DNA of 64,000 nucleotides from Aquimarina intermedia (lineage in GTDB: Bacteria > Bacteroidota > Bacteroidia > Flavobacteriales > Flavobacteriaceae), in NCBI RefSeq assembly GCF_008124785.1, contig NZ_VNHU01000005.1, positions 124,001 through 188,000 on the forward strand, given 5' to 3'. Position 1 is the stretch's first letter, and each line of letters starts with the position of its first letter. The notes below the pieces were generated by a model that ran no database searches, was not told where the DNA came from, and saw only the letters and a list, made by a program, of their open reading frames with translations. Positions 1-64,000 of this stretch are shown here, piece by piece. The translations under genes and the position numbers were made by a program.

Positions 1-329
1 ATTATAGTATTATGGCCTTAATACAGATTGAAAGGGGTATTGCTACCCAACCTGATCTTTCAGCAAAAGATGCTATAGAGCTTTATAATAAACATATCGG
101 GATAACCAAGCAGCTCATGTTGGATAAAAATCATGACTATGGAGAGGCATGGAGAGAAATGCGGGTGAGTTCACTAACGGATTTGATCTTACAAAAATTA
201 CTACGGGTCAAACAAATCGAAGATAATCAGGGTAAAACTGTCGTGAGCGAAGGGATCGACGCAAATTATCAGGACATGATTAATTATTCTATTTTTGCTA
301 TGATTCATCTTGAGGCTCATAAAAAGTAA
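1..329 (+). CDS. DUF1599 domain protein, 3' end of gene cut by window edge
   Basis: The frame is open to the left edge, with no stop before the first Met at base 12, so the gene probably begins outside the window. The residues around that Met read YSIMALIQIERG, which resembles the NYSIFAMIHLE block near the C-terminus. This suggests that the window holds the tail of a first DUF1599 repeat and a complete second one. DUF1599 proteins are small, soluble and of unknown function, and are common in Bacteroidota. The next gene starts 56 bp downstream on the same strand, so co-transcription is possible. A true start at base 12 (105 residues) is the alternative, but I think it less likely because the repeat motif crosses it. 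Confidence 0.75.
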   Translation, partial: YSIMALIQIERGIATQPDLSAKDAIELYNKHIGITKQLMLDKNHDYGEAWREMRVSSLTDLILQKLLRVKQIEDNQGKTVVSEGIDANYQDMINYSIFAMIHLEAHKK

Positions 330-385
330 CGAGTTATTGATGAAAAATGGATCTAATCCTAACAATTTAAAATTAAATAAAGATA

Positions 386-1498
386 ATGAAGATACTTGTT
401 CATATTTCACGAATTATAGTCGGTGTATTATTTATATTTTCAGGGTTTATAAAACTTAATGATCCATTAGGATTTTCATACAAACTGCAAGAATATTTTG
501 ACGCTAATGTACTTGGCTTAGAATTTTTAATTCCTTTTGCGCTTTTAATAGCAATTTTTCTGGTGATTTTTGAAATACTTGTAGGAGTAACTTTATTATT
601 AGGGTATCTTAAGAAAGTAACACTTTGGTCACTTATGGGTATGATTGTGTTCTTCACTTTCTTAACTTTCTATTCTGCATATTTTAATAAAGTAACAGAT
701 TGTGGTTGTTTTGGGGATGCCATTCCGTTAACTCCATGGGAGTCGTTTATCAAAGACGTTATACTCTTGGTGTTCATAATTGTTCTATTTGTGGGTAAAA
801 AGTATATTCAACCTATTGGGGCGGTAGCTTCACATAAGTGGATCGTTTTTGTATGTTTTACGCTATGCTTAGGCTTTGGTTATTATGTTTTGATGCATCT
901 ACCTTGGTTGGATTTCAGACCATATAAAATTGGGGTCAATATTGAAGAAGCGATGCAAACTCCTGATGGCGCTCCTGAGGCTGAATTGGCGTACCATTGG
1001 AAATTCAGATCCAATGGAGAAGATCATATAATTACTACATCCGGAAGCTATCCATCTTTCTCCGGGGAATTTATTTCAGTCGATACAGAGACAATTTCTG
1101 AAGGTTACGTGCCTCCAATTCATGATTTTTCAATTGAAAAAGATGGGGTAGATTATACGAAGCAGTTTTTAAACGAAGACAAATTACTGGTTATCGTTAT
1201 GTACAATCTGCTTAAGAGTGAAAAACAAGGCATGAAAAAAATAAATACATTAGTTAAGGATGCTCAACAAGCCGGATATAAAGTTATAGGTCTGTCAGCA
1301 TCCATATCAGATCAAATAATGGAGGCTAAACAAGCTTTTAAATTTGATTTAGATTTTTATAGCGTAGATGAGACAGCCTTAAAAACAATAGTGCGCTCCA
1401 ATCCTGGAATACTTAGATTACAACGAGGTACAATTAAGCAAAAACTGCATTGGAACGACAGTGATGAACTCAATTTTGAAACTAACGGTGAAGATTAA
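386..1498 (+). CDS. BT_3928-type DoxX-like membrane protein with thioredoxin-like tail
   Basis: This 370-residue protein has four N-terminal membrane segments in about residues 1-140, with a DoxX/MauE-like pattern (LFIFSGFIKLNDP near the start) and a Cys pair in CGCFG around residue 107. A further membrane segment follows near 150-170. The rest is a soluble domain that, from its helix-strand order, is probably a degenerate thioredoxin fold without an obvious CxxC. The family is conserved in Bacteroidota and often lies near tpiA; a role in redox or quinone handling at the inner membrane is inferred from DoxX/MauE relatives only. It ends 6 bp before the ABC permease gene, which suggests an operon running into tpiA. 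Confidence 0.8.
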   Translation: MKILVHISRIIVGVLFIFSGFIKLNDPLGFSYKLQEYFDANVLGLEFLIPFALLIAIFLVIFEILVGVTLLLGYLKKVTLWSLMGMIVFFTFLTFYSAYFNKVTDCGCFGDAIPLTPWESFIKDVILLVFIIVLFVGKKYIQPIGAVASHKWIVFVCFTLCLGFGYYVLMHLPWLDFRPYKIGVNIEEAMQTPDGAPEAELAYHWKFRSNGEDHIITTSGSYPSFSGEFISVDTETISEGYVPPIHDFSIEKDGVDYTKQFLNEDKLLVIVMYNLLKSEKQGMKKINTLVKDAQQAGYKVIGLSASISDQIMEAKQAFKFDLDFYSVDETALKTIVRSNPGILRLQRGTIKQKLHWNDSDELNFETNGED

Positions 1499-1504
1499 AA
1501 AAAT

Positions 1505-2575
1505 ATGTATAAGTATTTATCCAAGTTCGGTTATGCGTTATTAACGCTTTTTGGCGTTGTGACCGTGATTTTTTTCCTATTCACTATTCTTCCCGGTGAT
1601 CCTGCACAAATGATGTTGGGTCAAAATGAAACCGAAGAACAGTTGCAAAATGTGAGAAAAAAATATGGCTTCGATCAACCTCTAGGAGTACAATACCTAT
1701 ATTATCTCAACGATTTGTCCCCATTATCTTTCCATAATAAAGAAGAGGACGCTTTTACATTTTATAATACCAGTAAATATTCAGGAACCGTACTTGTGGA
1801 TCTTGACGAAATTCAAATAGTGCTTAAATTACCTTACCTACGAGAATCCTTTCAGAAAAATGGAAAAAAGGTAAGTCAGGTTATTAAAGAAACTTTACCT
1901 AATACTGCTTTGCTAGCAGTGTCGGCTATCAGTATAGCGATAATATTCGGAGTAATTTTTGGGATTATCAGCACCTTAACCAAAAATAGGTGGCCGGATC
2001 ATGTAATTCAATTGGTGAGTACAGTTGGAATGAGTGTACCGTCATTTTTTAGCTCGATCATCTTTGCTTGGTTGTTTGGATATGTGCTGCAAGAATATAC
2101 ACACCTTAATATGACAGGTAGTTTGTATGAAGTTGATGATTTCGGAGAAGGGAGCTACATTCAATGGAAAAATTTAATATTACCTTCAATCGTTTTGGGT
2201 ATTCGTCCACTGGCAGTGATCACTCAGCTTATGCGTAATTCTTTATTAGAAGTGCTCAACATGGATTACATTAGAACGGCAAGAGCTAAAGGTCTTAGTG
2301 AATTTAATATAATTAGAAAACATGCTTTGAGGAACTCATTGAATCCTGTAGTAACCGCTGTATCAGGTTGGTTTGCATCAATGTTGGCCGGAGCAGTCTT
2401 TGTTGAATATATTTTTGGCTGGAACGGCTTAGGAAAAGAAATAGTAGATGCTCTCAACGCGTTGGATCTACCTATTATTATGGGAGCAGTATTGATCATA
2501 GCCTCTTTGTTTATTCTTATCAATAGTATGGTTGATATTATTTACGGATGGTTGGATCCTAGAGTTAGAATATGA
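1505..2575 (+). CDS. ABC transporter permease, DppB/OppB type
   Basis: This 356-residue integral membrane protein has the features of the binding-protein-dependent transport permease family. An N-terminal membrane helix is followed by FLFTILPGDPAQ, typical of DppB-like subunits. After a soluble insert (about residues 65-125) come five further helices, and the EAA loop (RTARAKGLSEFNIIRKHALR) sits near residue 260. In known systems such proteins form half of a peptide or nickel importer channel. Here it stands alone: no second permease, ATPase or binding protein is adjacent. It lies 6 bp after the DoxX-like gene and 37 bp before tpiA, so it is probably co-transcribed with them. Substrate is unknown. 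Confidence 0.85.
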   Translation: MYKYLSKFGYALLTLFGVVTVIFFLFTILPGDPAQMMLGQNETEEQLQNVRKKYGFDQPLGVQYLYYLNDLSPLSFHNKEEDAFTFYNTSKYSGTVLVDLDEIQIVLKLPYLRESFQKNGKKVSQVIKETLPNTALLAVSAISIAIIFGVIFGIISTLTKNRWPDHVIQLVSTVGMSVPSFFSSIIFAWLFGYVLQEYTHLNMTGSLYEVDDFGEGSYIQWKNLILPSIVLGIRPLAVITQLMRNSLLEVLNMDYIRTARAKGLSEFNIIRKHALRNSLNPVVTAVSGWFASMLAGAVFVEYIFGWNGLGKEIVDALNALDLPIIMGAVLIIASLFILINSMVDIIYGWLDPRVRI

Positions 2576-2612
2576 TAAAAAAATTGTTTATTAATCACAC
2601 AAAAACCAAAAT

Positions 2613-3365
2613 ATGAGAAAAAAAATTGTAGCCGGGAACTGGAAAATGAATAAATCACTGCCTGAAACAGGTGAGTTGATTGCCGGTATAAAAGCAGAAT
2701 TATCAACAATGCCGGATGCTGAGATTATAGTGTCACCTGCTTTCACGAATTTGTATTACACCTTTGAATTATTGAAAGGAACGGGTATTAAGTTAGCAGC
2801 GCAAAATATGAATGCTGCAGATCACGGAGCGTTTACAGGTGAAATTTCTGCAGAAATGCTTAAAAGTATTGGAGTGAATACAGTTATCCTGGGGCATAGC
2901 GAACGCAGAGCGCTATTCGGTGAGACCGATGCGTTACTTGCAAAAAAAGTTACTACTGCGATTGAAAATGATATGCGCATTATTTTTTGTTTTGGTGAGG
3001 AATTGAAAGACAGAAAAGCCGAAAAACATTTCGACGTAGTGCTCACGCAATTAGAAAAAGGACTATTTCATATAGCAAAAGAGAATTGGGAGTCAGTTGT
3101 GTTGGCTTATGAGCCGGTTTGGGCGATAGGGACAGGTGAAACAGCCTCACCAGAGCAAGCCCAAGAAATGCATGATTTTATCCGTAAATCAGTAGCTAAA
3201 AAATATGGCGATGACATAGCAGATGAAGTTTCTATTCTCTATGGAGGCAGTGTTAAACCGGAGAATGCCCAAGAATTATTTTCGAATCCCGATGTGGATG
3301 GAGGATTGATTGGTGGAGCAGCACTGGATGCAAAAAGTTTTGTCGCGATCGCTAACGCGTTCTAA
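2613..3365 (+). CDS. tpiA: Triosephosphate isomerase
   Basis: The protein (250 residues, normal length) interconverts dihydroxyacetone phosphate and glyceraldehyde 3-phosphate in cytoplasmic glycolysis and gluconeogenesis. The catalytic residues are all present: Asn10 and Lys12 in AGNWKMNK, His95 in GHSERR, and Glu167 in AYEPVWAIGTG. The phosphate-binding GGSV and GGAAL loops lie near the C-terminus. It follows the ABC permease gene by 37 bp and ends just before a strong hairpin terminator, so it is the last gene of the left operon. Confidence 0.98.
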   Translation: MRKKIVAGNWKMNKSLPETGELIAGIKAELSTMPDAEIIVSPAFTNLYYTFELLKGTGIKLAAQNMNAADHGAFTGEISAEMLKSIGVNTVILGHSERRALFGETDALLAKKVTTAIENDMRIIFCFGEELKDRKAEKHFDVVLTQLEKGLFHIAKENWESVVLAYEPVWAIGTGETASPEQAQEMHDFIRKSVAKKYGDDIADEVSILYGGSVKPENAQELFSNPDVDGGLIGGAALDAKSFVAIANAF

Positions 3366-3398
3366 AATTGCATTTATATTGTAAAGTAATTATGTATT

Positions 3399-3428
3399 AA
3401 AAAAGACACCGATTATAGGTGTCTTTTT
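3399..3428 (+). terminator. Rho-independent terminator after tpiA
   Basis: The stem GACACC/GGTGTC is extended by A-T pairs, has a 7-nt loop, and is followed by five T residues. It separates the tpiA operon from prmA. Confidence 0.85.
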
Positions 3429-3441
3429 GGTTTTGAAGGCA

Positions 3442-3449
3442 TAACTTTG
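3442..3449 (+). promoter_or_regulatory. -7 box (TAACTTTG) for prmA
   Basis: The octamer fits the Bacteroidota TAnnTTTG -7 element. It overlaps an in-frame TTG codon at 3447, so that codon cannot be the translational start if transcription begins just downstream. This fixes the prmA start at the ATG at 3465. Confidence 0.7.
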
Positions 3450-3464
3450 CGCAAAATTAGAAGT

Positions 3465-4304
3465 ATGACAACGCCAATCTATGTGGGTTATTATTTTACA
3501 GTTACACCACTACAACCAGCAAGTGATATCTTGATTGCAGAATTAGGAGCTGTTGGGTTTGAAAGTTTTGTAGAAACAGAAGAAGGAGTAGAAGCTTATA
3601 TTCAAAAACAGGAGTGGAATGATGCTATTTTGGAAGGAATTGAAATTCTTTCATCCGATAATTTTAAAATTACCTTTACGTATGAGGAAATCGAGCAGGT
3701 AAACTGGAATATCGAATGGGAAAAGAACTTTGATCCTATTTTGGTCGATGATATCTGTAGTGTGAGGGCACCGTTTCATAAACAACCCGACGTGAAATAC
3801 GATATTTTAATAGAACCTAAAATGTCATTTGGAACGGGGCATCATGAAACTACTCACATGATGATTCAACACATTCTGGAAAATGGTTTTGAGAATAAAA
3901 CAGTTTTGGATATGGGTTGTGGAACAGGTGTTTTGGCAATTTTAGCAGAAATGAGAGGTGCAATTGCAGTCGATGCTATTGATATAGATAATTGGTGTTA
4001 TGTAAATACGATGGAAAATGTTACTCGCAACTTAGCAAAGAAAGTACAGGTATTTGAGGGTGACGCTTCCTTGTTAACAGGGAGGAATTATGATATCATT
4101 ATTGCAAACATTAATAGAAACATCTTATTGGAGGATATCGCCACCTACTCAAAATGCCTAAATACTAATGGGCAGTTATTCCTTAGTGGATTTTATGAAG
4201 AAGATCTTGAAATCATTAATGCAGCATGTGAGCGCAACAAATTGAAATTTATTTCAAGTAAGAAAAGAAACAATTGGATAGCAGCGAGTTACCTGTTAAA
4301 ATAA
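3465..4304 (+). CDS. prmA: Ribosomal protein L11 methyltransferase
   Basis: The 279-residue protein trimethylates ribosomal protein L11 using S-adenosylmethionine. The SAM-binding motif I reads VLDMGCGTGVLAIL around residues 147-160, preceded by the PrmA signature SFGTGHHETT. The post-motif ANINRN stands where PrmA proteins carry their substrate loop. The short N-terminal L11-binding domain occupies about the first 60-90 residues. I start it at the ATG at 3465 because the upstream in-frame TTG lies inside the -7 promoter box. It is transcribed alone or with clpS, which has its own -7 box. Confidence 0.95.
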   Translation: MTTPIYVGYYFTVTPLQPASDILIAELGAVGFESFVETEEGVEAYIQKQEWNDAILEGIEILSSDNFKITFTYEEIEQVNWNIEWEKNFDPILVDDICSVRAPFHKQPDVKYDILIEPKMSFGTGHHETTHMMIQHILENGFENKTVLDMGCGTGVLAILAEMRGAIAVDAIDIDNWCYVNTMENVTRNLAKKVQVFEGDASLLTGRNYDIIIANINRNILLEDIATYSKCLNTNGQLFLSGFYEEDLEIINAACERNKLKFISSKKRNNWIAASYLLK

Positions 4305-4338
4305 TCTAATTCCTACTGTATTTTTAAGTTCAATATAG

Positions 4339-4346
4339 TATTTTTG
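4339..4346 (+). promoter_or_regulatory. -7 box (TATTTTTG) for clpS
   Basis: A perfect TAnnTTTG match lies 17 bp upstream of the clpS start codon, giving a very short leader typical for this phylum. Confidence 0.7.
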
Positions 4347-4363
4347 TGTAAAATTTATAAGTC

Positions 4364-4639
4364 ATGAGTATTCAAGAGGAAGTTTTAGAAGAAGTATTAG
4401 AACAAACTGTTGATCAAAAAAATAACGAAATTGTTTTGTATAACGATGATGTAAATACCTTTGATCATGTTATAGATACGTTGATATATAGTTGTGAACA
4501 TACACCAATACAGGCCGAGCAATGTGCTTTTCTAGTACATTTTAAAGGTAAGTGTATAGTTAAGACAGGAATTTATGAGGAGTTAGTACCTCGATGCTCC
4601 AAATTACAAGAGGCTGGATTGAGTGCCGAGATTATATAA
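4364..4639 (+). CDS. clpS: ATP-dependent Clp protease adaptor ClpS
   Basis: This 91-residue adaptor delivers N-degron substrates to ClpAP/ClpCP. The core signature is present: VLYNDDVNTFDHVIDTL (residues 24-40) with the Asn-Asp-Asp-x-Asn-Thr loop, followed by the H-x3-Q-A-E-Q helix and the G-x-C-x-V-K-T-G strand that line the pocket for N-terminal hydrophobic residues. The N-terminal acidic tail is short. No clpA/clpC gene is adjacent. A terminator follows 20 bp after the stop. Confidence 0.95.
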   Translation: MSIQEEVLEEVLEQTVDQKNNEIVLYNDDVNTFDHVIDTLIYSCEHTPIQAEQCAFLVHFKGKCIVKTGIYEELVPRCSKLQEAGLSAEII

Positions 4640-4658
4640 AAGCATTAATTATTATTTG

Positions 4659-4687
4659 AAAGACTGTCAGAAATGACAGTCTTTTTT
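4659..4687 (+). terminator. Rho-independent terminator after clpS
   Basis: A 10-bp stem AAAGACTGTC/GACAGTCTTT with a 6-nt loop runs into a T tract. Confidence 0.9.
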
Positions 4688-5118
4688 GATTATGGTTATG
4701 TGTACTTTAAAATTTTAACACAGCTATTGGGAAATTTTATAATTTGTAGGAAACATCCTATTATAGTGTTGCGTTGTTTCAGAGGTAAATTTCTATTCTA
4801 TTTTTCGTTACTCTACGTTTTCAGTAGGTTAAACTATTTTAAAGCAGCGTAAATGATGTTATTCATCGATTTTTTTTAAAACATAAACACTTTTTAAAGT
4901 GCAAGCATTTGCTGTTTTTATTGAAGATATTTTACGGTTTTACAGTAAACATAATGGATTGTATAAATAATTGGCTTTTTTATTTAATAAATTATCATAT
5001 CTTCATCCCCAGAAAATGTGATAAAGTTCAAAGCTTATTACAAAATTGTAAAGAAAATAGATCTTAGTTACGTCTATTTTCATAAAAAATTAACTACACA
5101 AACTCAACTTTATTAAAA
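4688..5118. other. Long AT-rich intergenic leader before the metalloprotease
   Basis: No gene is visible in these 430 bases. The only structure I find is a perfect 8-bp inverted repeat AAAATAGA/TCTATTTT (5054-5061 and 5073-5080, 11-nt spacer), 38 bp before the protease start. It could be an operator or a leader hairpin. Confidence 0.4.
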
Positions 5119-5952
5119 ATGAAAAAAATCAAATTATTGGCGCTTTGCGCTATCGTAGCAGGATTCTCAACGTCTTGTCAAAAAGAAGAAATTGCTAATG
5201 AGACACAAGAAGCTGCTCTAGAACCTACAAAAGAACAATTAGTAAGTTTAGCTAACCTAGGTGTGAATACATCTGATGTTACTATTCAAAAATTAACGAT
5301 GTTAGATGGTACTACAGGTAACTATTTAGTTGCTGGAGATATCAACATCCCAGTTGATGGATTAAATAAATTAGCTGAGCTTGAAGCAGTAGCTGATGGT
5401 AACAAACAATACAGAACTACAAACTTAGTGTCCAGTGGTAACCGTAACATTAGTGTAATTGGGTATACTGGTTCTGGTTACGCTTTGACAAGTAAAATGA
5501 GAACTGCTTTACAGTGGGCGGTAAATAACTATAACGCTTTAAATACATCTCTTAACTTTACAGTATCTTTTAGTGCTAGTACTAATGCTGATATGGTTGT
5601 GTATAACAATGGAGCTGCCGGTGGTGGTGGATCTGCTGGATTCCCTTCAGGTGGAGCTGCTTATAAGTGGATTCAAATTAATCAAGGTACTGATGCTTAC
5701 AGCACTAATGTTATTGAGCACGTAATGACACATGAGATGGGTCACTGTATCGGTTTCCGTCATACTGACTACCAATCTCGTCAGAGTTGTGGTCAAAATA
5801 CTAACGAAGGTTCAGCTGGTGTTGGAGCGATCTTGATTCCAGGAACTCCAAGTTCTGATTATACTGATTCAATCATGTTAGCTTGTTTTGGATCTAATGA
5901 AGATGGAGAATTCTCTAGTACTGATATAACTGCGATCAACGCACTTTACTAA
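5119..5952 (+). CDS. Secreted lipoprotein metalloprotease, M57/HEIGH-type metzincin
   Basis: The 277-residue protein begins with a lipoprotein signal (lipobox FSTSC, acylated Cys20), so it should be anchored in an envelope membrane or exported to the surface. The zinc site is a full metzincin motif, HEMGHCIGFRH: ligands His205, His209 and His215, catalytic Glu206. A downstream methionine in the SIMLACF block may be the Met-turn. The family is the dual-action HEIGH peptidases (Peptidase_M57), common in Flavobacteria. The linker after Cys20 is acidic and Gln/Glu-rich. It is monocistronic, with a long leader upstream and a strong terminator downstream. The substrate cannot be deduced. Confidence 0.88.
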   Translation: MKKIKLLALCAIVAGFSTSCQKEEIANETQEAALEPTKEQLVSLANLGVNTSDVTIQKLTMLDGTTGNYLVAGDINIPVDGLNKLAELEAVADGNKQYRTTNLVSSGNRNISVIGYTGSGYALTSKMRTALQWAVNNYNALNTSLNFTVSFSASTNADMVVYNNGAAGGGGSAGFPSGGAAYKWIQINQGTDAYSTNVIEHVMTHEMGHCIGFRHTDYQSRQSCGQNTNEGSAGVGAILIPGTPSSDYTDSIMLACFGSNEDGEFSSTDITAINALY

Positions 5953-5984
5953 GAAATAAAACATAGCTTTGAACTTTTATATAG

Positions 5985-6019
5985 AAGAGGTGTTCAATTA
6001 TTTGAACGCCTCTTTTTTT
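5985..6019 (+). terminator. Rho-independent terminator after metalloprotease
   Basis: A 12-bp stem (one G-T pair) closes a TTAT loop, followed by seven or more T residues. Confidence 0.9.
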
Positions 6020-6160
6020 ATTAAAATTATTACCGAGCCGTTCTTTACCGCGATAATTGCTAAATTAAGTTCTTAAAAGCAATACGTTGTTCGTTTGATC
6101 TATTTCAGCGTAACTGTAAATACCTATAAAATATATAGTTCCATTTTTCTGTATGCAGCT

Positions 6161-7624
6161 TTATTCATTTTCTAAAACCCCATAAATTTGTTCAATAGCT
6201 AATTTTGAATTCGAAAGGATTATAAGCTCATCATTAGCCTCAATAACGGTCGATCCATTGGGAGTAATATAGCTTTGTCCGCGTTTGATCATAGCTATAA
6301 TCGCAGTAGAGGGAAAAGCGAGTTCAACAATTTTCTTATCTACAGCCCACCAATCTTTTTGAATAGTCACTTCTTGCATAGTAGTTTTAGGAAGTTCTGA
6401 TAAAAAAACTTCTGTCGGAGCCATAGGCTTTACCTTTTCAGGTATAGCGACGTGTAACCATTTTGCTACAAGAGATAAAGTAGTTCCTTGTATAAGTACG
6501 GACGTAATTGCAATAAAAAATACAATATTGAAAATCATATCCGCTTTATCAATATCGGCAAGTAACGGATAGGTTGCAAAAACAATAGGTACCGCACCAC
6601 GTAATCCAACCCAAGATATATAGAAACGACGGCGCAATTTCATTTTAAACGGCAGTAAACTGATGAAAACACTTAATGGACGTGCAATTACAATTAAGAA
6701 GACCGATATCAGAAGACCGATACCCATAACCGGTAATATTTCTGAAGGAAAAACCAATAACCCCAAAGTAAGGAAGAGCACTATTTGCATCAACCAGGCT
6801 AATCCATCAAACATCTTCAAAATCGTTTTCTTATGAATCAAATCCTGATTACCCAGATATACTGCGCAAATATAAATCGCCAAAAAACCATTTCCCCCTA
6901 CAAACTCTGTAGCAGAGAAGGTGATGAACATAAGTGCTATAATAAGTACAGGGTACAAACCTTCAAAATCAAGATTGATTTTGTTGTTTACATATTTACT
7001 TAATTTTCCGAAGGCAAAACCAAAAAGCCCTCCTAAAATCATTTGTTGTAGAAACAAGGGAATAATCGACAGAACACTGAGCTCTTGATTAACTACCACA
7101 GCGAGAAAGCCTATAGTTAGGACATACGCCATAGGGTCGTTACTACCACTTTCTAACTCAAGGGTGGGTCTCAGGTTTACTTTTAGAGCTAAACTTTTTG
7201 AGCGTAATATGGAGAAAACCGCCGCAGCATCGGTAGAAGATACGATGGATCCTAACAACATACTTTCATAGATAGTGAAATCGGTAATCCACCAAACAAA
7301 GGTTCCTAGCGATACTGCGGTTAATAAAACTCCAACAGTAGATAGGGTTAGGCCTTTCCATAAGACAGGTTTTACTGCCGGCCAACTGGTATCCAGTCCC
7401 CCTGAAAAGAGAATAAAGTTTAAAGAAACAATTCCAATAAATTGAGCCAGTTTGGGATCATCAAAATGAATGTTGGCTAAACCGTCTGAGCCGGCAAGCA
7501 TTCCGATTAGCAAGAAAAGAATCAACGTTGGTACCCCAAATCGATACGAGGTCTTACCAGCAATAATGCTAATAAATAATAGTAGCGAACCGATGAATAA
7601 AATGTTTTCAATAGTTAAACTCAT
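6161..7624 (-). CDS. Potassium/sodium-proton antiporter, CPA1 family with TrkA-C domain (NhaP2/CvrA-like)
   Basis: About twelve membrane helices occupy the first 390 residues, with the CPA-type motifs SGGLDTSW, SSTDAAAVFSILR and ELESGSNDP that carry the ion-binding Asp residues. The last 80 residues form a TrkA-C/RCK-C-like soluble domain that usually senses a cytoplasmic ligand. This order matches NhaP2/CvrA, which exports K+ or Na+ for protons at the inner membrane. I start it at 7624 (MSLTIENIL). An upstream in-frame Met at 7681 is unlikely because a minus-strand TATTTTTG -7 box (about 7653-7660) lies between the two. It is monocistronic and divergent from the glycosyltransferase cluster. 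Confidence 0.9.
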   Translation of the reverse strand: MSLTIENILFIGSLLLFISIIAGKTSYRFGVPTLILFLLIGMLAGSDGLANIHFDDPKLAQFIGIVSLNFILFSGGLDTSWPAVKPVLWKGLTLSTVGVLLTAVSLGTFVWWITDFTIYESMLLGSIVSSTDAAAVFSILRSKSLALKVNLRPTLELESGSNDPMAYVLTIGFLAVVVNQELSVLSIIPLFLQQMILGGLFGFAFGKLSKYVNNKINLDFEGLYPVLIIALMFITFSATEFVGGNGFLAIYICAVYLGNQDLIHKKTILKMFDGLAWLMQIVLFLTLGLLVFPSEILPVMGIGLLISVFLIVIARPLSVFISLLPFKMKLRRRFYISWVGLRGAVPIVFATYPLLADIDKADMIFNIVFFIAITSVLIQGTTLSLVAKWLHVAIPEKVKPMAPTEVFLSELPKTTMQEVTIQKDWWAVDKKIVELAFPSTAIIAMIKRGQSYITPNGSTVIEANDELIILSNSKLAIEQIYGVLENE

Positions 7625-7857
7625 ACGTAAACTGGTGTGGTTGTCGTCTAAAGCAAAAATACAAACGAAATAAAACGTCATGCTATACTAGAGCATTTTC
7701 TTTACAATTTTTAGATGAATTTATGATGCTTTTTACCCTAAGTGGGTATTGTCGTCTTTTTATGGGTATTTCTAATCAAAAACATTAGGAAGATGTGACA
7801 ATATATCAGAAATAACTAAAAGCATTCTACAAAGGTTAACTATCTTAAATAATATTC

Positions 7858-7865
7858 TATTTTTG
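7858..7865 (+). promoter_or_regulatory. -7 box (TATTTTTG) for the lipid cluster
   Basis: A TAnnTTTG match overlaps a TTG codon (7863) that opens the reading frame of the glycosyltransferase, arguing that translation starts at the ATG at 7926. About 110 bp upstream is a small inverted repeat TACCC-N5-GGGTA (7735-7749). Confidence 0.65.
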
Positions 7866-7925
7866 CGTAACCCCAATAAATTACAATACGTGACTGTAGT
7901 ACCTACATATAATCAACGCTTTGAT

Positions 7926-9098
7926 ATGCTGCATTGCTGTGTAATTATACCTACGTATAATAATGCAAAAACCTTGGATAGGGTACTTAGGGGAGTGCTT
8001 TCTTATACAAATCAATTGATTATTGTTAATGATGGTGCTACGGATGCAACGCCCCTGATTCTAGAAGACTATAAAGATCGGTGTACAATCATTACTTTTG
8101 AACAAAATAGGGGTAAAGGAGTTGCGCTTCGGGAAGGGTTTAAAAAAGCAAGCGAAATGGGTTTTGATTATGCAATAACGATCGATAGCGATGGACAGCA
8201 TTACCCCAGTGATTTGCCTTTATTTATTGAAGCCTTAGAAAATCATACTACAGAAGAACCATTATTGCTAATAGGTTCGCGTAAGATGGATGACCCTTCG
8301 GTGCCCGGCAAAAGTAGCTTTGGAAATAAATTCTCAAACTTTTGGTTTTACGTAGAGACAGGTATACAACTTACCGATACACAGTCCGGATTTAGATTAT
8401 ACCCGTTAAAAGCGATCGATACCTTACGATTATACACGACCAAATTTGAATTAGAGATTGAAGTGATTGTTAAGTTAGCCTGGCGCGGAGCCGTAGTACG
8501 TAACTTACCTATTCGTGTTTTATATGATGAAAAAGAACGGGTTTCACACTTCAGACCTTTTCAGGATTTTAGTCGAATAAGTGTGCTCAACACATGGTTG
8601 TTTACACTTACCTTGTTATGGTATGGACCTAAAAGAATAGTTCAGCGCTTTCAGAAAAAAGGATTTCGTCGCTTTATAAAAGAAGATATTTTACGAAGTA
8701 CTGATTCACCTTTAAAAAAGTCTGCTGCCATTGCTTTAGGAATTTTTATAGGCATTGCTCCTTTTTGGGGACTGCAAACTTTATTAGCGCTTACTTTGGC
8801 AACGGCCTTAAAACTTAATCGAACTATTGCTTTTATCTGTTCCAACATTAGTATTCCACCCATGATTCCTTTTATCATATATGGCAGTGCACAATTGGGC
8901 AGATTCGCTACAGGTCAGTCTATGGATCTTACGCTCGATATAGAAACTATTACGACTGGAGCTGATATACTGCAAGGGTTAACATATTATATTATAGGGA
9001 GCTTTATCTTAGCTACTGTATCAGCGTTGCTCTTCGGGAGTATTTCATACCTGTACCTCAATAAAACAAAATCAAAACACGAGTCTCGAGATGCATAA
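7926..9098 (+). CDS. Glycosyltransferase family 2 fused to DUF2062
   Basis: The N-terminal ~230 residues are a GT-A fold glycosyltransferase: VIIPTYNNAKTLDRVL at the start, VNDGATDAT, then the metal-binding DSDGQH and QSGFRLYP. This part resembles dolichol-phosphate-mannose-synthase-like enzymes acting on lipid acceptors. The C-terminal ~130 residues are a DUF2062 membrane domain with the SPLKKSAAIALGIFIGIAPFWG motif region and three helices. The same fusion occurs in flexirubin-type loci of Bacteroidota. It is the first gene of a tight cluster; its last 8 bases overlap the next gene. The frame continues upstream to a TTG at 7863, including a second VVPTYNQ-like stretch, but that overlaps the promoter. 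Confidence 0.85.
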   Translation: MLHCCVIIPTYNNAKTLDRVLRGVLSYTNQLIIVNDGATDATPLILEDYKDRCTIITFEQNRGKGVALREGFKKASEMGFDYAITIDSDGQHYPSDLPLFIEALENHTTEEPLLLIGSRKMDDPSVPGKSSFGNKFSNFWFYVETGIQLTDTQSGFRLYPLKAIDTLRLYTTKFELEIEVIVKLAWRGAVVRNLPIRVLYDEKERVSHFRPFQDFSRISVLNTWLFTLTLLWYGPKRIVQRFQKKGFRRFIKEDILRSTDSPLKKSAAIALGIFIGIAPFWGLQTLLALTLATALKLNRTIAFICSNISIPPMIPFIIYGSAQLGRFATGQSMDLTLDIETITTGADILQGLTYYIIGSFILATVSALLFGSISYLYLNKTKSKHESRDA

Positions 9099-12000
9099 AT
9101 TTTTTCTTACAATGTATCATAGGTTCAAAAAGCATCGACTTTGGGCTTGGCCATTAATGATTACATTAGTAATTGCCGTAGCATTGTTGGCCAGTCGTAT
9201 TGGCTTTGAAGAGGACATTACTAAACTTTTACCGGATAGCGGAGCATCGACTGTCACAAAAAAAGTGTTAGAAACAGTGTCCTTTGCAGATAAAATTGTG
9301 GTAAACATTAGTAATCCGAATGGAGAACCTGATGCACTTACACAGTTTGCCGAAACCTATATTGATAGCCTTGATGGTAAAGTTTCTAAGTATATCGGTG
9401 AAATCCAAGGACGCGTACCAGAGAACAATGTGATGCAACTTTATAATTTTGTGTATGAGCATCTTCCGTTTTTTCTTGACGAAAGTGATTATGCTAAGAT
9501 TGAACAGCAACTCAATCAGGATTCTATAGCACAGCGTGTTAAAAATAATTATAAAGCATTAGTTTCACCAGCCGGCATTGTAACCAAAAAATTTATCGTC
9601 AAAGATCCGTTAGGTCTTACCCCCGTTGGATTAAAAAAATTCACTCAATTACAATTGGGAGATAATTATACATTGCATAATGGATTTTTAATCACCAAGG
9701 ATCATCGTAATTTATTACTCTTTATAACGCCGGCTCTTGCCGCAAATGAAACCGGTGAGAATACAATATTTATTGAAAAATTGCAATCACTGACAAAGCA
9801 TGTCAATAAGCACTATGAGAATGCTGACACCAAAGCCGTACTATTTGGATCGACCTTGTATGCAGTAGCCAATGCAAAGCAAATTAAAAAAGACATTCAG
9901 CTAACAATTAGCATTGCGATGACTTTGCTATTAATTATTTTAATTGCATTTTATCGTAAACTCACGGTACCGCTAATTATTTTTACGCCAACGGTATTCG
10001 GAGCCTTGTTGGCAATTGCCATTCTGTATGTGCTTAAAGGTAAGATTTCAGCAATTTCCCTAGGTATTGGATCCGTATTATTAGGAATTACGCTAGATTA
10101 CTCCTTACATATTCTAACACATTTTAGAAATAATCAAAACATACAAGCACTTTACAAAGATGTTGCCTTACCGGTACTAATGAGTAGTCTTACTACGGCG
10201 GTTGCTTTTTTATGTTTGGTTTTCGTAAAGTCAGAAGCACTGAATGATCTTGGAATTTTTGCAGCGGTCAGTGTCGTTGGAGCGTCCGTATTTGCGTTAA
10301 TTTTTATTCCGCAGGTATATCGATTTTCCAAGCAAACAAAACCAAAAAAGACGCTGTTGGATCATTTTTCGAACGTTCAGTTCGATAAAAATAAACCATT
10401 AATTGTAATAATTCTGGTGGTTTTCATCATAGGGTTGTTGCTATTTCATAAGGTTGGATTTGACACTGATTTGAATCAAATGAATTATCAGCCGGAAGAA
10501 CTGGTTGCCGCAGAGAATGATCTGGATCGTGTAAATAATAATAAGGCTAAAACAATTTATGTTGTTTCTTATGGTAGTTCATTAAATGCTGCCTTAAATA
10601 CCAATAATGCCCTACATAGGGTTTTAGCGGCTAATAAACAGGAACAACAAATACTCAACTATAGTTCTGTAGGAGGCGTCGTGTTGTCAAAAGAAGCCCA
10701 ACAGGAAAAAATCGATCAATGGCAGCGCTTTTGGACTCCGAAAAAAAGTGATACCCTGCTTAACATATTAAGATCTGAAGGAAGAATTTTCGGGTTTAAA
10801 CCGACAGTATTTGATCAGTTTGAAACCCTGATCCGGACACCGATCGAGCCAATTTTATATGCGCGGTATCAAGAGATAGATCAGTTGTATCTTAAAGAAT
10901 TTGTCACCAATCAACCGGATTTTGCAACAGTTATGTCGGCTGTTAAGGTAGCAGATGATGATACGGAGCAATTGTATGCGGCCCTCAATAAAGTTTCTAA
11001 TACTTTAATTATCGATCGAAAGCAACTTAATGAAAAGTTGTTAGGATCACTTAAAGATGATTTTAACGCGCTTATCGGTTACTCATTAATCGCGGTGATA
11101 ATACTGCTTTTATTGTTTTACCGCGATATATTGTTAGTGTTGCTTACCATCATACCGATTGCAATTACGTGGGTAATAACCTTAGGTGTTATGCAGTTGC
11201 TGGATATCAATTTTAATATCTTCAACGTGATTATTTCCACCTTTATTTTTGGATTGGGTGTAGATTACAGCATTTTTATAACCAATGGATTAGCCAAAGA
11301 GTATACCAACGGCTCGCGTGAATTACCGACTTACAAAACTTCAATTTTATTATCTGTAATTACAACGGTTTTAGGTATTGGAGTATTAATTTTCGCAAAA
11401 CATCCCGCGCTTCGTTCGATATCGATGGTCTCGTTAATAGGTATTTTTACAGCTGCTATAGTAGCGTTTACTATACAACCTTTGCTTTTCAAGTTTTGTA
11501 TTACACGAAGAGCGGCCAAAGGTCTTGCTCCGTTGCAAGTACGTCAGACATTATGGTCGCTATTCAGTTTTGGGTATTTCATCATTGGCGGGTTTATTAT
11601 ATCGTTACTCAGTAGTCTTATCATTCCGTGGTTACCAATAGCCAAAAAGAAAAAAATGGCAGTTTTTCATCGTATTGTCTCCAGAATGATGGCATCGGTG
11701 TTATACTCTAATCCCTTTGTAAAAAAGAAGGTGCTTAATCCAACAGGAGAAACGTTTGATAAGCAGTGTATTATTATTGCAAATCATGCGTCTTTTTTGG
11801 ATATTTTAACCGTGGGGATGTTACATTCTAATCTGATTTATCTTGTAAAAGATTGGGTGTACGAATCTCCGGTGTTTGGTAAAGCTGTACGATTAGCAGG
11901 GTTTTATCCGGTATCCTCTGGTATAGAAGGCGGCGTAGAGCATTTGCGGACAAAAGTGGAGCAAGGATATTCGCTCATTGCATTTCCCGAAGGATCCCGA

Positions 12001-12771
12001 ACGGATACAGCCAAGATGCGTCGTTTTCATAAAGGTTCCTTTTACTTGGCAGAGCAATTGAGTTTAGATATTGTGCCTGTAGTAATTCATGGAACCTCGC
12101 AAATTTCTCCCAAAGGAGATTTTATTATAAACGATGGAAATTTAACAGCCAAAATTTTACCTCGCATCAGTGCGGAAGATATAGATTACGGAGAGGGTTA
12201 TGCACTACGAACAAAAAAGATCAGTAAATATTTTAAAGGAGCCTTCACCTCATTACAACAAGAGGTTGAAGGAGTCAAGCATTATCAACGAGAAGTGCTG
12301 AATAACTATCGATATAAAACTTGTTTTTCTGAAGTAAAAAAGCATGTGTCTAATCATATTGAAAATTGGTATGTACTGGCAAATCAGATTGATTATAATG
12401 CTTCAATAATCACCCTTACAGATGATCACGGAGCGTTGCCTATATACCTAAGCTATAAAAAACCAAATGCGAAAATTACAGGAATACTTACTTCGCAAGA
12501 AGCACGCAAGATAGCTCAGGGATGCTTTTCAGTTAAGCGTACTACTATTCAGTTTGTAGACCTCCATACTGTTCTTCCCTCAAAAATAAATGTATTTTTG
12601 CTGGACACGCTTGAAGTGGATAGCCAAATGATTCAGGATATAATTAAAAACGAAGAGATTACTAAAATAATCGCAGGAAATGGCAAAGAATTAATTGCAT
12701 CATATTTAACAACTAGTTTTGAGTGTGTTATAGAAGGTGAGTGTACCGTATGGAAAAGAAGACAGACATGA
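9091..12771 (+). CDS. RND/MMPL exporter fused to PlsC-like acyltransferase and a degenerate methyltransferase-like tail
   Basis: The 1226-residue polyprotein has three parts. Residues 1-~860 are an MMPL/RND exporter: two sets of about six helices, each preceded by a large periplasmic loop; GLGVDYSIFITNGLAKEY marks the second set. Residues ~880-1070 are a PlsC-like acyltransferase with the catalytic NHASFLD box (about residue 898) and FPEGSRT (about 966). Residues ~1075-1226 follow the order of a class I methyltransferase, but the SAM-binding glycine motif is replaced by TLTDDHGAL, so it is probably inactive. It probably exports and acylates a lipid-like product at the inner membrane. Its start overlaps the previous gene by 8 bp and its stop forms an ATGA overlap with the next. 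Confidence 0.85.
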   Translation: MHKFFLTMYHRFKKHRLWAWPLMITLVIAVALLASRIGFEEDITKLLPDSGASTVTKKVLETVSFADKIVVNISNPNGEPDALTQFAETYIDSLDGKVSKYIGEIQGRVPENNVMQLYNFVYEHLPFFLDESDYAKIEQQLNQDSIAQRVKNNYKALVSPAGIVTKKFIVKDPLGLTPVGLKKFTQLQLGDNYTLHNGFLITKDHRNLLLFITPALAANETGENTIFIEKLQSLTKHVNKHYENADTKAVLFGSTLYAVANAKQIKKDIQLTISIAMTLLLIILIAFYRKLTVPLIIFTPTVFGALLAIAILYVLKGKISAISLGIGSVLLGITLDYSLHILTHFRNNQNIQALYKDVALPVLMSSLTTAVAFLCLVFVKSEALNDLGIFAAVSVVGASVFALIFIPQVYRFSKQTKPKKTLLDHFSNVQFDKNKPLIVIILVVFIIGLLLFHKVGFDTDLNQMNYQPEELVAAENDLDRVNNNKAKTIYVVSYGSSLNAALNTNNALHRVLAANKQEQQILNYSSVGGVVLSKEAQQEKIDQWQRFWTPKKSDTLLNILRSEGRIFGFKPTVFDQFETLIRTPIEPILYARYQEIDQLYLKEFVTNQPDFATVMSAVKVADDDTEQLYAALNKVSNTLIIDRKQLNEKLLGSLKDDFNALIGYSLIAVIILLLLFYRDILLVLLTIIPIAITWVITLGVMQLLDINFNIFNVIISTFIFGLGVDYSIFITNGLAKEYTNGSRELPTYKTSILLSVITTVLGIGVLIFAKHPALRSISMVSLIGIFTAAIVAFTIQPLLFKFCITRRAAKGLAPLQVRQTLWSLFSFGYFIIGGFIISLLSSLIIPWLPIAKKKKMAVFHRIVSRMMASVLYSNPFVKKKVLNPTGETFDKQCIIIANHASFLDILTVGMLHSNLIYLVKDWVYESPVFGKAVRLAGFYPVSSGIEGGVEHLRTKVEQGYSLIAFPEGSRTDTAKMRRFHKGSFYLAEQLSLDIVPVVIHGTSQISPKGDFIINDGNLTAKILPRISAEDIDYGEGYALRTKKISKYFKGAFTSLQQEVEGVKHYQREVLNNYRYKTCFSEVKKHVSNHIENWYVLANQIDYNASIITLTDDHGALPIYLSYKKPNAKITGILTSQEARKIAQGCFSVKRTTIQFVDLHTVLPSKINVFLLDTLEVDSQMIQDIIKNEEITKIIAGNGKELIASYLTTSFECVIEGECTVWKRRQT

Positions 12772-14312
12772 GGGAAACATTTGATGTCGTTATAATAGGT
12801 AGCGGATTAGGTGGCTTAGTATCGGCCAACATTCTGGCACGTGAAGGTAAAAAAGTATGTGTACTCGAAAAGAACAATCAGTTTGGGGGAAACCTACAAA
12901 CCTTTGTACGGGATAAGAGTATTTTTGATACAGGCATTCATTATATCGGAGGTTTAGCTAAAGGTCAGAATCTGTATCGTTATTTTGATTATCTGGATAT
13001 TATGGACGATCTTAAGATCAAGCAGATGGATCCGGATGGTTATGACATGATTTCTTTTAATGGTGTGGATATTGAATATCCGCACGCCCAGGGATATGAT
13101 AATTTTGTTACACAACTCACACACTATTTTCCCGAAGAAGCAGAAGGGATTAAAAAGTATATCGATAAGGTTCGTGATACATGTTATAATTTTCCGTTAT
13201 ACAACCTAAAATCAGGAGATCGGTACTACGGTGAAGATTTGTTGACGCTTAAAGCCAAAGATTTTATAGATACCGTTACGCAGAATGAAACCCTGCGTGC
13301 TGTTCTGGCCGGATCGAACCTATTGTATGCAGGCGATCCCGATAAAACACCTTTTTATGTACATGCATTATCGGTCAATTCATATATAGAGAGTGCATGG
13401 CGTTGTATTAATGGTGGGAGTCAGATTGCTAAATTACTCGTAAAACGTTTTCGTAATTTGGGCGGAACAATCCATAAATATCAGGAAGTAAATGCGTTTA
13501 ATTTTGAACAGGATACATTGGTCTCAGTTACTACAACCAAAGGTGATGTGTTTTCTGGAGATACGTTTATCTCAAATGTAGATCCCAAGTTAACGCTTCA
13601 GATTATTGGGAAGGACCGTTTCAGAAACATCTATTATAACCGTATTCAGAATACGGAAAGTATCATTTCATCCTTCAGTTTGTATTTGGTTTTTAAACCG
13701 GGTACTTTCCCGTATGTAAATCATAACTATTATCATACCCAATCGATTGATAAAGTGTGGACCACACAAAATTATACGCAAGAGTCTTGGCCCGAAGCGT
13801 ATTTGATTTCGATGAATGAGGATCGCAAACATCCCGGGTATGCAGATAATTTGACCTCGATAGCATATATGCGCTATGAAGAAACCAAGCCGTGGGAAGA
13901 TACCTTTAATACTGTAGCGATAAAAAATGATCGCGGCGAGGATTATGAAGCATTTAAGCAACGTAAGATTGAAGCGTATCTCAAAGAAATTGAAAAGAAA
14001 TTTCCCAATATTCGGGAGTGTATTCAGTCAGTGCATACATCCACGCCATTGTCCTATCGTGATTATATTGGTTGTTATGAAGGATCGATGTATGGCTTTG
14101 CCAAAGATGCTGAGAGTCCGATGAAATCATTTCTCTCGCCAAGAACCAAAATACCAAACCTATTATTTACCGGACAAGGATTAAATATGCATGGGGTATT
14201 AGGCGTAACTATAAGTGCGGTGGTTACCTGTGGAGAATTGTTAGGTAAAGACTATTTGCTTAACCGTATCACTTCGACGCTCGAGGAAAAAGAAAAACAA
14301 CGAACAGCATGA
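12768..14312 (+). CDS. CrtI/retinol-saturase-like FAD-dependent oxidoreductase
   Basis: The 514-residue protein has the N-terminal dinucleotide-binding motif IIGSGLGGLVSANILAREG followed by VLEKNNQFGGNLQTF, typical of phytoene-desaturase/retinol-saturase-like flavoproteins. The C-terminal FTGQGLNMHGVLGVTISA closes the FAD site. Such enzymes desaturate, saturate or isomerise polyenes and long acyl chains. It starts at the ATG of an ATGA stop-start overlap (12768) and ends in another with the C45 gene, so translation of the three is coupled. A GTG at 12741 or ATG at 12750 is possible but would overlap more deeply. Context suggests it tailors the cluster's lipid or polyene product. Confidence 0.85.
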   Translation: MRETFDVVIIGSGLGGLVSANILAREGKKVCVLEKNNQFGGNLQTFVRDKSIFDTGIHYIGGLAKGQNLYRYFDYLDIMDDLKIKQMDPDGYDMISFNGVDIEYPHAQGYDNFVTQLTHYFPEEAEGIKKYIDKVRDTCYNFPLYNLKSGDRYYGEDLLTLKAKDFIDTVTQNETLRAVLAGSNLLYAGDPDKTPFYVHALSVNSYIESAWRCINGGSQIAKLLVKRFRNLGGTIHKYQEVNAFNFEQDTLVSVTTTKGDVFSGDTFISNVDPKLTLQIIGKDRFRNIYYNRIQNTESIISSFSLYLVFKPGTFPYVNHNYYHTQSIDKVWTTQNYTQESWPEAYLISMNEDRKHPGYADNLTSIAYMRYEETKPWEDTFNTVAIKNDRGEDYEAFKQRKIEAYLKEIEKKFPNIRECIQSVHTSTPLSYRDYIGCYEGSMYGFAKDAESPMKSFLSPRTKIPNLLFTGQGLNMHGVLGVTISAVVTCGELLGKDYLLNRITSTLEEKEKQRTA

Positions 14313-15976
14313 TGAGTTTGCGTTTGATCATAGTGAGTAGCGTGATGCTTTGCATAGTTTCTGCTTGCGGGGTAAAGAAGTCTCTGTCTGCACGTCCAGA
14401 TCTCACGGGACTGGCCACGATTGACACGGCGCGAACAACCATTAATGATTCAACCTTTACACTTAATAACAACAGTCTTCGCAAAAATAAACAAGGCATT
14501 TGGGAGCTCTATCTGGAAGGTGATCCACTGGAACGTGGCTTGGCCGCAGGGAGTCTTACCCGGGAGCTGATCAAAATACAGGAAGAAGCATTTATCGGCA
14601 AGGTGACCGAACTTGTACCCTCACGAGGGTACTTGAAATTTCTAAGTAAACTCGTAGCCTGGTATAACCGAAGGTTACATCTGCATGTACCCGAAGAATA
14701 TAAACAAGAAATTTACGGACTCTCCCGATACGGATCCGATGACTACAATACCTTTGCCGAACCCTATGTGCGCATGCTCTATGCACACGGCGCGCACGAT
14801 ATTGGTCATGCATTGCAGGATTTGATGTTGGTAGGTTGCACTTCGTTTGCAGCGTGGAATGAGAAAACTGCTGACGGAAACTTATTAATCGGACGTAATT
14901 TTGATTTCTATGCAGGTGATGATTTTGCAAAAGAAAAAATGGTGGTATTTATGAAGCCCAACGACGGACATCGATTTATGATGTACGGTTGGGCGGGAAT
15001 GATGGGTACCGTATCCGGGATGAATGTAAAAGGACTCACCGTAACGATCAACGCAGGAAAATCAAAAATACCATTAGTGGCTAAAACACCGATTTCGATC
15101 CTGACACGCGAAATCCTTCAGTATGCTTCAACAATTGAAGAAGCGATAGCTATAGCCAAAAAACGAGAAGTATTTGTTTCAGAATCTATCATGATAGGAA
15201 GCGCTATTGATCAAAAAGCCGTACTGATAGAGGTGGCTCCGAAGAATTTTGGAGTGTATGAGGTTACTAATGACAATCAGCTGGTATGTTCGAATCATTT
15301 TCAAAGTGAGGCGTATGCAGCAGATGAGCGAAACCAAAAAGCGATTGCAGAAAGTCACTCTTTATACCGCTACGAGCGAATGACCGAATTGCTAAATCAA
15401 ACAGAAAAACTAACTCCGGAGCACGGAGTTTCAATTTTGAGAGACCGCAAAGGGCTAGGCGATACACGTATTGGTTATGGTAACGAAAAAGCACTGAACC
15501 AATTGTTGGCCTATCACGGGATTATTTTTCAGCCGGAAGCACTAAAAGTATGGATCTCCAGCAATCCGTACCAACTGGGTGCCTTTGTAGGATATGATTT
15601 AACTACTGTATTTGACAAATTTAGTTCCCGACAGGATTTAAGTAGTGTAGCTAATGAAGCGTTGCTGATTCCCGAAGATCCGTTTGTGGAAACGCAAGCC
15701 TACAAAGATTATGAAACTTTTCGTAAAGAACAGCGCCGTATAGAAAGCTTAATTGAAGCAAAAGAAACGATTCCCGAAGCTGAGCTACAGGCTCTTGTAC
15801 AGCTCAATCCCGATTATTGGATAGCCCATTATACGGTGGGGAAATACCATTACGAGCACAAAGAATACAAAGCAGCAATTATTGCTTTTAAAAAAGCATT
15901 GCAACGCGAAGTAACTACGGTTCCTGATGAGGAGATGCTACAGAATTATATTAAAAAAAGCTACCGTAAATTGTAA
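14309..15976 (+). CDS. C45-family autoproteolytic acyltransferase/hydrolase lipoprotein with TPR tail
   Basis: The 555-residue protein starts with a lipoprotein signal (CIVSAC, Cys20). The C45/NTN-hydrolase core follows; the presumed self-processing nucleophile is Cys177 in LVGCTSFAAW, with downstream GNLLIGRNFDFYAG and a GWAGMMGTVSGMN block as in acyl-CoA:6-APA acyltransferases. Family members cleave themselves before this Cys and then hydrolyse or transfer acyl groups. The last ~60 residues form a TPR-like helical repeat (YWIAHYTVGKYHYEHKEYKA). The gene overlaps the FAD enzyme by ATGA and is 2 bp from the ligase gene. Base composition is visibly richer in G+C than the genes left of 7 kb. 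A role in acyl transfer in the periplasm is inferred. Confidence 0.8.
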   Translation: MMSLRLIIVSSVMLCIVSACGVKKSLSARPDLTGLATIDTARTTINDSTFTLNNNSLRKNKQGIWELYLEGDPLERGLAAGSLTRELIKIQEEAFIGKVTELVPSRGYLKFLSKLVAWYNRRLHLHVPEEYKQEIYGLSRYGSDDYNTFAEPYVRMLYAHGAHDIGHALQDLMLVGCTSFAAWNEKTADGNLLIGRNFDFYAGDDFAKEKMVVFMKPNDGHRFMMYGWAGMMGTVSGMNVKGLTVTINAGKSKIPLVAKTPISILTREILQYASTIEEAIAIAKKREVFVSESIMIGSAIDQKAVLIEVAPKNFGVYEVTNDNQLVCSNHFQSEAYAADERNQKAIAESHSLYRYERMTELLNQTEKLTPEHGVSILRDRKGLGDTRIGYGNEKALNQLLAYHGIIFQPEALKVWISSNPYQLGAFVGYDLTTVFDKFSSRQDLSSVANEALLIPEDPFVETQAYKDYETFRKEQRRIESLIEAKETIPEAELQALVQLNPDYWIAHYTVGKYHYEHKEYKAAIIAFKKALQREVTTVPDEEMLQNYIKKSYRKL

Positions 15977-15978
15977 GT

Positions 15979-17268
15979 ATGCCTATGAAAAATGAACAAC
16001 AGCTAGCTACCCAAACAGCAGTACTACAAAACGAGAAGCTTACAGTATTGTTACAGTATATGCAGATACATTCGCCTTATTATCAGCGATTGTTTGCCGA
16101 GCACAAAATAACTGCCGATCAAATCACTACAGTTGAAGATTTGAAATACATACCGCTAACTACCAAAGAAGACCTTCAGGCGTATAATGATGACTTTTTA
16201 TGCGTCCCAAAAACCGAGATTGTAGATTATGTTACCACTTCGGGTACTTTGGGTAAGCCCGTTACTTTTGCGTTAACCGATCGGGATCTGAAACGCCTTA
16301 CCGATAATGAATCCCGCTCTTTTGCTATTGCCGGAGTCACCAAAGAAGATGTGGTGCAACTAACCACCACACTGGATCGACGTTTTATGGCAGGATTAGC
16401 GTATTTTTTAGGGACGCGTAAGTTAGGGGCCGCTATGGTGCGCGTAGGATCGGGTATTCCTGAGTTGCAATGGGATTCGATACATCGTTTTCAATCAACC
16501 TATCTAATAGTGGTGCCGTCGTTTTTATTAAAATTAATCGCCTATGCCGAAGCGCATGGTATTGATTACAATGCTTCTTCGGTAAAAGCTGCGATTTGTA
16601 TTGGTGAACCTTTGCGCGATCAAAACTTTGAGCTCAATACTCTGGGAGCTAAGATCAAAGAAAAATGGGATATTGAGTTATACTCAACATACGCCTCTAC
16701 CGAGATGAGTACGGCTTTTACGGAGTGTGCCGCGCACAATGGAGGACACCACCATCCGGATCTGATTATAACCGAAATCTTGGATGATGATGGAGAGGCA
16801 GTCCAAGATGGCGAAGTAGGGGAGTTGGTTATCACAACCCTGGGGGTAGAAGCCATGCCGTTATTGCGCTATACCACCGGAGATATGGTGCGTGCTCATA
16901 AAGAACCCTGTAGTTGTGGTCGTACTACGATGCGACTCAGCCCGGTCTTGGGTCGTAAAAAGCATATGATCAAATATAAAGGTACGACGCTCTACCCACA
17001 AAGTGTGGTTGAGGTATTGACTAGTTTTGAAGAAGTACTCTTGTACGTAATCGAAGTCATCACTAACGAACTGGGAACCGACAAACTTTTGATTCATGTG
17101 TCAGACGCTTTGAGTGCTGCGGACTGTAAAGCGTTAAAAGAACATTTTAGAGCGAATCTTCGAGTGGTCCCGGATCTGGTTCTGCAACCCCTGGCTACGC
17201 TTAAGGCAATGAAATTTCCCGAAATGAGCCGTAAACCGATTACGTTTATTGATTCGAGAGAAGGGTAG
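15979..17268 (+). CDS. PaaK-like adenylate-forming enzyme (phenylacetate-CoA ligase family)
   Basis: The 429-residue protein has the AMP-binding P-loop TTSGTLGKPVTF (residues 86-97), the YSTYASTEMSTAF block that contacts adenylate, the TTGDMVR aspartate, and a C-terminal lid with KYKGTTLYPQSV. A CSCGRTTMR segment may be a Zn-knuckle-like site, as often found in PaaK relatives. These enzymes activate aryl or fatty acids as acyl-AMP for transfer to CoA or a carrier. It is the last gene of the cluster, two bases after the C45 gene, and no terminator is obvious right after it. The substrate may be an aryl acid, by analogy with flexirubin loci; this is inference. Confidence 0.82.
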   Translation: MPMKNEQQLATQTAVLQNEKLTVLLQYMQIHSPYYQRLFAEHKITADQITTVEDLKYIPLTTKEDLQAYNDDFLCVPKTEIVDYVTTSGTLGKPVTFALTDRDLKRLTDNESRSFAIAGVTKEDVVQLTTTLDRRFMAGLAYFLGTRKLGAAMVRVGSGIPELQWDSIHRFQSTYLIVVPSFLLKLIAYAEAHGIDYNASSVKAAICIGEPLRDQNFELNTLGAKIKEKWDIELYSTYASTEMSTAFTECAAHNGGHHHPDLIITEILDDDGEAVQDGEVGELVITTLGVEAMPLLRYTTGDMVRAHKEPCSCGRTTMRLSPVLGRKKHMIKYKGTTLYPQSVVEVLTSFEEVLLYVIEVITNELGTDKLLIHVSDALSAADCKALKEHFRANLRVVPDLVLQPLATLKAMKFPEMSRKPITFIDSREG

Positions 17269-17296
17269 TTTTTTAATAACATCTTCCATGATAGAG

Positions 17297-17321
17297 GGTG
17301 GCCAAGCAACGTGCGGTCGGA
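17297..17321 (+). repeat. Intergenic 25-bp repeat, copy 1
   Basis: It begins GGTGGCCAAGCAA and ends GCGGTCGGA. It matches copy 2 (17975-17999) at 23 of 25 bases; the two copies bracket the orphan precursor peptide gene. Confidence 0.75.
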
Positions 17322-17441
17322 CAGAAAGAAATCAATATCGAATACTGAATTCTGAATATCGAAGTTGAACTTAAAACTTTAAGTTTAAAAATGTACCGAC
17401 TCTTGATTTTTTTTTAACCCACTGTACAAACTTCGTTGTCA

Positions 17442-17461
17442 CCTCGAACGAAGTCGAGAGG
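17442..17461. repeat. Small palindromic intergenic element
   Basis: CTCGA-ACGAAG-TCGAG is a perfect 5-bp inverted repeat inside a Flavobacteria-style GTCACCTCGAACGAAGTC sequence that I recognise as a common dispersed intergenic element in the group. Only this one copy is seen here. Confidence 0.5.
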
Positions 17462-17483
17462 TTGTCCTAGCATATCCTTAAAA

Positions 17484-17530
17484 CTAAAATATCTCCGTAG
17501 TAAATTTAGGTTGTTACGGAGATATTTTAG
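17484..17530 (-). terminator. Strong bidirectional hairpin downstream of precursor peptide gene
   Basis: A perfect 16-bp stem CTAAAATATCTCCGTA/TACGGAGATATTTTAG encloses a 15-nt loop. On the minus strand it is followed by TTTT, 18 bases after the precursor gene stop. It supports that small gene as a real transcription unit, and may also stop transcripts from the lipid cluster on the plus strand. Confidence 0.8.
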
Positions 17531-17548
17531 TGTGAGACAGAGAAGTGT

Positions 17549-17761
17549 TTAGAAAATACAACACTCACCATTACGTACGATGCCGGTGCATGATTGTGGT
17601 GTTGGAGTTTCCAGCGCACAGGGTCCTCCCTCAAAGCCTACAAAATTATCAAAACAACCTGTAAATAAACATTCGGATGATGAGCTTCCTCCGTTAATGA
17701 GTTGTTGTTCTTTTTTGCACAGAACTTTTGCGTTGTCGATGTTTAAAAATCTAGTTTTCAT
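17549..17761 (-). CDS. Orphan GG-leader precursor peptide (RiPP/bacteriocin-like)
   Basis: The 70-residue peptide has an N-terminal leader ending in CKKEQQLINGG (double glycine at residues 24-25). This fits the L-S/C-x-x-E-Q-x-x-I-N-G-G pattern of Flavobacteria bacteriocin-like and natural-product precursors, whose leaders are removed during export by peptidase-containing ABC transporters. The core (residues 26-70) opens with SSSSE and carries six Cys (two in ECLFTGC, then GPC, QSC and the terminal ECC), suitable for disulfides or thioether links. No modification enzyme or C39 peptidase transporter lies nearby, so processing would need proteins from elsewhere. A strong terminator follows. The DNA strand opposite is also open for 61 codons but has no family features. 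Confidence 0.72.
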   Translation of the reverse strand: MKTRFLNIDNAKVLCKKEQQLINGGSSSSECLFTGCFDNFVGFEGGPCALETPTPQSCTGIVRNGECCIF

Positions 17762-18202
17762 ATAAAATATATTTAAGGTTTCTATAGAATTTGGTTAATA
17801 AGTTCCTTAAAAGTACTAATAAAATTCATCAAATTAGAACGCTAACAGCAGAAATTGACTCTTACGTAAATCCGCAAATTATGACAAACCCATTCACCTA
17901 TGTTGCTCATTAAGGAATTAAATGCGGGAGCCATATATATTTATAGTTAATAACTCCTTTCCTTGACAGGGAAAGGTGGCCAAGCAATGCGCGGTCGGAA
18001 AGGGTGTTTCTCAACATTCACTCATTTTTATACCGAACGTCGATGTTTAAAATAATCTTTGTAGTTTATGGGTGTTTTATATGAAATAACATCTTAAAAC
18101 ACCCTATTTTAAAGGAAATGACACTTACATGACATCTATATGTCGTATAAAAAGCGAGGGGTATGAGATACATTTGTTTCATAATTTAAAAATCAAAAAT
18201 TC
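17762..18202. other. Intergenic region with second repeat copy
   Basis: I see no gene in these 440 bases. They hold the start-side flank of the precursor gene, the second copy of the 25-bp repeat with a preceding short hairpin (CTTTCC/GGAAAG, about 17958-17976), and the leader of the XRE-beta-lactamase gene. Confidence 0.5.
17975..17999 (+). repeat. Intergenic 25-bp repeat, copy 2
   Basis: It differs from copy 1 only at two positions (CAATGC in place of CAACGT). It is preceded by a small hairpin and followed by AAGGG, the usual layout of this kind of dispersed Flavobacteria element. Confidence 0.75.
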
Positions 18203-19954
18203 ATGGACAATCAAGCACTTGCAGAACGGTTAAAATATCAACGACAACTCAAAGGGCTCTCTCAAGAAGAACTTTCTCATCGTACCAATGTTGCCGTACG
18301 TACCATACAACGTATCGAAAAAGCTGAGGTAAATCCACACCTGAACACTGTAAAATTATTGGCAGTTGCCTTAGAGGTTGAAGTAAGCGATTTGCTGCCC
18401 TTAGACAATCCCAAAGAAGAAACCATAAAGAAAAAATGGCTCTTATTGCTACATGCCATTCCGTTACTGGGAATTTTTATTCCTTTGTGTAATGTGCTAC
18501 TTCCACTTTTTATTTGGATTCATAAAAGAGAGGACAATCCAATATACGACAAGCATGGGGTGAAGGTAATCAACTTTCAGATTACTGTTTTGTTGTTGGC
18601 TGTACTTTCCTTTGTTAGTTTGCTAACGATAGAAAAGTGGGGCTTCATCATATTTATTACTACACTTCCTATTTGTGTGGGTGTTGTAATTTTCAATATT
18701 ATCTATGTATTGCAAAAAGAAAGATGTTACTACCCTTTATCCATCCCTTTTTTAAAATTCAAACCGGGACGTTTCTCAAAAGTAATAGCACTGCTGTTAT
18801 TGATGGTAACCTTTAGTCAATGTGCAACTGTAGATAATAATACAATACAGCGTTTAGACGGGAGCAGAATTTCTAACGACTCTATTGCCCAAAAAATCAA
18901 TGTACTTGCCAAAGAAGGAAATGTCCAAGGTATGGCAATAGCTGTTTTTAACGATAAGCAACCCGTATATAAAAACACTCTAGGATTTAAAAACCTTCCT
19001 GAAAGGTTGACTTTGACAGATTCAACAAATATCTACGGAGCCTCTTTGAGTAAAGCAGTATTTAGTGTATTGGTTATGAAGCTGGTCGAAAATAATGTAA
19101 TTGATCTGGATACTCCACTAGAATCCTACTTGCCAAAGAAACTATATGAGTATAAACCCTTGACGCGTTGGCATGATCATTATGCGGATCTGAAAGAGGA
19201 TAGTTTGTATCATAAAATTACAGCTCGTATGTGTTTAGCACATACCACCGGATTTGCGAATTGGCGGTTTGTAGAACCTGACCAAAAGTTAAAAGTCAAC
19301 GGGGAGCCGGGTACAAAGTATAGCTACAGTGGCGAAGGATTTGTATACCTCCAAGTAGTTTTAGAAAAGCTAACGGGTAAAGGACTGGAGCAGCTGGCAA
19401 AAGAATATATTTTTGACCCGTTACGAATGACCAAAACTTCGTACCAATGGCAACCAGCTTTTGAAAGCGATTTTGCGTATGGACATACCATGAATGGAAG
19501 AATCTACAGGAAAGATAAGGACAACGAACCAAGGGGTGGGAGTACCTTAGAAACTACAGCTGATGATTATATCAAATTTTTGACAGCCGTACTTAATCAT
19601 CAGCTCATTAGTGAAAAATCAACCAACCAAATGTTTAGCCCACAGGTTAAGATTCATTCGTTAACTCAGTTTGGTGAGGGATCCAATATTACTACCGATA
19701 CATACAGAGATATTAAGTTGAGTTACGCACTTGGTTGGGGCTATCTGGAAACACCTCATGGTAAAGGTGTATTTAAAGGTGGTCATGGCAATGGATTTCA
19801 GCATTTTTCAATACTTTTTCCCGAATCTGGAAAAGGAGTTTTAATCATGAGCAACTCTGATAATGCTGAAGGTATTTATCAAAGACTTCTAGAATATATA
19901 TTAGCAGACAGTTCTATACCATGGGAATGGTTGGGATATGTGCCCTATAAATAG
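18203..19954 (+). CDS. XRE regulator-DUF4870 membrane domain-serine beta-lactamase fusion
   Basis: The 583-residue protein joins parts usually separate. Residues 1-68 are an XRE-type helix-turn-helix (LSQEELSHRTNVAVRTIQRIE). Residues ~78-185 are a DUF4870-like membrane domain ending YYPLSIPFLK, just where stand-alone DUF4870 proteins end. Residues ~190-207 look like an intact lipoprotein signal with lipobox TFSQC (Cys207). The rest is a class C/PBP-like serine hydrolase with the SxxK motif Ser281-Leu-Ser-Lys284, a tyrosine motif KYSYSGEG, and a GGHGNG third motif. One reading is a membrane regulator that senses cell-wall or beta-lactam ligands through the hydrolase. Membrane topology is uncertain; a sequencing artefact joining two genes is possible but less likely. 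Confidence 0.8.
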   Translation: MDNQALAERLKYQRQLKGLSQEELSHRTNVAVRTIQRIEKAEVNPHLNTVKLLAVALEVEVSDLLPLDNPKEETIKKKWLLLLHAIPLLGIFIPLCNVLLPLFIWIHKREDNPIYDKHGVKVINFQITVLLLAVLSFVSLLTIEKWGFIIFITTLPICVGVVIFNIIYVLQKERCYYPLSIPFLKFKPGRFSKVIALLLLMVTFSQCATVDNNTIQRLDGSRISNDSIAQKINVLAKEGNVQGMAIAVFNDKQPVYKNTLGFKNLPERLTLTDSTNIYGASLSKAVFSVLVMKLVENNVIDLDTPLESYLPKKLYEYKPLTRWHDHYADLKEDSLYHKITARMCLAHTTGFANWRFVEPDQKLKVNGEPGTKYSYSGEGFVYLQVVLEKLTGKGLEQLAKEYIFDPLRMTKTSYQWQPAFESDFAYGHTMNGRIYRKDKDNEPRGGSTLETTADDYIKFLTAVLNHQLISEKSTNQMFSPQVKIHSLTQFGEGSNITTDTYRDIKLSYALGWGYLETPHGKGVFKGGHGNGFQHFSILFPESGKGVLIMSNSDNAEGIYQRLLEYILADSSIPWEWLGYVPYK

Positions 19955-20007
19955 CGTTTGTACACATTCTTTGAATCATTAGGGCAAATATATCTGCTTA
20001 TCAAACT

Positions 20008-20037
20008 AAAGGACCCTGTTTATAGTGGTTCCTTTTT
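20008..20037 (+). terminator. Probable terminator after the fusion gene
   Basis: An imperfect stem AAAGGA-c-CC / GG-t-TCCTTT with a T tract lies 54 bp after the stop. One internal mismatch makes it weaker than the others here. Confidence 0.55.
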
Positions 20038-20155
20038 TAGTATGGAAAATGCGTTTTAGCTGGGTCAAGTAGTTAACAGCTATATAAATCAAGAATATCA
20101 AAAACGGATGTTATTTTATAAAAGGTATTCTCAATAATAGTGTTCGTTGATTTAA

Positions 20156-20734
20156 TTAAAACCTAAAACCTAAACCAAGTTTTAGTTGGTTGTTATTCAC
20201 GCCCATAGTTTCATTATTGAAATTATTGTCATTAAAAGTTCTGATATAATGAAAATAGGTTTGTATAAAAAATACACTCGTAAAATCATATTGAGCTCCT
20301 AATTTAAAGTTCATACCTAAATCATTTGCTCTACGTGTCTCTATATTGTCAAACTCATAGTATGTATAGTAAAATTCATATTCATAACTGAGATAGGTAA
20401 ACCCAATACCGATAAAAGGATGAAAATTTTTAGCAGATGCAATGTTCATTTCAGCAAATCCATTGATATGATAGAAAAAATAATCTGTTTTGAGATCTTC
20501 ATAACTAAAAGGAACTGTACTTTTTAGATAATCAAAGGTTAGGGAAGCACCGTATTGGAAAAGTTTACTTTTTGCAAAACGATATTTAAAACTCCCATTT
20601 ACAATACCTGTAAATTTTTCGTAACCGTTGGAGATTGCTAGCGGATAATTGGCTTCTATGCTAAATTTTTTGTCTTGTGAAAAAGAACTAATTGATAATA
20701 AACAAAGGGTTAAGAGTACGTAAATTTTTCTCAT
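20156..20734 (-). CDS. Outer membrane beta-barrel protein
   Basis: The 192-residue protein has a cleavable signal peptide (LLTLCLLSISSFSQ, about residues 1-19). The rest alternates hydrophobic and polar residues with many aromatic girdle residues (Tyr, Phe), as in small OmpX/OmpW-like eight-stranded barrels. It ends in KLGLGFRF, a C-terminal aromatic as BAM-targeted barrels have. No specific family can be named. It is convergent with the XRE-beta-lactamase gene and monocistronic. Function could be adhesion, protection or small-molecule permeation; nothing in the sequence decides. Confidence 0.75.
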   Translation of the reverse strand: MRKIYVLLTLCLLSISSFSQDKKFSIEANYPLAISNGYEKFTGIVNGSFKYRFAKSKLFQYGASLTFDYLKSTVPFSYEDLKTDYFFYHINGFAEMNIASAKNFHPFIGIGFTYLSYEYEFYYTYYEFDNIETRRANDLGMNFKLGAQYDFTSVFFIQTYFHYIRTFNDNNFNNETMGVNNNQLKLGLGFRF

Positions 20735-21075
20735 TAAATAGTTTTTTTAAGGTTTTGTCTGCATCCGTCCTTTGAAGTTTTATAATCAGAATCTACAAAG
20801 GAGTCGCTAAAGTAGGAAAATTTTTGAATCTAAAAAGGTGATTAAATAACATGCGATCGACAAGTGTGTTTTACTACTCGTACTACTAAGAACCAGTGAT
20901 TAATTTATAAAATACAATCTTTAAACCTATAAAAATTATAAAGATGAAAACGGTTATAGCGCAGGTTTTGATGAACGAGATGGGATGATAATTATATGAT
21001 GTATGCTTTAAAAGTGTAACAAATCCTAAAATTAATTGACTAACAGTTTAAAGATTAAAATTTAATTACAAGAAT
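20735..21075. other. Intergenic region between divergent barrel gene and pseudogene
   Basis: I see no gene, tRNA or clear repeat in these 341 AT-rich bases. They must hold the promoters of the two flanking divergent units. Confidence 0.4.
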
Positions 21076-21714
21076 ATGAAAAGCTTACTCTATCTCTTAT
21101 TATTCGTTATATGTTTTATAACAGAAGCATTTAGTCAAGGGGCTCTTTAAATCTTGAAAATAGTTCTGTGAATACGAGCCTGGTGGAAAATGAAACATCG
21201 ACCATATCAAGGCTTATCTTACATGATTCACTCAAAATTGAACTAGGTAAAGTGCATACCAAAATTAAGAAGAGGGAAGATAAGCTCTATGTAATTAAAC
21301 ACTTCAAAACAAAACAATCTCTTACACTGTGGAATGATAGTTCAATTGTCGCAATCAAAAAATTTAAACCCATATATCATTCTGCTTCTACCCAGCAAAG
21401 AGGGATGGTTCTGAATTTGGGAGCATAAGTTACCGGATATTATTTAGATAAAAAGATCGGAACGAAAAGAAATACTTCAGAAGAAACTACTGTACCATAT
21501 TTTGATAGCAACTATTTAAGAAGTAGGTAGTAGTGTGATGAATTTAAAACAAAAGGAAGTAGCTGTTTGGAAAGTTGAAGTGACCGATGATATTTTTGAT
21601 AATACAGCTATTAGCACTTACTATATTGATCAAAATACACGCAAAATTCTTCAGCAGGATATTGATTTTAGAGGAAGAAAAATGTCGATGGAGCTTATTG
21701 AAGCGCGGAATTAA
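21076..21714 (+). pseudogene. Decayed secreted protein gene, several frame disruptions
   Basis: The ATG at 21076 opens a clean signal peptide (SLLYLLLFVICFITEAFSQ) but stops after 24 codons at 21150. The continuation NLENSSVNTSLVEN lies in another frame from 21150 on, and runs to a TAA at 21426. Past that stop the same frame still reads sensibly (VTGYYLDKKIGTKRN) to 21531. The remaining part, from 21538 to the TAA at 21714, is in a third frame and ends ISTYYIDQNTRKILQQDIDF, which looks like the tail of a DUF3108-like secreted protein. At least two frameshifts and one nonsense change are needed to restore one protein, and a middle segment seems to be deleted. Confidence 0.75.
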
Positions 21715-21776
21715 TTTTTACTTCATCAATTCATTGAACAAAGCCAGATGAGTTGAGCTTGTAAATAGTATAAACA

Positions 21777-22292
21777 ATGGGAAAACAAAAACTTATCAAA
21801 CGTTTAAAGAGCTATTACCCGTTGGAACGGTTTCATGCTTTTATAACTTTTCCTGCAATCATGCTATATGTTTTGTATCACCACACGTTTAAAGATGTGA
21901 TATTTTTACTCTACGGCATAGGGGTTGTCATCTTTATTCTTATTCAGGGACAACACTACTGGAAATTAAAGTTGTATCGGTTATTAAATAAACCTTATGA
22001 TCAGATTCAGAATCTCAAATTGTTTAGAAAGGCTAAAACTATTAATTTCTATTTGATGGCTTTGATACCCATCGTTTTCTTATTTCAACTCTATATAAAT
22101 GACTGGTCCTTTATTCCGGAGAACCTCATGAATTGGGCAGTTGTAGCTAATGTTTTTGGAGTTTTAGAACATATTAACTTTTACCATAGGCAACTTATGA
22201 TTGATAATCAATCGGATGCCAAATTCTTAATGACAAACAAAAAGCTAAAGGTTGCTAGTTTAGCAAAGGATTTAGATGAAAATCAATTTTAG
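21777..22292 (+). CDS. Conserved four-helix membrane protein of unknown function
   Basis: The 171-residue protein has four predicted membrane helices (about residues 22-38, 42-58, 88-108 and 115-132) between a basic N-terminus (KQKLIKRLKSYY) and a hydrophilic C-terminal tail. I do not recognise a named family. It starts 62 bp after the pseudogene remnant and is convergent with the HxlR regulator gene, 38 bp away. Nothing shows a function. Confidence 0.65.
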   Translation: MGKQKLIKRLKSYYPLERFHAFITFPAIMLYVLYHHTFKDVIFLLYGIGVVIFILIQGQHYWKLKLYRLLNKPYDQIQNLKLFRKAKTINFYLMALIPIVFLFQLYINDWSFIPENLMNWAVVANVFGVLEHINFYHRQLMIDNQSDAKFLMTNKKLKVASLAKDLDENQF

Positions 22293-22330
22293 ACATAACT
22301 ATGTTTGTTTAAAAATTCAAATGAGGCAAT

Positions 22331-22642
22331 TCATAGATGATTATGCTCAGCACCCCAGGCATCTAAGCTTCTTAAAATCGATTCAAGCGATCGTCCCTTT
22401 GCACTCAGCGAGTATTCCACTTTGGGTGGAACAGTTGCAAAAACCTTACGATCAATAAGACCGTCGCGTTCTAATTCTCGTACAGATTGCGTAAACATTT
22501 TATTAGAGATTTCGCCCGTCTGTTTTTGTAACATACCTGAGCGAAGCGGCTGTTCTAATAGATGAAACAGGAGTAACGGTTTCCATTTATTACCAATTAA
22601 GTTCATGGTATAATGTAGAGGGCAGTGATTATTTTTATTCAT
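22331..22642 (-). CDS. HxlR-family winged-helix transcriptional regulator
   Basis: The 103-residue protein is a complete HxlR domain: the conserved Cys7 in CPLHYTMNLIGNKWKPLLLFHL-type N-terminus, the recognition helix region ISNKMFTQSVRELERDGLI, and the wing VPPKVEYSLSAKG. HxlR proteins often sense electrophiles or quinones through that N-terminal cysteine and repress a divergent detoxification gene. Here the divergent neighbour is a VOC-family enzyme 121 bp away, which suits such a pair. Confidence 0.92.
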   Translation of the reverse strand: MNKNNHCPLHYTMNLIGNKWKPLLLFHLLEQPLRSGMLQKQTGEISNKMFTQSVRELERDGLIDRKVFATVPPKVEYSLSAKGRSLESILRSLDAWGAEHNHL

Positions 22643-22763
22643 TTTAGCTTTTTAAACGTTTTATAGTGTGCGTAGTACTCCTTTTGGTAAGTATCGAACA
22701 ATTAGGTAAGGTATTGTTTGACTGCGCGTTATGGTTTAATTTTACAATATAAATTTATATACT
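22643..22763. promoter_or_regulatory. Divergent HxlR/VOC control region
   Basis: The 121-bp gap holds two near-repeats, GGTAAGTATCGAACAAT and GGTAAGGTATTGTTTGA, about 22 bp apart. These are candidates for the HxlR operator; their symmetry is imperfect. Confidence 0.4.
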
Positions 22764-23276
22764 ATGAAAGCAAGTAAAAATTATCCAAAATCTTTTTCGC
22801 ATATAGGACTTACCGTCCCCGATATTCATAAAGCCGTAACATTTTATACAGAGGTTATGGGATGGTATACAATTATGGAACCATCAAAGGTAAAAAAAGA
22901 AAGAGATACTGCCATCGGTCAAATGTGTATAGATGTTTTTGGCGAAGATTGGGAGGAGTTTGAAATTGCCCATCTATCAACCTCTGATGGTATTGGGATC
23001 GAGCTGTTTTCTTTTCCAAATATGCCAAAAGATCCTGCGGCATTCAACCCATTTAATACAGGGTTATTTCATTTTTGTATTCAGGATCCTAACATCGAGA
23101 AGCTTGTTGATAACATCGTAGCCAACGGAGGGAAGCAGCGCATGCCTATCCGATCGTATTATCCGGATGATAAACCGTTTAAGATGTGTTATGTAGAGGA
23201 CCCTTTTGGTATTGTGTTCGAAATCTATACTCATAGTTATGAGTTAACGTATTCTTCTGGTGTATATACGAGTTAA
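22764..23276 (+). CDS. VOC-family (glyoxalase/dioxygenase-like) enzyme
   Basis: The 170-residue protein contains one VOC module pair: it opens FSHIGLTVPDIHKAVTFY, has LFHFCIQDPNIEKLV in the middle and closes with YVEDPFGIVFEIY. The His of SHIGL, His of LFHF and Glu of FEIY are the likely metal ligands. Glyoxalase I, ring-cleaving dioxygenases and fosfomycin or bleomycin resistance proteins share this fold, so the substrate is open. It is divergent from an HxlR regulator, which suggests induction by a reactive small molecule. Confidence 0.88.
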   Translation: MKASKNYPKSFSHIGLTVPDIHKAVTFYTEVMGWYTIMEPSKVKKERDTAIGQMCIDVFGEDWEEFEIAHLSTSDGIGIELFSFPNMPKDPAAFNPFNTGLFHFCIQDPNIEKLVDNIVANGGKQRMPIRSYYPDDKPFKMCYVEDPFGIVFEIYTHSYELTYSSGVYTS

Positions 23277-23339
23277 ATCGTACTTCCTGTACTTAAGAAT
23301 TGTTTGTAACAACTATTATATTTTTTATAACTAAATTCT

Positions 23340-23368
23340 AATAGGATACACTTTCTTTGTATCCTATT
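23340..23368 (+). terminator. Hairpin between VOC gene and mepB-like gene
   Basis: A perfect 11-bp stem AATAGGATACA/TGTATCCTATT with a 7-nt loop. It lacks a T tract, so it may act as a weak terminator or processing site. Confidence 0.5.
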
Positions 23369-23400
23369 ATGCTTTATAGAGATTGTTGTAAGAAGTAAGT

Positions 23401-23892
23401 ATGAAAAAGGAATTAAGTAACATGACAAAAGAAATGTACGAACGCTGCGGATTTGAGATTTCTAATTTGAAAATAGAAGAAGAAAGTCGGGAGTACGAAG
23501 CATGTCAGTTTGAGCTTAACTCATTAAAAATTATTTCGCGAAACGCCAAGATCACTCCTAAGAAAATAGGGCAGTTTGTAACCTTTTGGAAACGAAGTGC
23601 AACGGGTCCGATTGAACCGTTTCATGCTACTGACCACTTTGACTTTTACGTAGTCAATGTTAACTCTAAAGATGCTTCCGGACAATTTGTGTTTCCTAAA
23701 TCAGTGCTGATCATAAAAGGAATCGTGACATACTTAAAAAAAGAAGGAAAGCGTGGTTTTAGAGTATATCCATCGTGGGATACTCCAACCAGCGCCCAAG
23801 CCTTGCGTACACAACAGTGGCAACTTAATTATTTCTTTGTGCTTAATGAAAACAACTGGTTAGAGCGAGCTAAAGCGTTGTATGTAATTTGA
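23401..23892 (+). CDS. MepB-family protein
   Basis: The 163-residue soluble protein matches the MepB family over its length: EYEACQFEL, the KITPKKIGQFVTFWKR block, FDFYVVNV, GQFVFPKSVL and GFRVYPSWD. The family is named after the third gene of the staphylococcal mepRAB drug-efflux operon; its biochemical function is not established. Here there is no efflux pump next to it. It stands alone, convergent with the WG-repeat gene just 4 bp away. Confidence 0.85.
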   Translation: MKKELSNMTKEMYERCGFEISNLKIEEESREYEACQFELNSLKIISRNAKITPKKIGQFVTFWKRSATGPIEPFHATDHFDFYVVNVNSKDASGQFVFPKSVLIIKGIVTYLKKEGKRGFRVYPSWDTPTSAQALRTQQWQLNYFFVLNENNWLERAKALYVI

Positions 23893-23896
23893 CCCC

Positions 23897-24541
23897 TTAC
23901 TCGTTCGCAGCTATTCTATGCAATTTCCAGGTATTGTTTTTTTGCTTTACTGCGAGGAGATCGTCTGATATGAAATGCGAATAGATTCTCGGACGTTTTC
24001 TTAGTTTTGATTTAGTAAAAACCAGATGCTCCGGCCCCGAGACATGCTCAATGGCATTGCCTAAATTATCAATAATTACCTCATCATAGCTGTAAGACAC
24101 CATTTCTTTACCCAACAGATCATTGGTGCCCAGCTGCTTCTTAGTCAATTTCAAAACAATAGCTTTCCCATTAGCAAAGGTGGTCGCATTGAGAAATTGT
24201 GGAGGTATTATCACAGTACCTGACGTGTCTATATAGCCGTAGTATATGACGCCATCTTTTTCCTTTTGAATTAAGCATCGCTTATCAGAAAAATAAGGGT
24301 ACTTTATCGTATGGATGTCTTCTCCAAGTCTTAGATCACTCTCTTCGTTCCAGACATAATCCTTTCGATAGGGAATTACGATAGATCCTGTTTTATCAAC
24401 AAACGCCCAGGAATCACCTTTTTGAATCGCTGCAAGATCTTCATGAAACGGTGTTATAGTTTCTAGATTATCGATTGTTTGAGCAGGTGCAAAGGCAAAA
24501 CATGATAAGAGTAAACCGAATAAAATATGTGATGTTTTCAT
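23897..24541 (-). CDS. Secreted WG-repeat protein
   Basis: The 214-residue protein has a signal peptide (LLLSCFAFAPAQ, residues 1-20). It contains KWG/WG-type repeats: SWAFVDKTGSIVIPYRKDY around residue 44 and YYGYIDTSGTVIIPPQF around 115. WG repeats are short beta units found in surface or secreted proteins of many bacteria, thought to mediate binding. It is shorter than most WG proteins. Monocistronic; function unknown. Confidence 0.8.
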   Translation of the reverse strand: MKTSHILFGLLLSCFAFAPAQTIDNLETITPFHEDLAAIQKGDSWAFVDKTGSIVIPYRKDYVWNEESDLRLGEDIHTIKYPYFSDKRCLIQKEKDGVIYYGYIDTSGTVIIPPQFLNATTFANGKAIVLKLTKKQLGTNDLLGKEMVSYSYDEVIIDNLGNAIEHVSGPEHLVFTKSKLRKRPRIYSHFISDDLLAVKQKNNTWKLHRIAANE

Positions 24542-24722
24542 AGAAATAAAATTGTGTGTGAAATTTAAAACTATGAGAAATACTACTGATAAAAAATGAT
24601 ATTAATCATGTTATAAGGATGATAAATCTCATGAAACTGTAAAGAGAAGTTCCCTATTTTTAAACCGGATATTCCGCAATCGAGTTGTGGACTGCATTAC
24701 TATGGCAATTGAACTAATTTGT

Positions 24723-25835
24723 ATGAAAAAATTGAAGCAACAGTTACAGGTAGAAGTTGATACTGCTTTTTTATATACTGCTATGGCAGCTAGGGAACGA
24801 GACGATGTGTTAAAAAAAGTGTTACTTGCACTGGCCAAAATAGAACAGGGACATGCAAAGCATATGTTAGTTCGCATACAAGAAGTCACACCAATGTATG
24901 AGTATCCTCAGCCCAGTCTGCGTGCCAAAATCCAGCTGCGTCTCGGTAAGGTTTTTGGATATGATCATATCATCGGAATGTTGTCGGGTACCGAACGACA
25001 AATGGCGCGTATAGCAGTGCAAAAAAAGCTGAAAGCCGGAGAACAGCTCTCGGGTTTTGAACATAATCATTTACGCATCATCGAAGCGGTAAGTAAGAAC
25101 AAAGATCATATGATATCAGGTGGGTTGTTATCAAAATTTGAAGGACGTCATAAATCTGTCGGGGGTAATGCGGTACGAGCGGCGGTATTGGGGGCTAATG
25201 ATGGTTTGGTATCCAATATGAGTCTGGTTATGGGTGTGGCCGGTGCAGCAGCGCAAAGTTCTACAATATTACTAACAGGTCTTGCAGGTTTGTTAGCAGG
25301 AGCTATATCGATGTCATTAGGAGAGTGGTTATCGGTACAAAGTTCGAGAGAACTTTATCAACGACAAATAGCATTGGAAGCTGAAGAGTTGGAAGCTGCG
25401 CCCGAAGAAGAGAAGCAAGAATTGGTGTTACTTTACCAAGCTAAGGGAATGGATGAGGAATCCGCGCAATCCCTGGCAGATAAAATATTCGAGAATAAAG
25501 ATACTGCATTAGATGCTTTAATTGTTGAAGAGCTTGGTATTGATAAAGAAGAATTAGGAGGATCCGCTTGGGAAGCCGCACTCGTATCTTTTTTTCTTTT
25601 TGCTATTGGCGCTATTTTACCGGTAATACCCTATTTTTTTACTTCAGATCGTTTGGCACTTTGGTGGAGTCTGGGATGCAGTGTTTTTGGACTCTTTGTA
25701 ATAGGGGCTTCGATTACCTTATTTACGGGTAAATCTTTGGGTTTCTCCGGCTTTAGACAAGTTCTTTTCGGCTTGGTCGCAGCGGCTGTGACCTATGGGG
25801 TTGGTACCTTAATAGGCGTTACGATTACAGGGTAG
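24723..25835 (+). CDS. Membrane ferritin-VIT1 fusion, MbfA-like iron exporter
   Basis: The protein is a ferritin-like (erythrin) domain in the first ~140 residues joined to a VIT1/CCC1 domain. The ferritin part has the iron-binding pattern EVDTAFLY followed by IEQGHAKHM and a later NHLRIIEAVS. The VIT part has GANDGLVSNMSLVMGVAGA, SMSLGEWLSVQSSRE, and three or more C-terminal helices. In Agrobacterium and Bradyrhizobium, MbfA exports iron and protects against peroxide stress. I start at the ATG at 24723 (MKKLKQQLQ), which begins the conserved helix; GTG 24687 and ATG 24702 are in frame but add nothing conserved. Convergent with acylphosphatase. Confidence 0.87.
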   Translation: MKKLKQQLQVEVDTAFLYTAMAARERDDVLKKVLLALAKIEQGHAKHMLVRIQEVTPMYEYPQPSLRAKIQLRLGKVFGYDHIIGMLSGTERQMARIAVQKKLKAGEQLSGFEHNHLRIIEAVSKNKDHMISGGLLSKFEGRHKSVGGNAVRAAVLGANDGLVSNMSLVMGVAGAAAQSSTILLTGLAGLLAGAISMSLGEWLSVQSSRELYQRQIALEAEELEAAPEEEKQELVLLYQAKGMDEESAQSLADKIFENKDTALDALIVEELGIDKEELGGSAWEAALVSFFLFAIGAILPVIPYFFTSDRLALWWSLGCSVFGLFVIGASITLFTGKSLGFSGFRQVLFGLVAAAVTYGVGTLIGVTITG

Positions 25836-25839
25836 ATTT

Positions 25840-26103
25840 CTATCTGATTTCGAATCTTTCAAAATGTTTAGGCGTACCTTCAGTATGATCAATTCGAGCG
25901 ACATTCGCTAACTCTGGACCAGTAGCGCACCAGGTCAGTAGCTCTTCAAGTTGTTCTTTAGACCCTTCGGCCTCGATGTAGACTGATCCGTTTGATTGAT
26001 TTTTCACATAACCTTTCAGCCCCAAAGCAGTAGCTTTTTCTTGTGTATGTTTGCGATACCAAACACCTTGTACTTTTCCGGAAACGGTAATAGAATAATG
26101 CAT
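25840..26103 (-). CDS. acyP: Acylphosphatase
   Basis: The 87-residue protein has the full acylphosphatase signature: GKVQGVWYRKHTQ with the catalytic Arg, and GYVKNQSNGSVYIEAEG with the catalytic Asn. It hydrolyses the carboxyl-phosphate bond of acyl phosphates in the cytoplasm. Length is normal (about 90). It ends 4 bp from the MbfA-like gene, tail to tail. Confidence 0.96.
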   Translation of the reverse strand: MHYSITVSGKVQGVWYRKHTQEKATALGLKGYVKNQSNGSVYIEAEGSKEQLEELLTWCATGPELANVARIDHTEGTPKHFERFEIR

Positions 26104-26274
26104 AATATATAATTAGGATAACACAAAATAACATAAAACCTTTTCAAATGTTTCTAATTCTGTGTTAATCTAATTCATTGAAATAAATTTAAAGTTAGGT
26201 TCCTGATAATTGTCATATGAAATGTCGGCTACTCTATGTAATTTTTCAAGGATTATTAATTTAACTAAATTCAT

Positions 26275-26502
26275 ATGAAAGCGCTAGAATGTACATTGAA
26301 GGAGATCCTAGAACTTACCACAAAAATCGAGTATGAGTATCCCGAATTATATCCATTTTTAGATGAAAATCCTCAGGTGATACCTAAACATCGTACTATA
26401 GAGCAGGATGATTTTAATGAATATCTAAACGGGCTCAAAGATTTGTTAGATCGATATGTCATGTCCAAAGGGAAACTCAGTGGATTGGAGCGGCAAAATT
26501 GA
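26275..26502 (+). CDS. Small conserved protein of unknown function
   Basis: The 75-residue protein is acidic and helical (ECTLKEILELTTKIEYEYPELY; FNEYLNGLKDLLDRYVMSKG), without a signal or membrane segment. I know no function for it. Coding is supported by its codon use, lack of frame disruptions and the ATG after an A/T-rich leader. It is followed by the SnoaL-like gene 145 bp downstream. Confidence 0.6.
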   Translation: MKALECTLKEILELTTKIEYEYPELYPFLDENPQVIPKHRTIEQDDFNEYLNGLKDLLDRYVMSKGKLSGLERQN

Positions 26503-26647
26503 GGGTCAAGACGTAATATTTCATAAAATCTTTTACAATGTTGGGGATAAATGGAGAAATCTTTAAACCTATACCAAAAGGGTGCTAAAGAATGCTAATT
26601 CTAGGAAGAGTCTGCAAGAAAAAAGGTAGTTTAAACAAAAAAAATAT

Positions 26648-27076
26648 ATGGAGACAATGAGTAAAGCAAAGAACGTTGAAGCACAAGAAAAATTTGGCGA
26701 AGCGGTAAATACGGGAAACCTGGAATTGATTCGTGACGTTGTTGCAGAAAATATAAAAGATCATGATCCAGCACCAGATCAAGGACCGGGTCCGCAAGGA
26801 TTTATAGACTTTTTCAGTGGTATGCGAACTTCGTTTCCTGACTTTGAAGTTGAGGTAGATCATATGGTGACAGATGAAGATAATGTGAGCTTTGCGTATA
26901 CTGCCAAGGGTACTCATAAAGGAAATTTTATGGGATATGAGCCTACCGGGAAATCCTTTGAAGTTCGCGGAATGCAAATTGGACGATTTGAAAATGGAAA
27001 ACTTGCCGAACGCTGGGGAAGTACCAATCAGTGGGGTATTTTACAACAACTTGGTTTAGTTGAAGGTTCCAATTAA
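26648..27076 (+). CDS. SnoaL-like/ester cyclase family protein
   Basis: The 142-residue protein has a cone-shaped NTF2/SnoaL-like fold pattern: NVEAQEKFGEAVNTGNLELI, then DHDPAPDQGPGPQGFIDFF, FPDFEVEVDHMVTDEDNV and the closing FENGKLAERWGSTNQWGILQQLG. Proteins of this group are usually annotated as ester cyclases, by likeness to polyketide cyclase SnoaL. Most have unknown substrates. ATG 26660 is an alternative start. A strong terminator follows. Confidence 0.85.
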   Translation: METMSKAKNVEAQEKFGEAVNTGNLELIRDVVAENIKDHDPAPDQGPGPQGFIDFFSGMRTSFPDFEVEVDHMVTDEDNVSFAYTAKGTHKGNFMGYEPTGKSFEVRGMQIGRFENGKLAERWGSTNQWGILQQLGLVEGSN

Positions 27077-27096
27077 ACCGAGCATACATACGACTT

Positions 27097-27134
27097 AAAA
27101 AAGCACGCGATATTTTATATATCGCGTGCTTTTT
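27097..27134 (+). terminator. Rho-independent terminator after SnoaL-like gene
   Basis: AAAAAGCACGCGATAT pairs with its complement across a short T-rich loop, followed by TTTTT. Confidence 0.92.
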
Positions 27135-27832
27135 GGTTTAATTAGAGTACTTTATAGGCAAAAGCTATACTAATTTACTGGCTAATAGATTGTTGTGTAA
27201 ACAGTTTTTAGGATGCGATTTCAATAGATAATCGGACACTTTATTTTTGACAAATAATCAAAGGTTGTTAGAATTGGTTTCGCTACTGCCTTTTTGATTC
27301 AAAAGTGCCCGATATCTCTCACTACTGAGGTTACAAAACACACACACAACTTCTTTTCTACTATCAAATACGTTAAAAAAGCTTTTATGGGTATACATTA
27401 GGTTTTAAAAGTTTCAGATCTTGTTTATGTATTTAATAAACGGCTATATCAAAATCGTTTATATAATTAAAGTTGGTTAAAGTAAATTTTTCATAAAAAA
27501 CGACTAAATCAATGTGCAAGGGGGCAAAATAATTTTATAGAGAAAAATTAACGGAATAGCTTTGTTAATCGCAAGAATGAACGTAGGTGTATTTTACGAA
27601 CAAATAACTTTAATTTTCCCTTACAGTTTTAGAGATTATTTGATATCCCCTTAAGCATCAACTGTTAATCATCTGGATAAAACTAAATTAAAATTGACCA
27701 AAGAACCCTGAATATGTACGTATTTATCTACGTAACAGTACGTAGTTTTGTACGTATTTGTTTAAAATGAGCAGTTTTTGGTATAAGAAAGTTACCTGTC
27801 GATAAATCATCGCTTAAGGTAATACTAAGAGG
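27135..27832. other. Large intergenic region with TACGTA-rich dyad
   Basis: I see no gene in these 700 bases. Near the right end there is CTACGTA-ACAG-TACGTAG (27728-27745), a perfect 7-bp inverted repeat with 4-nt spacer. It is flanked by direct repeats TGTACGTATTT (27715-27725 and 27749-27759), spaced 34 bp start to start. The block lies 88 bp beyond the stop codon of the minus-strand LuxR gene. Confidence 0.55.
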
Positions 27833-28744
27833 TCAAGCGCTGTTTTTACTGAATTTTTTGTAAAATTCTTTTCTGTTTGTAGCTCCCGTTTTTTTGAAAA
27901 TATTGGAGGCATGCTTAGAAACGGTTCTCTCTGCAATAAAAAAATTATTAGCGATGGTTTTGTAGGTCTTTTCTTCTAAAATAGAAACAGATATATCAAT
28001 TTCTCGAGGAGTCAGCTTGTAATTGGCAAGCGAGGAAAATTTAATGTCGTTTTTTTCATTGCGAACCCTTGAAGTTATAAACTTGTACTTTTCTTTGATT
28101 GAATGGATGTATCGATCAATCTCAATCGCAAGGAGCGCATAAAAGGAAACATTCATTATCGTAAAAGTAAGCCACTGATAATCGCCTAATATTGTCATAA
28201 TAGGTAATAAGGTTACACCGCCTATGCTAAGTATAGCGAGATCCTTGCGACGACGAATGTATGGACAAGATTCTCTTGACGCTTTCACTTTTTTATAGAA
28301 AAGCGAGAAGAAGTATAGGGCTATAAACGCTAATGGGGCGCTAAATGAAAATCTTGCAAAAGCTAAGGAGTTGGTTATAGCATATGGTAATATGAACATC
28401 ACGGCAAATAAGAGGGTAAGCCATATAGACATATTTTTAATTCGAAACATGAAAATATTGATACGCAAATCATATTCTTTGTAAATAAAATAGATAGTGT
28501 AAACGCATAGGGTAATGGCTACACTATACGAAATGATATATTGTAAGAGAAGCAAGTCAGTGAAATTTTTTAAGGGAAGAAAGCCTCCGCTTGCATTGTA
28601 TAAAATAAATAAGGTTCCGAGAATCAAAAACCTATCTAGCTTGTAGGATTTAAGAGCAACAGATCTAATAAAAACGAATAAAACGATAAATAGATCTATG
28701 AGTAAATAGAAAAAAGTTGTCCAATGTATTGAAGTATCAAACAT
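27833..28744 (-). CDS. Membrane-bound LuxR-type transcriptional regulator
   Basis: The 303-residue protein has about seven hydrophobic segments over residues 8-215, then a cytoplasmic LuxR/GerE helix-turn-helix at ~235-300: LTPREIDISVSILEEKTYKTI followed by ERTVSKHASNIFKKTGATNR. It therefore looks like a one-component membrane regulator. The membrane part resembles no domain I can name; a small-molecule or membrane-state sensor is possible. It starts 5 bp after the stop of the asparaginase-like gene, so the two are probably one operon. Confidence 0.82.
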   Translation of the reverse strand: MFDTSIHWTTFFYLLIDLFIVLFVFIRSVALKSYKLDRFLILGTLFILYNASGGFLPLKNFTDLLLLQYIISYSVAITLCVYTIYFIYKEYDLRINIFMFRIKNMSIWLTLLFAVMFILPYAITNSLAFARFSFSAPLAFIALYFFSLFYKKVKASRESCPYIRRRKDLAILSIGGVTLLPIMTILGDYQWLTFTIMNVSFYALLAIEIDRYIHSIKEKYKFITSRVRNEKNDIKFSSLANYKLTPREIDISVSILEEKTYKTIANNFFIAERTVSKHASNIFKKTGATNRKEFYKKFSKNSA

Positions 28745-28749
28745 ATCAA

Positions 28750-29241
28750 TTAACCTTTAAGCGTTTGAAATTTATTTTCATCCAAATTTTTATATACATC
28801 ATACCACTCAAAGACTTTTCCATTCATTGCAATAAATACTCCTTGAGTCAAATACAGTAAGGATGAAATAGCAAATCCCAAATTAAAAGAAGCGTCTGTC
28901 CTCTTGTCAAATCCCAAAATAAAGGATCCTACCAGGACTATAGTTTTATTAATTTTTAAGTTGCCCAGATACTCGGCAGTTTCTTGCATGCTAAAAGTGC
29001 CATGGGTAATTAATATTTTATCATATGGAGAATTTTGGACCACTTGTGCGAGCAACTCTCTATCTTCATCTTTTATCAACCGACTGTCTTTGCTGAATAC
29101 TTCTTCCATCACATATTCAAAAGCTACGTTTGCAGTTTCAAAAAAAGAATCAATTTGTACACTATTCTCTTTATTCAAATTTTGATTATTCTCATAATCC
29201 AATCCTGCTATGGTGCCTCCTGTGGTAAGTATATGTATCAT
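28750..29241 (-). CDS. Short single-domain asparaginase-like protein, second catalytic Asp missing
   Basis: The 163-residue protein equals only the N-terminal half of a bacterial L-asparaginase. The first active-site block is intact (TTGGTIAG, nucleophile-equivalent Thr10). The second block, normally HGTDTMEETA, reads HGTFSMQETA, so the catalytic Asp is Phe83. The C-terminal domain that completes the active site is absent. Short asparaginase-domain paralogues occur in Flavobacteria. It may have lost asparaginase activity and serve a binding or regulatory role. It is the first gene of a two-gene operon with the membrane LuxR regulator. Confidence 0.8.
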   Translation of the reverse strand: MIHILTTGGTIAGLDYENNQNLNKENSVQIDSFFETANVAFEYVMEEVFSKDSRLIKDEDRELLAQVVQNSPYDKILITHGTFSMQETAEYLGNLKINKTIVLVGSFILGFDKRTDASFNLGFAISSLLYLTQGVFIAMNGKVFEWYDVYKNLDENKFQTLKG

Positions 29242-29662
29242 GACCAGTAGCTATATAGTTAAAAATCTCCCTTAGAAAAACACGCTCTTTTAGTAATTGC
29301 TCCTTTGTAAAGTTGTCGGCGTACTGTGGGCATAGTTTACGCTTATAGACCTTTTAAGTAGATATAAAATCTAAATGAAATCAATATCTTTTCAATCTAA
29401 AATCAGCAGAATTACTAAGTTGATGTCTTACAAACATAAAATTAAAATTTTAATAATCAAATGGTTGTCCTGTAATTCAACAAAGTAGTTTGGGTGTACA
29501 AGGCATTGACCACAGTGTTAGAATTAAAAAATTTAAAACTTTACTAAGGGTAAGTAGGTATGAATTGTTTTAGTTATTTAAAACTTCATAGTGTCATCTT
29601 CTATTTTTTAATGATTACTTATAAATATAAAATGAGCACTTTAATAGGTTCTTTTGAGCGAT
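29242..29662. other. Intergenic, nothing recognised
   Basis: These 420 AT-rich bases between the asparaginase-like gene and the tRNA-Arg repeat zone show no convincing gene or repeat. A TANNTTTG box for the minus-strand operon is not obvious. Confidence 0.4.
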
Positions 29663-29699
29663 AACTTTTTGTTGATTTTTTCATGACCTCGGCAAGGAT
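29663..29699 (+). repeat. Repeat type B copy 1, with tRNA-Arg 3' end remnant
   Basis: AACTTTTTGTTGATTT followed by TTCATGACCTCGGCAAGG matches 30010-30045 with few changes. It ends in a variant of the last 13 bases of the tRNA-Arg gene (as read on the plus strand). Confidence 0.7.
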
Positions 29700-29814
29700 C
29701 GAATGGCTTTTAAAGGTCCGTGGACATTTAATAATAAGAGGCCAGATGGTGCGTTGGTAATCCTGATAGGATAAACTATATGTATTGCCTTTCAAGATTA
29801 TGCAGAATTTTTCG

Positions 29815-29906
29815 TTCCAAAGCTTCAAACTTGCGTTTGGCTTTTTTATAAAATAATGAACCACGTCTTTTGGACGTGGTTTCTTGAGTGATGTGACCTC
29901 GGCAGG
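29815..29906 (+). repeat. Repeat type A copy 1 (92 bp, tRNA-Arg terminator plus 3' end)
   Basis: This segment matches 30121-30212 with about four substitutions in 92 bases, 306 bp apart. It contains the hairpin AACCACGTC/GACGTGGTT and ends in TGACCTCGGCAGG, the 3' end of the tRNA-Arg gene. The tRNA body is missing after it. Confidence 0.85.
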
Positions 29907-29923
29907 GTTATTTCATGATCCTG
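29894..29923 (+). repeat. Repeat type C copy 1
   Basis: TGACCTCGGCAGGGTTATTT plus CATGATCCTG. It recurs at 30031-30060 with two changes. Read on the minus strand the copy keeps the tRNA T-stem (GCAGG ... CCTGC), but the loop is replaced by a longer ATCATGAAATAA sequence. Confidence 0.75.
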
Positions 29924-29976
29924 CAAAGCTCCGCTTTGAAAATCAACAAAAGAAACCTACGCTTTACCCCAAAAAA

Positions 29977-30004
29977 AGCAAGCTCTTTTTTTTGAACTTG
30001 CTTA
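29977..30004. terminator. Hairpin inside the repeat zone
   Basis: AAGCAAG-c-TC / GA-a-CTTGCTT around a T8 loop. It could be a leftover terminator of an earlier tRNA copy. Confidence 0.45.
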
Positions 30005-30009
30005 CTTTC

Positions 30010-30060
30010 AACTTTTTGTTGATTTATTCGTGACCTCGGCAGGATTATTTCATGATGCTG
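30010..30060 (+). repeat. Repeat types B (copy 2) and C (copy 2)
   Basis: The type B segment runs 30010-30045 and overlaps the type C segment at 30031-30060. Both share the tRNA-Arg 3' end sequence TGACCTCGGCAGG. Confidence 0.75.
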
Positions 30061-30120
30061 ATAAAATTCCCTGCTGCAATTAAGAAACCACACAGCTATC
30101 GCTGCTAGTCCATTAGTTTA

Positions 30121-30212
30121 TTCCAAAGCTTCAAACTCACGTTTGGCTTTTTTATAAAATAAAGAACCACGTCTTTTGGACGTGGTTTCTTGAATGATGT
30201 GACCTCGGCAGG
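30121..30212 (+). repeat. Repeat type A copy 2 (contains live tRNA-Arg 3' end)
   Basis: This is the copy joined to the complete tRNA-Arg gene. It is about 96 percent identical to 29815-29906. Confidence 0.85.
30164..30189 (-). terminator. Terminator of tRNA-Arg
   Basis: The perfect 9-bp stem AACCACGTC/GACGTGGTT with a TTTTG loop lies 11 bases past the tRNA 3' end. On the minus strand it is followed by TTTATTTTAT. The same hairpin is duplicated at 29858-29883. Confidence 0.8.
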
Positions 30213-30273
30213 ATTCAAACCTGCAACCTCCACAGCCGTAATGTGGTGCACTATTCAGTTATGCTACGAGGCC
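30200..30273 (-). tRNA. tRNA-Arg (anticodon ACG)
   Basis: Folded on the minus strand, the 74 bases give a full cloverleaf. The acceptor stem GGCCTCG/CGAGGTC has one G-U pair; the anticodon stem CCACA/TGTGG holds the loop TTACGGC with anticodon ACG; the T-stem is GCAGG/CCTGC. The discriminator is A and CCA is not encoded. Two universally conserved elbow bases are changed: position 19 is A (D-loop AACTGAATAG) and position 56 is U (T-loop TTTGAAT). Together they keep a Watson-Crick 19-56 pair as A-U instead of G-C. The gene is in a zone of tandem copies of its own 3' end. Confidence 0.88.
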
Positions 30274-30430
30274 TTTTTGCGGGTGCAAATATAACTGTTT
30301 TTATAAAGTAACCAAAGGAATTTAATTAATTTTTGTAATTAAAAATAGAGCCCCTCACCATTATTCTCTGGTTCAAATGAAAGATAACGGATAAGTGACT
30401 CTATAGTAGGAATTTAATTTACGCTATTAC

Positions 30431-31774
30431 TTAACGCTTTGAAGAAGGTTTTGAGAGCATTTTTTTAGCTAATTCTGCTCCGATTAGGTTTTGCAACAGA
30501 TTTCCTTGCTCGCCTTGCTTACCTCCCGATTCAAAATAAATTTGTGGTAATCTTAAATCTTTTAGTTCTCGGGCGACATTAACTGAGGTTTTGTATTCCC
30601 ATTCAGCACGTTCTTGTGGTGTAAGTCCTGCAGTAACAAGTTTTGCGTTTTCATAGGATTGCGCGTCAGCCATTGTTTTTTGTGTTTTAGCTTTAAACTG
30701 CGCAACTTCATATTTTTTCCGCTCTTCTATAAGATTAAATTCGGCTACCTTGGCACGTGTCTCTGCTTCGATGGTTTTTTGAATTTGTTGCTTTTCTAAT
30801 TTGGCTCGCTCTGTAGCTTTTTCAGCTTCTCCTTTAGCAGTTTCTTTTTGAGCTCGATAGAATTCTCGTTCTGCCTGTTGTTTCTCCAACTGTGTTTGTG
30901 CAACTTCTTCTTTTTGAAGCTGTAGACGTTTATCGAAGGTAGATTCCCAATCAATTTCGGTAACCACAGCCTGAATTACAGTTAGTCCGTAGGATTTTAA
31001 TGAATTCCCTCTTTCTCGTACTGGCTCACCATTGATTTTTTTGATTCTAAAGCGTTTTTGCTTAGACTCTTTATTATTAGTGATTGTACGTATAGTCATA
31101 CTGTCCCCGATAGTCTCCACACTTTCATTAGTAATATACTCTTCGAGTACATACATTCCATTCTCTAATTGATCTTTAAAATATCGGTCAAAATCAGAAG
31201 CTTGTCCTGAAATATAGTCCTGGGCATCCATCAATTTACAGGTGTTTTTGATAGATTGATCAATGTTTGGTATAATTCGGGATCGAATAAGGTTTCTTTC
31301 AGTCTTATTACGATCGGCCACCGATAAAAATTGATCCTCATCAACAGTATTGATACTAATAACTACAGAGGTAGCAATCCTAGCTTTAACAGCATCACTG
31401 AAAGCCCAATATTTTGCTTTGTCTACATTGGCGTATTGACTTTGTTCTCCAAGATCACCTTCACTATCAGGGATTACATATTTTATTGGTAATTCGAACT
31501 GAATAGGGATGAGACGTCCCCACATCTTCGTATGAATTCCTTGTCTGAAAACCGCTTTTTGACTACCCCAAGGGTATTGCACCGCATACGCAGTACCAGG
31601 TTCGGCGTAGAACAATAATCCTGAAAGTACACTTAATACAAACCCGAACGCAATGAGTTGTAAACTTCTGGTTTTAGTAAACCAAGCAAGTGCTTTAGAA
31701 CTGTTGAAAAAAGGAGTAATTACGAGACTTATGACTCCTATAATTAAAATTAAGATTCCGAAAAATGTTAGCAT
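30431..31774 (-). CDS. SPFH/band 7 domain membrane protein
   Basis: The 447-residue protein has two N-terminal membrane helices (about residues 3-23 and 38-58), an SPFH-like domain to about residue 270, and a long Gln/Glu/Lys-rich coiled coil (~270-390; QKEEVAQTQLEKQQAEREF). The end resembles other band 7 proteins that oligomerise into membrane-anchored cages. Roles of the group include protease control and microdomain scaffolding; none is specific here. It is monocistronic, next to tRNA-Arg. Confidence 0.85.
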   Translation of the reverse strand: MLTFFGILILIIGVISLVITPFFNSSKALAWFTKTRSLQLIAFGFVLSVLSGLLFYAEPGTAYAVQYPWGSQKAVFRQGIHTKMWGRLIPIQFELPIKYVIPDSEGDLGEQSQYANVDKAKYWAFSDAVKARIATSVVISINTVDEDQFLSVADRNKTERNLIRSRIIPNIDQSIKNTCKLMDAQDYISGQASDFDRYFKDQLENGMYVLEEYITNESVETIGDSMTIRTITNNKESKQKRFRIKKINGEPVRERGNSLKSYGLTVIQAVVTEIDWESTFDKRLQLQKEEVAQTQLEKQQAEREFYRAQKETAKGEAEKATERAKLEKQQIQKTIEAETRAKVAEFNLIEERKKYEVAQFKAKTQKTMADAQSYENAKLVTAGLTPQERAEWEYKTSVNVARELKDLRLPQIYFESGGKQGEQGNLLQNLIGAELAKKMLSKPSSKR

Positions 31775-32126
31775 AGATAATGTTTAATTGGTTAGGTATT
31801 ATTTTTTAATTGTTAGTATGTATCGGTTAGTTTTTACATGATTTCTCTATTTTTACTAGTTGTTTTCTCAATATATAAGCAAGATTCTTGTTAACAAAAT
31901 TTTTAGAAAGCTTTTTATGAAACTCATTTTGTATTTATAAGTAAATTAATGATTATCGTTTCGTACTTTTTGCCTTGTGCTTGTTTAAAGTTATAAATTG
32001 TAGCTTATAGAGTAATTTTGGCATTGTATTGAAAGTTTTCAAGGAGTTTTATAGCTTGCTTTTAAATTATGTAGAGAGATTTCATTAAAAATTGTTTCCA
32101 TTTTATATAATTCGTTATTTTGCCAG
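31775..32126. other. Divergent intergenic region, nothing recognised
   Basis: The 350 bases between the SPFH gene and apt hold the two promoters and no visible gene or strong repeat. Confidence 0.4.
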
Positions 32127-32639
32127 ATGGATTTGAAAAAATATATCAGAGATATTTCTGATTTTCCAAAAGAAGGGGTAGTATTTAAAGATATTACACC
32201 GCTTTTAGGAAATGCAGAAGCTTTAAAAGTTTGTGTGGATCGTCTACAGGCCTTGTATAATTCAGGGCAAAAGGTGGATAAAGTAATTGGAATCGAAGCT
32301 CGCGGGTTTATTTTGGGAGGGATGTTGGCAGAACGCTTCAACGCAGGTTTTATACCCGTCCGTAAAAAAGGAAAGTTACCATATAAGGTGAAAAGCAAAG
32401 CCTACAGTTTGGAGTACGGCGCAGATGAGTTAGAAATCCATGAAGATGCCATACAGCCTGGAGATCGCGTGCTGATTCATGATGATGTTTTAGCAACGGG
32501 GGGTACTGCAAAAGCAGTGTGTGAACTAGTTGAAGAACTTGGAGGTGTAGTGGTGCAATGTAATTTTATTATAGAATTAGATTTTTTAAATGGAAGAGAG
32601 CAATTAAAGAAACCCGTTGCGTCTTTATTTAATTTTTAA
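32127..32639 (+). CDS. apt: Adenine phosphoribosyltransferase
   Basis: The 170-residue enzyme salvages adenine with PRPP to give AMP in the cytoplasm. The PRPP-binding motif VLIHDDVLATGGTAKA is at residues 115-130, IGIEARGFILGG at 54-65 and the RKKGKLP hood loop at 79-85. Length is normal. It is monocistronic, with a convergent terminator shared with the next gene. Confidence 0.97.
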   Translation: MDLKKYIRDISDFPKEGVVFKDITPLLGNAEALKVCVDRLQALYNSGQKVDKVIGIEARGFILGGMLAERFNAGFIPVRKKGKLPYKVKSKAYSLEYGADELEIHEDAIQPGDRVLIHDDVLATGGTAKAVCELVEELGGVVVQCNFIIELDFLNGREQLKKPVASLFNF

Positions 32640-32644
32640 TATAT

Positions 32645-32682
32645 AAAAAAAACGCCTTCAAAGCTTTTTCATTGAAGGCGTT
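32645..32682. terminator. Bidirectional terminator between apt and the next gene
   Basis: AACGCCTTCAA pairs with TTGAAGGCGTT around an AGCTTTTTCA loop, with A and T tracts on the two sides. Confidence 0.85.
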
Positions 32683-32703
32683 ATAAAGCAGGTTATGCAT
32701 TTA

Positions 32704-33522
32704 TCATTTTTTTGTGGTTGCGATGATTGCTCCGTCATTCGCTTTTTCTCCATATAAACTTTTGGCGGTCTCTGGTTTTAGAAAATCAACCGTATCTAAT
32801 TTATCGTCTTTTGCTAACTTGTCTAAAGTTTCAAAATTTTCTTCTTTTCCATCGATTATGATGAGTTTATCAACTCCCGGCTTATCTATAAAATGATAGC
32901 GTTGTTTACCTTGAAACGGTGAGAGTGCTTGCCCGTTAAAGCTAAAATTACCATGGTCATCTTCATCAAAATCAAACGAAAATGAATTCATAATCTGATC
33001 TTTTAACTCTTGCAGGTTTATTCCGCCTTTAAAAAATAAGGAATCCGCCTCACGGTCAAAATCAAAATTGAATGCAAAACCATGATTTTGCATTAGACTA
33101 TCAATATCAATATGTGGATGTTTGAAAGGGCTATTGTTTTTCCAAGTGGTTGTCTTCAAGCTATCTTGATTGCTTATAAATAAGCCACCCGATTTGTAAC
33201 CCAGCTCGATAGGGGTTATAGGAACATTGGAGGAAGAAGTATAATTGGTTTTTGAGTTGCCTTTCTTTAAAATGATTGAAAGACCTGTTATTTCTTTTTG
33301 ATCATTATGGGTTACATTCTTAACAAATAGTTCGATACCATTATCGGCAAAGAAAGCTTTGAGGTCATTAAGTTCTTCTTCAGTAGTGTCTTTGTTAATT
33401 ACGGCAGTTACCTCATTGTTCTCAAAAGTTTGCCAAAAACTATTATTTTTTTCTACAACAGTAAACGCTGATAAGGAGAGCATACCTAGTACGCAAGCTC
33501 CTGCAAGTAGCCATCGTTTCAT
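32704..33522 (-). CDS. Secreted protein of unknown function with TonB-plug-like tail
   Basis: The 272-residue protein has a signal peptide (LLAGACVLGMLSLSAFTVV). The segment from residue ~42 (TTEEELNDLKAFFADNGI then GLSIILKKGN) resembles the periplasmic segment of Bacteroidota M56/BlaR1-like proteins. The last ~50 residues (KLIIIDGKEEN ... SLYGEKANDGAIIATTKK) resemble a TonB-dependent receptor plug tail, where the consensus ends YGEKGANGVILITTK. No barrel or peptidase domain is present. It looks like a stand-alone version of these accessory domains; function unknown. Confidence 0.65.
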   Translation of the reverse strand: MKRWLLAGACVLGMLSLSAFTVVEKNNSFWQTFENNEVTAVINKDTTEEELNDLKAFFADNGIELFVKNVTHNDQKEITGLSIILKKGNSKTNYTSSSNVPITPIELGYKSGGLFISNQDSLKTTTWKNNSPFKHPHIDIDSLMQNHGFAFNFDFDREADSLFFKGGINLQELKDQIMNSFSFDFDEDDHGNFSFNGQALSPFQGKQRYHFIDKPGVDKLIIIDGKEENFETLDKLAKDDKLDTVDFLKPETAKSLYGEKANDGAIIATTKK

Positions 33523-33613
33523 ATCAATAGTGTTATTTGAATTAATAAGTTTCTAAAATCAATAAAAAGACGATTTATAATCAGAAATGTTGCAAATAAT
33601 GGATGGTAATATG

Positions 33614-33763
33614 TTACAAAGCTCGTTTAGTAACAAAGAGTTTCCATCCAAAAAGTAGCATTTGAAATTTAGACGCTTTGGATAAATCCAATTGTTTTTT
33701 GCTAAAACTTGGTAAAACTAATTTGTTGAGACGGGCCAAAAATTGGTAAAATTGTTTTTTCAT
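33614..33763 (-). CDS. Very small conserved basic protein (49 residues)
   Basis: An intact frame begins at the ATG at 33763 and ends at 33614. The product is rich in Lys, Phe and Leu: it opens MKKQFYQFLARLNKLVLPSF, continues SKKQLDLSKASKFQMLLFGW, and ends KLFVTKRAL. This looks like a short hypothetical protein I believe is conserved in Flavobacteriaceae, with pattern LP-S-K-L-DL-KA-K-GW-VTK. A -7 box TAATTTTG on the minus strand (33768-33775) sits 5 bases before the ATG, so the message would be nearly leaderless. Function unknown; ribosome or RNA contact is a guess from charge only. Confidence 0.65.
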   Translation of the reverse strand: MKKQFYQFLARLNKLVLPSFSKKQLDLSKASKFQMLLFGWKLFVTKRAL

Positions 33764-33883
33764 AATGCAAAATTAGTAAACATTTATGTTATAGTAAGAT
33801 ACCTTGATGGTGTAAATAAATGATAAAATGAAAACAACTACTTTAAATAGACTTATTATCTTCGCTGTCAAAATTCATTAAAC

Positions 33884-34837
33884 ATGTTCTTAAATATACT
33901 TTATCTTTTTATCGGACTGGCATTATTAGTTGTAGGAGGGGAATTTTTGGTGCGATCTTCGGTTGCTTTATCTTTTCGACTTAAATTATCGCGTATGGTA
34001 ATTGGTCTTACCGTAGTTTCATTTGCAACGTCAGCACCAGAATTGTTGGTAAGTTTACAAGCAGCGTTGGATGGATTGTCCGATATTTCTTTAGGTAATG
34101 TAGTGGGTTCTAACATAGCAAATATAGGACTGGTATTAGGAATTACTGCTTTGATAGGACCCTTAGCAATTGATAAGGACTTTTATAAGCTCAATTGGCC
34201 TGTAATGGTTGTGTTATCATTTGTTCTCTATCTTTTTCTTAACAATGATGATGTATTGTCCACCACAGAAGGTGCTATTTTACTTCTATCGTTATGTGTG
34301 TATCTGTTTATATTAATTCGGAATGCTAGAAAATTCTCGACAACAGTTACCGATGAAGTTGATGATACGCTACAACAAACATCTAATTTTAAAATAGGTA
34401 TTTGGTTATTGATTGGTGGAGCTGCACTCTTTTTTGGTTCGGAATTATTAGTCAATGGTGCCGAGGCTATTGCTATTGTGATGGGTGTGTCTGAAGGGGT
34501 TATTGCAGTTACACTTATAGCAGTGGGTACGAGTGTTCCCGAATTAGCAGCTTCAGTAATTGCAGCATTGAAACAAGAAAAAGCAATTTCCTTGGGCAAT
34601 TTGATTGGTTCAAACATCTTTAATATTGCATCTGTATTAGGAATAACAGCAATTGTGCAGCCCATTGCTATCAAGGATGAAACTTTAATGGATACCAATA
34701 TATTTTGGATGTTAGGCTTTGCTATAATCTTATTACCGCTGGCTTTTATACCAAAACGTATGGAGCTGGGAAGAATCAAAGGGCTTTTTATATTTGGAGC
34801 ATACTGCGTATTTATAGCATTAGTTTTTGTGAAGTAA
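33884..34837 (+). CDS. Calcium/sodium antiporter, CaCA family (YrbG-like)
   Basis: The 317-residue protein shows the two inverted alpha repeats of the cation/Ca2+ exchanger family. Repeat 1: GLTVVSFATSAPELLVSL with SLGNVVGSNIANIGLVLG (about residues 41-88). Repeat 2: VTLIAVGTSVPELAASV with SLGNLIGSNIFNIASVLG (about 208-257). The two Glu of APELL and VPELA bind Ca2+. Ten to eleven helices fit YrbG. It exchanges Na+ or H+ for Ca2+ at the inner membrane. Monocistronic with its own terminator. Confidence 0.94.
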   Translation: MFLNILYLFIGLALLVVGGEFLVRSSVALSFRLKLSRMVIGLTVVSFATSAPELLVSLQAALDGLSDISLGNVVGSNIANIGLVLGITALIGPLAIDKDFYKLNWPVMVVLSFVLYLFLNNDDVLSTTEGAILLLSLCVYLFILIRNARKFSTTVTDEVDDTLQQTSNFKIGIWLLIGGAALFFGSELLVNGAEAIAIVMGVSEGVIAVTLIAVGTSVPELAASVIAALKQEKAISLGNLIGSNIFNIASVLGITAIVQPIAIKDETLMDTNIFWMLGFAIILLPLAFIPKRMELGRIKGLFIFGAYCVFIALVFVK

Positions 34838-34860
34838 GCTTTCATTATTTGAAAATAACA

Positions 34861-34893
34861 AGCCTGAACATCTCGATGCTCAGGTTTTTTTTG
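34861..34893 (+). terminator. Rho-independent terminator after the antiporter
   Basis: A CCTGA/TCAGG stem with further CATC/GATG pairing and an eight-T tract. Confidence 0.8.
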
Positions 34894-35158
34894 TTTTAGT
34901 ATAAAGAACTCTTTTATTTTTTGTCACAGGAACTGGAAATGACGGTAGTTTCTAAACAGCGTTAATGTTTATTTAACATAAATTATAAATAGATTATGTT
35001 TTTTGATTAACCTCATTGATTTTATAAGGGTTGGTTTCTGTTTAAGAGTGTTTTTCAAGGGTTGTGCCCCTATTTTTTCAGGGGGTTAAGATTTATTTAA
35101 TACTTAGAAAAAATAAATCACTATATTTGTACCGAAATAATAACAACTAAAAACTCTT
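34894..35158 (+). promoter_or_regulatory. glnA control region
   Basis: A -7 box TATATTTG lies at 35122-35129. About 36 bp upstream is the dyad CCCCT-ATTTTTTC-AGGGG (35067-35084), a good place for an activator. A related sequence occurs upstream of the 685-residue gene (50384-50400). Confidence 0.5.
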
Positions 35159-37345
35159 ATGTCAACACTTAGGTTCCGTGCTTTACAAGAAGCATTAAGT
35201 CGTAAAAACGTAACAATTAAAGAAATTGATCGTAGATCGGTTTTATTCGGAGAAAACGTTTTTAATCAAGAAACGATGCAACAATGTTTAACAGATGACG
35301 CTTACGAAAGTGTGATGAACGCTATAAACAGCGGCACTAAAATGGATCGTAAGATTGCTGATCAGATAGCTTCAGCTATGAAAGACTGGGCCTTGTCAAA
35401 AGGAGTTACGCATTATACACACTGGTTTCAGCCATTAACCGGAGCTACAGCCGAGAAGCATGATGCCTTTTTTGAAACTATTGGAGATGGGAAAGCGATA
35501 GAAAGATTTGGTGGCGGACAACTAGTTCAACAAGAGCCTGATGCCTCATCATTTCCTAATGGAGGAATAAGAAATACATTCGAAGCACGTGGGTACACTG
35601 CATGGGACCCAACATCTCCTGCCTTTATTTATGGTACTACTTTATGTATCCCTACAGTATTTGTATCTTATACAGGAGAAGCTTTAGATTATAAAACACC
35701 ATTACTGCGAGCTTTACAGTCGGTTGATCAAGCCGCGACAGCAGTAGCAAAATATTTTGATAAAAATGTAAAGAAGGTAAATGCCTCTTTGGGATGGGAA
35801 CAGGAATATTTTCTTATAGACAGTGCCTTGTTTAATACCAGACCGGACTTGGTGATGACAGGGCGTACCTTATTAGGGCATTCTCCGGCAAAAGGACAAC
35901 AATTAGATGATCATTATTTTGGTAGCATTCCATTACGTGCTTTAAATTTTATGATGGATCTTGAAATTGAATGTATGCGTTTGGGTATTCCTGTCAAAAC
36001 GCGTCACAATGAAGTAGCACCTAATCAATTTGAGTTAGCACCTATTTTTGAAGAATCCAATTTAGCAGTAGACCACAATTCACTACTTATGGATGTGATG
36101 GATAAAGTTGGAGCACGTCATGATTTTAAAGTGTTATTTCATGAAAAACCTTTCGCAGGTGTAAACGGTTCTGGAAAACATAACAATTGGTCGCTTAGTA
36201 CTAATACGGGAGTGAATTTATTGGGCCCGGGTAAAACACCGATGAGCAACTTACAATTCTTGACCTTTTTTATAAATACAATCAAAGCAATTAATGATAA
36301 TGAGGAGTTGATGCGTGCGGGGATTGCATCAGCCAGTAATGATCATCGATTAGGAGCCAATGAAGCTCCACCGGCAATTATCTCTGTATTTATAGGAGAG
36401 CAGCTGACGGCTGTTCTAAAAGAGTTGGAAAGTGTAACTAACGGAAAGCTCTCACCAAAGGAAAAGACAGATTTAAAATTAAATGTTGTAGGTAAAATTC
36501 CTGAGATTTTATTAGATAACACAGACCGTAATCGTACTTCGCCTTTTGCGTTTACCGGTAATAAGTTCGAATATAGAGCGGTGGGATCAAAAGCGAATTG
36601 TGCAAATCCTATGACGATCTTAAATACAATTGTTGCTAAGCAGTTACGTAATTTTAAGAAAGAAGTAGATGCATTGATTGATACAAAAGAACTGAAAAAG
36701 GACGAAGCTATCTTTAATGTATTGCGAGAGTATATCAAACAATCAAAGAATATTTTGTTTGAAGGTAATGGATATGGTGATGCTTGGGAACAAGAAGCAG
36801 CAAAGAGAGGATTGAGTAATAACAAAACCACTCCGGTTGCTTTAAAAGCAAAAATTTCAGAGAAATCTTTAGCACTGTTTGAAGAGATGGGGGTTATGAA
36901 CCGCATTGAATCTGAAGCGCGTTACGAAATTGAAATGGAAGAGTACGTAATGCGTATACAAATTGAAGGACGCGTTCTTGGCGATATTGCACGTAATCAC
37001 GTAATTCCGACAGCAGTCAAATATCAGAATACGTTGATTAGTAACGTTTCAGGTCTAAAAAGATTGTACGGAGACGATTTTAAAATGCATGCCAAAGAGC
37101 AGATGGAGATTATAGAAGAAATATCAAGGCATATAAGTCAAATCAATTCAAAAGTGAGTGATATGACCAATGCCCGTAAGGATGCTAACAACTTAACTGA
37201 CTCCGAAGAAATGGCGTATGCATATTGCGATAAAGTCAAGCCATTATTTGATGATATTAGGTACAGTTGTGATAAATTAGAGTTGTTAGTGGATGATGAA
37301 TTATGGCCGTTAACAAAGTACAGAGAGTTACTTTTTACAAGATAA
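35159..37345 (+). CDS. glnA: Glutamine synthetase type III
   Basis: The 728-residue length and N-terminal motif (STLRFRALQEAL, then FGENVFNQETM) define the GSIII (GlnN) class found in Bacteroidota and cyanobacteria. It condenses ammonia and glutamate to glutamine with ATP. Visible blocks: GWEQEYFLIDSALF (catalytic glutamates), HNEVAPNQFELAPIFEE, ATP-site GVNGSGKHNNWS, and NDHRLGANEAPPAI. A long C-terminal helical extension (residues ~560-728) is typical of the class. A dyad and -7 box lie upstream and a clear terminator downstream. Monocistronic. Confidence 0.97.
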   Translation: MSTLRFRALQEALSRKNVTIKEIDRRSVLFGENVFNQETMQQCLTDDAYESVMNAINSGTKMDRKIADQIASAMKDWALSKGVTHYTHWFQPLTGATAEKHDAFFETIGDGKAIERFGGGQLVQQEPDASSFPNGGIRNTFEARGYTAWDPTSPAFIYGTTLCIPTVFVSYTGEALDYKTPLLRALQSVDQAATAVAKYFDKNVKKVNASLGWEQEYFLIDSALFNTRPDLVMTGRTLLGHSPAKGQQLDDHYFGSIPLRALNFMMDLEIECMRLGIPVKTRHNEVAPNQFELAPIFEESNLAVDHNSLLMDVMDKVGARHDFKVLFHEKPFAGVNGSGKHNNWSLSTNTGVNLLGPGKTPMSNLQFLTFFINTIKAINDNEELMRAGIASASNDHRLGANEAPPAIISVFIGEQLTAVLKELESVTNGKLSPKEKTDLKLNVVGKIPEILLDNTDRNRTSPFAFTGNKFEYRAVGSKANCANPMTILNTIVAKQLRNFKKEVDALIDTKELKKDEAIFNVLREYIKQSKNILFEGNGYGDAWEQEAAKRGLSNNKTTPVALKAKISEKSLALFEEMGVMNRIESEARYEIEMEEYVMRIQIEGRVLGDIARNHVIPTAVKYQNTLISNVSGLKRLYGDDFKMHAKEQMEIIEEISRHISQINSKVSDMTNARKDANNLTDSEEMAYAYCDKVKPLFDDIRYSCDKLELLVDDELWPLTKYRELLFTR

Positions 37346-37382
37346 GTAAGAAATAACGTATTATAATTTTAACAAAATGTTT

Positions 37383-37418
37383 AAAAAAGCCATGGAACTG
37401 AGTTCTATGGCTTTTTTT
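37383..37418 (+). terminator. Rho-independent terminator after glnA
   Basis: AAAAAGCCATGGAAC pairs with GTTCTATGGCTTTTT (one G-T pair) around TGA, ending in seven T. Confidence 0.92.
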
Positions 37419-37638
37419 GTAGTGTTTCATCGAAATGTCATAATATTTTGAATCCTAGGCAATTAATTTTACTAAATTTACAAGAGTCAATAGTTGCAAC
37501 GATTGATAATACCCCTAGTCCCTTACACTATTTTTTGAGTTAACGATAATTATCGGAGCACGAAGTGTGCGGATAAGTATGATGCATATGTTTTTAAAAA
37601 TGGCAATAATTGTATTATCAATTTAAAACATTTCACAC

Positions 37639-38823
37639 ATGAAAAAAATGATTTTTGGCTTAGCAGCCCTTTTATTTTCAACCACAATAATGGTTGCGCA
37701 ATCTAATACTAGTAATATTTTACAGACTGGAACTTCAAACACCGCAAGTGTTGATCAGGACGGGTTAGAAAACGATGCCCTGACGACTCAAGATGGTATG
37801 TCTAATAACGCAGAAACAATTCAAGGTAGTGAGGCGTTTGCTTCAAGAAATGGAGTTGTTGTCCAGTCACAAACAGGTAACAAAAACAATGCATTTGCAC
37901 AACACGAAGAAGATCGTAATGAAATTTATCAAGTGCAGGTAGGTGATGGTAACTCAGCTTCCGCGACGCAAAATTTATTGAATTTTGGAGGAGATAATTA
38001 TGCGGATCAGTCTCAGGAGGGTGATCGTAATACCGCATTGATCTCTCAAGAAGGAAATGGCTTTTTTGGAGATGGAGTAGGTAATGTTGCTTTTCAAATT
38101 CAAGTTGGTGAAATGAATACTGCTACTACCGGACAAAACGGCGAAGATAACTTTAGTGGAATACTGCAAGAAGGTAGCGATAATGTAGCTACGATGGCTC
38201 AGGTTGGAAATGAAAACTATGCTGAGCAACTTCAAATAGGAGAAGCTAATATGGCTGCCGGCGAGCAATGGGGTACAGGTAATACACTCCTTCAATACCA
38301 AGAAGGCAGTGGTAATATGGCAACTTCATTGCAGGGAAGTTCCATCTTTGATTCTCGTAATGGTATTGTAGAACAAATACAATTGGGAGAAGAGAATACA
38401 GCCTTTGCTCAACATGAGGAGGATAATAATGAAATCTATCAAGTTCAGTTAGGGGATGGCAATAATGCATCAGCTACACAAAATCTAGCCTTCTTTGGTG
38501 GTGACAATGTCACTATGCAAGGACAGTTAGGGTCCAATAATGTTGCTGTAGCTTCTCAAGAAGGAGACTTTGGGATTTTTGGTGAAGACAACTTGGTAAT
38601 GCAAGTTCAATTAGGTGAAGGAAACATGGCAACATCTTCTCAAAATGGAGCTGAAAATGTAAGTGATATTTGGCAAGAGGGTGTAGAAAATGTAGCTTCA
38701 GATACGCAATTTGGTATCGGCAATTCAACAATGGTTCGTCAGACCGGAGCTATGCATAACAGCACAATTCTTCAGGTAGGGACTAGTAATGCAGCAGTTG
38801 TAAACCAAGTAGGAGGTTTATAA
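37639..38823 (+). CDS. Curlin-repeat protein (CsgA-like fibre subunit)
   Basis: The 394-residue protein has a signal peptide (LAALLFSTTIMVAQ, cleaved near 20) and then tandem curlin-type repeats of N-x5-Q-x-G-x-x-N-x-A pattern, e.g. QVGDGNSASATQN and QEGDRNTALISQEGN. These fold as strand-turn-strand beta-solenoids that form amyloid. E. coli CsgA has five repeats in 151 residues, so this is far longer. Residues 63-175 are duplicated at 233-345 with an exact 170-residue offset, including the odd non-curlin block FAQHEEDRNEIYQVQ. Composition is acidic and Asn/Gln/Gly-rich. It is the first gene of the curli locus, probably a major subunit. Confidence 0.88.
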   Translation: MKKMIFGLAALLFSTTIMVAQSNTSNILQTGTSNTASVDQDGLENDALTTQDGMSNNAETIQGSEAFASRNGVVVQSQTGNKNNAFAQHEEDRNEIYQVQVGDGNSASATQNLLNFGGDNYADQSQEGDRNTALISQEGNGFFGDGVGNVAFQIQVGEMNTATTGQNGEDNFSGILQEGSDNVATMAQVGNENYAEQLQIGEANMAAGEQWGTGNTLLQYQEGSGNMATSLQGSSIFDSRNGIVEQIQLGEENTAFAQHEEDNNEIYQVQLGDGNNASATQNLAFFGGDNVTMQGQLGSNNVAVASQEGDFGIFGEDNLVMQVQLGEGNMATSSQNGAENVSDIWQEGVENVASDTQFGIGNSTMVRQTGAMHNSTILQVGTSNAAVVNQVGGL

Positions 38824-38834
38824 ATTAAATTTTT

Positions 38835-38867
38835 AGTAACACTGCACAAATTAAGTGCAGTGTTACT
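38835..38867 (+). terminator. Strong intra-operon hairpin after the first curlin gene
   Basis: A perfect 13-bp stem AGTAACACTGCAC/GTGCAGTGTTACT with a 7-nt loop, followed by TTAATAAT rather than a run of T. It may cause partial termination or protect the curlin mRNA, favouring high subunit expression. Confidence 0.65.
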
Positions 38868-38889
38868 TTAATAATAAAATATAGAAATA

Positions 38890-39393
38890 ATGAATAATCT
38901 CGGCATAGTAATGAGTTTACTCATGCTTACAACATTAGGGTATGCTCAAGATATAGACGCTGATCAAGTAAGATCAGATTTACAGGATTGGCAGCTGGAT
39001 CAACAAGAAATATTTTCAGCTATTGACAGACCGTCAACTGAAATACAAGCAAATCTTAATAAATCGGTATTTATAAAACAGATAGGTGAGACCAACACTG
39101 CTTTTGTAGATGTTTTTTCAAACTCCTATGCAATAGAGGTAACACAATCCGGAGATTACAATGCAGTTGATATAAACGAATCTGCATTACAGATTTCAAA
39201 AAACATCATTCAAAATGGAGACAACAATACATATTTTGAAAATTCTTATACGATCGGTGAACATACAATGATTGATATCAACCAAGAGGGAAATAATCTA
39301 TATTTTGAAAAATTTGGAAGTAATGCACTTGCCAATAAAATTAAACTAAAAATGACTGGGAATTCTAAAACCATAATACTCCGAAATTTTTAA
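38890..39393 (+). CDS. Short curlin-repeat protein, CsgB-like nucleator candidate
   Basis: The 167-residue protein has a signal peptide (SLLMLTTLGYAQ), a charged linker (~20-58), and four or five degenerate curlin units: VFIKQIGETNTAFV, IEVTQSGDYNAVDI, KNIIQNGDNNTYF, IDINQEGNNLYF. It is close in size to E. coli CsgB (151 residues) and ends in a basic strand (TGNSKTIILRNF), as CsgB does (a basic last repeat). On this basis I suggest it is the fibre nucleator. It lies 66 bp after the first curlin gene, past a hairpin, and 29 bp before csgE. Confidence 0.75.
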   Translation: MNNLGIVMSLLMLTTLGYAQDIDADQVRSDLQDWQLDQQEIFSAIDRPSTEIQANLNKSVFIKQIGETNTAFVDVFSNSYAIEVTQSGDYNAVDINESALQISKNIIQNGDNNTYFENSYTIGEHTMIDINQEGNNLYFEKFGSNALANKIKLKMTGNSKTIILRNF

Positions 39394-39422
39394 CTATGAG
39401 ATGACTTTTAATATTTCAACCT

Positions 39423-40157
39423 ATGAAACCTAAAGGAATACTCTTATTTGTGTTTTTATTGTCAATATCGATAAACGCTCAAAAAAAAATTTCAAATGAC
39501 GTTGTAGCTAAAATCAAATTGGAGCAAATTGACGATATCATCACTATTCAAGCAACAGCAACAAACACCACAGAAGTTCTTAAAACTTTAAAATATACGC
39601 TCACTGTATTCAGAACTACTCCGTCAAATAATAAATCAAAAAACTCTCAAGAGGGAAGATTTACACTCGAAGCGAGCGAGTATAAAGAATTATCACAGAC
39701 ATCTATTAATAAGGAAGAGCGGGATCATTTAGTAATTATGCTTTTGATTAGTAGCGATCAAGGAATTATTGCTACAGATCGTTTAGAAATTAATGGAACC
39801 TCTAATGCAGAACAATCTAATAAAAACCCAAAAAACAACCCTAATGACGGAATTGAATTAAAAGGAATTGTAGTCGAGGAAACCAAGACGAAACCAGGAA
39901 AGGATTTTTACGACTTTTTTTATAGTACCTACTCTTTGAATCAAATTAATGGTAATAAAATAGTCAAGGTGGTAGAGAATTTAAGTTTTGGCCGTAGTAC
40001 TATTATTAAGGTCACTATAGAAGATAATACCATCTTTGAATTTCTAGGAAAACCGGATTTAGAGTATCTGGAACAAATGTCAAACACCGCTGTGCGTAAG
40101 GTGTATCGTTATTTTCAAGACTTAAAAGAGCAGAAAGAAAATATTTTTCAATATTGA
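39423..40157 (+). CDS. csgE: CsgE with N-terminal CsgH-like domain
   Basis: The 244-residue periplasmic protein has a signal peptide (1-19), a CsgH-like beta domain (~25-125, with KYTLTVFRTTPSNN and NSQEGRFTLEASEYKELSQT), an Asn-rich linker (~126-143) and a CsgE domain (~144-238, with GIVVEETKTKPGKDFYDFF and FGRSTIIKVTIEDN). In known systems CsgE caps the CsgG pore and gives substrate specificity, while CsgH blocks premature amyloid growth in the periplasm. Here one chain may do both. It is between the CsgB-like gene and the second curlin gene. E. coli CsgE is about 129 residues, so the N-terminal half is extra. Confidence 0.82.
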   Translation: MKPKGILLFVFLLSISINAQKKISNDVVAKIKLEQIDDIITIQATATNTTEVLKTLKYTLTVFRTTPSNNKSKNSQEGRFTLEASEYKELSQTSINKEERDHLVIMLLISSDQGIIATDRLEINGTSNAEQSNKNPKNNPNDGIELKGIVVEETKTKPGKDFYDFFYSTYSLNQINGNKIVKVVENLSFGRSTIIKVTIEDNTIFEFLGKPDLEYLEQMSNTAVRKVYRYFQDLKEQKENIFQY

Positions 40158-40192
40158 GAAAAACTATCTATAATAAACAAAATTCTTGTGTC

Positions 40193-41695
40193 ATGAAAGC
40201 ATTTATTTTAACAGGAGTCTTAACTCTACTGGGAGTGAAGTTTGGATTTACTCAAACGACAAACGAGATTGTAATTGATCAACAATCCACAAACAGTGCA
40301 ATAACAGTCACACAGACTGGAGAAAATTTGTACGCTGGCGTAACCCAAGGTGGGTTGATTGATGGTGAGTTAGGGGATAATAATACAGCGATAATCCAGC
40401 AATTGGGTTCGGTAAACACCACAGAAATTTTACAGAGAGGAAATAATAATGAAAGCGAAATAAGCATAAATGCTTATAGCAGCCATACTACTATTTTACA
40501 AGAGGGATTTAATAATTTAGCGAAAAGTTCGAGTAGAGGAAATTATCTTATTAATTCTACGATCTCACAAATAGGTAATTTTAATACTAGTAATATTATT
40601 ACGTATGGGGAAAATGAAATGATTGCTTCTATTCAACAACAGGGATACAACAATTTGGCTTCAATTAACGTAAGTTCTGAAATATGGGGGTTCTCTGATG
40701 CTCATCAAATTCAAATCGGAAATAATAATTCAATATCGTTATTTCAAAACGACATAATAACGGGATATTCATTACAGCACCAAGAGAGTTATACTGATTT
40801 GGGTAATGTGGCTATAGGAGTGATGCAGGGTAGACGTGTCAAGTTGGAACAGTTTCAAAAAGGTGATGGTAATTATGTTGAAAGCAACCAACATGGTTGG
40901 GGAGGAATTGTTTTTTCGGCTTATGCAAGTCAAGTTCAAACAGGTAATGATAACTCGGCAATAGCTTTTCAATTTGGAGAAGATATTAAAACAATTCAAA
41001 CTCAAGAAGGAAATTCCAATAAAATTCAAGCGTATCAAGATATTGAACAGGGAGCCAGTAAGATAGTACAATCTCAAATTGGTGTTGGTAACGGGATGAA
41101 CGTAATTCAAACAAATTTGTTTGGGTCTAAAGTGTCGCAAAACCAACAAGGAAACTTGAATAGTGCAATTGCCGATCAGGGGACAACTCGTTATTCTGAA
41201 TCCCTAAACTTGAATCAGGAACAGATCGGTGATAGCAATATAAGTTATGCTAAGCAAGATGGGTATTATAGTGCATTTGAGCAAAAGCAGTTAGGAGATA
41301 ATAACCGAATAAATTCATTGCAATCTGGCGATTCTCATACTTCAAAGATATATCAAGTAGGCGTGAAGAATACTATAGAAACTGAACAGGAGGATTATTC
41401 GAATATGTTGAGATCTAAGCAGGAAGGTGGTGGTCATTTAATAACAGTTACCCAAGGTGGTAATTATAACTTTGTAGAGCAAATACAGTTCGGTAATGAC
41501 AATCAAATAAGTTCATTACAATTTGGGGAAGACAATAATTTACTAATGAATCAAGTAGGTGGAAATAATCGTATAAATGCAGAACAGGGCGGGCAATGGA
41601 ATGTCGTGCAAGCTTTGCAGAGGGGAAATGGTCTTCATACAGAAGTAGTCCAAGCAGGATTCTTTAGCACCATTACCATTCAACAATCAAACTAA
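40193..41695 (+). CDS. Long curlin-repeat protein, paralogue 2
   Basis: The 500-residue protein has a signal peptide (FILTGVLTLLGVKFGFTQ) followed by NEIVIDQQSTNSAITVTQTG, nearly the same opening as paralogue 3. About twenty curlin-type repeats follow (QIGNNNSISLFQN, QVGGNNRINAEQGG). I choose the ATG at 40193 because it begins the signal peptide; a TTG at 40154 overlaps the end of csgE and adds 13 unrelated residues. Gln/Asn/Ser-rich. Probably a fibre subunit or specialised adhesin exported by CsgG. Confidence 0.87.
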   Translation: MKAFILTGVLTLLGVKFGFTQTTNEIVIDQQSTNSAITVTQTGENLYAGVTQGGLIDGELGDNNTAIIQQLGSVNTTEILQRGNNNESEISINAYSSHTTILQEGFNNLAKSSSRGNYLINSTISQIGNFNTSNIITYGENEMIASIQQQGYNNLASINVSSEIWGFSDAHQIQIGNNNSISLFQNDIITGYSLQHQESYTDLGNVAIGVMQGRRVKLEQFQKGDGNYVESNQHGWGGIVFSAYASQVQTGNDNSAIAFQFGEDIKTIQTQEGNSNKIQAYQDIEQGASKIVQSQIGVGNGMNVIQTNLFGSKVSQNQQGNLNSAIADQGTTRYSESLNLNQEQIGDSNISYAKQDGYYSAFEQKQLGDNNRINSLQSGDSHTSKIYQVGVKNTIETEQEDYSNMLRSKQEGGGHLITVTQGGNYNFVEQIQFGNDNQISSLQFGEDNNLLMNQVGGNNRINAEQGGQWNVVQALQRGNGLHTEVVQAGFFSTITIQQSN

Positions 41696-41804
41696 ACTTT
41701 TGAAGAGTGTAATAACATTTTTTATAGAACGTATTTGATATAGACTTGTAAACTAATAGACTCACCTACCAACTTAAATATATAGTAACTTAAATCACAC
41801 ACTT

Positions 41805-43385
41805 ATGAAAAACAACATTTTACTAGTCATGGGGCTTTCAAGTCTTCAATTTACAATTGCACAAACCACGAGCAATGAAATTGTAATAGATCAAAACTCA
41901 GAAAACAGTGTTATAACCGTGACACAGGTTGGTGAGGATTTATATGCAAATGTTACGCAAGTAGGCGAAACCCCCGAAGAGGAAGGAGAGAATAATACAG
42001 CAATTATTGATCAAACAGGAGGGTGGGGAACCGCATCTATTATCCAGCTCGGAGAGGATAATTATGCAAAAATCGATCAAAAAAATAATACCTATAATAT
42101 TTATGAGAGTTTCGCTCGCATTACCCAAGAAGGAGAGTTAAACACAGCAGATATTTTTTCGAGAGGTGAAAGCGTTACGGCAGAGATAATTCAAATAGGA
42201 GATAACAATGATGCAACCATCTTTCAGAATGGGATTTTTGATGACATTGCTAAGATTACTCAAACTGGTAACCTGAATACAGCAGAAATTTTACTCGATG
42301 GTTTTGACTATTTGAGCACTAATTACTCGGTACAAATACAGGTGGGAGATAGAAATATAACTTCGATATCAATGGATGCTTCAAGTTTCGGCAATTATTC
42401 CTATCAATATCAAGAAAGTATTGAAGGGGATGGCAACACGGCTGTAGCCACACAATCATCTCGTTTTAATAGAGTAGAACAACGACAAATCGGAGATAGA
42501 AATATAGCAACTTCTACGCAAAGAAGAGTTCGTATGAATAGTACTGCAGATCCGGGAGAACCCGAACTTTTAGTTAAACAAAAGCAAACAGGGTTAGACA
42601 ATGAAGCCACAGGCTATCAATTTGGTGAAAGTAGCGTAATAGAACAAATTCAAATAGGTAATAGCAACATAGCAATCACTTCTCAAGGTACCGATATTCA
42701 AGAATCCCACGTTAGCACCACCTTTCAGCAACAAACAGGTAATTATAATCAAGTCTCATCCAAGCAAATTATGCCAGTAAATGATTTGTACCCAGGTAAG
42801 GTTCGACAAATTCAAATTGGTGATAATAATCAAATTTCGTCTATTCAAACGCGTGGTTCCAATGCTACGATCTCACAAGAAGGAAATAAAAATATTGCAA
42901 CTAGTTCGCAGAACGGATTTACTGCTGGATCTATAACAATAACTCAAAATAGTTTGCATAGTTGTTCTGGTAATGAGGCAACAGCAGTACAAACCGGTAA
43001 TGATCAATTTAAGTGGTACAATAGCTCTATAGTTCAAAATCAAGAAGAAAATCAAAATGTAGTCACTGCAACTCAGGACAATGCCGAATATAGTAGTTTA
43101 AGTCAATCGCAAATAGGAATCCTCAATCAAGCTACGGCATTACAAATGGGTTATGAGAATAGCCTGACTCAAATTCAGCAAGGAGATTCGAATGTTTTGC
43201 TTTCTACACAGTCTGGAGAAGGAAATATTACAGTAGCACGTCAATTTGGAGATATGAATACGATGGAAACTACTCAAACCGGAATGTATAACTCTTTAAA
43301 ATATACACAACAAGGTTCAGGGCTTGAGGCTACAATTACGCAGAGTGGTGATATGGGGAGTATCAATATAACTCAAACCAATTAA
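41805..43385 (+). CDS. Long curlin-repeat protein, paralogue 3
   Basis: The 526-residue protein has a signal peptide (LLVMGLSSLQFTIAQ) and then tandem curlin units to the end (QIGDNNDATIFQNG, QVGDRNITSISMD, QIGDNNQISSIQT). The N-terminal NEIVIDQNSENSVITVTQVG and C-terminal GSINITQTN mirror paralogue 2, so the two genes are a tandem duplication that has since diverged. One unusual insert (MNSTADPGEPELLVKQKQTG, around residue 245) breaks the repeat rhythm. A hairpin follows the gene, before csgF. Confidence 0.87.
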   Translation: MKNNILLVMGLSSLQFTIAQTTSNEIVIDQNSENSVITVTQVGEDLYANVTQVGETPEEEGENNTAIIDQTGGWGTASIIQLGEDNYAKIDQKNNTYNIYESFARITQEGELNTADIFSRGESVTAEIIQIGDNNDATIFQNGIFDDIAKITQTGNLNTAEILLDGFDYLSTNYSVQIQVGDRNITSISMDASSFGNYSYQYQESIEGDGNTAVATQSSRFNRVEQRQIGDRNIATSTQRRVRMNSTADPGEPELLVKQKQTGLDNEATGYQFGESSVIEQIQIGNSNIAITSQGTDIQESHVSTTFQQQTGNYNQVSSKQIMPVNDLYPGKVRQIQIGDNNQISSIQTRGSNATISQEGNKNIATSSQNGFTAGSITITQNSLHSCSGNEATAVQTGNDQFKWYNSSIVQNQEENQNVVTATQDNAEYSSLSQSQIGILNQATALQMGYENSLTQIQQGDSNVLLSTQSGEGNITVARQFGDMNTMETTQTGMYNSLKYTQQGSGLEATITQSGDMGSINITQTN

Positions 43386-43425
43386 TGAGGTGTAATTACA
43401 GAGCCTAATTATATTCAACTAGACT

Positions 43426-43453
43426 AAGTCTGGTGATTAATATCGCCAGACTT
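43426..43453 (+). terminator. Hairpin between curlin paralogue 3 and csgF
   Basis: A 12-bp stem AAGTCTGGTGAT/ATCGCCAGACTT (one G-T pair) with a TAAT loop. It lacks a T tract, so it is a candidate attenuator or processing/stability element rather than a full stop. Confidence 0.6.
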
Positions 43454-43473
43454 ACTTCTAAAAATTAAAAATC

Positions 43474-43878
43474 GTGAAGAGAATTTTATTATGTATTTTA
43501 TGTATACCCGCGTTTTCTGTGTTACAAGCACAGGAACTTGTGTACAAACCTAAAAATCCGGCATTTGGAGGGGATACATTCAACTACCAATGGCTGTTGA
43601 GCTCGGCCGAATCGCAGAATAAATTTACCGAAGAAACCAGTTCCGGGAGAGATCAACGATCCGATTTAGAGCGATTTACCGAAAGCCTTAATAATCAATT
43701 GTTGAGTCAAATTTCAAGAACTTTATTTACAGAGCAATTTGGAAATGAAGGGTTGCAAGAAGGGACCTATACCTTCGGAACTTTGTTTATTGAAATTTTT
43801 CCTTCAGGAGAGGGACTGGTCATCAACATACTCGATACGAGTACAGGAGACCAATCTCAAGTAGTAATACCTAACTAA
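43474..43878 (+). CDS. csgF: Curli assembly protein CsgF
   Basis: The 134-residue protein has a signal peptide (LLCILCIPAFSVLQAQ) followed by the diagnostic CsgF segment ELVYKPKNPAFGGDTFNYQWLLSSA, whose N-terminus in E. coli plugs into the CsgG pore (Asn-Pro-x-Phe-Gly-Gly). E. coli CsgF is 138 residues, so length is normal. It couples secretion to nucleation at the cell surface. The start is a GTG codon. Its stop is 6 bp before csgG, so the two are translated from one message. Confidence 0.95.
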   Translation: MKRILLCILCIPAFSVLQAQELVYKPKNPAFGGDTFNYQWLLSSAESQNKFTEETSSGRDQRSDLERFTESLNNQLLSQISRTLFTEQFGNEGLQEGTYTFGTLFIEIFPSGEGLVINILDTSTGDQSQVVIPN

Positions 43879-43884
43879 TCATTA

Positions 43885-45270
43885 ATGAATTCAAAATTTT
43901 ACACAGTAACGTTTATAATTTCACTTTCTATCTCGTTATCCAGTTGCGGAACCTATTTTAATCAGCCACTTACAATAGAAGAAGCTCGCATTGGAGAAGA
44001 TACGGAATTATCGGAAGAGTTGCGTAATTTTCCTTTACCCCAAGAGCCCGTAGTGGTTGGCGTATATAAATTTCGCGATCAAACAGGTCAATATAAACCT
44101 ACAGAAAATGGAAGTACCTTTAGTACTGCAGTTACACAAGGTGCAACCACAATTTTAATTAAAGCTCTTGAAGATTCAAAATGGTTCGTGCCGATCGAAA
44201 GAGAGAATTTAAGCAACCTTCTGAACGAGCGTAATATTATTCGTTCCACCAGAAAAGAATATCAAAAAACTCAAAATACGGATCAACCACAGTTACCACC
44301 GTTACTTTATGCAGGCATTATTCTTGAAGGCGGTATCGTTTCTTATGATTCAAACATCATTACCGGTGGGTTAGGAGCGCGATACTTTGGTATTGGTGGC
44401 TCTACACAATACCGTCAAGACCGAATTACAATATATTTGCGTGCTGTATCAACGTCAAGCGGAAAAATTCTTAAAACGGTCTATGTATCTAAAACGATAT
44501 TATCTCAGGCCCTGGATGCCAGTTTTTTTAGGTATGTGAAATTTAAAAGACTCTTAGAAGCCGAAACTGGTATCACAAAGAACGAGCCTGCACAACTTGC
44601 AGTCACCGAAGCCATTGAAAAAGCGGTCGCTTCTTTAATTGTTGAAGGTATTGAAGATAACTTATGGGCGCCAACTGCCGAGCCGGAAGAAGTTGAACAA
44701 TTGCTGTTTAACTACAAAACCGAAAAATTTAAGGCACAAAACACCAATCTGTATGATCGATATATGAGAGATCGACGTAACAAACATGCTTTTTTTATTC
44801 AAGGGGGAACCTCCCTTATTAGCGGAGACTATGGTAATTCAGAGCTTTCATATAACGGCGGACTCGGAATGAAATGGTTTTTTAATCCATACGTGAACCT
44901 TGCAGCATCTATAAGTAAGTTTGAACTCAAAAATGATCCTTCTTTTGTAAATGGGTTTAATGCTTTTCAGCTCAATAGTGAGTTTATTCTGCTGCCACAA
45001 GAAAAGTTTACGCCCCTTCTGTTTGGTGGTGCCGGCGTTGTGAACGCAGACAGTTTTGATAAAACCTTATTTCAATTACAATATGGGGGAGGTGTTGAAT
45101 ATTTAATGAAGGACACCTTTGGCATTAGTCTCAGCGGAACACATAATGTTGTCATGAGCGATAAATTAGATGATGTCGTTCAGGGAAAACGGGATGATCA
45201 GTATTTTAATTTTGTGGTAGGACTTAATTGGTATTTTGGTAAAACCAAAAGAATAGTTATGCAGAATTAA
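43885..45270 (+). CDS. csgG: Curli secretion pore CsgG with extra C-terminal barrel-like domain
   Basis: The 461-residue lipoprotein (lipobox LSSC, Cys21) has a CsgG domain over residues ~40-285: VVGVYKFRDQTGQYKP, GATTILIKALEDSKWFVPIERENLSNLLNER, GGIVSYDSN. In E. coli nine such subunits form an outer-membrane export channel. E. coli CsgG has 277 residues; here ~165 further residues (about 297-461) read as alternating beta strands ending GLNWYFGKTK, like a small outer-membrane-type barrel (HAFFIQGGTSLISGDYGN, VNLAASISKFEL). It closely follows csgF. The extension could anchor partners or shape the outer face of the pore; this is inference. Confidence 0.9.
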   Translation: MNSKFYTVTFIISLSISLSSCGTYFNQPLTIEEARIGEDTELSEELRNFPLPQEPVVVGVYKFRDQTGQYKPTENGSTFSTAVTQGATTILIKALEDSKWFVPIERENLSNLLNERNIIRSTRKEYQKTQNTDQPQLPPLLYAGIILEGGIVSYDSNIITGGLGARYFGIGGSTQYRQDRITIYLRAVSTSSGKILKTVYVSKTILSQALDASFFRYVKFKRLLEAETGITKNEPAQLAVTEAIEKAVASLIVEGIEDNLWAPTAEPEEVEQLLFNYKTEKFKAQNTNLYDRYMRDRRNKHAFFIQGGTSLISGDYGNSELSYNGGLGMKWFFNPYVNLAASISKFELKNDPSFVNGFNAFQLNSEFILLPQEKFTPLLFGGAGVVNADSFDKTLFQLQYGGGVEYLMKDTFGISLSGTHNVVMSDKLDDVVQGKRDDQYFNFVVGLNWYFGKTKRIVMQN

Positions 45271-45350
45271 CAAGGATCAACTCTCAAAGCAAATAAATAA
45301 AGATTAAAATAAAAATTTACGTTCCAGTAAATATTCAATAAATAAGATAT

Positions 45351-46841
45351 ATGAAAATATTCTATTCAATACTAGTATGCATCACACTATATAGCATTAT
45401 GTCCTGTAGTGAAGATACAATTGAACTTGAAGGTTTAGGTGCAGTAAAAGGAAAAGTAGTTGCGGTAAATACGAATGAACCTCTAGAAAATGTAAAGATT
45501 TCAACCAACCCATCTACTAGTACAGTCTTTTCTGATAAAGACGGGAATTATGTCATAGAAAACATACCGACAGGGGATTATTCAATCTCTGCACAACGAG
45601 AAGGTTTGTTGGCAGAATTTGAGGCTATTTCGGTATTAACTGACAAAACCCTCGAAGTAGTATTTGAAATGGATGTCGAGACTGCCGCGAATCGTCCACC
45701 CAATGCGGCAAAATTGGTAACACCTCCGGATAATGCTACAGATCAACCGGTCGAGGTACAATTGATTTGGTCTGGGAGTGATCCGGACAAAGAAGATGTC
45801 TTAGAATATACACTTAGTTTACGAAACGATCAAAATGATACCGTAGCGTATTTTGAAGAAATCAAAGATACTACCTACACTGTTACGGGGTTGATATATG
45901 GAGCCAAATATTTTTGGCAGGTGACGACTACAGATGCTATTAATGATCCTGTCAATAGTGAAACATTTGCATTCACAATCGCAACAGCATCCAATAACAG
46001 AATAGTGTTTAGTCGTCTCGTTGAAGGCAATAGTGTGATATATTCTGTCGATGAAGCAGGGGAGAATCCGATACGCTTAACCTCACTTTCAAAAAATAGC
46101 TTTCGACCAAGAAGAAATGTACAAAATGGTAAAATAGCGTATTTACAATCTGTCGGATCTCAAGTACATTTATTTACCATGAGTCTGGATGGATCTAATC
46201 AAAAGCAAATTACCTCACAGGTACCGGTAGTAGGTTTCAATTTGGAAGAAGTTGATTTTTCCTGGGATCAAAATGGGGCCAAACTTTTATATCCTAATCA
46301 GGACAAGTTGTACGAAATTAATAATGATGGTAGTGGATTAGCTGAGCGGTTTCAAACAACCAACGGGAATGTAATTACAGAAATTGATGTTTATGAGGCA
46401 GGTGATATAACGGCGCTTAAAACTAATAACCTGGAAGGGTATAACGTCGAGATATTTACTATTGATGCATCCGGAACGGTTCTCACTACGGTAGTTTCTG
46501 GTGTTGCCGGTGCAGCCGGAGGAATTAATCTTTCTGTAGGTGGTAATTTGTTATTATTTAGTCGCGATGTTTCAGCGTTTGAAAGTAGCTCTTATCGACA
46601 GTTGGATACCAGATTATTCGTCTACAATTTTGCAGATAGCACCACAACTGATATTTCTTCGGACAAACCTGCAGGAACTAATGATTTGGATGCGCGCTTT
46701 TCGCCCAATGAGGTAAGTGTGATTCTTACAAATACCTCAAATGATGGATTATCTATGAAAAACATACAGACACTTGCAATACAAGGCGGATCAGCCCGAA
46801 CATCAATAATTGAAAATGCATCCATGCCTGATTGGGAATAA
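45351..46841 (+). CDS. Curli-locus lipoprotein: carboxypeptidase-regulatory, Fn3-like and beta-propeller domains
   Basis: The 496-residue lipoprotein (lipobox SIMSC, Cys19) has a carboxypeptidase-regulatory-like domain at ~30-108 (AVKGKVVAVNTNEPLENVKI, then DKDGNYVIENIPTGDYSIS). An Fn3-type domain is at ~118-212 (VEVQLIWSGSDPDKEDVLEY, YGAKYFWQV). A TolB/WD40-like propeller fills ~218-496 (NRIVFSRLVEGNSVIYSVDE, LYEINNDGSG). It is 80 bp after csgG with no terminator between, so probably in the same operon. A surface-exposed receptor or anchor for curli fibres is a reasonable inference. Its stop is close to the purM promoter. Confidence 0.78.
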   Translation: MKIFYSILVCITLYSIMSCSEDTIELEGLGAVKGKVVAVNTNEPLENVKISTNPSTSTVFSDKDGNYVIENIPTGDYSISAQREGLLAEFEAISVLTDKTLEVVFEMDVETAANRPPNAAKLVTPPDNATDQPVEVQLIWSGSDPDKEDVLEYTLSLRNDQNDTVAYFEEIKDTTYTVTGLIYGAKYFWQVTTTDAINDPVNSETFAFTIATASNNRIVFSRLVEGNSVIYSVDEAGENPIRLTSLSKNSFRPRRNVQNGKIAYLQSVGSQVHLFTMSLDGSNQKQITSQVPVVGFNLEEVDFSWDQNGAKLLYPNQDKLYEINNDGSGLAERFQTTNGNVITEIDVYEAGDITALKTNNLEGYNVEIFTIDASGTVLTTVVSGVAGAAGGINLSVGGNLLLFSRDVSAFESSSYRQLDTRLFVYNFADSTTTDISSDKPAGTNDLDARFSPNEVSVILTNTSNDGLSMKNIQTLAIQGGSARTSIIENASMPDWE

Positions 46842-46881
46842 GATAATTTATAATTCGGATTTCAGAATTCTTAAATTCGGT

Positions 46882-46889
46882 TATCTTTG
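46882..46889 (+). promoter_or_regulatory. -7 box (TATCTTTG) for purM
   Basis: A TAnnTTTG match 18 bp before the ATG at 46908, showing that the in-frame upstream codons at 46887 are not translated. Confidence 0.7.
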
Positions 46890-46907
46890 TGGCTTAACAC
46901 AACATTC

Positions 46908-48089
46908 ATGAGTCAAGAAGTAAGCAAACGGTATGCCCAACGTGGTGTTTCTGCCGCCAAAGAAGATGTACACAATGCGATCAAAAATATTGATAAGGGT
47001 CTTTTTCCTAAAGCATTTTGTAAAATTGTTGAGGATCATTTAACCGGAGACGAAGCATATTGTTTAATTATGCATGCTGATGGTGCAGGAACAAAATCTT
47101 CCTTAGCCTATATGTATTGGAAAGAAACTGGCGATATTTCTGTTTGGAAAGGAATTGCCCAGGACGCACTTATCATGAATATTGATGATCTGTTATGTGT
47201 TGGTGCAACCGATAATATTATGCTTTCATCTACGATCGGAAGAAATAAAAATTTAATTCCGGGAGAGGTGCTGTCTGCAATTATCAATGGGACTGAAGAA
47301 TTGTTGGCTGATTTAAAAGAATTCGGCGTTACGATTCATTCTACAGGAGGAGAGACTGCTGATGTCGGAGATTTAGTTCGAACCATTATAGTGGACTCTA
47401 CTGTAACGGCGCGTATGAAACGAAGCGATGTCATAGATAATGCCAATATCAGACCAGGTGATGTGATCGTTGGTTTATCCTCTTTTGGTAAAGCATCGTA
47501 TGAAAAAGAATATAACGGCGGTATGGGTAGTAACGGACTAACCTCTGCACGTCACGATGTGTTTGATAAAAGTCTTGCTTCCAAATATCCTGAAAGTTTT
47601 GACCCTTCTGTACCAACGGAGTTGGTATATTCAGGAAAAACTAACTTGACTGATGAGGTTGCTGATTCCCCCCTTGATGCCGGGAAACTGATATTGTCGC
47701 CTACACGCACGTATGCGCCCATAATTAAGAAAATTTTGGAACAGTATACAAGCGATCTCATTCATGGAATGGTGCATTGTAGCGGTGGTGCGCAAACTAA
47801 AGTATTACATTTTGTAGATGGGGTACATGTTATCAAAGATTCGCTTTTTGATGTGCCACCTTTATTTAAATTGATTCAGGAAAACTCAGGAACTGACTGG
47901 AAAGAAATGTATCAGGTGTTTAATATGGGACACCGTATGGAACTATACGTCTCGCCAGAAGTAGCAGAAGATATTATCGCTATATCAAAAAGTTTTGATG
48001 TAGATGCACAAATTGTCGGGAGGGTAGAAGCTTCAGATACTAAAAAGCTGACGATTACATCAGAGTATGGAACATTTGAATACAAATAA
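46908..48089 (+). CDS. purM: Phosphoribosylformylglycinamidine cyclo-ligase (AIR synthase), Bacteroidota type
   Basis: The 393-residue protein has the PurM/AIR-synthase fold: IMHADGAGTKSSLAYMYW (ATP loop), GIAQDALIMNIDDLLCVGA, STGGETADVGDLVRTIIVDS and GDVIVGLSSFGKASYE. It closes the imidazole ring to give AIR in purine synthesis. Bacteroidota members are longer than E. coli PurM (345 residues), and are sometimes just called AIR-synthase-related. ATG 46908 is chosen because the upstream in-frame start overlaps the -7 box. It lies a few kb from prfA, a common pairing in Flavobacteria. A terminator follows. Confidence 0.88.
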   Translation: MSQEVSKRYAQRGVSAAKEDVHNAIKNIDKGLFPKAFCKIVEDHLTGDEAYCLIMHADGAGTKSSLAYMYWKETGDISVWKGIAQDALIMNIDDLLCVGATDNIMLSSTIGRNKNLIPGEVLSAIINGTEELLADLKEFGVTIHSTGGETADVGDLVRTIIVDSTVTARMKRSDVIDNANIRPGDVIVGLSSFGKASYEKEYNGGMGSNGLTSARHDVFDKSLASKYPESFDPSVPTELVYSGKTNLTDEVADSPLDAGKLILSPTRTYAPIIKKILEQYTSDLIHGMVHCSGGAQTKVLHFVDGVHVIKDSLFDVPPLFKLIQENSGTDWKEMYQVFNMGHRMELYVSPEVAEDIIAISKSFDVDAQIVGRVEASDTKKLTITSEYGTFEYK

Positions 48090-48114
48090 AAAATAATTTC
48101 ATGTCTACAAATAT

Positions 48115-48143
48115 AAAAAGAGGCCCAAAAGGCCTCTTTTTCT
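48115..48143 (+). terminator. Terminator after purM
   Basis: AAAAAGAGGCC/GGCCTCTTTTT around CAAAA; symmetric, so it may also serve the convergent minus-strand gene. Confidence 0.92.
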
Positions 48144-48163
48144 TATTTAATTTAGATCGAAAG

Positions 48164-50221
48164 CTATTTTGGTATTAAGCAAAATCCTTCGATGTCAGTA
48201 GCATGCCGAGTAATATTTTTACTATGCATAATTGTTCTGTCGTATACTGATAAACGAATGTTATATCCACATTGTGGCATGTTGTTGGTTGCCAACTCCC
48301 AAGTACCGGTTTTACCTGGAGCAACAATGTCATTATAACTAATAGAATTTCCTGGGACTCCATCGATAGAGATGACTCCCGAATTTGACTCCGGACTCGG
48401 TGTTGCTACAAAACTCATCACTCTTGGATACTCAGATAAGGCTTTATATTCACCAGAGATGACATCTCCGGGTTTAAAGCTTCCGCAATTTCCCGCACCA
48501 GAAGTAATTTCAACATCAGCCACCGGAGCTTCCTTGTGCGCCATAAAGTTAGTTGAGTTACCAGTAAGTAACAGCGTAGCACTTCCTGCATTTCTTACCT
48601 CAATTTTTATAGTATGCATTCCACTTTGCGTTGGAATGAAATATCCTAAATAGTTGCCCACAAATTTAGTATACGGCATCCATCCATCTGCATCCGGGAT
48701 AAGCGTCTCTTCTCCAGAAAATCCTATCTTATCTGCAGTAACATGATTCAACAAATTATAGGAACCACTACTTGGAGGTGTGATAACTAGGCGATATTCT
48801 AGGGCTGTAGATCCACCGTTGATGAGACTTCCTGTAAAATTAATTTTACCATCAAATGGACTTTCCTCGGCATTCATACTTAGACCTAAAGCATCTGATC
48901 CATTTGCTAAACCATCGGTTTGATCGATATCATCAATATGCATACTTCCCAATGTTTCTATGTTTAGACTTAAATTACCGGGAATGATCCCTTTAGGTAA
49001 AGACTTAACTTCAACATGACATTGTTCCCAATCTCCCCAATGCGCCACATGATTTGGTTGGTTTATTGGTGGCGCAACATTCCAGCTTAAAATACCTTTT
49101 AGTTTGGCTTTACCGGACTCACACCACTCTTTGCGTTTTTTGTCTAAATCTACGGCGAGTGCTGCGTTGTAATTAAGTCCATCTTTCGGAATTTCTGAAA
49201 TATTGTGAACCGTGATTGAAGAGGTTCCCATATATTCCCAGCCACTGCCAAAATCCATGTAAAAAGCAACATACTCTTTACTCCCCGTCTGACAAAGATT
49301 ACCGGAGTATCCTGCTGATTTTTTGAGGTGGATGGTACCATGCAAGGTAGTCATTGCACGATTAAGTGCGACACAGGTCAACTCTTCATAGGTTGTGTTA
49401 AACTTTGGTTTCAACAGGAAATCCAAAATATTAGAAAAATCAAAATCAAGCTGATTAAGGTATCCCGGTAATGCAAAGGGTGTTGCATCTTGAGAATTTA
49501 TTTTCTTAATCGCAGATGCATACCCAAAGCGTGTTGCCGGAATTTTGTGTTTCTTAATGATTTCCACCTGGTCTTTGATTGAAATATTCTTGAAATCGGG
49601 TAACAGGTTATTTTTCTTTAAAATGGTGTCGATTTTTTTAAATTTTGGATATAAAACGAAATCATCAAAAAAGCATTGAAATCCGCGTAAAGGTTCGATT
49701 TGAACGTTACGTTCGATAACATTGCCCCAATAAGGTGTCCAATTTGGTTGATTGGCCGGTGGTGCCGCGTTCCATGATAGAATGGCACGTACTTTAGGGA
49801 GCACAGGTTTCTTATCGCAACATCTGCGCTTGTCCGGATCAATTTTAAGTTGGACGTTATAACACAAATCCTCGTCAAAACCCAGACTATGTGCATTAAA
49901 ATTGGTGACCCCTTCATCTACCCAATTTCCGTTGCGATCATAGTCGAAGTAAAAACGAACATATTCAAATGTCCCTTTACTACACGCATTACCTCCGTAG
50001 CCTGATGCTTGTTTAATTTTTACAATTGCATTGATCACTTCATTTTTAGGGATATAACTAACGCATACGATTTCTTCGAATTGTGTGTTCTGGTTTATAG
50101 AAGAAAGATCGCCAATAGCTTCTGTAGCTGACAGAACATTATTTTGCGAATCTTTAGCCGCTAGCAGTAAAATGTTGAAATTACTGCGCAGATTTGATAC
50201 TGACTTTGAGATTTTTTCCAT
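48164..50221 (-). CDS. Large protein of unknown function with duplicated ~130-residue domain
   Basis: The 685-residue protein has no signal peptide. Residues 48-178 and 278-408 are two copies of one domain at an exact 230-residue offset. Shared marks: ASGYGGNAC / SAGYSGNLC, FEYVRFYFDYD / KEYVAFYMDFG, ILSWNAAPPANQPN / ILSWNVAPPINQPN, then YWGN / HWGD. Each copy has conserved Cys residues. The C-terminal ~270 residues look like two immunoglobulin-like beta domains (GSTALEYRLVITPPSSGSYN; SGMHTIKIEVRNAGSATLLL). I know no named family. The gene is monocistronic with a CCCC/GGGG dyad upstream, so it may be regulated by a surface- or envelope-type regulator. Confidence 0.7.
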   Translation of the reverse strand: MEKISKSVSNLRSNFNILLLAAKDSQNNVLSATEAIGDLSSINQNTQFEEIVCVSYIPKNEVINAIVKIKQASGYGGNACSKGTFEYVRFYFDYDRNGNWVDEGVTNFNAHSLGFDEDLCYNVQLKIDPDKRRCCDKKPVLPKVRAILSWNAAPPANQPNWTPYWGNVIERNVQIEPLRGFQCFFDDFVLYPKFKKIDTILKKNNLLPDFKNISIKDQVEIIKKHKIPATRFGYASAIKKINSQDATPFALPGYLNQLDFDFSNILDFLLKPKFNTTYEELTCVALNRAMTTLHGTIHLKKSAGYSGNLCQTGSKEYVAFYMDFGSGWEYMGTSSITVHNISEIPKDGLNYNAALAVDLDKKRKEWCESGKAKLKGILSWNVAPPINQPNHVAHWGDWEQCHVEVKSLPKGIIPGNLSLNIETLGSMHIDDIDQTDGLANGSDALGLSMNAEESPFDGKINFTGSLINGGSTALEYRLVITPPSSGSYNLLNHVTADKIGFSGEETLIPDADGWMPYTKFVGNYLGYFIPTQSGMHTIKIEVRNAGSATLLLTGNSTNFMAHKEAPVADVEITSGAGNCGSFKPGDVISGEYKALSEYPRVMSFVATPSPESNSGVISIDGVPGNSISYNDIVAPGKTGTWELATNNMPQCGYNIRLSVYDRTIMHSKNITRHATDIEGFCLIPK

Positions 50222-50383
50222 GATATATGTATTTAATTTTATGAATTACTGAAATATCAAAAGGATCCATGCCCTTTTGTGAAATTCAAACCTACTTCAA
50301 AAGATCAACGAAGGAAAGAGTCAATTAACTGAAATTCATTAGGTTTATCGAGCGTAATAGACTAGTGGTTTACTGGAGTGTGA

Positions 50384-50400
50384 TACGGGTTTTCCCCCTA
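50384..50400 (-). promoter_or_regulatory. Palindromic motif upstream of the 685-residue gene
   Basis: TACGGG-TTTTC-CCCCTA is a near-dyad (TAnGGG...CCCnTA) 163 bp before the gene. It resembles the CCCCT...AGGGG dyad before glnA, suggesting a shared regulator. Confidence 0.4.
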
Positions 50401-50521
50401 TAAGATTGAATCACTTTGGTAGCAACAAACAACATTAGTTTCTTTCTTTGTATGAATGAATATTTGCCATAAATTGCTTCATAATAAGATTAAAGCAATA
50501 TGCGCTTTAGACAAAAAAGAT

Positions 50522-50529
50522 TACTTTTG
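50522..50529 (+). promoter_or_regulatory. -7 box (TACTTTTG) for prfA
   Basis: A TAnnTTTG match 27 bp before the prfA start. Confidence 0.65.
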
Positions 50530-50556
50530 TAGCTTCTACAGAAGGAAGAACCTATT

Positions 50557-51633
50557 ATGATTGATAAATTAAATATAGTAAAACAACGTTTTGAAGAAGT
50601 GAATGATTTAATCATTCAGCCGGATATTATTTCGGACCAAAAGCGTTATATACAACTAAATAAAGAATATAAAGATCTCAAAGCCTTGATGGATAAAAGA
50701 GATCAATATATAGAGTTGACTAACAATATTACAGAAGCCGAGGAAATCATTGCCGATGGGAGTGATGCCGAAATGGTGGATATGGCTAAGATACAGCTAG
50801 AGGAAGCTAAAACGGAACTACCGGGATTAGAAGAATCGATTCGCTTTATGTTAGTGCCTAAAGACCCTGAAGATGCTAAAAACTGTGTGGTTGAAATCCG
50901 TGCAGGAACAGGTGGTGATGAAGCAAGTATTTTTGCCGGGGATCTCTTTAGAATGTATACGAAGTACTGTGAGGGGAGAGGATGGTCGACCAGTATTGTT
51001 GACCTTAATGAAGGTACAAGTGGGGGGTACAAAGAGGTTATTTTTGAAGTTAATGGCGAAGATGTATATGGTACTCTGAAATATGAAGCTGGGGTGCATC
51101 GTGTACAACGTGTTCCACAAACAGAAACCCAAGGACGTGTACATACAAGTGCAGCTACTGTTATGGTGTTGCCTGAGGCTGAAGAATTTGATGTTGAACT
51201 GGATATGCAGGATGTGCGTATTGAACGTACAACATCCACAGGGCCGGGAGGGCAGTCGGTAAACACGACCTATTCTGCTATTAAATTACATCATGAGCCT
51301 ACGGGAATGATTGTAAGTTGTCAAGATCAAAAATCCTCACATAAGAACCTTGAAAAAGCATTAAAAGTTTTACGATCAAGGTTGTATGAGATCGAATTAG
51401 CCAAAAAGCAGGCTGCTGACTCTGAGAAGCGTAAGAGTATGGTATCGAGCGGTGACCGTTCGGCAAAAATTAGAACCTACAACTATCCACAAGGACGCGT
51501 TACCGATCACAGAATTGGCTTAACGCTATATGATCTTGGTAATATTATTGACGGAGATATTCAAAAGATTATTGATGAACTGGAGTTAGTTGCCAATACA
51601 GAGAAACTTAAAGAATCGAGCGAGTTGTTTTAG
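50557..51633 (+). CDS. prfA: Peptide chain release factor 1
   Basis: The 358-residue protein releases finished polypeptides at UAA and UAG codons. The GGQ catalytic motif lies at about residue 232 ([13 protein letters not shown]). The codon-recognition tripeptide region reads [16 protein letters not shown] near residue 187, i.e. the P-x-T type of RF1 rather than the SPF of RF2. Domain order and length match RF1 (360 residues). Monocistronic with its own -7 box and terminator. Confidence 0.97.
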
Positions 51634-51661
51634 ATTTAATAAAACAACTCTTAGAGAACAT

Positions 51662-51698
51662 AAAAAAATCGTTGCTAATCCTAGCAACGATTTTTTTT
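51662..51698. terminator. Bidirectional terminator between prfA and lgt
   Basis: AAAAAAATCGTTGCTA/TAGCAACGATTTTTTTT around ATCC, with A and T tracts on both sides. Confidence 0.93.
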
Positions 51699-51723
51699 AT
51701 ATTAAAGCTGAATTAGAATTGAA

Positions 51724-52659
51724 TTATACTGCTTCAGTTTTCTTTACAGGTCGTAACACAAAATATAAGCCAACGATGATAAAAGGAATACTCAACCACT
51801 GACCGGTAGATAATACATCTCCCAACGAATCTTCAAACCCACCTTGACTTTTCTTTACAAACTCCACAATAAAGCGTACAAGCCAGATTAAGATTAAATA
51901 CATTCCAAACAAAAATCCCGGATGGTTACGTTTATTAGTTTTCCAGTAAAGGAACCATAAAATAAACGATACAAATATATATCCAAACGCTTCGTATAGC
52001 TGTGCAGGATGGCGAAAGGGCACCGTTTCAAGCAAAGTTGCATATTCCGGATTGGTAACTACTGCTGAGTACGCTTCATTTACATTTTTAATTCCCGTTG
52101 CTTTTACTACCTCATACTTCGATAAAGCTTCTCGAATAAAACGAACTCCGAATACAGAATCGGTGGGTTCACCAATGATTTCAGAATTAAAAAAGTTTCC
52201 TAAACGTACAAAAATACCACCAAAAGCTGCCGGAATCGTAACGCGATCCATGATCCACAAGGGATGCTTTTTCAATACTTTTTTAGAATAATAGTACATG
52301 GCAATGATAAAAGCAATAGCCGCACCGTGACTTGCAAGTCCTCTAAAACCAATAAACTCAAACTCCGGACTAAAACGGATTGGTAGAAAGATCTCGAGCA
52401 GGTTGTTGCGGTAATAATCCCAATCGTAAAAAATCACATGCCCCAGTCGTGCACCGATTAACGTACCTAAAACAGCATAGATAAAAACCGAGTCCAGTTT
52501 TTCCATCGATATGTTTTCGCGGACATAAATCTGTTTCATGAGGTACCACCCTAGTGAAAAGGCGATTACGAACATGAGACTATAAAAACGAATCATAAAA
52601 AAACCTAAATCAATACCCTCGACCGGGTTCCAGGTAATTTGAGAAAATATCATATACAA
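51724..52659 (-). CDS. lgt: Prolipoprotein diacylglyceryl transferase
   Basis: The 311-residue inner-membrane enzyme moves a diacylglyceryl group from phosphatidylglycerol to the lipobox Cys of prolipoproteins, the first step for the several lipoproteins in this window. Visible motifs: GFRGLASHGAAIAF with the catalytic His, the Lgt signature VRLGNFFNSEIIG with conserved Arg/Asn/Glu, and HPAQLYEAFGY. Seven helices fit the family. Convergent with prfA. Confidence 0.96.
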   Translation of the reverse strand: MYMIFSQITWNPVEGIDLGFFMIRFYSLMFVIAFSLGWYLMKQIYVRENISMEKLDSVFIYAVLGTLIGARLGHVIFYDWDYYRNNLLEIFLPIRFSPEFEFIGFRGLASHGAAIAFIIAMYYYSKKVLKKHPLWIMDRVTIPAAFGGIFVRLGNFFNSEIIGEPTDSVFGVRFIREALSKYEVVKATGIKNVNEAYSAVVTNPEYATLLETVPFRHPAQLYEAFGYIFVSFILWFLYWKTNKRNHPGFLFGMYLILIWLVRFIVEFVKKSQGGFEDSLGDVLSTGQWLSIPFIIVGLYFVLRPVKKTEAV

Positions 52660-52980
52660 GAATTGTTTTTAAGGAAGGTAAATATAGGTATTTATATTAG
52701 AACGATGAGCGTTTGGCTGAGAAGTCAAAAACAAGCTAAATGGATTTGAGAACCATCTTTATTAAGATAGTTTAGATAATAGTATATATACCGCTAGCGC
52801 TCGTCTGTGACGGGTGCAGTCATAGATTGGTGATTTGTTAAGCGTAATTAAATAAATAACATTACTATTGTAGCTTTTTGTATTTTGGTTGTTTAAATAG
52901 AAAATACAATTCTCATAGCAAATTTGGTTTTTGATTTGTAAGTTTTGCTACAGCATTTAGGATAGATGTAGTTATTGTTC
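52660..52980. other. Intergenic with a REP-like hairpin
   Basis: These 320 bases hold one hairpin, GCGCTCGTC-TGT-GACGGGTGC (52797-52817), a 9-bp stem with two G-T pairs. It looks like a Bacteroidota REP-type palindrome. I see no gene. Confidence 0.55.
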
Positions 52981-53144
52981 ATGTATTTAGACCCAAGATT
53001 ATTAGATGAATTAGAAATCCGGGCAATTAATGGTTATATAAGCATGTTAAAAATGGTATTTATGATGAAATGAAAGGAAATACCACAGGATCTAGTATTC
53101 TTAAAGAGCTTTTACTTAAAGATCAACTTAATGTCAATAATTAA
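52981..53144 (+). pseudogene. Frameshifted gene fragment upstream of immunity-like gene
   Basis: An ATG at 52981 opens MYLDPRLLDELEIRAING, but the meaningful continuation moves to another frame at about 53034, LYKHVKNGIYDEMKGNTTGS then ILKELLLKDQLNVNN, ending at 53144. The next gene starts 3 bp later. The layout (short toxin-like C-terminus directly followed by a small acidic gene) resembles the tip of a polymorphic toxin gene next to its immunity gene, with the body lost. No catalytic motif is recognised. Confidence 0.55.
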
Positions 53145-53147
53145 GAA

Positions 53148-53504
53148 ATGAATAAAGAACAATTGGATAGCTGGAAAATTAATATTTTTAACTCATTAAG
53201 AGACCTTTCTGATTTAGAATTACAAAAGCTAGCATGGACGGGTAAACATCCTTTTTATGTGTCTTCTTTTGTTGACAGTATCAATACTTTATATGATGAC
53301 AATTCTTTTAAAAAGTATATTGATTATATTAAGGTCAATGAATCAAACAAAAGCCAACTTCCTTCTAGAATCATTGAATTAGACAAAATGATTGATAATT
53401 ATATGGAAGAAGATAAAAGTGATTTAGAAATTCTTGATGACCCAAACTGGTTTAATATAACCAAAACAGCAAAAAGCATTATTGACATATGGGTTACAAA
53501 TTAA
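53148..53504 (+). CDS. Small immunity-protein-like protein
   Basis: The 118-residue protein is acidic, soluble and helical (MNKEQLDSWKINIFNSLRDL, SRIIELDKMIDNYMEEDKSD). It starts 3 bp after the preceding gene fragment and overlaps the next gene by 16 bp. Size, charge and position are those of immunity proteins in Bacteroidota polymorphic toxin systems. No named Imm family was recognised. Alternative: any small unknown protein. Confidence 0.6.
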   Translation: MNKEQLDSWKINIFNSLRDLSDLELQKLAWTGKHPFYVSSFVDSINTLYDDNSFKKYIDYIKVNESNKSQLPSRIIELDKMIDNYMEEDKSDLEILDDPNWFNITKTAKSIIDIWVTN

Positions 53505-53926
53505 AAAGGTCATTCAACATTCTTTTAATCATACTAATTACATATTGTGTCTTATCAGTTGTGAGATCGTTTGGTTTATTGTTCTTAGCTTACAGTGATA
53601 ACTATTTTTATAATTTTGATTTTGGAAAAGAACAATTTTCTGAAAAGAGGTTTATTTATGATAAAGTGTATTTCCTAGTCACCTATATTTTAGGCTTAAT
53701 AGTTTCAGTTTCAATTAAAAGATTTTTTAATATTGATTGGTTGTTCTATATAATTTGCATGACTTTAGGATTAGGAGTTTTTGTCTTATTTGATGCGTAT
53801 TATGTTCGTCCTATTTTTGCTCTATTTAATAATGTAAGAACAAATATTTGGCTTCAAGTTGTTGTGTTTATAAGTATAGCGTCTATCACCATAATTACGA
53901 AGAATAGACTTTATAGTGTTGACTGA
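53489..53926 (+). CDS. Four-helix membrane protein of unknown function
   Basis: The 145-residue protein has four hydrophobic segments (about residues 9-33, 54-74, 82-107 and 115-135) and a KLKRS basic start. It overlaps the preceding small gene, so the two are co-transcribed. Membrane proteins of this kind can be immunity factors too, but nothing specific is seen. REP-like sequences follow the stop directly. Confidence 0.6.
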   Translation: MGYKLKRSFNILLIILITYCVLSVVRSFGLLFLAYSDNYFYNFDFGKEQFSEKRFIYDKVYFLVTYILGLIVSVSIKRFFNIDWLFYIICMTLGLGVFVLFDAYYVRPIFALFNNVRTNIWLQVVVFISIASITIITKNRLYSVD

Positions 53927-53931
53927 TCCAC

Positions 53932-54154
53932 ATCGCGCGGATATGATCGCGCGGAAATGTTTTCCGTACCAAGTATGAGTAATTAATAAGAGTATAAAAC
54001 ACAGCAAATAACAGTCACGTTTGTAAAAGTTGTGCCGTTTTTTTTTTGGAATAATATAATTTGTCCTTGACCGCACGGGTTACAAATCTGCGCTATCTCT
54101 ATTTATAGAAACCCGATCGCTCAGATATGATAGCGTGGAATTGCATACCGTGCC
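53932..54154. repeat. REP-like palindromic repeat cluster
   Basis: Two imperfect ~72-bp direct repeats start at 53932 and 54115 (CATCGCGCGGATATGATCGC and GATCGCTCAGATATGATAGC). Between them lies GCACGGGTTACAAATCTGCG (54073-54092), which pairs with the inverted GATAGCGTGGAATTGCATAC..GTGC part of the second copy. Inverted and direct copies together resemble Bacteroidota REP/BIME-type intergenic elements. Confidence 0.6.
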
Positions 54155-54356
54155 AACAGGAGTAAGAAAATAAAGACGAGAAACAGTTACAATGATTTGT
54201 AGCTGGTTTTTTACATCACACCAATATCTCGTCCCGAACTATTCATTAACAATATAATATTCTGTGGGATGGTTCTTCAATATTTAGCAAAATATTAATA
54301 AGTTTCCTAAACAATCACACGATATACTACGCATAGATTTTGTAACTTTAGAAAGG

Positions 54357-54431
54357 ATGCCGTTTATAGTCCAAACGAAGTCTAAACTACTCTTACTACT
54401 TGTTTTAATAGGTACAATTTTAATAGTATAG
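54357..54431 (+). CDS. Possible 24-residue single-helix peptide
   Basis: A short frame gives MPFIVQTKSKLLLLLVLIGT then ILIV, a basic start and one hydrophobic helix. It ends 3 bp before the next gene, which fits an upstream leader or a small membrane peptide. Chance occurrence cannot be excluded. Confidence 0.35.
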   Translation: MPFIVQTKSKLLLLLVLIGTILIV

Positions 54432-54434
54432 ACC

Positions 54435-54695
54435 ATGAGTTTACTATCAGAACATGTAATCCCGGGAGATCACGGAAAGATATTTGAAACAAACGCTAAA
54501 AGTCGTAAAGATCTTGAGCGTGTGCAATCATTTATTTGTGAGCTCGAAGCGGTAAGGGATGTGTTGATCAACGAAAATGTTTTTCCTAGACAGTTAACCG
54601 TACATACTTCGGCTTTATTGAAAGTAAAAGATGTTGAAAGGCAAGTGCTCAAAGCGGGATTTCACGTAGTGCCCAAAGCAATTTTTCCGATATAA
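54435..54695 (+). CDS. Small protein, HMA-like fold pattern
   Basis: The 86-residue protein has a beta-alpha-beta pattern like heavy-metal-associated domains (DHGKIFETNAKSRKDLERVQ, LTVHTSALLKVKDVERQVLK), but lacks the CxxC metal site; the N-terminal block reads HVIPGDHGKIFETN. It is tail to tail with yidD, with stop codons directly adjacent. I believe this small protein is conserved in Flavobacteria; function unknown. Confidence 0.6.
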   Translation: MSLLSEHVIPGDHGKIFETNAKSRKDLERVQSFICELEAVRDVLINENVFPRQLTVHTSALLKVKDVERQVLKAGFHVVPKAIFPI

Positions 54696-54950
54696 TTACT
54701 TAGTATCTTTTTCTGGAACTGGATCATACCCTTTACCGCCCCAGGGGTGGCAACTAAAAATTCTTTTAAGTGCCAAAGCACCTCCTTTAAAAATACCAAA
54801 TCGTTGTAAAGCTACCAGTGTATACTGCGAACAGGTAGGGTGGTAGCGACAGGTAGCAGGGGTTAGAGGGGAGATTACCAACTGATAAAAGCGGACTAAA
54901 CCAATAAACGGAATGGCTAAAACTCTTTTTATAGTAGCGGTAATAGCCAT
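54696..54950 (-). CDS. yidD: Membrane protein insertion efficiency factor YidD
   Basis: The 84-residue protein matches YidD throughout: [37 protein letters not shown] and [14 protein letters not shown], including the three conserved Cys. It helps YidC insert membrane proteins. In many bacteria it lies in the rpmH-rnpA-yidC operon; here it is next to cysS, 11 bp downstream, so they may be co-transcribed. Confidence 0.96.
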
Positions 54951-54961
54951 TCCTTTGTATG

Positions 54962-56458
54962 TTAGTTAAGCGAAAACGTAGTTCCGTCACGACCATCTTT
55001 TAGCTGAATACCCATATCGGCCAATTCATCTCTGATCTTATCTCCGGTAGCAAAATCTTTGTTCGCACGTGCTTCTGCACGCAATCGAATCAGTAGTTCT
55101 ACTGTCCCGGAAAGTTTATCGCCAATATCTGAAGATGCTTCATTAGAATCCAAAAGTCCTAAAACATCAAACACAAAACCACGTAGCATAGTGCTTAACA
55201 ACTCGAGATCATTTGCCGTGATGCTGGCTTTTTCCTCTTTAAGGGTATTGATAAACTTAACAGCATCAAAAAGCTTAGCGATAAGAATGGGACTATTAAA
55301 GTCGTCATTCATGGCATCGTAACAAGTTTGTCTCCATGCAGATACATCCAGACCTTTGGTTTCACTGCCTGTTTGGATAGTAGGCAGGGCTTGTACGGCA
55401 TCCATCAAACGATAAAAACCTTTTTCTGAAGCCTCAAGCGCTTCGCTGGAAAAATCCAACACACTTCTGTAATGCGCTTGCAGCATAAAAAATCGCGCTA
55501 CTGTTGGCGCAAATGCTTTAGAAAGTTTGTCGGTTTCTCCGCTAAATATTTCAGCCGGAGAAATACTATTCCCCGTGGATTTAGACATTTTTTTCCCATT
55601 AAGGGTAAGCATATTGGCGTGCATCCAATAGTTTACAGGAGATTGACCACAGGCTGCTTCTCCTTGAGCAATCTCACATTCATGATGCGGAAATTTTAAA
55701 TCCATCCCACCACCATGGATATCAAAATGTTCACCCAGATATTTACTGCTCATCGCAGTACATTCTAAATGCCATCCCGGAAAACCATCACTCCATGGTG
55801 AAGGCCATCGCATGATATGCTGCGGTTCGGCTTTTTTCCATAAGGCAAAATCCTGCGGATTTTTCTTATCACTCTGGGCAGCTAATTCTCGGGTGTTGGT
55901 AATCATGTCTTCGAGATTGCGACCACTGAGTTTACCATAATGATTGCTTTCATTGAATTTGAGAACATCAAAATAGACCGATCCGTTTACAACATAAGCA
56001 AAACCATTTTCTATGATGGCTTTTATAATCTCTATCTGTTCTACGATATGACCGGTTGCTGTAGGTTCAATGCTCGGTGGTACCGTATTGAATTTTGCTA
56101 AAACATTATGAAAGTCAAGCGTATAACGCTGTACAATTTCCATAGGTTCTAATTGTTCCAGTCTCGCTTTTTTTGCGACTTTATCTTCTCCAACATCGGC
56201 ATCACTTTCTAAATGTCCGGCATCCGTAATATTACGTACGTAACGCACTTTGTAGCCCAAATGTTTGAGATAACGATAAATAAGATCAAAAGAAATAAAC
56301 GTACGACAATTACCCAAATGCACATTGCTATACACCGTAGGACCACAAACATACATTCCTACATTACCAGGGGTGATGGGAGTAAATGTTTCTTTCTTTC
56401 CGGAGATAGAATTATAAAGTGATAACTTTTGATGCGTGTACAATGGAGTTTCAGCCAT
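54962..56458 (-). CDS. cysS: Cysteinyl-tRNA synthetase
   Basis: The 498-residue class I enzyme charges tRNA-Cys. The HIGH-like motif reads HLGN (residues 47-50) after the zinc-site Cys38 in [24 protein letters not shown] lies around residue 288; the other zinc ligands are in [12 protein letters not shown] and [13 protein letters not shown]-like anticodon region occupies the C-terminus. Normal length. Followed by yidD, preceded by folE. Confidence 0.97.
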
Positions 56459-56498
56459 GGTTGGATAAATCGTTTAAAGGGTTACTTCAAAAATAAGA

Positions 56499-57176
56499 TT
56501 AAAATGTAGTATCTAATTTAATATAATCCAAAAATTCGCGACGTACAGATTCCTCTTTAAAACGTCCGCCAAATTCTGAGGTTACGGTACTACTTTCAAT
56601 ATCTCTAATACCTCTTGAATTGACACATAAGTGTTTTGCATCGATCACACATGCCACATCCTTTGTGTTTAAAACAACTTGCAAATCCTGAACGATTTGC
56701 ATAGTGAGGCGTTCTTGTACCTGTGGACGCTTGGCGTAATAATCTACAATACGATTCATTTTAGAAAGCCCGACCACCGTACCATTAGAAATATAGGCTA
56801 CGTGGGCACGACCTACGATGGGCAATAAATGATGTTCACAAGTAGAATATACAGTGATATTTTTTTCTACTAACATCTCACCATACTTATAATTGTTGGC
56901 AAAAGTTGAGGCATCGGGTTTGCGTCCGGGATGTAGTCCAGAAAAAATTTCGTTAACAAACATTTTGGCTACACGCTGCGGAGTACCTCTAAGACTATCG
57001 TCAGTAAGATCGAGACCCAAGGTTTCCATAATATGCTTTACATCTTCTTTAATCGATGCGATTTTTTCTTGATCCGTTAGTGCAAAAGCGTCTGCTCTAA
57101 GCGGCGTAGTTGCGCTGGTCGCTACATGATTGTCACCTAATGCTTCGATTGCTTCAAGGGCCTTGTCAATTTTCAC
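56499..57176 (-). CDS. folE: GTP cyclohydrolase I
   Basis: The 225-residue enzyme opens GTP to dihydroneopterin triphosphate, first step of folate and pterin synthesis. The zinc site and active-site motif are seen in STCEHHLLPIVGRAHVAY and in the Cys of VIDAKHLCVNSRGIRD; GLSKMNRIVDYYAKRPQVQERL is the substrate-binding block. Normal length for the zinc-dependent FolE type. Upstream of cysS by 40 bp; same strand. Confidence 0.97.
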   Translation of the reverse strand: MKIDKALEAIEALGDNHVATSATTPLRADAFALTDQEKIASIKEDVKHIMETLGLDLTDDSLRGTPQRVAKMFVNEIFSGLHPGRKPDASTFANNYKYGEMLVEKNITVYSTCEHHLLPIVGRAHVAYISNGTVVGLSKMNRIVDYYAKRPQVQERLTMQIVQDLQVVLNTKDVACVIDAKHLCVNSRGIRDIESSTVTSEFGGRFKEESVRREFLDYIKLDTTF

Positions 57177-57466
57177 GAGTTTACTTTTTTATGGTTTTTT
57201 CTTTAATCCAAATGAGAGCCAAAGACATCATATCATCCTTATGATTTGGTAATTTTCTCTAGGGGCTAACATTTTTTGTTCAATAGAAAACAGATCTTAT
57301 GCTGTAATCGGCTGCAAAGATACGATTTTGTAGTTTCCCAAACGTTGCGTTGGTAAACTATTATAGAATATGCTTTATTTTCGTAAATCTTGAAGAAGTT
57401 ATGTATATTTAACTCCCAAATTTTACTAAATATAAGAACATAAGCGTATTAAACGTTCTCTAAGTT
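57177..57466. other. Divergent promoter region
   Basis: These 290 bases separate folE from the T9SS substrate gene. I see no gene, only AT-rich sequence for two promoters. Confidence 0.4.
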
Positions 57467-58879
57467 ATGGTACAATCAATCTACAAAATCCTTTATTTAC
57501 ACCTGTTTTTATTGATGCTTCCATGTGCGTTTTTTGCACAGACAAATGATCAAGAGTGCCGTAATGTACTTCCCTTTTGTTCGGATATTTCGCAAGAACT
57601 TACATTTGCAAATACAATTAGTCAAGAAAGTTTAGGTGAAATAGGGTGTCTTAACACCACCCCTAATCCTGCTTGGTATTTCATGCGGATTGATCGCAGT
57701 GGTGAACTAACGTTTGATATTGTGCAATGGGTGGATGCTGATGAAGATGGATTTTTTGATAGGGGAGAGCGACAGTTGGATGTTGATTTTATAGCGTGGG
57801 GTCCATTTGAAACTTCTTATGTAGATTGTGATATATTGTCCAAAGAATGTGACAACAATAATAACGGCGATGGTCGTCCCTCAGAGTGTGAAAATAACGC
57901 AGATGATCCCTTGTATTATATCGAAAATCAAGATAATAGTAATATTGTAGATTGCAGTTATTCTCGTAACTCTATCGAAACCTTAACTATACCTAATGCA
58001 GTTGTCGGCGAGTATTATATTGTTTTGATTACAAATTTTGCGGATGAATCCGGAGTTATCCAGTTACAGCAAACCAATATGGACGAGCTGGAAGCAGGAA
58101 CTACAGATTGTAATATTCTGGAGCCTGGTTTGGGAGACGATATCGCAATTTGTGAAGATCGCGCTGTAGTTTTGCAAGGACGTTTTGATAATGCGGTATC
58201 GTACCAATGGTTTACATTTTCACAAGCAGCTAATAGTTTTGTGACTATTGCCGGAGAAACTGCACCGGTATACACCGCGCCCGGCTCGGGAACTTACCGA
58301 ATGGAAGGGTATGACAGTACGGGAGCAACGGTAGGTACAGATGATATTGAGGTTGTAAATGTTTCAGCTGCGGTTAGCAGGGTTGGTTACACCATTGCCG
58401 AAGAATCCTTTGCGGGAACCTACACCATAACTGCTATTCCGGAAGTTGTTGTAGGTGATATTGAGGATATCGAGTATAAAATAGATAATGGTATTTATCA
58501 GGCATCGCCGGTTTTTGAAAATGTTTTTCCCGGGGAACATCAAATAACCGCGCGTCACAGTGCCGGTTGTAGTGAGGTGCTTTCTGAAGTAATCATTATC
58601 ATGGGGTATCCTAAATATTTCACACCCAACGGAGACGGTTTTCATGATACCTGGAGTCTCATAAATATAGAAGATCAGCCTCTAGCTAAAATTTATATTT
58701 TTGATCGATACGGTAAATTATTGAAGCAATTACGACCGGGAGGACCGGGATGGGACGGAACGTACAATGGTAATCCAATGCCTTCATCAGATTATTGGTT
58801 TCGTGTAGAATTTAATGAGCCTAGAGATCCAAACCAACGACGTCGAGTTGTAGCAGGCAATTTTTCTTTAATCCGTTAA
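57467..58879 (+). CDS. Secreted surface protein with T9SS type B sorting domain
   Basis: The 470-residue protein has a signal peptide (LHLFLLMLPCAFFAQ), a Cys-rich N-terminal region (~25-220) with an Asp-rich segment DADEDGFFDRGERQLDVDF and CDNNNNGDGRPSECENNADD, an Ig-like region (~220-370), and a C-terminal gliding-motility-associated domain (~376-470). That domain has the type B marks FTPNGDGFHDTWSLINIE, IYIFDRYGKLL, WDGTYNGNPMPSSDYWF. The type IX secretion system would export it and attach it to the surface. Adhesin or biofilm protein is a fair guess. Confidence 0.9.
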   Translation: MVQSIYKILYLHLFLLMLPCAFFAQTNDQECRNVLPFCSDISQELTFANTISQESLGEIGCLNTTPNPAWYFMRIDRSGELTFDIVQWVDADEDGFFDRGERQLDVDFIAWGPFETSYVDCDILSKECDNNNNGDGRPSECENNADDPLYYIENQDNSNIVDCSYSRNSIETLTIPNAVVGEYYIVLITNFADESGVIQLQQTNMDELEAGTTDCNILEPGLGDDIAICEDRAVVLQGRFDNAVSYQWFTFSQAANSFVTIAGETAPVYTAPGSGTYRMEGYDSTGATVGTDDIEVVNVSAAVSRVGYTIAEESFAGTYTITAIPEVVVGDIEDIEYKIDNGIYQASPVFENVFPGEHQITARHSAGCSEVLSEVIIIMGYPKYFTPNGDGFHDTWSLINIEDQPLAKIYIFDRYGKLLKQLRPGGPGWDGTYNGNPMPSSDYWFRVEFNEPRDPNQRRRVVAGNFSLIR

Positions 58880-58904
58880 AAAGCTGTCTTTTAAATAATA
58901 CAAT

Positions 58905-58941
58905 CAAAAAATCCATCTGTTTGTAAACAGATGGATTTTTT
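58905..58941. terminator. Bidirectional terminator between T9SS substrate and FadL-like gene
   Basis: AAAAAATCCATCTGTTT pairs with AAACAGATGGATTTTTT around GT. Confidence 0.93.
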
Positions 58942-58988
58942 AATCTTAAATTCTCAGTTTTCCATAGTTGGAATACGAGAAGTTGTAG

Positions 58989-60509
58989 TTATAAATTGAA
59001 ACTTACGGTAAAAATAAATTGTTCCTCTTTGGTGGTGATAAGTGTTTGGTTGATGAATTCAGATCCCGGGTAAAATTGCTGGGAACGATCTTGTGATGTA
59101 TGGTCATAAGCCGCATCAAACCTGACTTTTCTAAAAGTGTATCCTAAACCTAAGGAATAGCCTTGTTTTTCGCTTAGCAAACGATCATCTTTATACGGAC
59201 TTTCTTCATATCGTAAGCCGCCGCGAAAGCTCCAGTTTCCATTTCGCCATTCACCTCCTACACGTAATGTCGAAGCACCCTGTAAAGAATTCTCAATACC
59301 TTGATTTATCTGCGTATAAGAAACTCCTTCATCAGAATCAAATTCGGTAGTGCTGTAATCTTTATAAGAGTAATCAAGACTTAATAGGCCACGTGTTCCA
59401 AACAGCCAGGCAATACTACCGGTTGCTTTAGCTGGGGTTCTTAATTGATATTCGGGAAATATATTTACCACATTAGGACGTACCAGAGCGCGACCATCAG
59501 CATCACTATAAGTTTCAATTTCCTGTAGCGTCTCATCAGAGATATAATACCAGGTAGGCGATTCAAGTGCAAGTCCTACTCTAAGCTGATCAGAAAGTTT
59601 TGCAATACCTCCAATTTGAGCTGAAAAACCGGAACCGTTCGTAGATAAACGATTATTAAATCGTACTTCGTTAATATTGCTGCCAGCATTGTTGTTAAAC
59701 TCAGTAAACTGAGTAACGCGATCATAATTTAAAAAGTGGGAATTAAGGTTTATACCCAGATAAAAATTGGTATGCAGTTGTAAACCGGCATTCAAAGTAA
59801 ATTTTCCGTTTAAGCCAGTACTTTCTTTGATATAAAACTGATCAAATCCATCAGGACCACCTGCTATATTTGAAACATAACGTGTTGAATTCGGATCGTC
59901 AGGATCGACCGCATCGATAACAAATGATTCGTAACCTAAAAAAGCTTGTTGCGCTCCATACCCTTGATTCTCGCCTAAAAAACTATAAACCCCTTCAATA
60001 GATTCTCTGGGCTGAACAGTTAATGTGCCTACTTCAATTCCTTGCGCTTGTGACAAAAAGTAAGAATCTATTGAATTTCGAGAATTTCCGGAAACATAAA
60101 ATTCATCGACATTCGAAGCGGTTTGATCGTAAGCAACTCCTAACGAAATGCGATTAATCGGAAATTCTGCATCGAGATTATTATATACAAAAACAGCACC
60201 TAATTGATTAAAATTTAAATCCCGCTCTTTGGTGGTGTTGAACGTATTGAAGTAAGAAGTTTCATTTTCAATCCGCTGCGAGGATAAAGTAACCGATGCA
60301 GATGAATTTAAAAAGACAGCCGAGCCGGCCGGATTTGTTTGTAATGCCGAAAGATCAGCACCTAATGCCCCGAATGCTCCGCTCATAGCTCTGTATCTTG
60401 CGGTTCCTTTAATGCTCTGATCAGAAAAATGAACGGCATCAGAAATGTCTTGTGCATGGAAACATGTGGTCACAAGCGTACATATGAAAAAAAGTGATTT
60501 ATTTATCAT
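58989..60509 (-). CDS. OmpP1/FadL-family outer membrane transporter
   Basis: The 506-residue protein has a signal peptide (FICTLVTTCFHAQ) and the FadL-like N-terminal plug with GTARYRAMSGAFGALGADLSALQTNPAG, as in Bacteroidota OmpP1/FadL proteins. The rest is a 14-strand-type barrel pattern ending QFIFTVSFNL with the terminal aromatic-Asn-Leu. The class moves long-chain fatty acids or other hydrophobic compounds across the outer membrane. It lies 25 bp downstream of the Arg/Ser-rich lipoprotein gene, so the two are probably an operon. Confidence 0.9.
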   Translation of the reverse strand: MINKSLFFICTLVTTCFHAQDISDAVHFSDQSIKGTARYRAMSGAFGALGADLSALQTNPAGSAVFLNSSASVTLSSQRIENETSYFNTFNTTKERDLNFNQLGAVFVYNNLDAEFPINRISLGVAYDQTASNVDEFYVSGNSRNSIDSYFLSQAQGIEVGTLTVQPRESIEGVYSFLGENQGYGAQQAFLGYESFVIDAVDPDDPNSTRYVSNIAGGPDGFDQFYIKESTGLNGKFTLNAGLQLHTNFYLGINLNSHFLNYDRVTQFTEFNNNAGSNINEVRFNNRLSTNGSGFSAQIGGIAKLSDQLRVGLALESPTWYYISDETLQEIETYSDADGRALVRPNVVNIFPEYQLRTPAKATGSIAWLFGTRGLLSLDYSYKDYSTTEFDSDEGVSYTQINQGIENSLQGASTLRVGGEWRNGNWSFRGGLRYEESPYKDDRLLSEKQGYSLGLGYTFRKVRFDAAYDHTSQDRSQQFYPGSEFINQTLITTKEEQFIFTVSFNL

Positions 60510-60534
60510 AGCTTATTTTTGTAAAAATTAAGAA

Positions 60535-61554
60535 TTAACCTCTTCCTCTACCACCTCTTGATGAAGATCTACTGCCGCCTGATTTTGAGCCAGAGCTACG
60601 AGAGGACCCTGATCTGCTGCGAACAGAAGAGTTGTTTCTTCTCGTAGAACTTGGAGAGTAGGAACGATTATTTGAGCGACTTCTAGAAGAAGATCTTGCA
60701 GCGGGTGACGCTGATCTTGTGGATCTGGATCTTACCGAGGGTGCGCTTGATCGGTTATTATTGTATCGTGTATTAGAACTTCTTGAATAGGAATTAGAAC
60801 GAGCATTTCGACTACGGTCTGCAGACACATTATTGCGTCTTATATAATTTGAGCGCGATCGGCTGTATTGAGAATTTCTTGCTCTATTGTAGCTCGAGCG
60901 ATTGTAAGAGGTGTTACTTCGGCTACGATACAATGTTCTTGGATTATTATGGTAAGCGTAATAACGGTTCCTGTAGTATGGATTGTATCCCCGATTATAA
61001 AAACGATTTCCGTAAAAAGGTCCATAAAATCCTCTACCATACCAATATGGAGAGCCCCATCCTAAAGACCATCCCCATCCGTAATCAAACCAGAACGGAT
61101 CTTGATATCCGTACCACCCAAAACCAAATCCCGGACCATACCAGCCCTGATTGAAGAACGGGCGATTCCATCCATTGTTGTAGATGTTTACACTGATGTC
61201 AGGGTTAGAACCCCAGGAAGGTTGACCTACTTCATAATTTAGTGCTAGGTCTGTTGAGTCTGTCGCTTCATAATCGCTATCAGAATAACTATCGATATCA
61301 GTAAAAATAGCACCCTCTTGAGTGATATTGTCGTATGCTGAAGATTTTTCTGCGAAGTAATTCGAGTAATAATTGTTAGAAACCTGAGTTTCTTCTCTTT
61401 CAATAGGTTCTTGTCGTGATCTATCAGTGTCACTATAGACTCCATCATTATAAGAAGCATATTCATAAGAGCCACACGATGTCAACAAAAGAAGCGTAGC
61501 CAACAAAAAGATTCCCGGCACGGGGTGTTTAGTTAATATATTTTTAAGTTGCAT
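60535..61554 (-). CDS. Lipoprotein with Tyr/Gly-rich and Arg/Ser-rich low-complexity regions
   Basis: The 339-residue protein has a lipobox (LLLLTSC, Cys27), an acidic/Asn region (~30-115), an aromatic-Gly stretch (~130-195, FFNQGWYGPGFGFGWYGY), and a C-terminal ~140 residues made almost only of Arg, Ser, Asn and Tyr (SRSRSNNRSYSPSSTRRNNS). The end carries +30 or more net charge. Such tails could bind polyanions such as LPS, eDNA or teichuronic-like polymers at the surface. Similar proteins sit next to FadL-like genes in other Flavobacteria, as I recall; function is not established. Confidence 0.75.
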   Translation of the reverse strand: MQLKNILTKHPVPGIFLLATLLLLTSCGSYEYASYNDGVYSDTDRSRQEPIEREETQVSNNYYSNYFAEKSSAYDNITQEGAIFTDIDSYSDSDYEATDSTDLALNYEVGQPSWGSNPDISVNIYNNGWNRPFFNQGWYGPGFGFGWYGYQDPFWFDYGWGWSLGWGSPYWYGRGFYGPFYGNRFYNRGYNPYYRNRYYAYHNNPRTLYRSRSNTSYNRSSYNRARNSQYSRSRSNYIRRNNVSADRSRNARSNSYSRSSNTRYNNNRSSAPSVRSRSTRSASPAARSSSRSRSNNRSYSPSSTRRNNSSVRSRSGSSRSSGSKSGGSRSSSRGGRGRG

Positions 61555-61591
61555 ATCTACTTATTTAATTGTTGAACGTTACAAATTTAGT

Positions 61592-61599
61592 TAGTTTTG
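61592..61599 (+). promoter_or_regulatory. -7 box (TAGTTTTG) for proS
   Basis: A TAnnTTTG match 55 bp before the proS start, in the divergent gap. Confidence 0.55.
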
Positions 61600-61653
61600 C
61601 ATTAACAAATTTTTATTTAACAAAGCCACAACATTTGTGCCAAATAATAATAT

Positions 61654-63132
61654 ATGGGGAAGAACCTAACTAAACGAAGCGAAGATTATTCAAAATGGTA
61701 TAATGAGTTAGTCGTAAAAGCAGATTTAGCAGAAAACTCTGCAGTACGAGGGTGTATGGTAATTAAGCCATATGGATATGCTATTTGGGAGAAAATGCAG
61801 GCCGAATTAGATCGAAAATTTAAAGAAACCGGGCATCAAAATGCATACTTTCCTTTATTTGTTCCCAAAAGTCTTTTTGAGGCTGAAGAAAAAAATGCAG
61901 AGGGATTTGCTAAAGAATGTGCGGTAGTGACACATTATCGCCTTAAAACAGATCCTGAGGATGCCGGAAAATTGATTGTTGATCCCAATGCAAAGCTGGA
62001 AGAGGAACTTATTGTACGTCCTACCTCTGAAGCTATCATTTGGAATACCTACAAGGGGTGGATACAGTCTTATAGAGATTTGCCTCTGTTAATTAATCAA
62101 TGGGCAAATGTGGTGCGTTGGGAGATGCGTACACGTCTTTTTTTACGTACTGCAGAGTTTTTGTGGCAAGAAGGGCATACTGCTCATGCAACGCGACAGG
62201 AGGCTATTGATGAGACTGAACAAATGAATAATATATACGCTGATTTTGCTGAGAATTTTATGGCGATACCTGTCATACGTGGTAGAAAAACTGAGAGTGA
62301 GCGTTTTGCAGGCGCAGTGGATACGTATTGTATTGAAGCTTTGATGCAAGATGGAAAAGCGCTACAGGCGGGTACATCACATTTTCTGGGACAGAATTTT
62401 GCAAAAGCTTTTGACGTAAAGTTTACAACCAAAGAAGGAAAGCAGGAGCATGTTTGGGCGACTTCATGGGGGGTTTCAACGCGATTGATGGGCGCTTTAA
62501 TCATGACTCATAGTGATGATAATGGTTTGGTGTTACCGCCAAATTTAGCTCCGATTCAAGTGGTAATTGTGCCGATTTACAAGGGCGAAGAGCAACTGTC
62601 GCAAATTAGTGAAGTGGCTAACGAAATGGTAAAGGCGCTCCGTGCAAAAGGAGTGAGTGTAAAGTATGATGATCGCGATACATATCGACCGGGAGCTAAG
62701 TTTGCTCAATACGAGTTACAAGGCGTGCCTGTTCGAATTGCGATTGGCCCTAAAGATCTTGAAAAAGGAACAGTCGAACTTGCGCGTAGAGATACATTAA
62801 GTAAAGAGTTTGTAAGTCAAAATGAGATTGAACAGAAAGTACCTTCAGTTTTAGAAGACATTCAGCGTAATTTGCATCAGAGAGCTACAACGTATCGGGA
62901 TGAGCATATAACGGAGGTTAATTCTTACGAAGAGTTTAAAGAGGTCTTAGAGGTTAAAGGAGGCTTCTTGTCCGCACACTGGGATGGAAGTATAGAAACC
63001 GAGCAGAAAATAAAAGAGGAGACTAAGGCAACAATTCGATGTATTCCTTTTGATGCGGTACAAGAAAGTGGAATTTGTTTTTATAGCGGAAAGCCTTCTA
63101 ATCAGAGGGTTTTGTTTGCGAAGGCATATTAA
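61654..63132 (+). CDS. proS: Prolyl-tRNA synthetase, archaeal/eukaryotic-like short type
   Basis: The 492-residue class II enzyme charges tRNA-Pro. It lacks the ~180-residue editing insertion of the usual bacterial ProS and ends with a zinc-binding-like C-terminal domain; this class is usual in Bacteroidota. Motif 2 is [24 protein letters not shown], motif 3 [20 protein letters not shown], and the anticodon-binding domain has [11 protein letters not shown] and [15 protein letters not shown]. Followed by tRNA-Glu genes. Confidence 0.96.
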
Positions 63133-63177
63133 TTTTAAAAAAAAATCAATAACATTTGTACGATTCAAAAATAGTTG

Positions 63178-63185
63178 TATTTTTG
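63178..63185 (+). promoter_or_regulatory. -7 box (TATTTTTG) for tRNA-Glu/rpsT
   Basis: A perfect TAnnTTTG box 24 bp before the first tRNA-Glu. A TTTG at about -33 (63155) supports it. Confidence 0.7.
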
Positions 63186-63209
63186 CATCCGCAATTAAGC
63201 AAATGTTTT

Positions 63210-63281
63210 GGCCCGTTCGTCTATCGGCTAGGACGCCAGGTTTTCATCCTGGTAAGAGGGGTTCGATTCCCCTACGGGCTA
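63210..63281 (+). tRNA. tRNA-Glu (anticodon TTC), copy 1
   Basis: Seventy-two bases form a cloverleaf: acceptor GGCCCGT/ACGGGCT (G1-U72), anticodon stem CCAGG/CCTGG with loop TTTTCAT, and T-arm GGGG-TTCGATT-CCCC. CCA is not encoded. An identical copy follows 67 bp downstream. Confidence 0.97.
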
Positions 63282-63348
63282 CAAAAGATAAATTTAATTG
63301 CATGTTTATAGTGAAAGCTATAAATTTGCATTCCTTGAAAGAGGTAAT

Positions 63349-63420
63349 GGCCCGTTCGTCTATCGGCTAGGACGCCAGGTTTTCATCCTGGTAAGAGGGG
63401 TTCGATTCCCCTACGGGCTA
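63349..63420 (+). tRNA. tRNA-Glu (anticodon TTC), copy 2
   Basis: The sequence is identical to copy 1 over all 72 bases. It lies 36 bases before rpsT, so tRNA and ribosomal protein are likely made from one transcript. Confidence 0.97.
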
Positions 63421-63455
63421 CAAATTTTAGATTAAAAAATTTAACGAAAAGAGAG

Positions 63456-63704
63456 ATGGCAAATCACAAGTCAGCATTAAAGAGAATTAGAAACAGTGAG
63501 ACAAAACGTCTTAGAAATAAGTATCAGCATAAAACTACTCGTAATGCTATCAAGAAATTACGTGAGTCTGATAAGAAAGAAGCAGAGACTTTATTGCCTT
63601 CTGTAGTTTCTATGATCGATAAGTTAGCTAAGCGTAATGTTATTCATTCGAATAAAGCTGCTAACTTAAAGTCAAAATTGACAAAACATGTTGCTGCTTT
63701 ATAA
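63456..63704 (+). CDS. rpsT: Ribosomal protein S20
   Basis: The 82-residue basic protein matches S20: [37 protein letters not shown], and the C-terminal [16 protein letters not shown]-like block reading [20 protein letters not shown]. It binds 16S rRNA in the small subunit. It follows two tRNA-Glu genes and ends before a terminator. Confidence 0.97.
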
Positions 63705-63731
63705 GTAGTAATTTAGAATCTTAGTATATAT

Positions 63732-63764
63732 CAAAAGCTCTTCATTTTAATGAAGAGCTTTTTG
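63732..63764. terminator. Bidirectional terminator after rpsT
   Basis: AAAAGCTCTTCAT/ATGAAGAGCTTTTT around a TTTA loop. Confidence 0.92.
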
Positions 63765-63795
63765 TTGTTTTTTGTCCAAGTGGATGATGTTCGGT

Positions 63796-64000
63796 TTAAT
63801 CTTCTGCTTGTTTGTTCTTCAATTCGATCCAGCGTGACATAAATTTGGTACTTCTTAAGCTGTGGTACGATAACATGCTTCCAACAAAGTTTAAGGTGCG
63901 ATTTTCTTTCAGGTTTAGCAAGGCGTTATCAATTGCGGTTATCAAGCTATCCTCAAACTTAGTCCTATTGAACCGATCTTTTATAATTTCAAATCCGGCT
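63796..64000 (-). CDS. C-terminal end of unknown protein, cut by window edge
   Basis: On the minus strand an open frame enters from the right edge and ends in TAA at 63796-63798. The 67 visible residues include FEIIKDRFNRTKFEDSLITA, NALLNLKENRTLNFVGSMLS and the end SRWIELKNKQAED. I do not recognise the family. It is convergent with rpsT. Confidence 0.65.
   Translation of the reverse strand, partial: AGFEIIKDRFNRTKFEDSLITAIDNALLNLKENRTLNFVGSMLSYHSLRSTKFMSRWIELKNKQAED

Follow-up and report, generated by a model that had tools for sequence, protein, structure and literature searches.

A curli operon of Aquimarina intermedia with a CsgH-like domain fused to CsgE and two giant curlin genes in the csgE-csgF interval

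The locus studied here is best compared with the curli system of Escherichia coli (csgBAC-csgDEFG), with Bacteroidota curli operons, and with the CsgH/CsgC inhibitor chaperones. How amyloid subunits are exported without amyloid nucleation inside the cell is an open problem. In the portions of the literature available to us, CsgC and CsgH were reported to block CsgA nucleation (Taylor 2016, PMC4838910), CsgC to inhibit at ratios down to 1:1000 (PMC5135000), and CsgE to cap the nonameric CsgG pore (PMC6050966). The accessible text on Bacteroidota operons describes many long curlins together with csgEFG and no separate csgC (PMC3521004, PMC10192328). Bacteroidetes curli were scored there as lacking csgC (Dueholm 2012, PMC3521004), and the available part of Taylor 2016 (PMC4838910) noted a Bacteroidetes subfamily of CsgH/CsgC.

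Within the window, the whole 64,000-nucleotide stretch of A. intermedia DNA that was analyzed, we found a complete curli locus of the Bacteroidota type, large curlins included, in agreement with the first-pass annotation: all genes were intact, lay on the + strand, and occupied the coordinates given here. Homology identifies the locus as a curli system (T8SS), with curlin repeats in all four subunit proteins and with CsgG, CsgE, and CsgF all encoded in it; the Pfam matches of the four curlins, CsgE, CsgF, and CsgG all exceeded the curated cut-offs. The first gene (37639..38823) is the csgA orthologue, coding for a major curlin of 394 aa (Pfam Curlin_rpt, 2.5e-21, 6 stretches), whose best relatives were csgA of same-genus csg operons (67-69% identity, best eight listed). 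It is followed by the gene for a CsgB-sized curlin of 167 aa, the presumed nucleator (38890..39393; Curlin_rpt, 1.7e-4, 1 stretch); an open reading frame (ORF) of 130-195 aa with 2-4 QxGxxN motifs lay directly 5' of csgE in 35/35 same-order loci (L067-L091, L093-L102). Farther downstream, csgF (43474..43878; PF10614, 2.2e-41) adjoins csgG (43885..45270; PF03783, 3.1e-68 at aa 50-263). The locus shares CsgA-type repeat subunits, a CsgB-sized subunit, CsgE, CsgF, and CsgG with E. coli curli, but forms one collinear cluster, in which no csgD was seen, and has a CsgC-type domain fused to CsgE, a larger CsgG, subunits of 394-526 aa, and an extra lipoprotein.

We consider it probable that this is a curli (type VIII secretion) operon of Aquimarina-type Flavobacteriaceae with a CsgH-type domain tethered to the CsgE cap, a chaperone ring at the channel, an outer-membrane-barrel-like part of CsgG, inserted giant curlins, and hairpins that raise subunit mRNA. 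Curlins would enter the periplasm via signal peptides, stay unfolded, and cross the CsgG pore; outside the cell, they would polymerize as a beta-solenoid amyloid with CsgF and the CsgB-like subunit. The CsgC/CsgH-type domain is tethered flexibly, through a linker, to the pore cap CsgE, and a ring of such chaperone domains probably surrounds the channel entrance, where it would hold long curlins unfolded during threading.

The gene at the csgE position (39423..40157) had been read as encoding CsgE alone. Its CsgE domain was confirmed (aa ~146-238; PF10627, 6.1e-11), but the single-domain reading fell: the product is a two-domain fusion, in which an overlooked CsgC/CsgH-like domain of the anti-amyloid type (aa ~24-126) and a linker (aa ~127-142) precede CsgE. 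The NCBIfam CsgH model NF041112 matched aa 29-116 with 39.2 bits (cut-off, 35). Most fused relatives scanned singly stayed under this cut-off; among 62 aligned fused proteins, 48 matched the model at E <= 0.001 and 14 fell short of that value. A profile of these 62 proteins matched PDB CsgE 2na4 at positions 142-233 (9.6e-10) and CsgC 2xsk/2y2t at positions 32-112 (8.6e-4 and 1e-3). The AlphaFold2 model of the product (pLDDT 88.6) showed seven strands at aa 27-123, a low-confidence linker at aa 127-142, and then an alpha/beta domain, with a pTM of 0.50 that leaves the arrangement of the two domains undefined. In a Foldseek search with this model, the top PDB match was CsgH 2n59 (4.5e-6) and CsgC 2xsk ranked 7th; other beta-sandwich proteins scored close behind CsgH, and CsgE 2na4 was absent among the 50 matches listed. 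The N-terminal domain, with its predicted seven-stranded Ig-like fold and its sequence-model match, resembles the CsgH/CsgC chaperones as described in the available text of Taylor 2016 (PMC4838910), but it is fused rather than a free protein, has no cysteines, and has a smaller pI gap to the subunits.

Since none of the 62 fused CsgH domains contained a cysteine, neither of the defining disulfide patterns is present, i.e., neither the CxC of CsgC nor the distant pair of CsgH. The domain of the window has a pI of 5.11, which exceeds the values of the four window curlins (4.05-4.51) by just 0.6-1.1 units, short of the >2 units over the subunit given for CsgC and CsgH assayed elsewhere (PMC4838910, available part); in relatives, this gap was at least 2 in 21/58 and above 0 in 56/58. 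Lack of cysteines and low pI would fit a degraded CsgH that has lost chaperone activity and is a mere structural Ig-like spacer positioning CsgE, as would the LysM-type domain, or nothing recognized, found there in other lineages, which indicates that CsgE works without a CsgH domain. We regard such a loss as unlikely, given that the model retains the seven strands, that the CsgH/CsgC sequence is still recognizable, and that the fusion was present in all 79 named loci.

Many Bacteroidota do not have the CsgH-CsgE fusion. According to our own HMMs, which were built partly from the counted rows and had Pfam and NCBIfam as outside checks, 41 Bacteroidota genomes with CsgE comprised 16 with the CsgH fusion, 2 with split CsgH and CsgE genes (adjacent in L097), 5 with a separate CsgH-like gene, 11 with a LysM-type domain, and 7 with no domain recognized. 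The "separate" class includes G460 (L268), in which the CsgH-like ORF was seen in a wider stretch of the genome; the contig of G237 is just 5.5 kb long. Among the 11 LysM-type proteins, 8 exceeded the Pfam LysM cut-off, L044 fell just below it (6.4e-4), and L110 and L046 gave no match. L103 and L118 were distant from the other CsgH-fused members, with a weak match in L103 (1.1e-9) and no NCBIfam match for L118. We tentatively suggest that Bacteroidota CsgE may be a modular cap whose N-terminal module differs between lineages: in Flavobacteriales it would be an anti-amyloid CsgH domain, and in other families a peptidoglycan-binding domain of the LysM type. The inhibitor would then reach the mouth of the pore as a ring and not as a free periplasmic protein. 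If so, very long curlins could leave without nucleating inside the cell, and a natural inhibitor-cap fusion would join two steps studied separately in E. coli. Any ring-based argument is weakened by the report, in the available text, that E. coli still formed curli when complemented with CsgE mutants whose nonamer was disrupted in vitro (PMC6050966). No description of CsgH-CsgE or LysM-CsgE fusions was found in the accessible portions of the curli literature searched, and no mention of them in those of PMC3521004 and PMC10192328. As the domain would count as part of CsgE, the fusion may account for the csgC absence scored by Dueholm 2012, as far as that text is available. We infer a cap-tethered-chaperone mechanism for what is a variant of the known curli system.

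The two giant curlins, of 500 aa (giant 1, 40193..41695; Curlin_rpt, 5.6e-14, 5 stretches) and 526 aa (giant 2, 41805..43385; Curlin_rpt, 2.2e-18, 6 stretches), lie between csgE and csgF and are tandem paralogues with 36% mutual identity, as had been proposed. The length of giant 1 presumes the ATG at 40193; a TTG at 40154 also opens the frame and would give 513 aa. A count of curlin units by HMM, which had been suggested as a check, placed Curlin_rpt above its cut-off in both giants (40193-43385), in csgA, and in the CsgB-sized curlin. The QxGxxN motif occurred 21, 3, 19, and 17 times in csgA, the CsgB-sized curlin, and giants 1 and 2, respectively, and 1,000 shuffles per curlin gave means of 0.67, 0.08, 0.78, and 0.51 and maxima of 4, 2, 4, and 4 in the same order; a search for tandem-repeat DNA returned 0 rows. 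AlphaFold2 predicted an all-beta giant 1 with 34 strands (pLDDT 84.5, pTM 0.79). Because Foldseek found no PDB match to this model at E <= 0.001, its reading as a solenoid is based on how the strands are arranged and on the protein family; the solved curli subunit 8c50 came at rank 13 (E 1.7) among the 50 weak matches listed, many of which we take to be beta-helix or solenoid proteins.

Placement between csgE and csgF was seen in none of the 62 family/phylum operons, 42 same-genus operons, and 81 operons of named loci, three sets that overlap. The family/phylum count leaves out L092 (no curli gene), L096 (no CsgE ORF of at least 60 aa with a start codon), and L112, which has no csgF, yet has curlins after its csgE. 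The available descriptions of Bacteroidota curli operons differ from the window in this respect (PMC3521004, PMC10192328). A foreign origin of the giants was rejected on base composition, which is ordinary for the locus (GC, 0.358 and 0.370 versus 0.366 in the window; GC3, 0.279 and 0.266, inside the 0.244-0.356 of the other locus genes). Descent from orphan curlins or csgA was not supported, with 28-33% identity of the giants to other curlins among the best matches listed and trees of repeat proteins being unreliable for this purpose.

The giants are probably co-transcribed minor or alternative subunits that diverged and were inserted between csgE and csgF. The locus may build a composite fiber of several subunits or separate adhesins, as the first-pass annotation proposed. 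That the giants are surface adhesins using this machine for export, and not subunits of the csgA fiber, is conceivable but doubtful: identities of ~28-36% to the best-scoring other curlins and a lower density of clean repeats (19 and 17 QxGxxN in 500-526 aa, compared with 28-31 in genus csgA proteins of 480-532 aa) would suit adhesins, whereas the retained core repeat positions and the all-beta fold predicted for giant 1 argue for subunits. Degenerate, longer repeats form a known curlin class in the accessible text of PMC10192328, which also speaks against adhesins. A curlin with degenerate repeats from Sediminicola is named in the Bacteroidota curli literature (PMC3521004/PMC10192328, available parts). 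Sediminicola belongs to the Flavobacteriaceae. We think it rather improbable that the giants are dispensable duplicates on which selection acts little. Their absence from the csgE-csgF position in 41 further genomes of the genus that had a match and the 30-40% identity of genus matches to giant 2 (at least ~300 aa, among the matches listed) would agree with this, but both frames stay open for >500 codons with regular repeats, ordinary base composition, and N-termini that look by eye like signal peptides, and 36% mutual identity implies long persistence since duplication.

Size and number of the curlins had also been put forward as unusual, and both are less so than the csgE-csgF placement and the CsgH-CsgE fusion. 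Size was dropped as a point of interest, since long curlins are routine in Aquimarina and already published: the curlin just 5' of the csgB-like gene measured 392-532 aa in 40 same-genus loci, 40/178 curlin ORFs in the 79 named loci had at least 500 aa, and the available texts report CsgA homologues of up to 529 aa and 22 repeats (Dueholm 2012, PMC3521004) and 4-62 curlin repeats (Sleutel 2023, PMC10192328). The number of curlins is uncommon close by, with two in 36/40 same-genus loci and at least four in 4/79 named loci, but at least four were found in 16/59 family/phylum loci, and up to six csgA/B homologues (Dueholm 2012, PMC3521004) and as many as 30 copies of CsgA in one genome (Sleutel 2023, PMC10192328) are on record in the accessible parts of these papers.

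Two RNA hairpins, each with a 13-bp stem, were predicted on the + strand, one at the 3' end of csgA ahead of the csgB-like gene (38835..38867; fold, -20.5 kcal/mol) and one after giant 2 ahead of csgF (43425..43454; fold and stem scoring); an Rfam search of 37000-47500 gave 0 matches. Among the gaps scored, 3' hairpins were specific to curlin genes: stems of at least 10 bp occurred in 55/64 csgA-csgB gaps of relatives and in 0/34 other operon gaps, these controls being the longer ones only, as gaps of <25 nt (169 of them after non-curlin genes) or >700 nt were skipped. The stem covaried within the genus, with changes on both sides at 11/16 pairs in an alignment of 31/40 same-genus gaps. The alignment did not include nine gaps: three with stems that resemble the kept rows (L139, L140, and L142), three with 13-20 bp stems (L148, L173, and L175), and three with no 10-bp stem (L153, L157, and L174). 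These 3' hairpins of the major curlin genes probably increase subunit mRNA relative to the mRNA of the machinery. They might also be simple terminators at which a monocistronic csgA message stops, with the csgB-like gene and the machinery under promoters of their own, a reading we hold possible though not favored; stem-loops mostly of 11-20 bp, with T-rich sequence downstream of them in many relatives, fit it, but the T run of the window hairpin is weak, and the short intergenic gaps of the window locus and the csgE-csgF-csgG-lipoprotein order kept in 79/79 named loci suggest read-through.

CsgG appears to carry an extra outer-membrane-barrel-like part at its C terminus, with moderate support from OMP_b-brl (E 1.1e-4 at ~aa 379-451) and PorG (1.2e-6) model matches, both under their cut-offs; this part may have an anchoring role. 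The curli-associated lipoprotein gene (45351..46841), the next labeled ORF past csgG in 79/79 named loci, encodes a CarboxypepD_reg part and gave weak fn3-like and TolB/propeller-like matches in Pfam/NCBIfam scans.

Eight collinear genes on the plus strand fill positions 37639 to 46841, as read from the ORFs of the window: csgA (starting at 37639, 394 aa), a CsgB-sized curlin gene (167 aa), the CsgE gene (39423 to 40157, 244 aa), giant curlin 1 (40193 to 41695, 500 aa, starting with ATG in a frame that opens at TTG 40154), giant curlin 2 (41805 to 43385, 526 aa), csgF (134 aa), csgG (461 aa) and a lipoprotein gene (45351 to 46841, 496 aa). The curlins, CsgE, CsgF and CsgG each exceeded the Pfam cut-offs, which bears out the first-pass annotation of a complete curli locus. 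Curlin repeats were likewise found in both giants, which match Pfam above cut-off: the motif QxGxxN occurred 21 times in csgA, 19 times in giant 1 and 17 times in giant 2 (shuffled means below 0.8, maxima 4), and three times in the 167-aa curlin (shuffled mean 0.08, maximum 2). Among named records, those most similar to the CsgE gene came from Aquimarina (49 to 63% identity). Elsewhere in the genome (G000; 3.49 Mb, 29 contigs), a 409-aa curlin-repeat ORF (L126:7951-9180, on G000:C7) was present without any recognised csg gene in the surrounding 16 kb. Just past the gene after the curli locus, a 685-aa protein with the internal repeat segment ILSWN.APP.NQPN is encoded on the minus strand (48164 to 50221).

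The locus is a complete curli locus with a subunit size that is ordinary for its phylum, and the initial impression of unusually large subunits did not hold. CsgA homologues are reported to reach 529 aa and 22 repeats, with up to six csgA/B homologues (Dueholm 2012, PMC3521004). A second survey reports curlins with 4 to 62 repeats and as many as 30 copies in one genome, a class with degenerate repeats (example, Sediminicola), and a 15.5-repeat Pontibacter korlensis curlin docked into a cryo-EM map (Sleutel 2023, PMC10192328). In 40 same-genus loci, the curlin directly preceding the csgB-like gene measured 392 to 532 aa; in 79 named loci (from a scan of the best 80 of 224, seeded by a CsgE motif), 40 of 178 curlin ORFs had at least 500 aa, the longest having 702 aa, and one family member (L076) encoded a curlin of 1041 aa. 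With 67 to 69% identity to its eight best orthologues among the matches listed, the window's csgA is the ordinary csgA of its genus. The claim of an unusual subunit number stood in part: four curlins are uncommon close by, where 4 of 79 named loci had at least four and the 40 same-genus loci had two (36 loci), three (3 loci) or five (one locus, L173, with two operons), but at least four were present in 16 of 59 family/phylum loci. The two csg operons of L173 lie in tandem, the second being cut in csgG at the end of the fetched stretch. Orphan curlins of 521 to 888 aa were also seen in same-genus genomes (L256 to L259, L262, L264 and L267), each adjoining an ORF of 462 to 465 aa and another of 620 to 1065 aa, some of these being truncated where the contig or locus stops.

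Less ordinary in this locus is the placement of two extra subunits, found in no relative examined. Both giants sit between csgE and csgF, a position without a curlin in all 62 family/phylum operons (56 from 59 family/phylum loci and 6 from further phylum loci), all 42 same-genus operons (taken from each of the 41 further genomes of the genus that gave a match) and all 81 operons of the 79 named loci, a set that overlaps the others. Three loci fall outside this count: L092 has no curli gene, L112 lacks csgF and has its curlins after csgE, and L096 has no CsgE ORF of at least 60 aa with a start codon. The giants are 36% identical over their whole length, which upholds their annotation as tandem paralogues, and share 28 to 33% identity with the next best-scoring curlins; genus-wide matches to giant 2 of about 300 aa or more, among the matches listed, were 30 to 40% identical. 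Their repeats are sparser than those of genus csgA proteins of 480 to 532 aa, which carry 28 to 31 QxGxxN motifs, and their base composition is native. The giants therefore form a tandem pair that is old and was seen in no relative examined. The AlphaFold2 model of giant 1 (alignment of 23 curlins) was all-beta with 34 strands (pTM 0.79). It indirectly supports the predicted beta-solenoid and does not overturn it, but a PDB search with the model gave no match at E ≤ 0.001. The solved P. korlensis curlin (8c50) ranked 13th (E 1.7) among the 50 weak matches listed, many of which are beta-helix proteins.

A covarying RNA hairpin marks the 3′ ends of major curlin genes. Stems of 13 bp follow csgA (38835 to 38867) and giant 2 (43425 to 43454); after giant 1 there is no clear hairpin, a 10-bp stem there being equalled by 1 of 20 shuffles. 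Among relatives, stems of at least 10 bp were found in 55 of 64 csgA-csgB-like gaps and 15 of 18 other curlin-curlin gaps, and in none of 34 other operon gaps of scoreable length; the longest stem in csgA-csgB gaps averaged 14.8, against 7.0 in shuffled sequences. Across 31 same-genus sequences and the window, two-sided changes occurred at 11 of 16 stem pairs, and 97.0% of cells paired, compared with 84.4% in shuffled and 35 to 48% in slid versions. An Rfam search of 37000 to 47500 matched no family. The hairpins likely raise the subunit mRNA level.

The CsgE gene (csgHE) is a fusion of a CsgH-like and a CsgE domain. Residues 29 to 116 match the NCBIfam CsgH model (39.2 bits; cut-off, 35) and residues 146 to 238 match Pfam CsgE. 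When the PDB was searched with a profile of 62 fused proteins, the second half found CsgE (2na4) and the first half CsgC (2xsk, 2y2t). The AlphaFold2 model comprises seven strands, a low-confidence linker (127 to 142) and an alpha/beta domain; the top Foldseek match was the CsgH of R. palustris (E 4.5e-6, target TM 0.67), CsgC ranked seventh (target TM 0.79), and CsgE was absent from the 50 rows listed. The matches ranked between CsgH and CsgC are proteins with beta-sandwich domains. The CsgH model matched 48 of the 62 fused proteins at E ≤ 0.001; among seven fused relatives scanned singly, one exceeded the cut-off, five fell below it and one (L118) had no match.

Our survey of the fusion covered Bacteroidota. 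All 79 named loci, which come from the motif-seeded scan of the best 80 of 224, carry it. Within the family, 27 of the 120 genomes sampled gave a match to the fused protein, that of G100 being weak and having no curli gene at the site. CsgE was present in 41 of 395 phylum-sample genomes, the window's own counted. Domain HMMs assigned 16 of these to the CsgH-CsgE fusion, 2 to a split pair, 11 to a LysM-type N-terminal domain and 5 to a CsgE whose locus also holds a CsgH-like ORF at another place (L104, L111, L115, L123 and L268; NCBIfam CsgH scores of 61.6 bits for L104 and 55.5 bits for L111); in the other 7 none of these was recognised. At L097, a 134-aa CsgH (alone barely above the NCBIfam cut-off, at 35.6 bits) and a 100-aa CsgE are separate adjoining genes; L096 has a separate 134-aa CsgH, and its CsgE match falls in a 115-aa frame. 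LysM exceeded the Pfam cut-off in 8 of the 11 LysM-type proteins, all from other Bacteroidota families (L107, L109, L112, L114, L117, L125, L041 and L050), and a ninth was just below. Such a modular CsgE is apparently undescribed: our search of the open-access journal literature turned up no account of CsgE fused to CsgH or to LysM. A December 2025 survey, in which curli are widespread in Bacteroidota, includes CsgA/B+CsgEFG and CsgA/B+CsgH among the five commonest cluster types (PMC12822426). The Bacteroidetes CsgH subfamily already seen by Taylor (2016, PMC4838910) may be these fused domains.

E. coli CsgE is reported to cap the nonameric CsgG pore and to bind CsgA (PMC6050966); CsgC inhibits the assembly of CsgA into fibres at ratios as low as 1:1000 and CsgE at about 1:1, CsgH being as potent as CsgC (PMC5135000). 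The fusion would then ring the pore entrance with up to nine flexibly tethered inhibitor domains, which might suit long subunits because these have more nucleation-capable repeats and a longer threading time. Three observations count against a simple transfer. None of 62 fused CsgH domains contains a cysteine, and the disulphides defining CsgC and CsgH are therefore absent. Charge is described as central (PMC4838910), and the pI gap to the curlins is small: 5.11 for the window's fused domain versus 4.05 to 4.51 for its curlins, with a gap above zero in 56 of 58 relatives and of at least 2 units in 21 of 58. Finally, CsgE mutants that failed to assemble into nonamers in vitro could nevertheless sustain curli production in E. 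coli (PMC6050966). Since the CsgE domain is basic in the family (median pI 9.22; 6.5 in the window), the attraction may have shifted to that domain.

CsgG measured 450 to 531 aa in family/phylum loci (57 counted) and 459 to 517 aa within the genus (40 loci counted, leaving out one with csgG truncated at the locus end), compared with 277 aa for the E. coli CsgG model. In 14 of 20 proteins the extra C-terminal part gave an OMP_b-brl match at E ≤ 0.1 (lowest E, 1.2e-11; window, 1.1e-4, below the curated cut-off). This part may serve as a membrane anchor for the pore. The lipoprotein gene was the next labelled ORF past csgG in all 79 named loci. Some other Bacteroidota families have a shorter lipoprotein which, compared by eye, is similar at the N-terminus and different in its C-terminal part (L105, L109, L110, L111, L113, L114, L115, L117 and L125).
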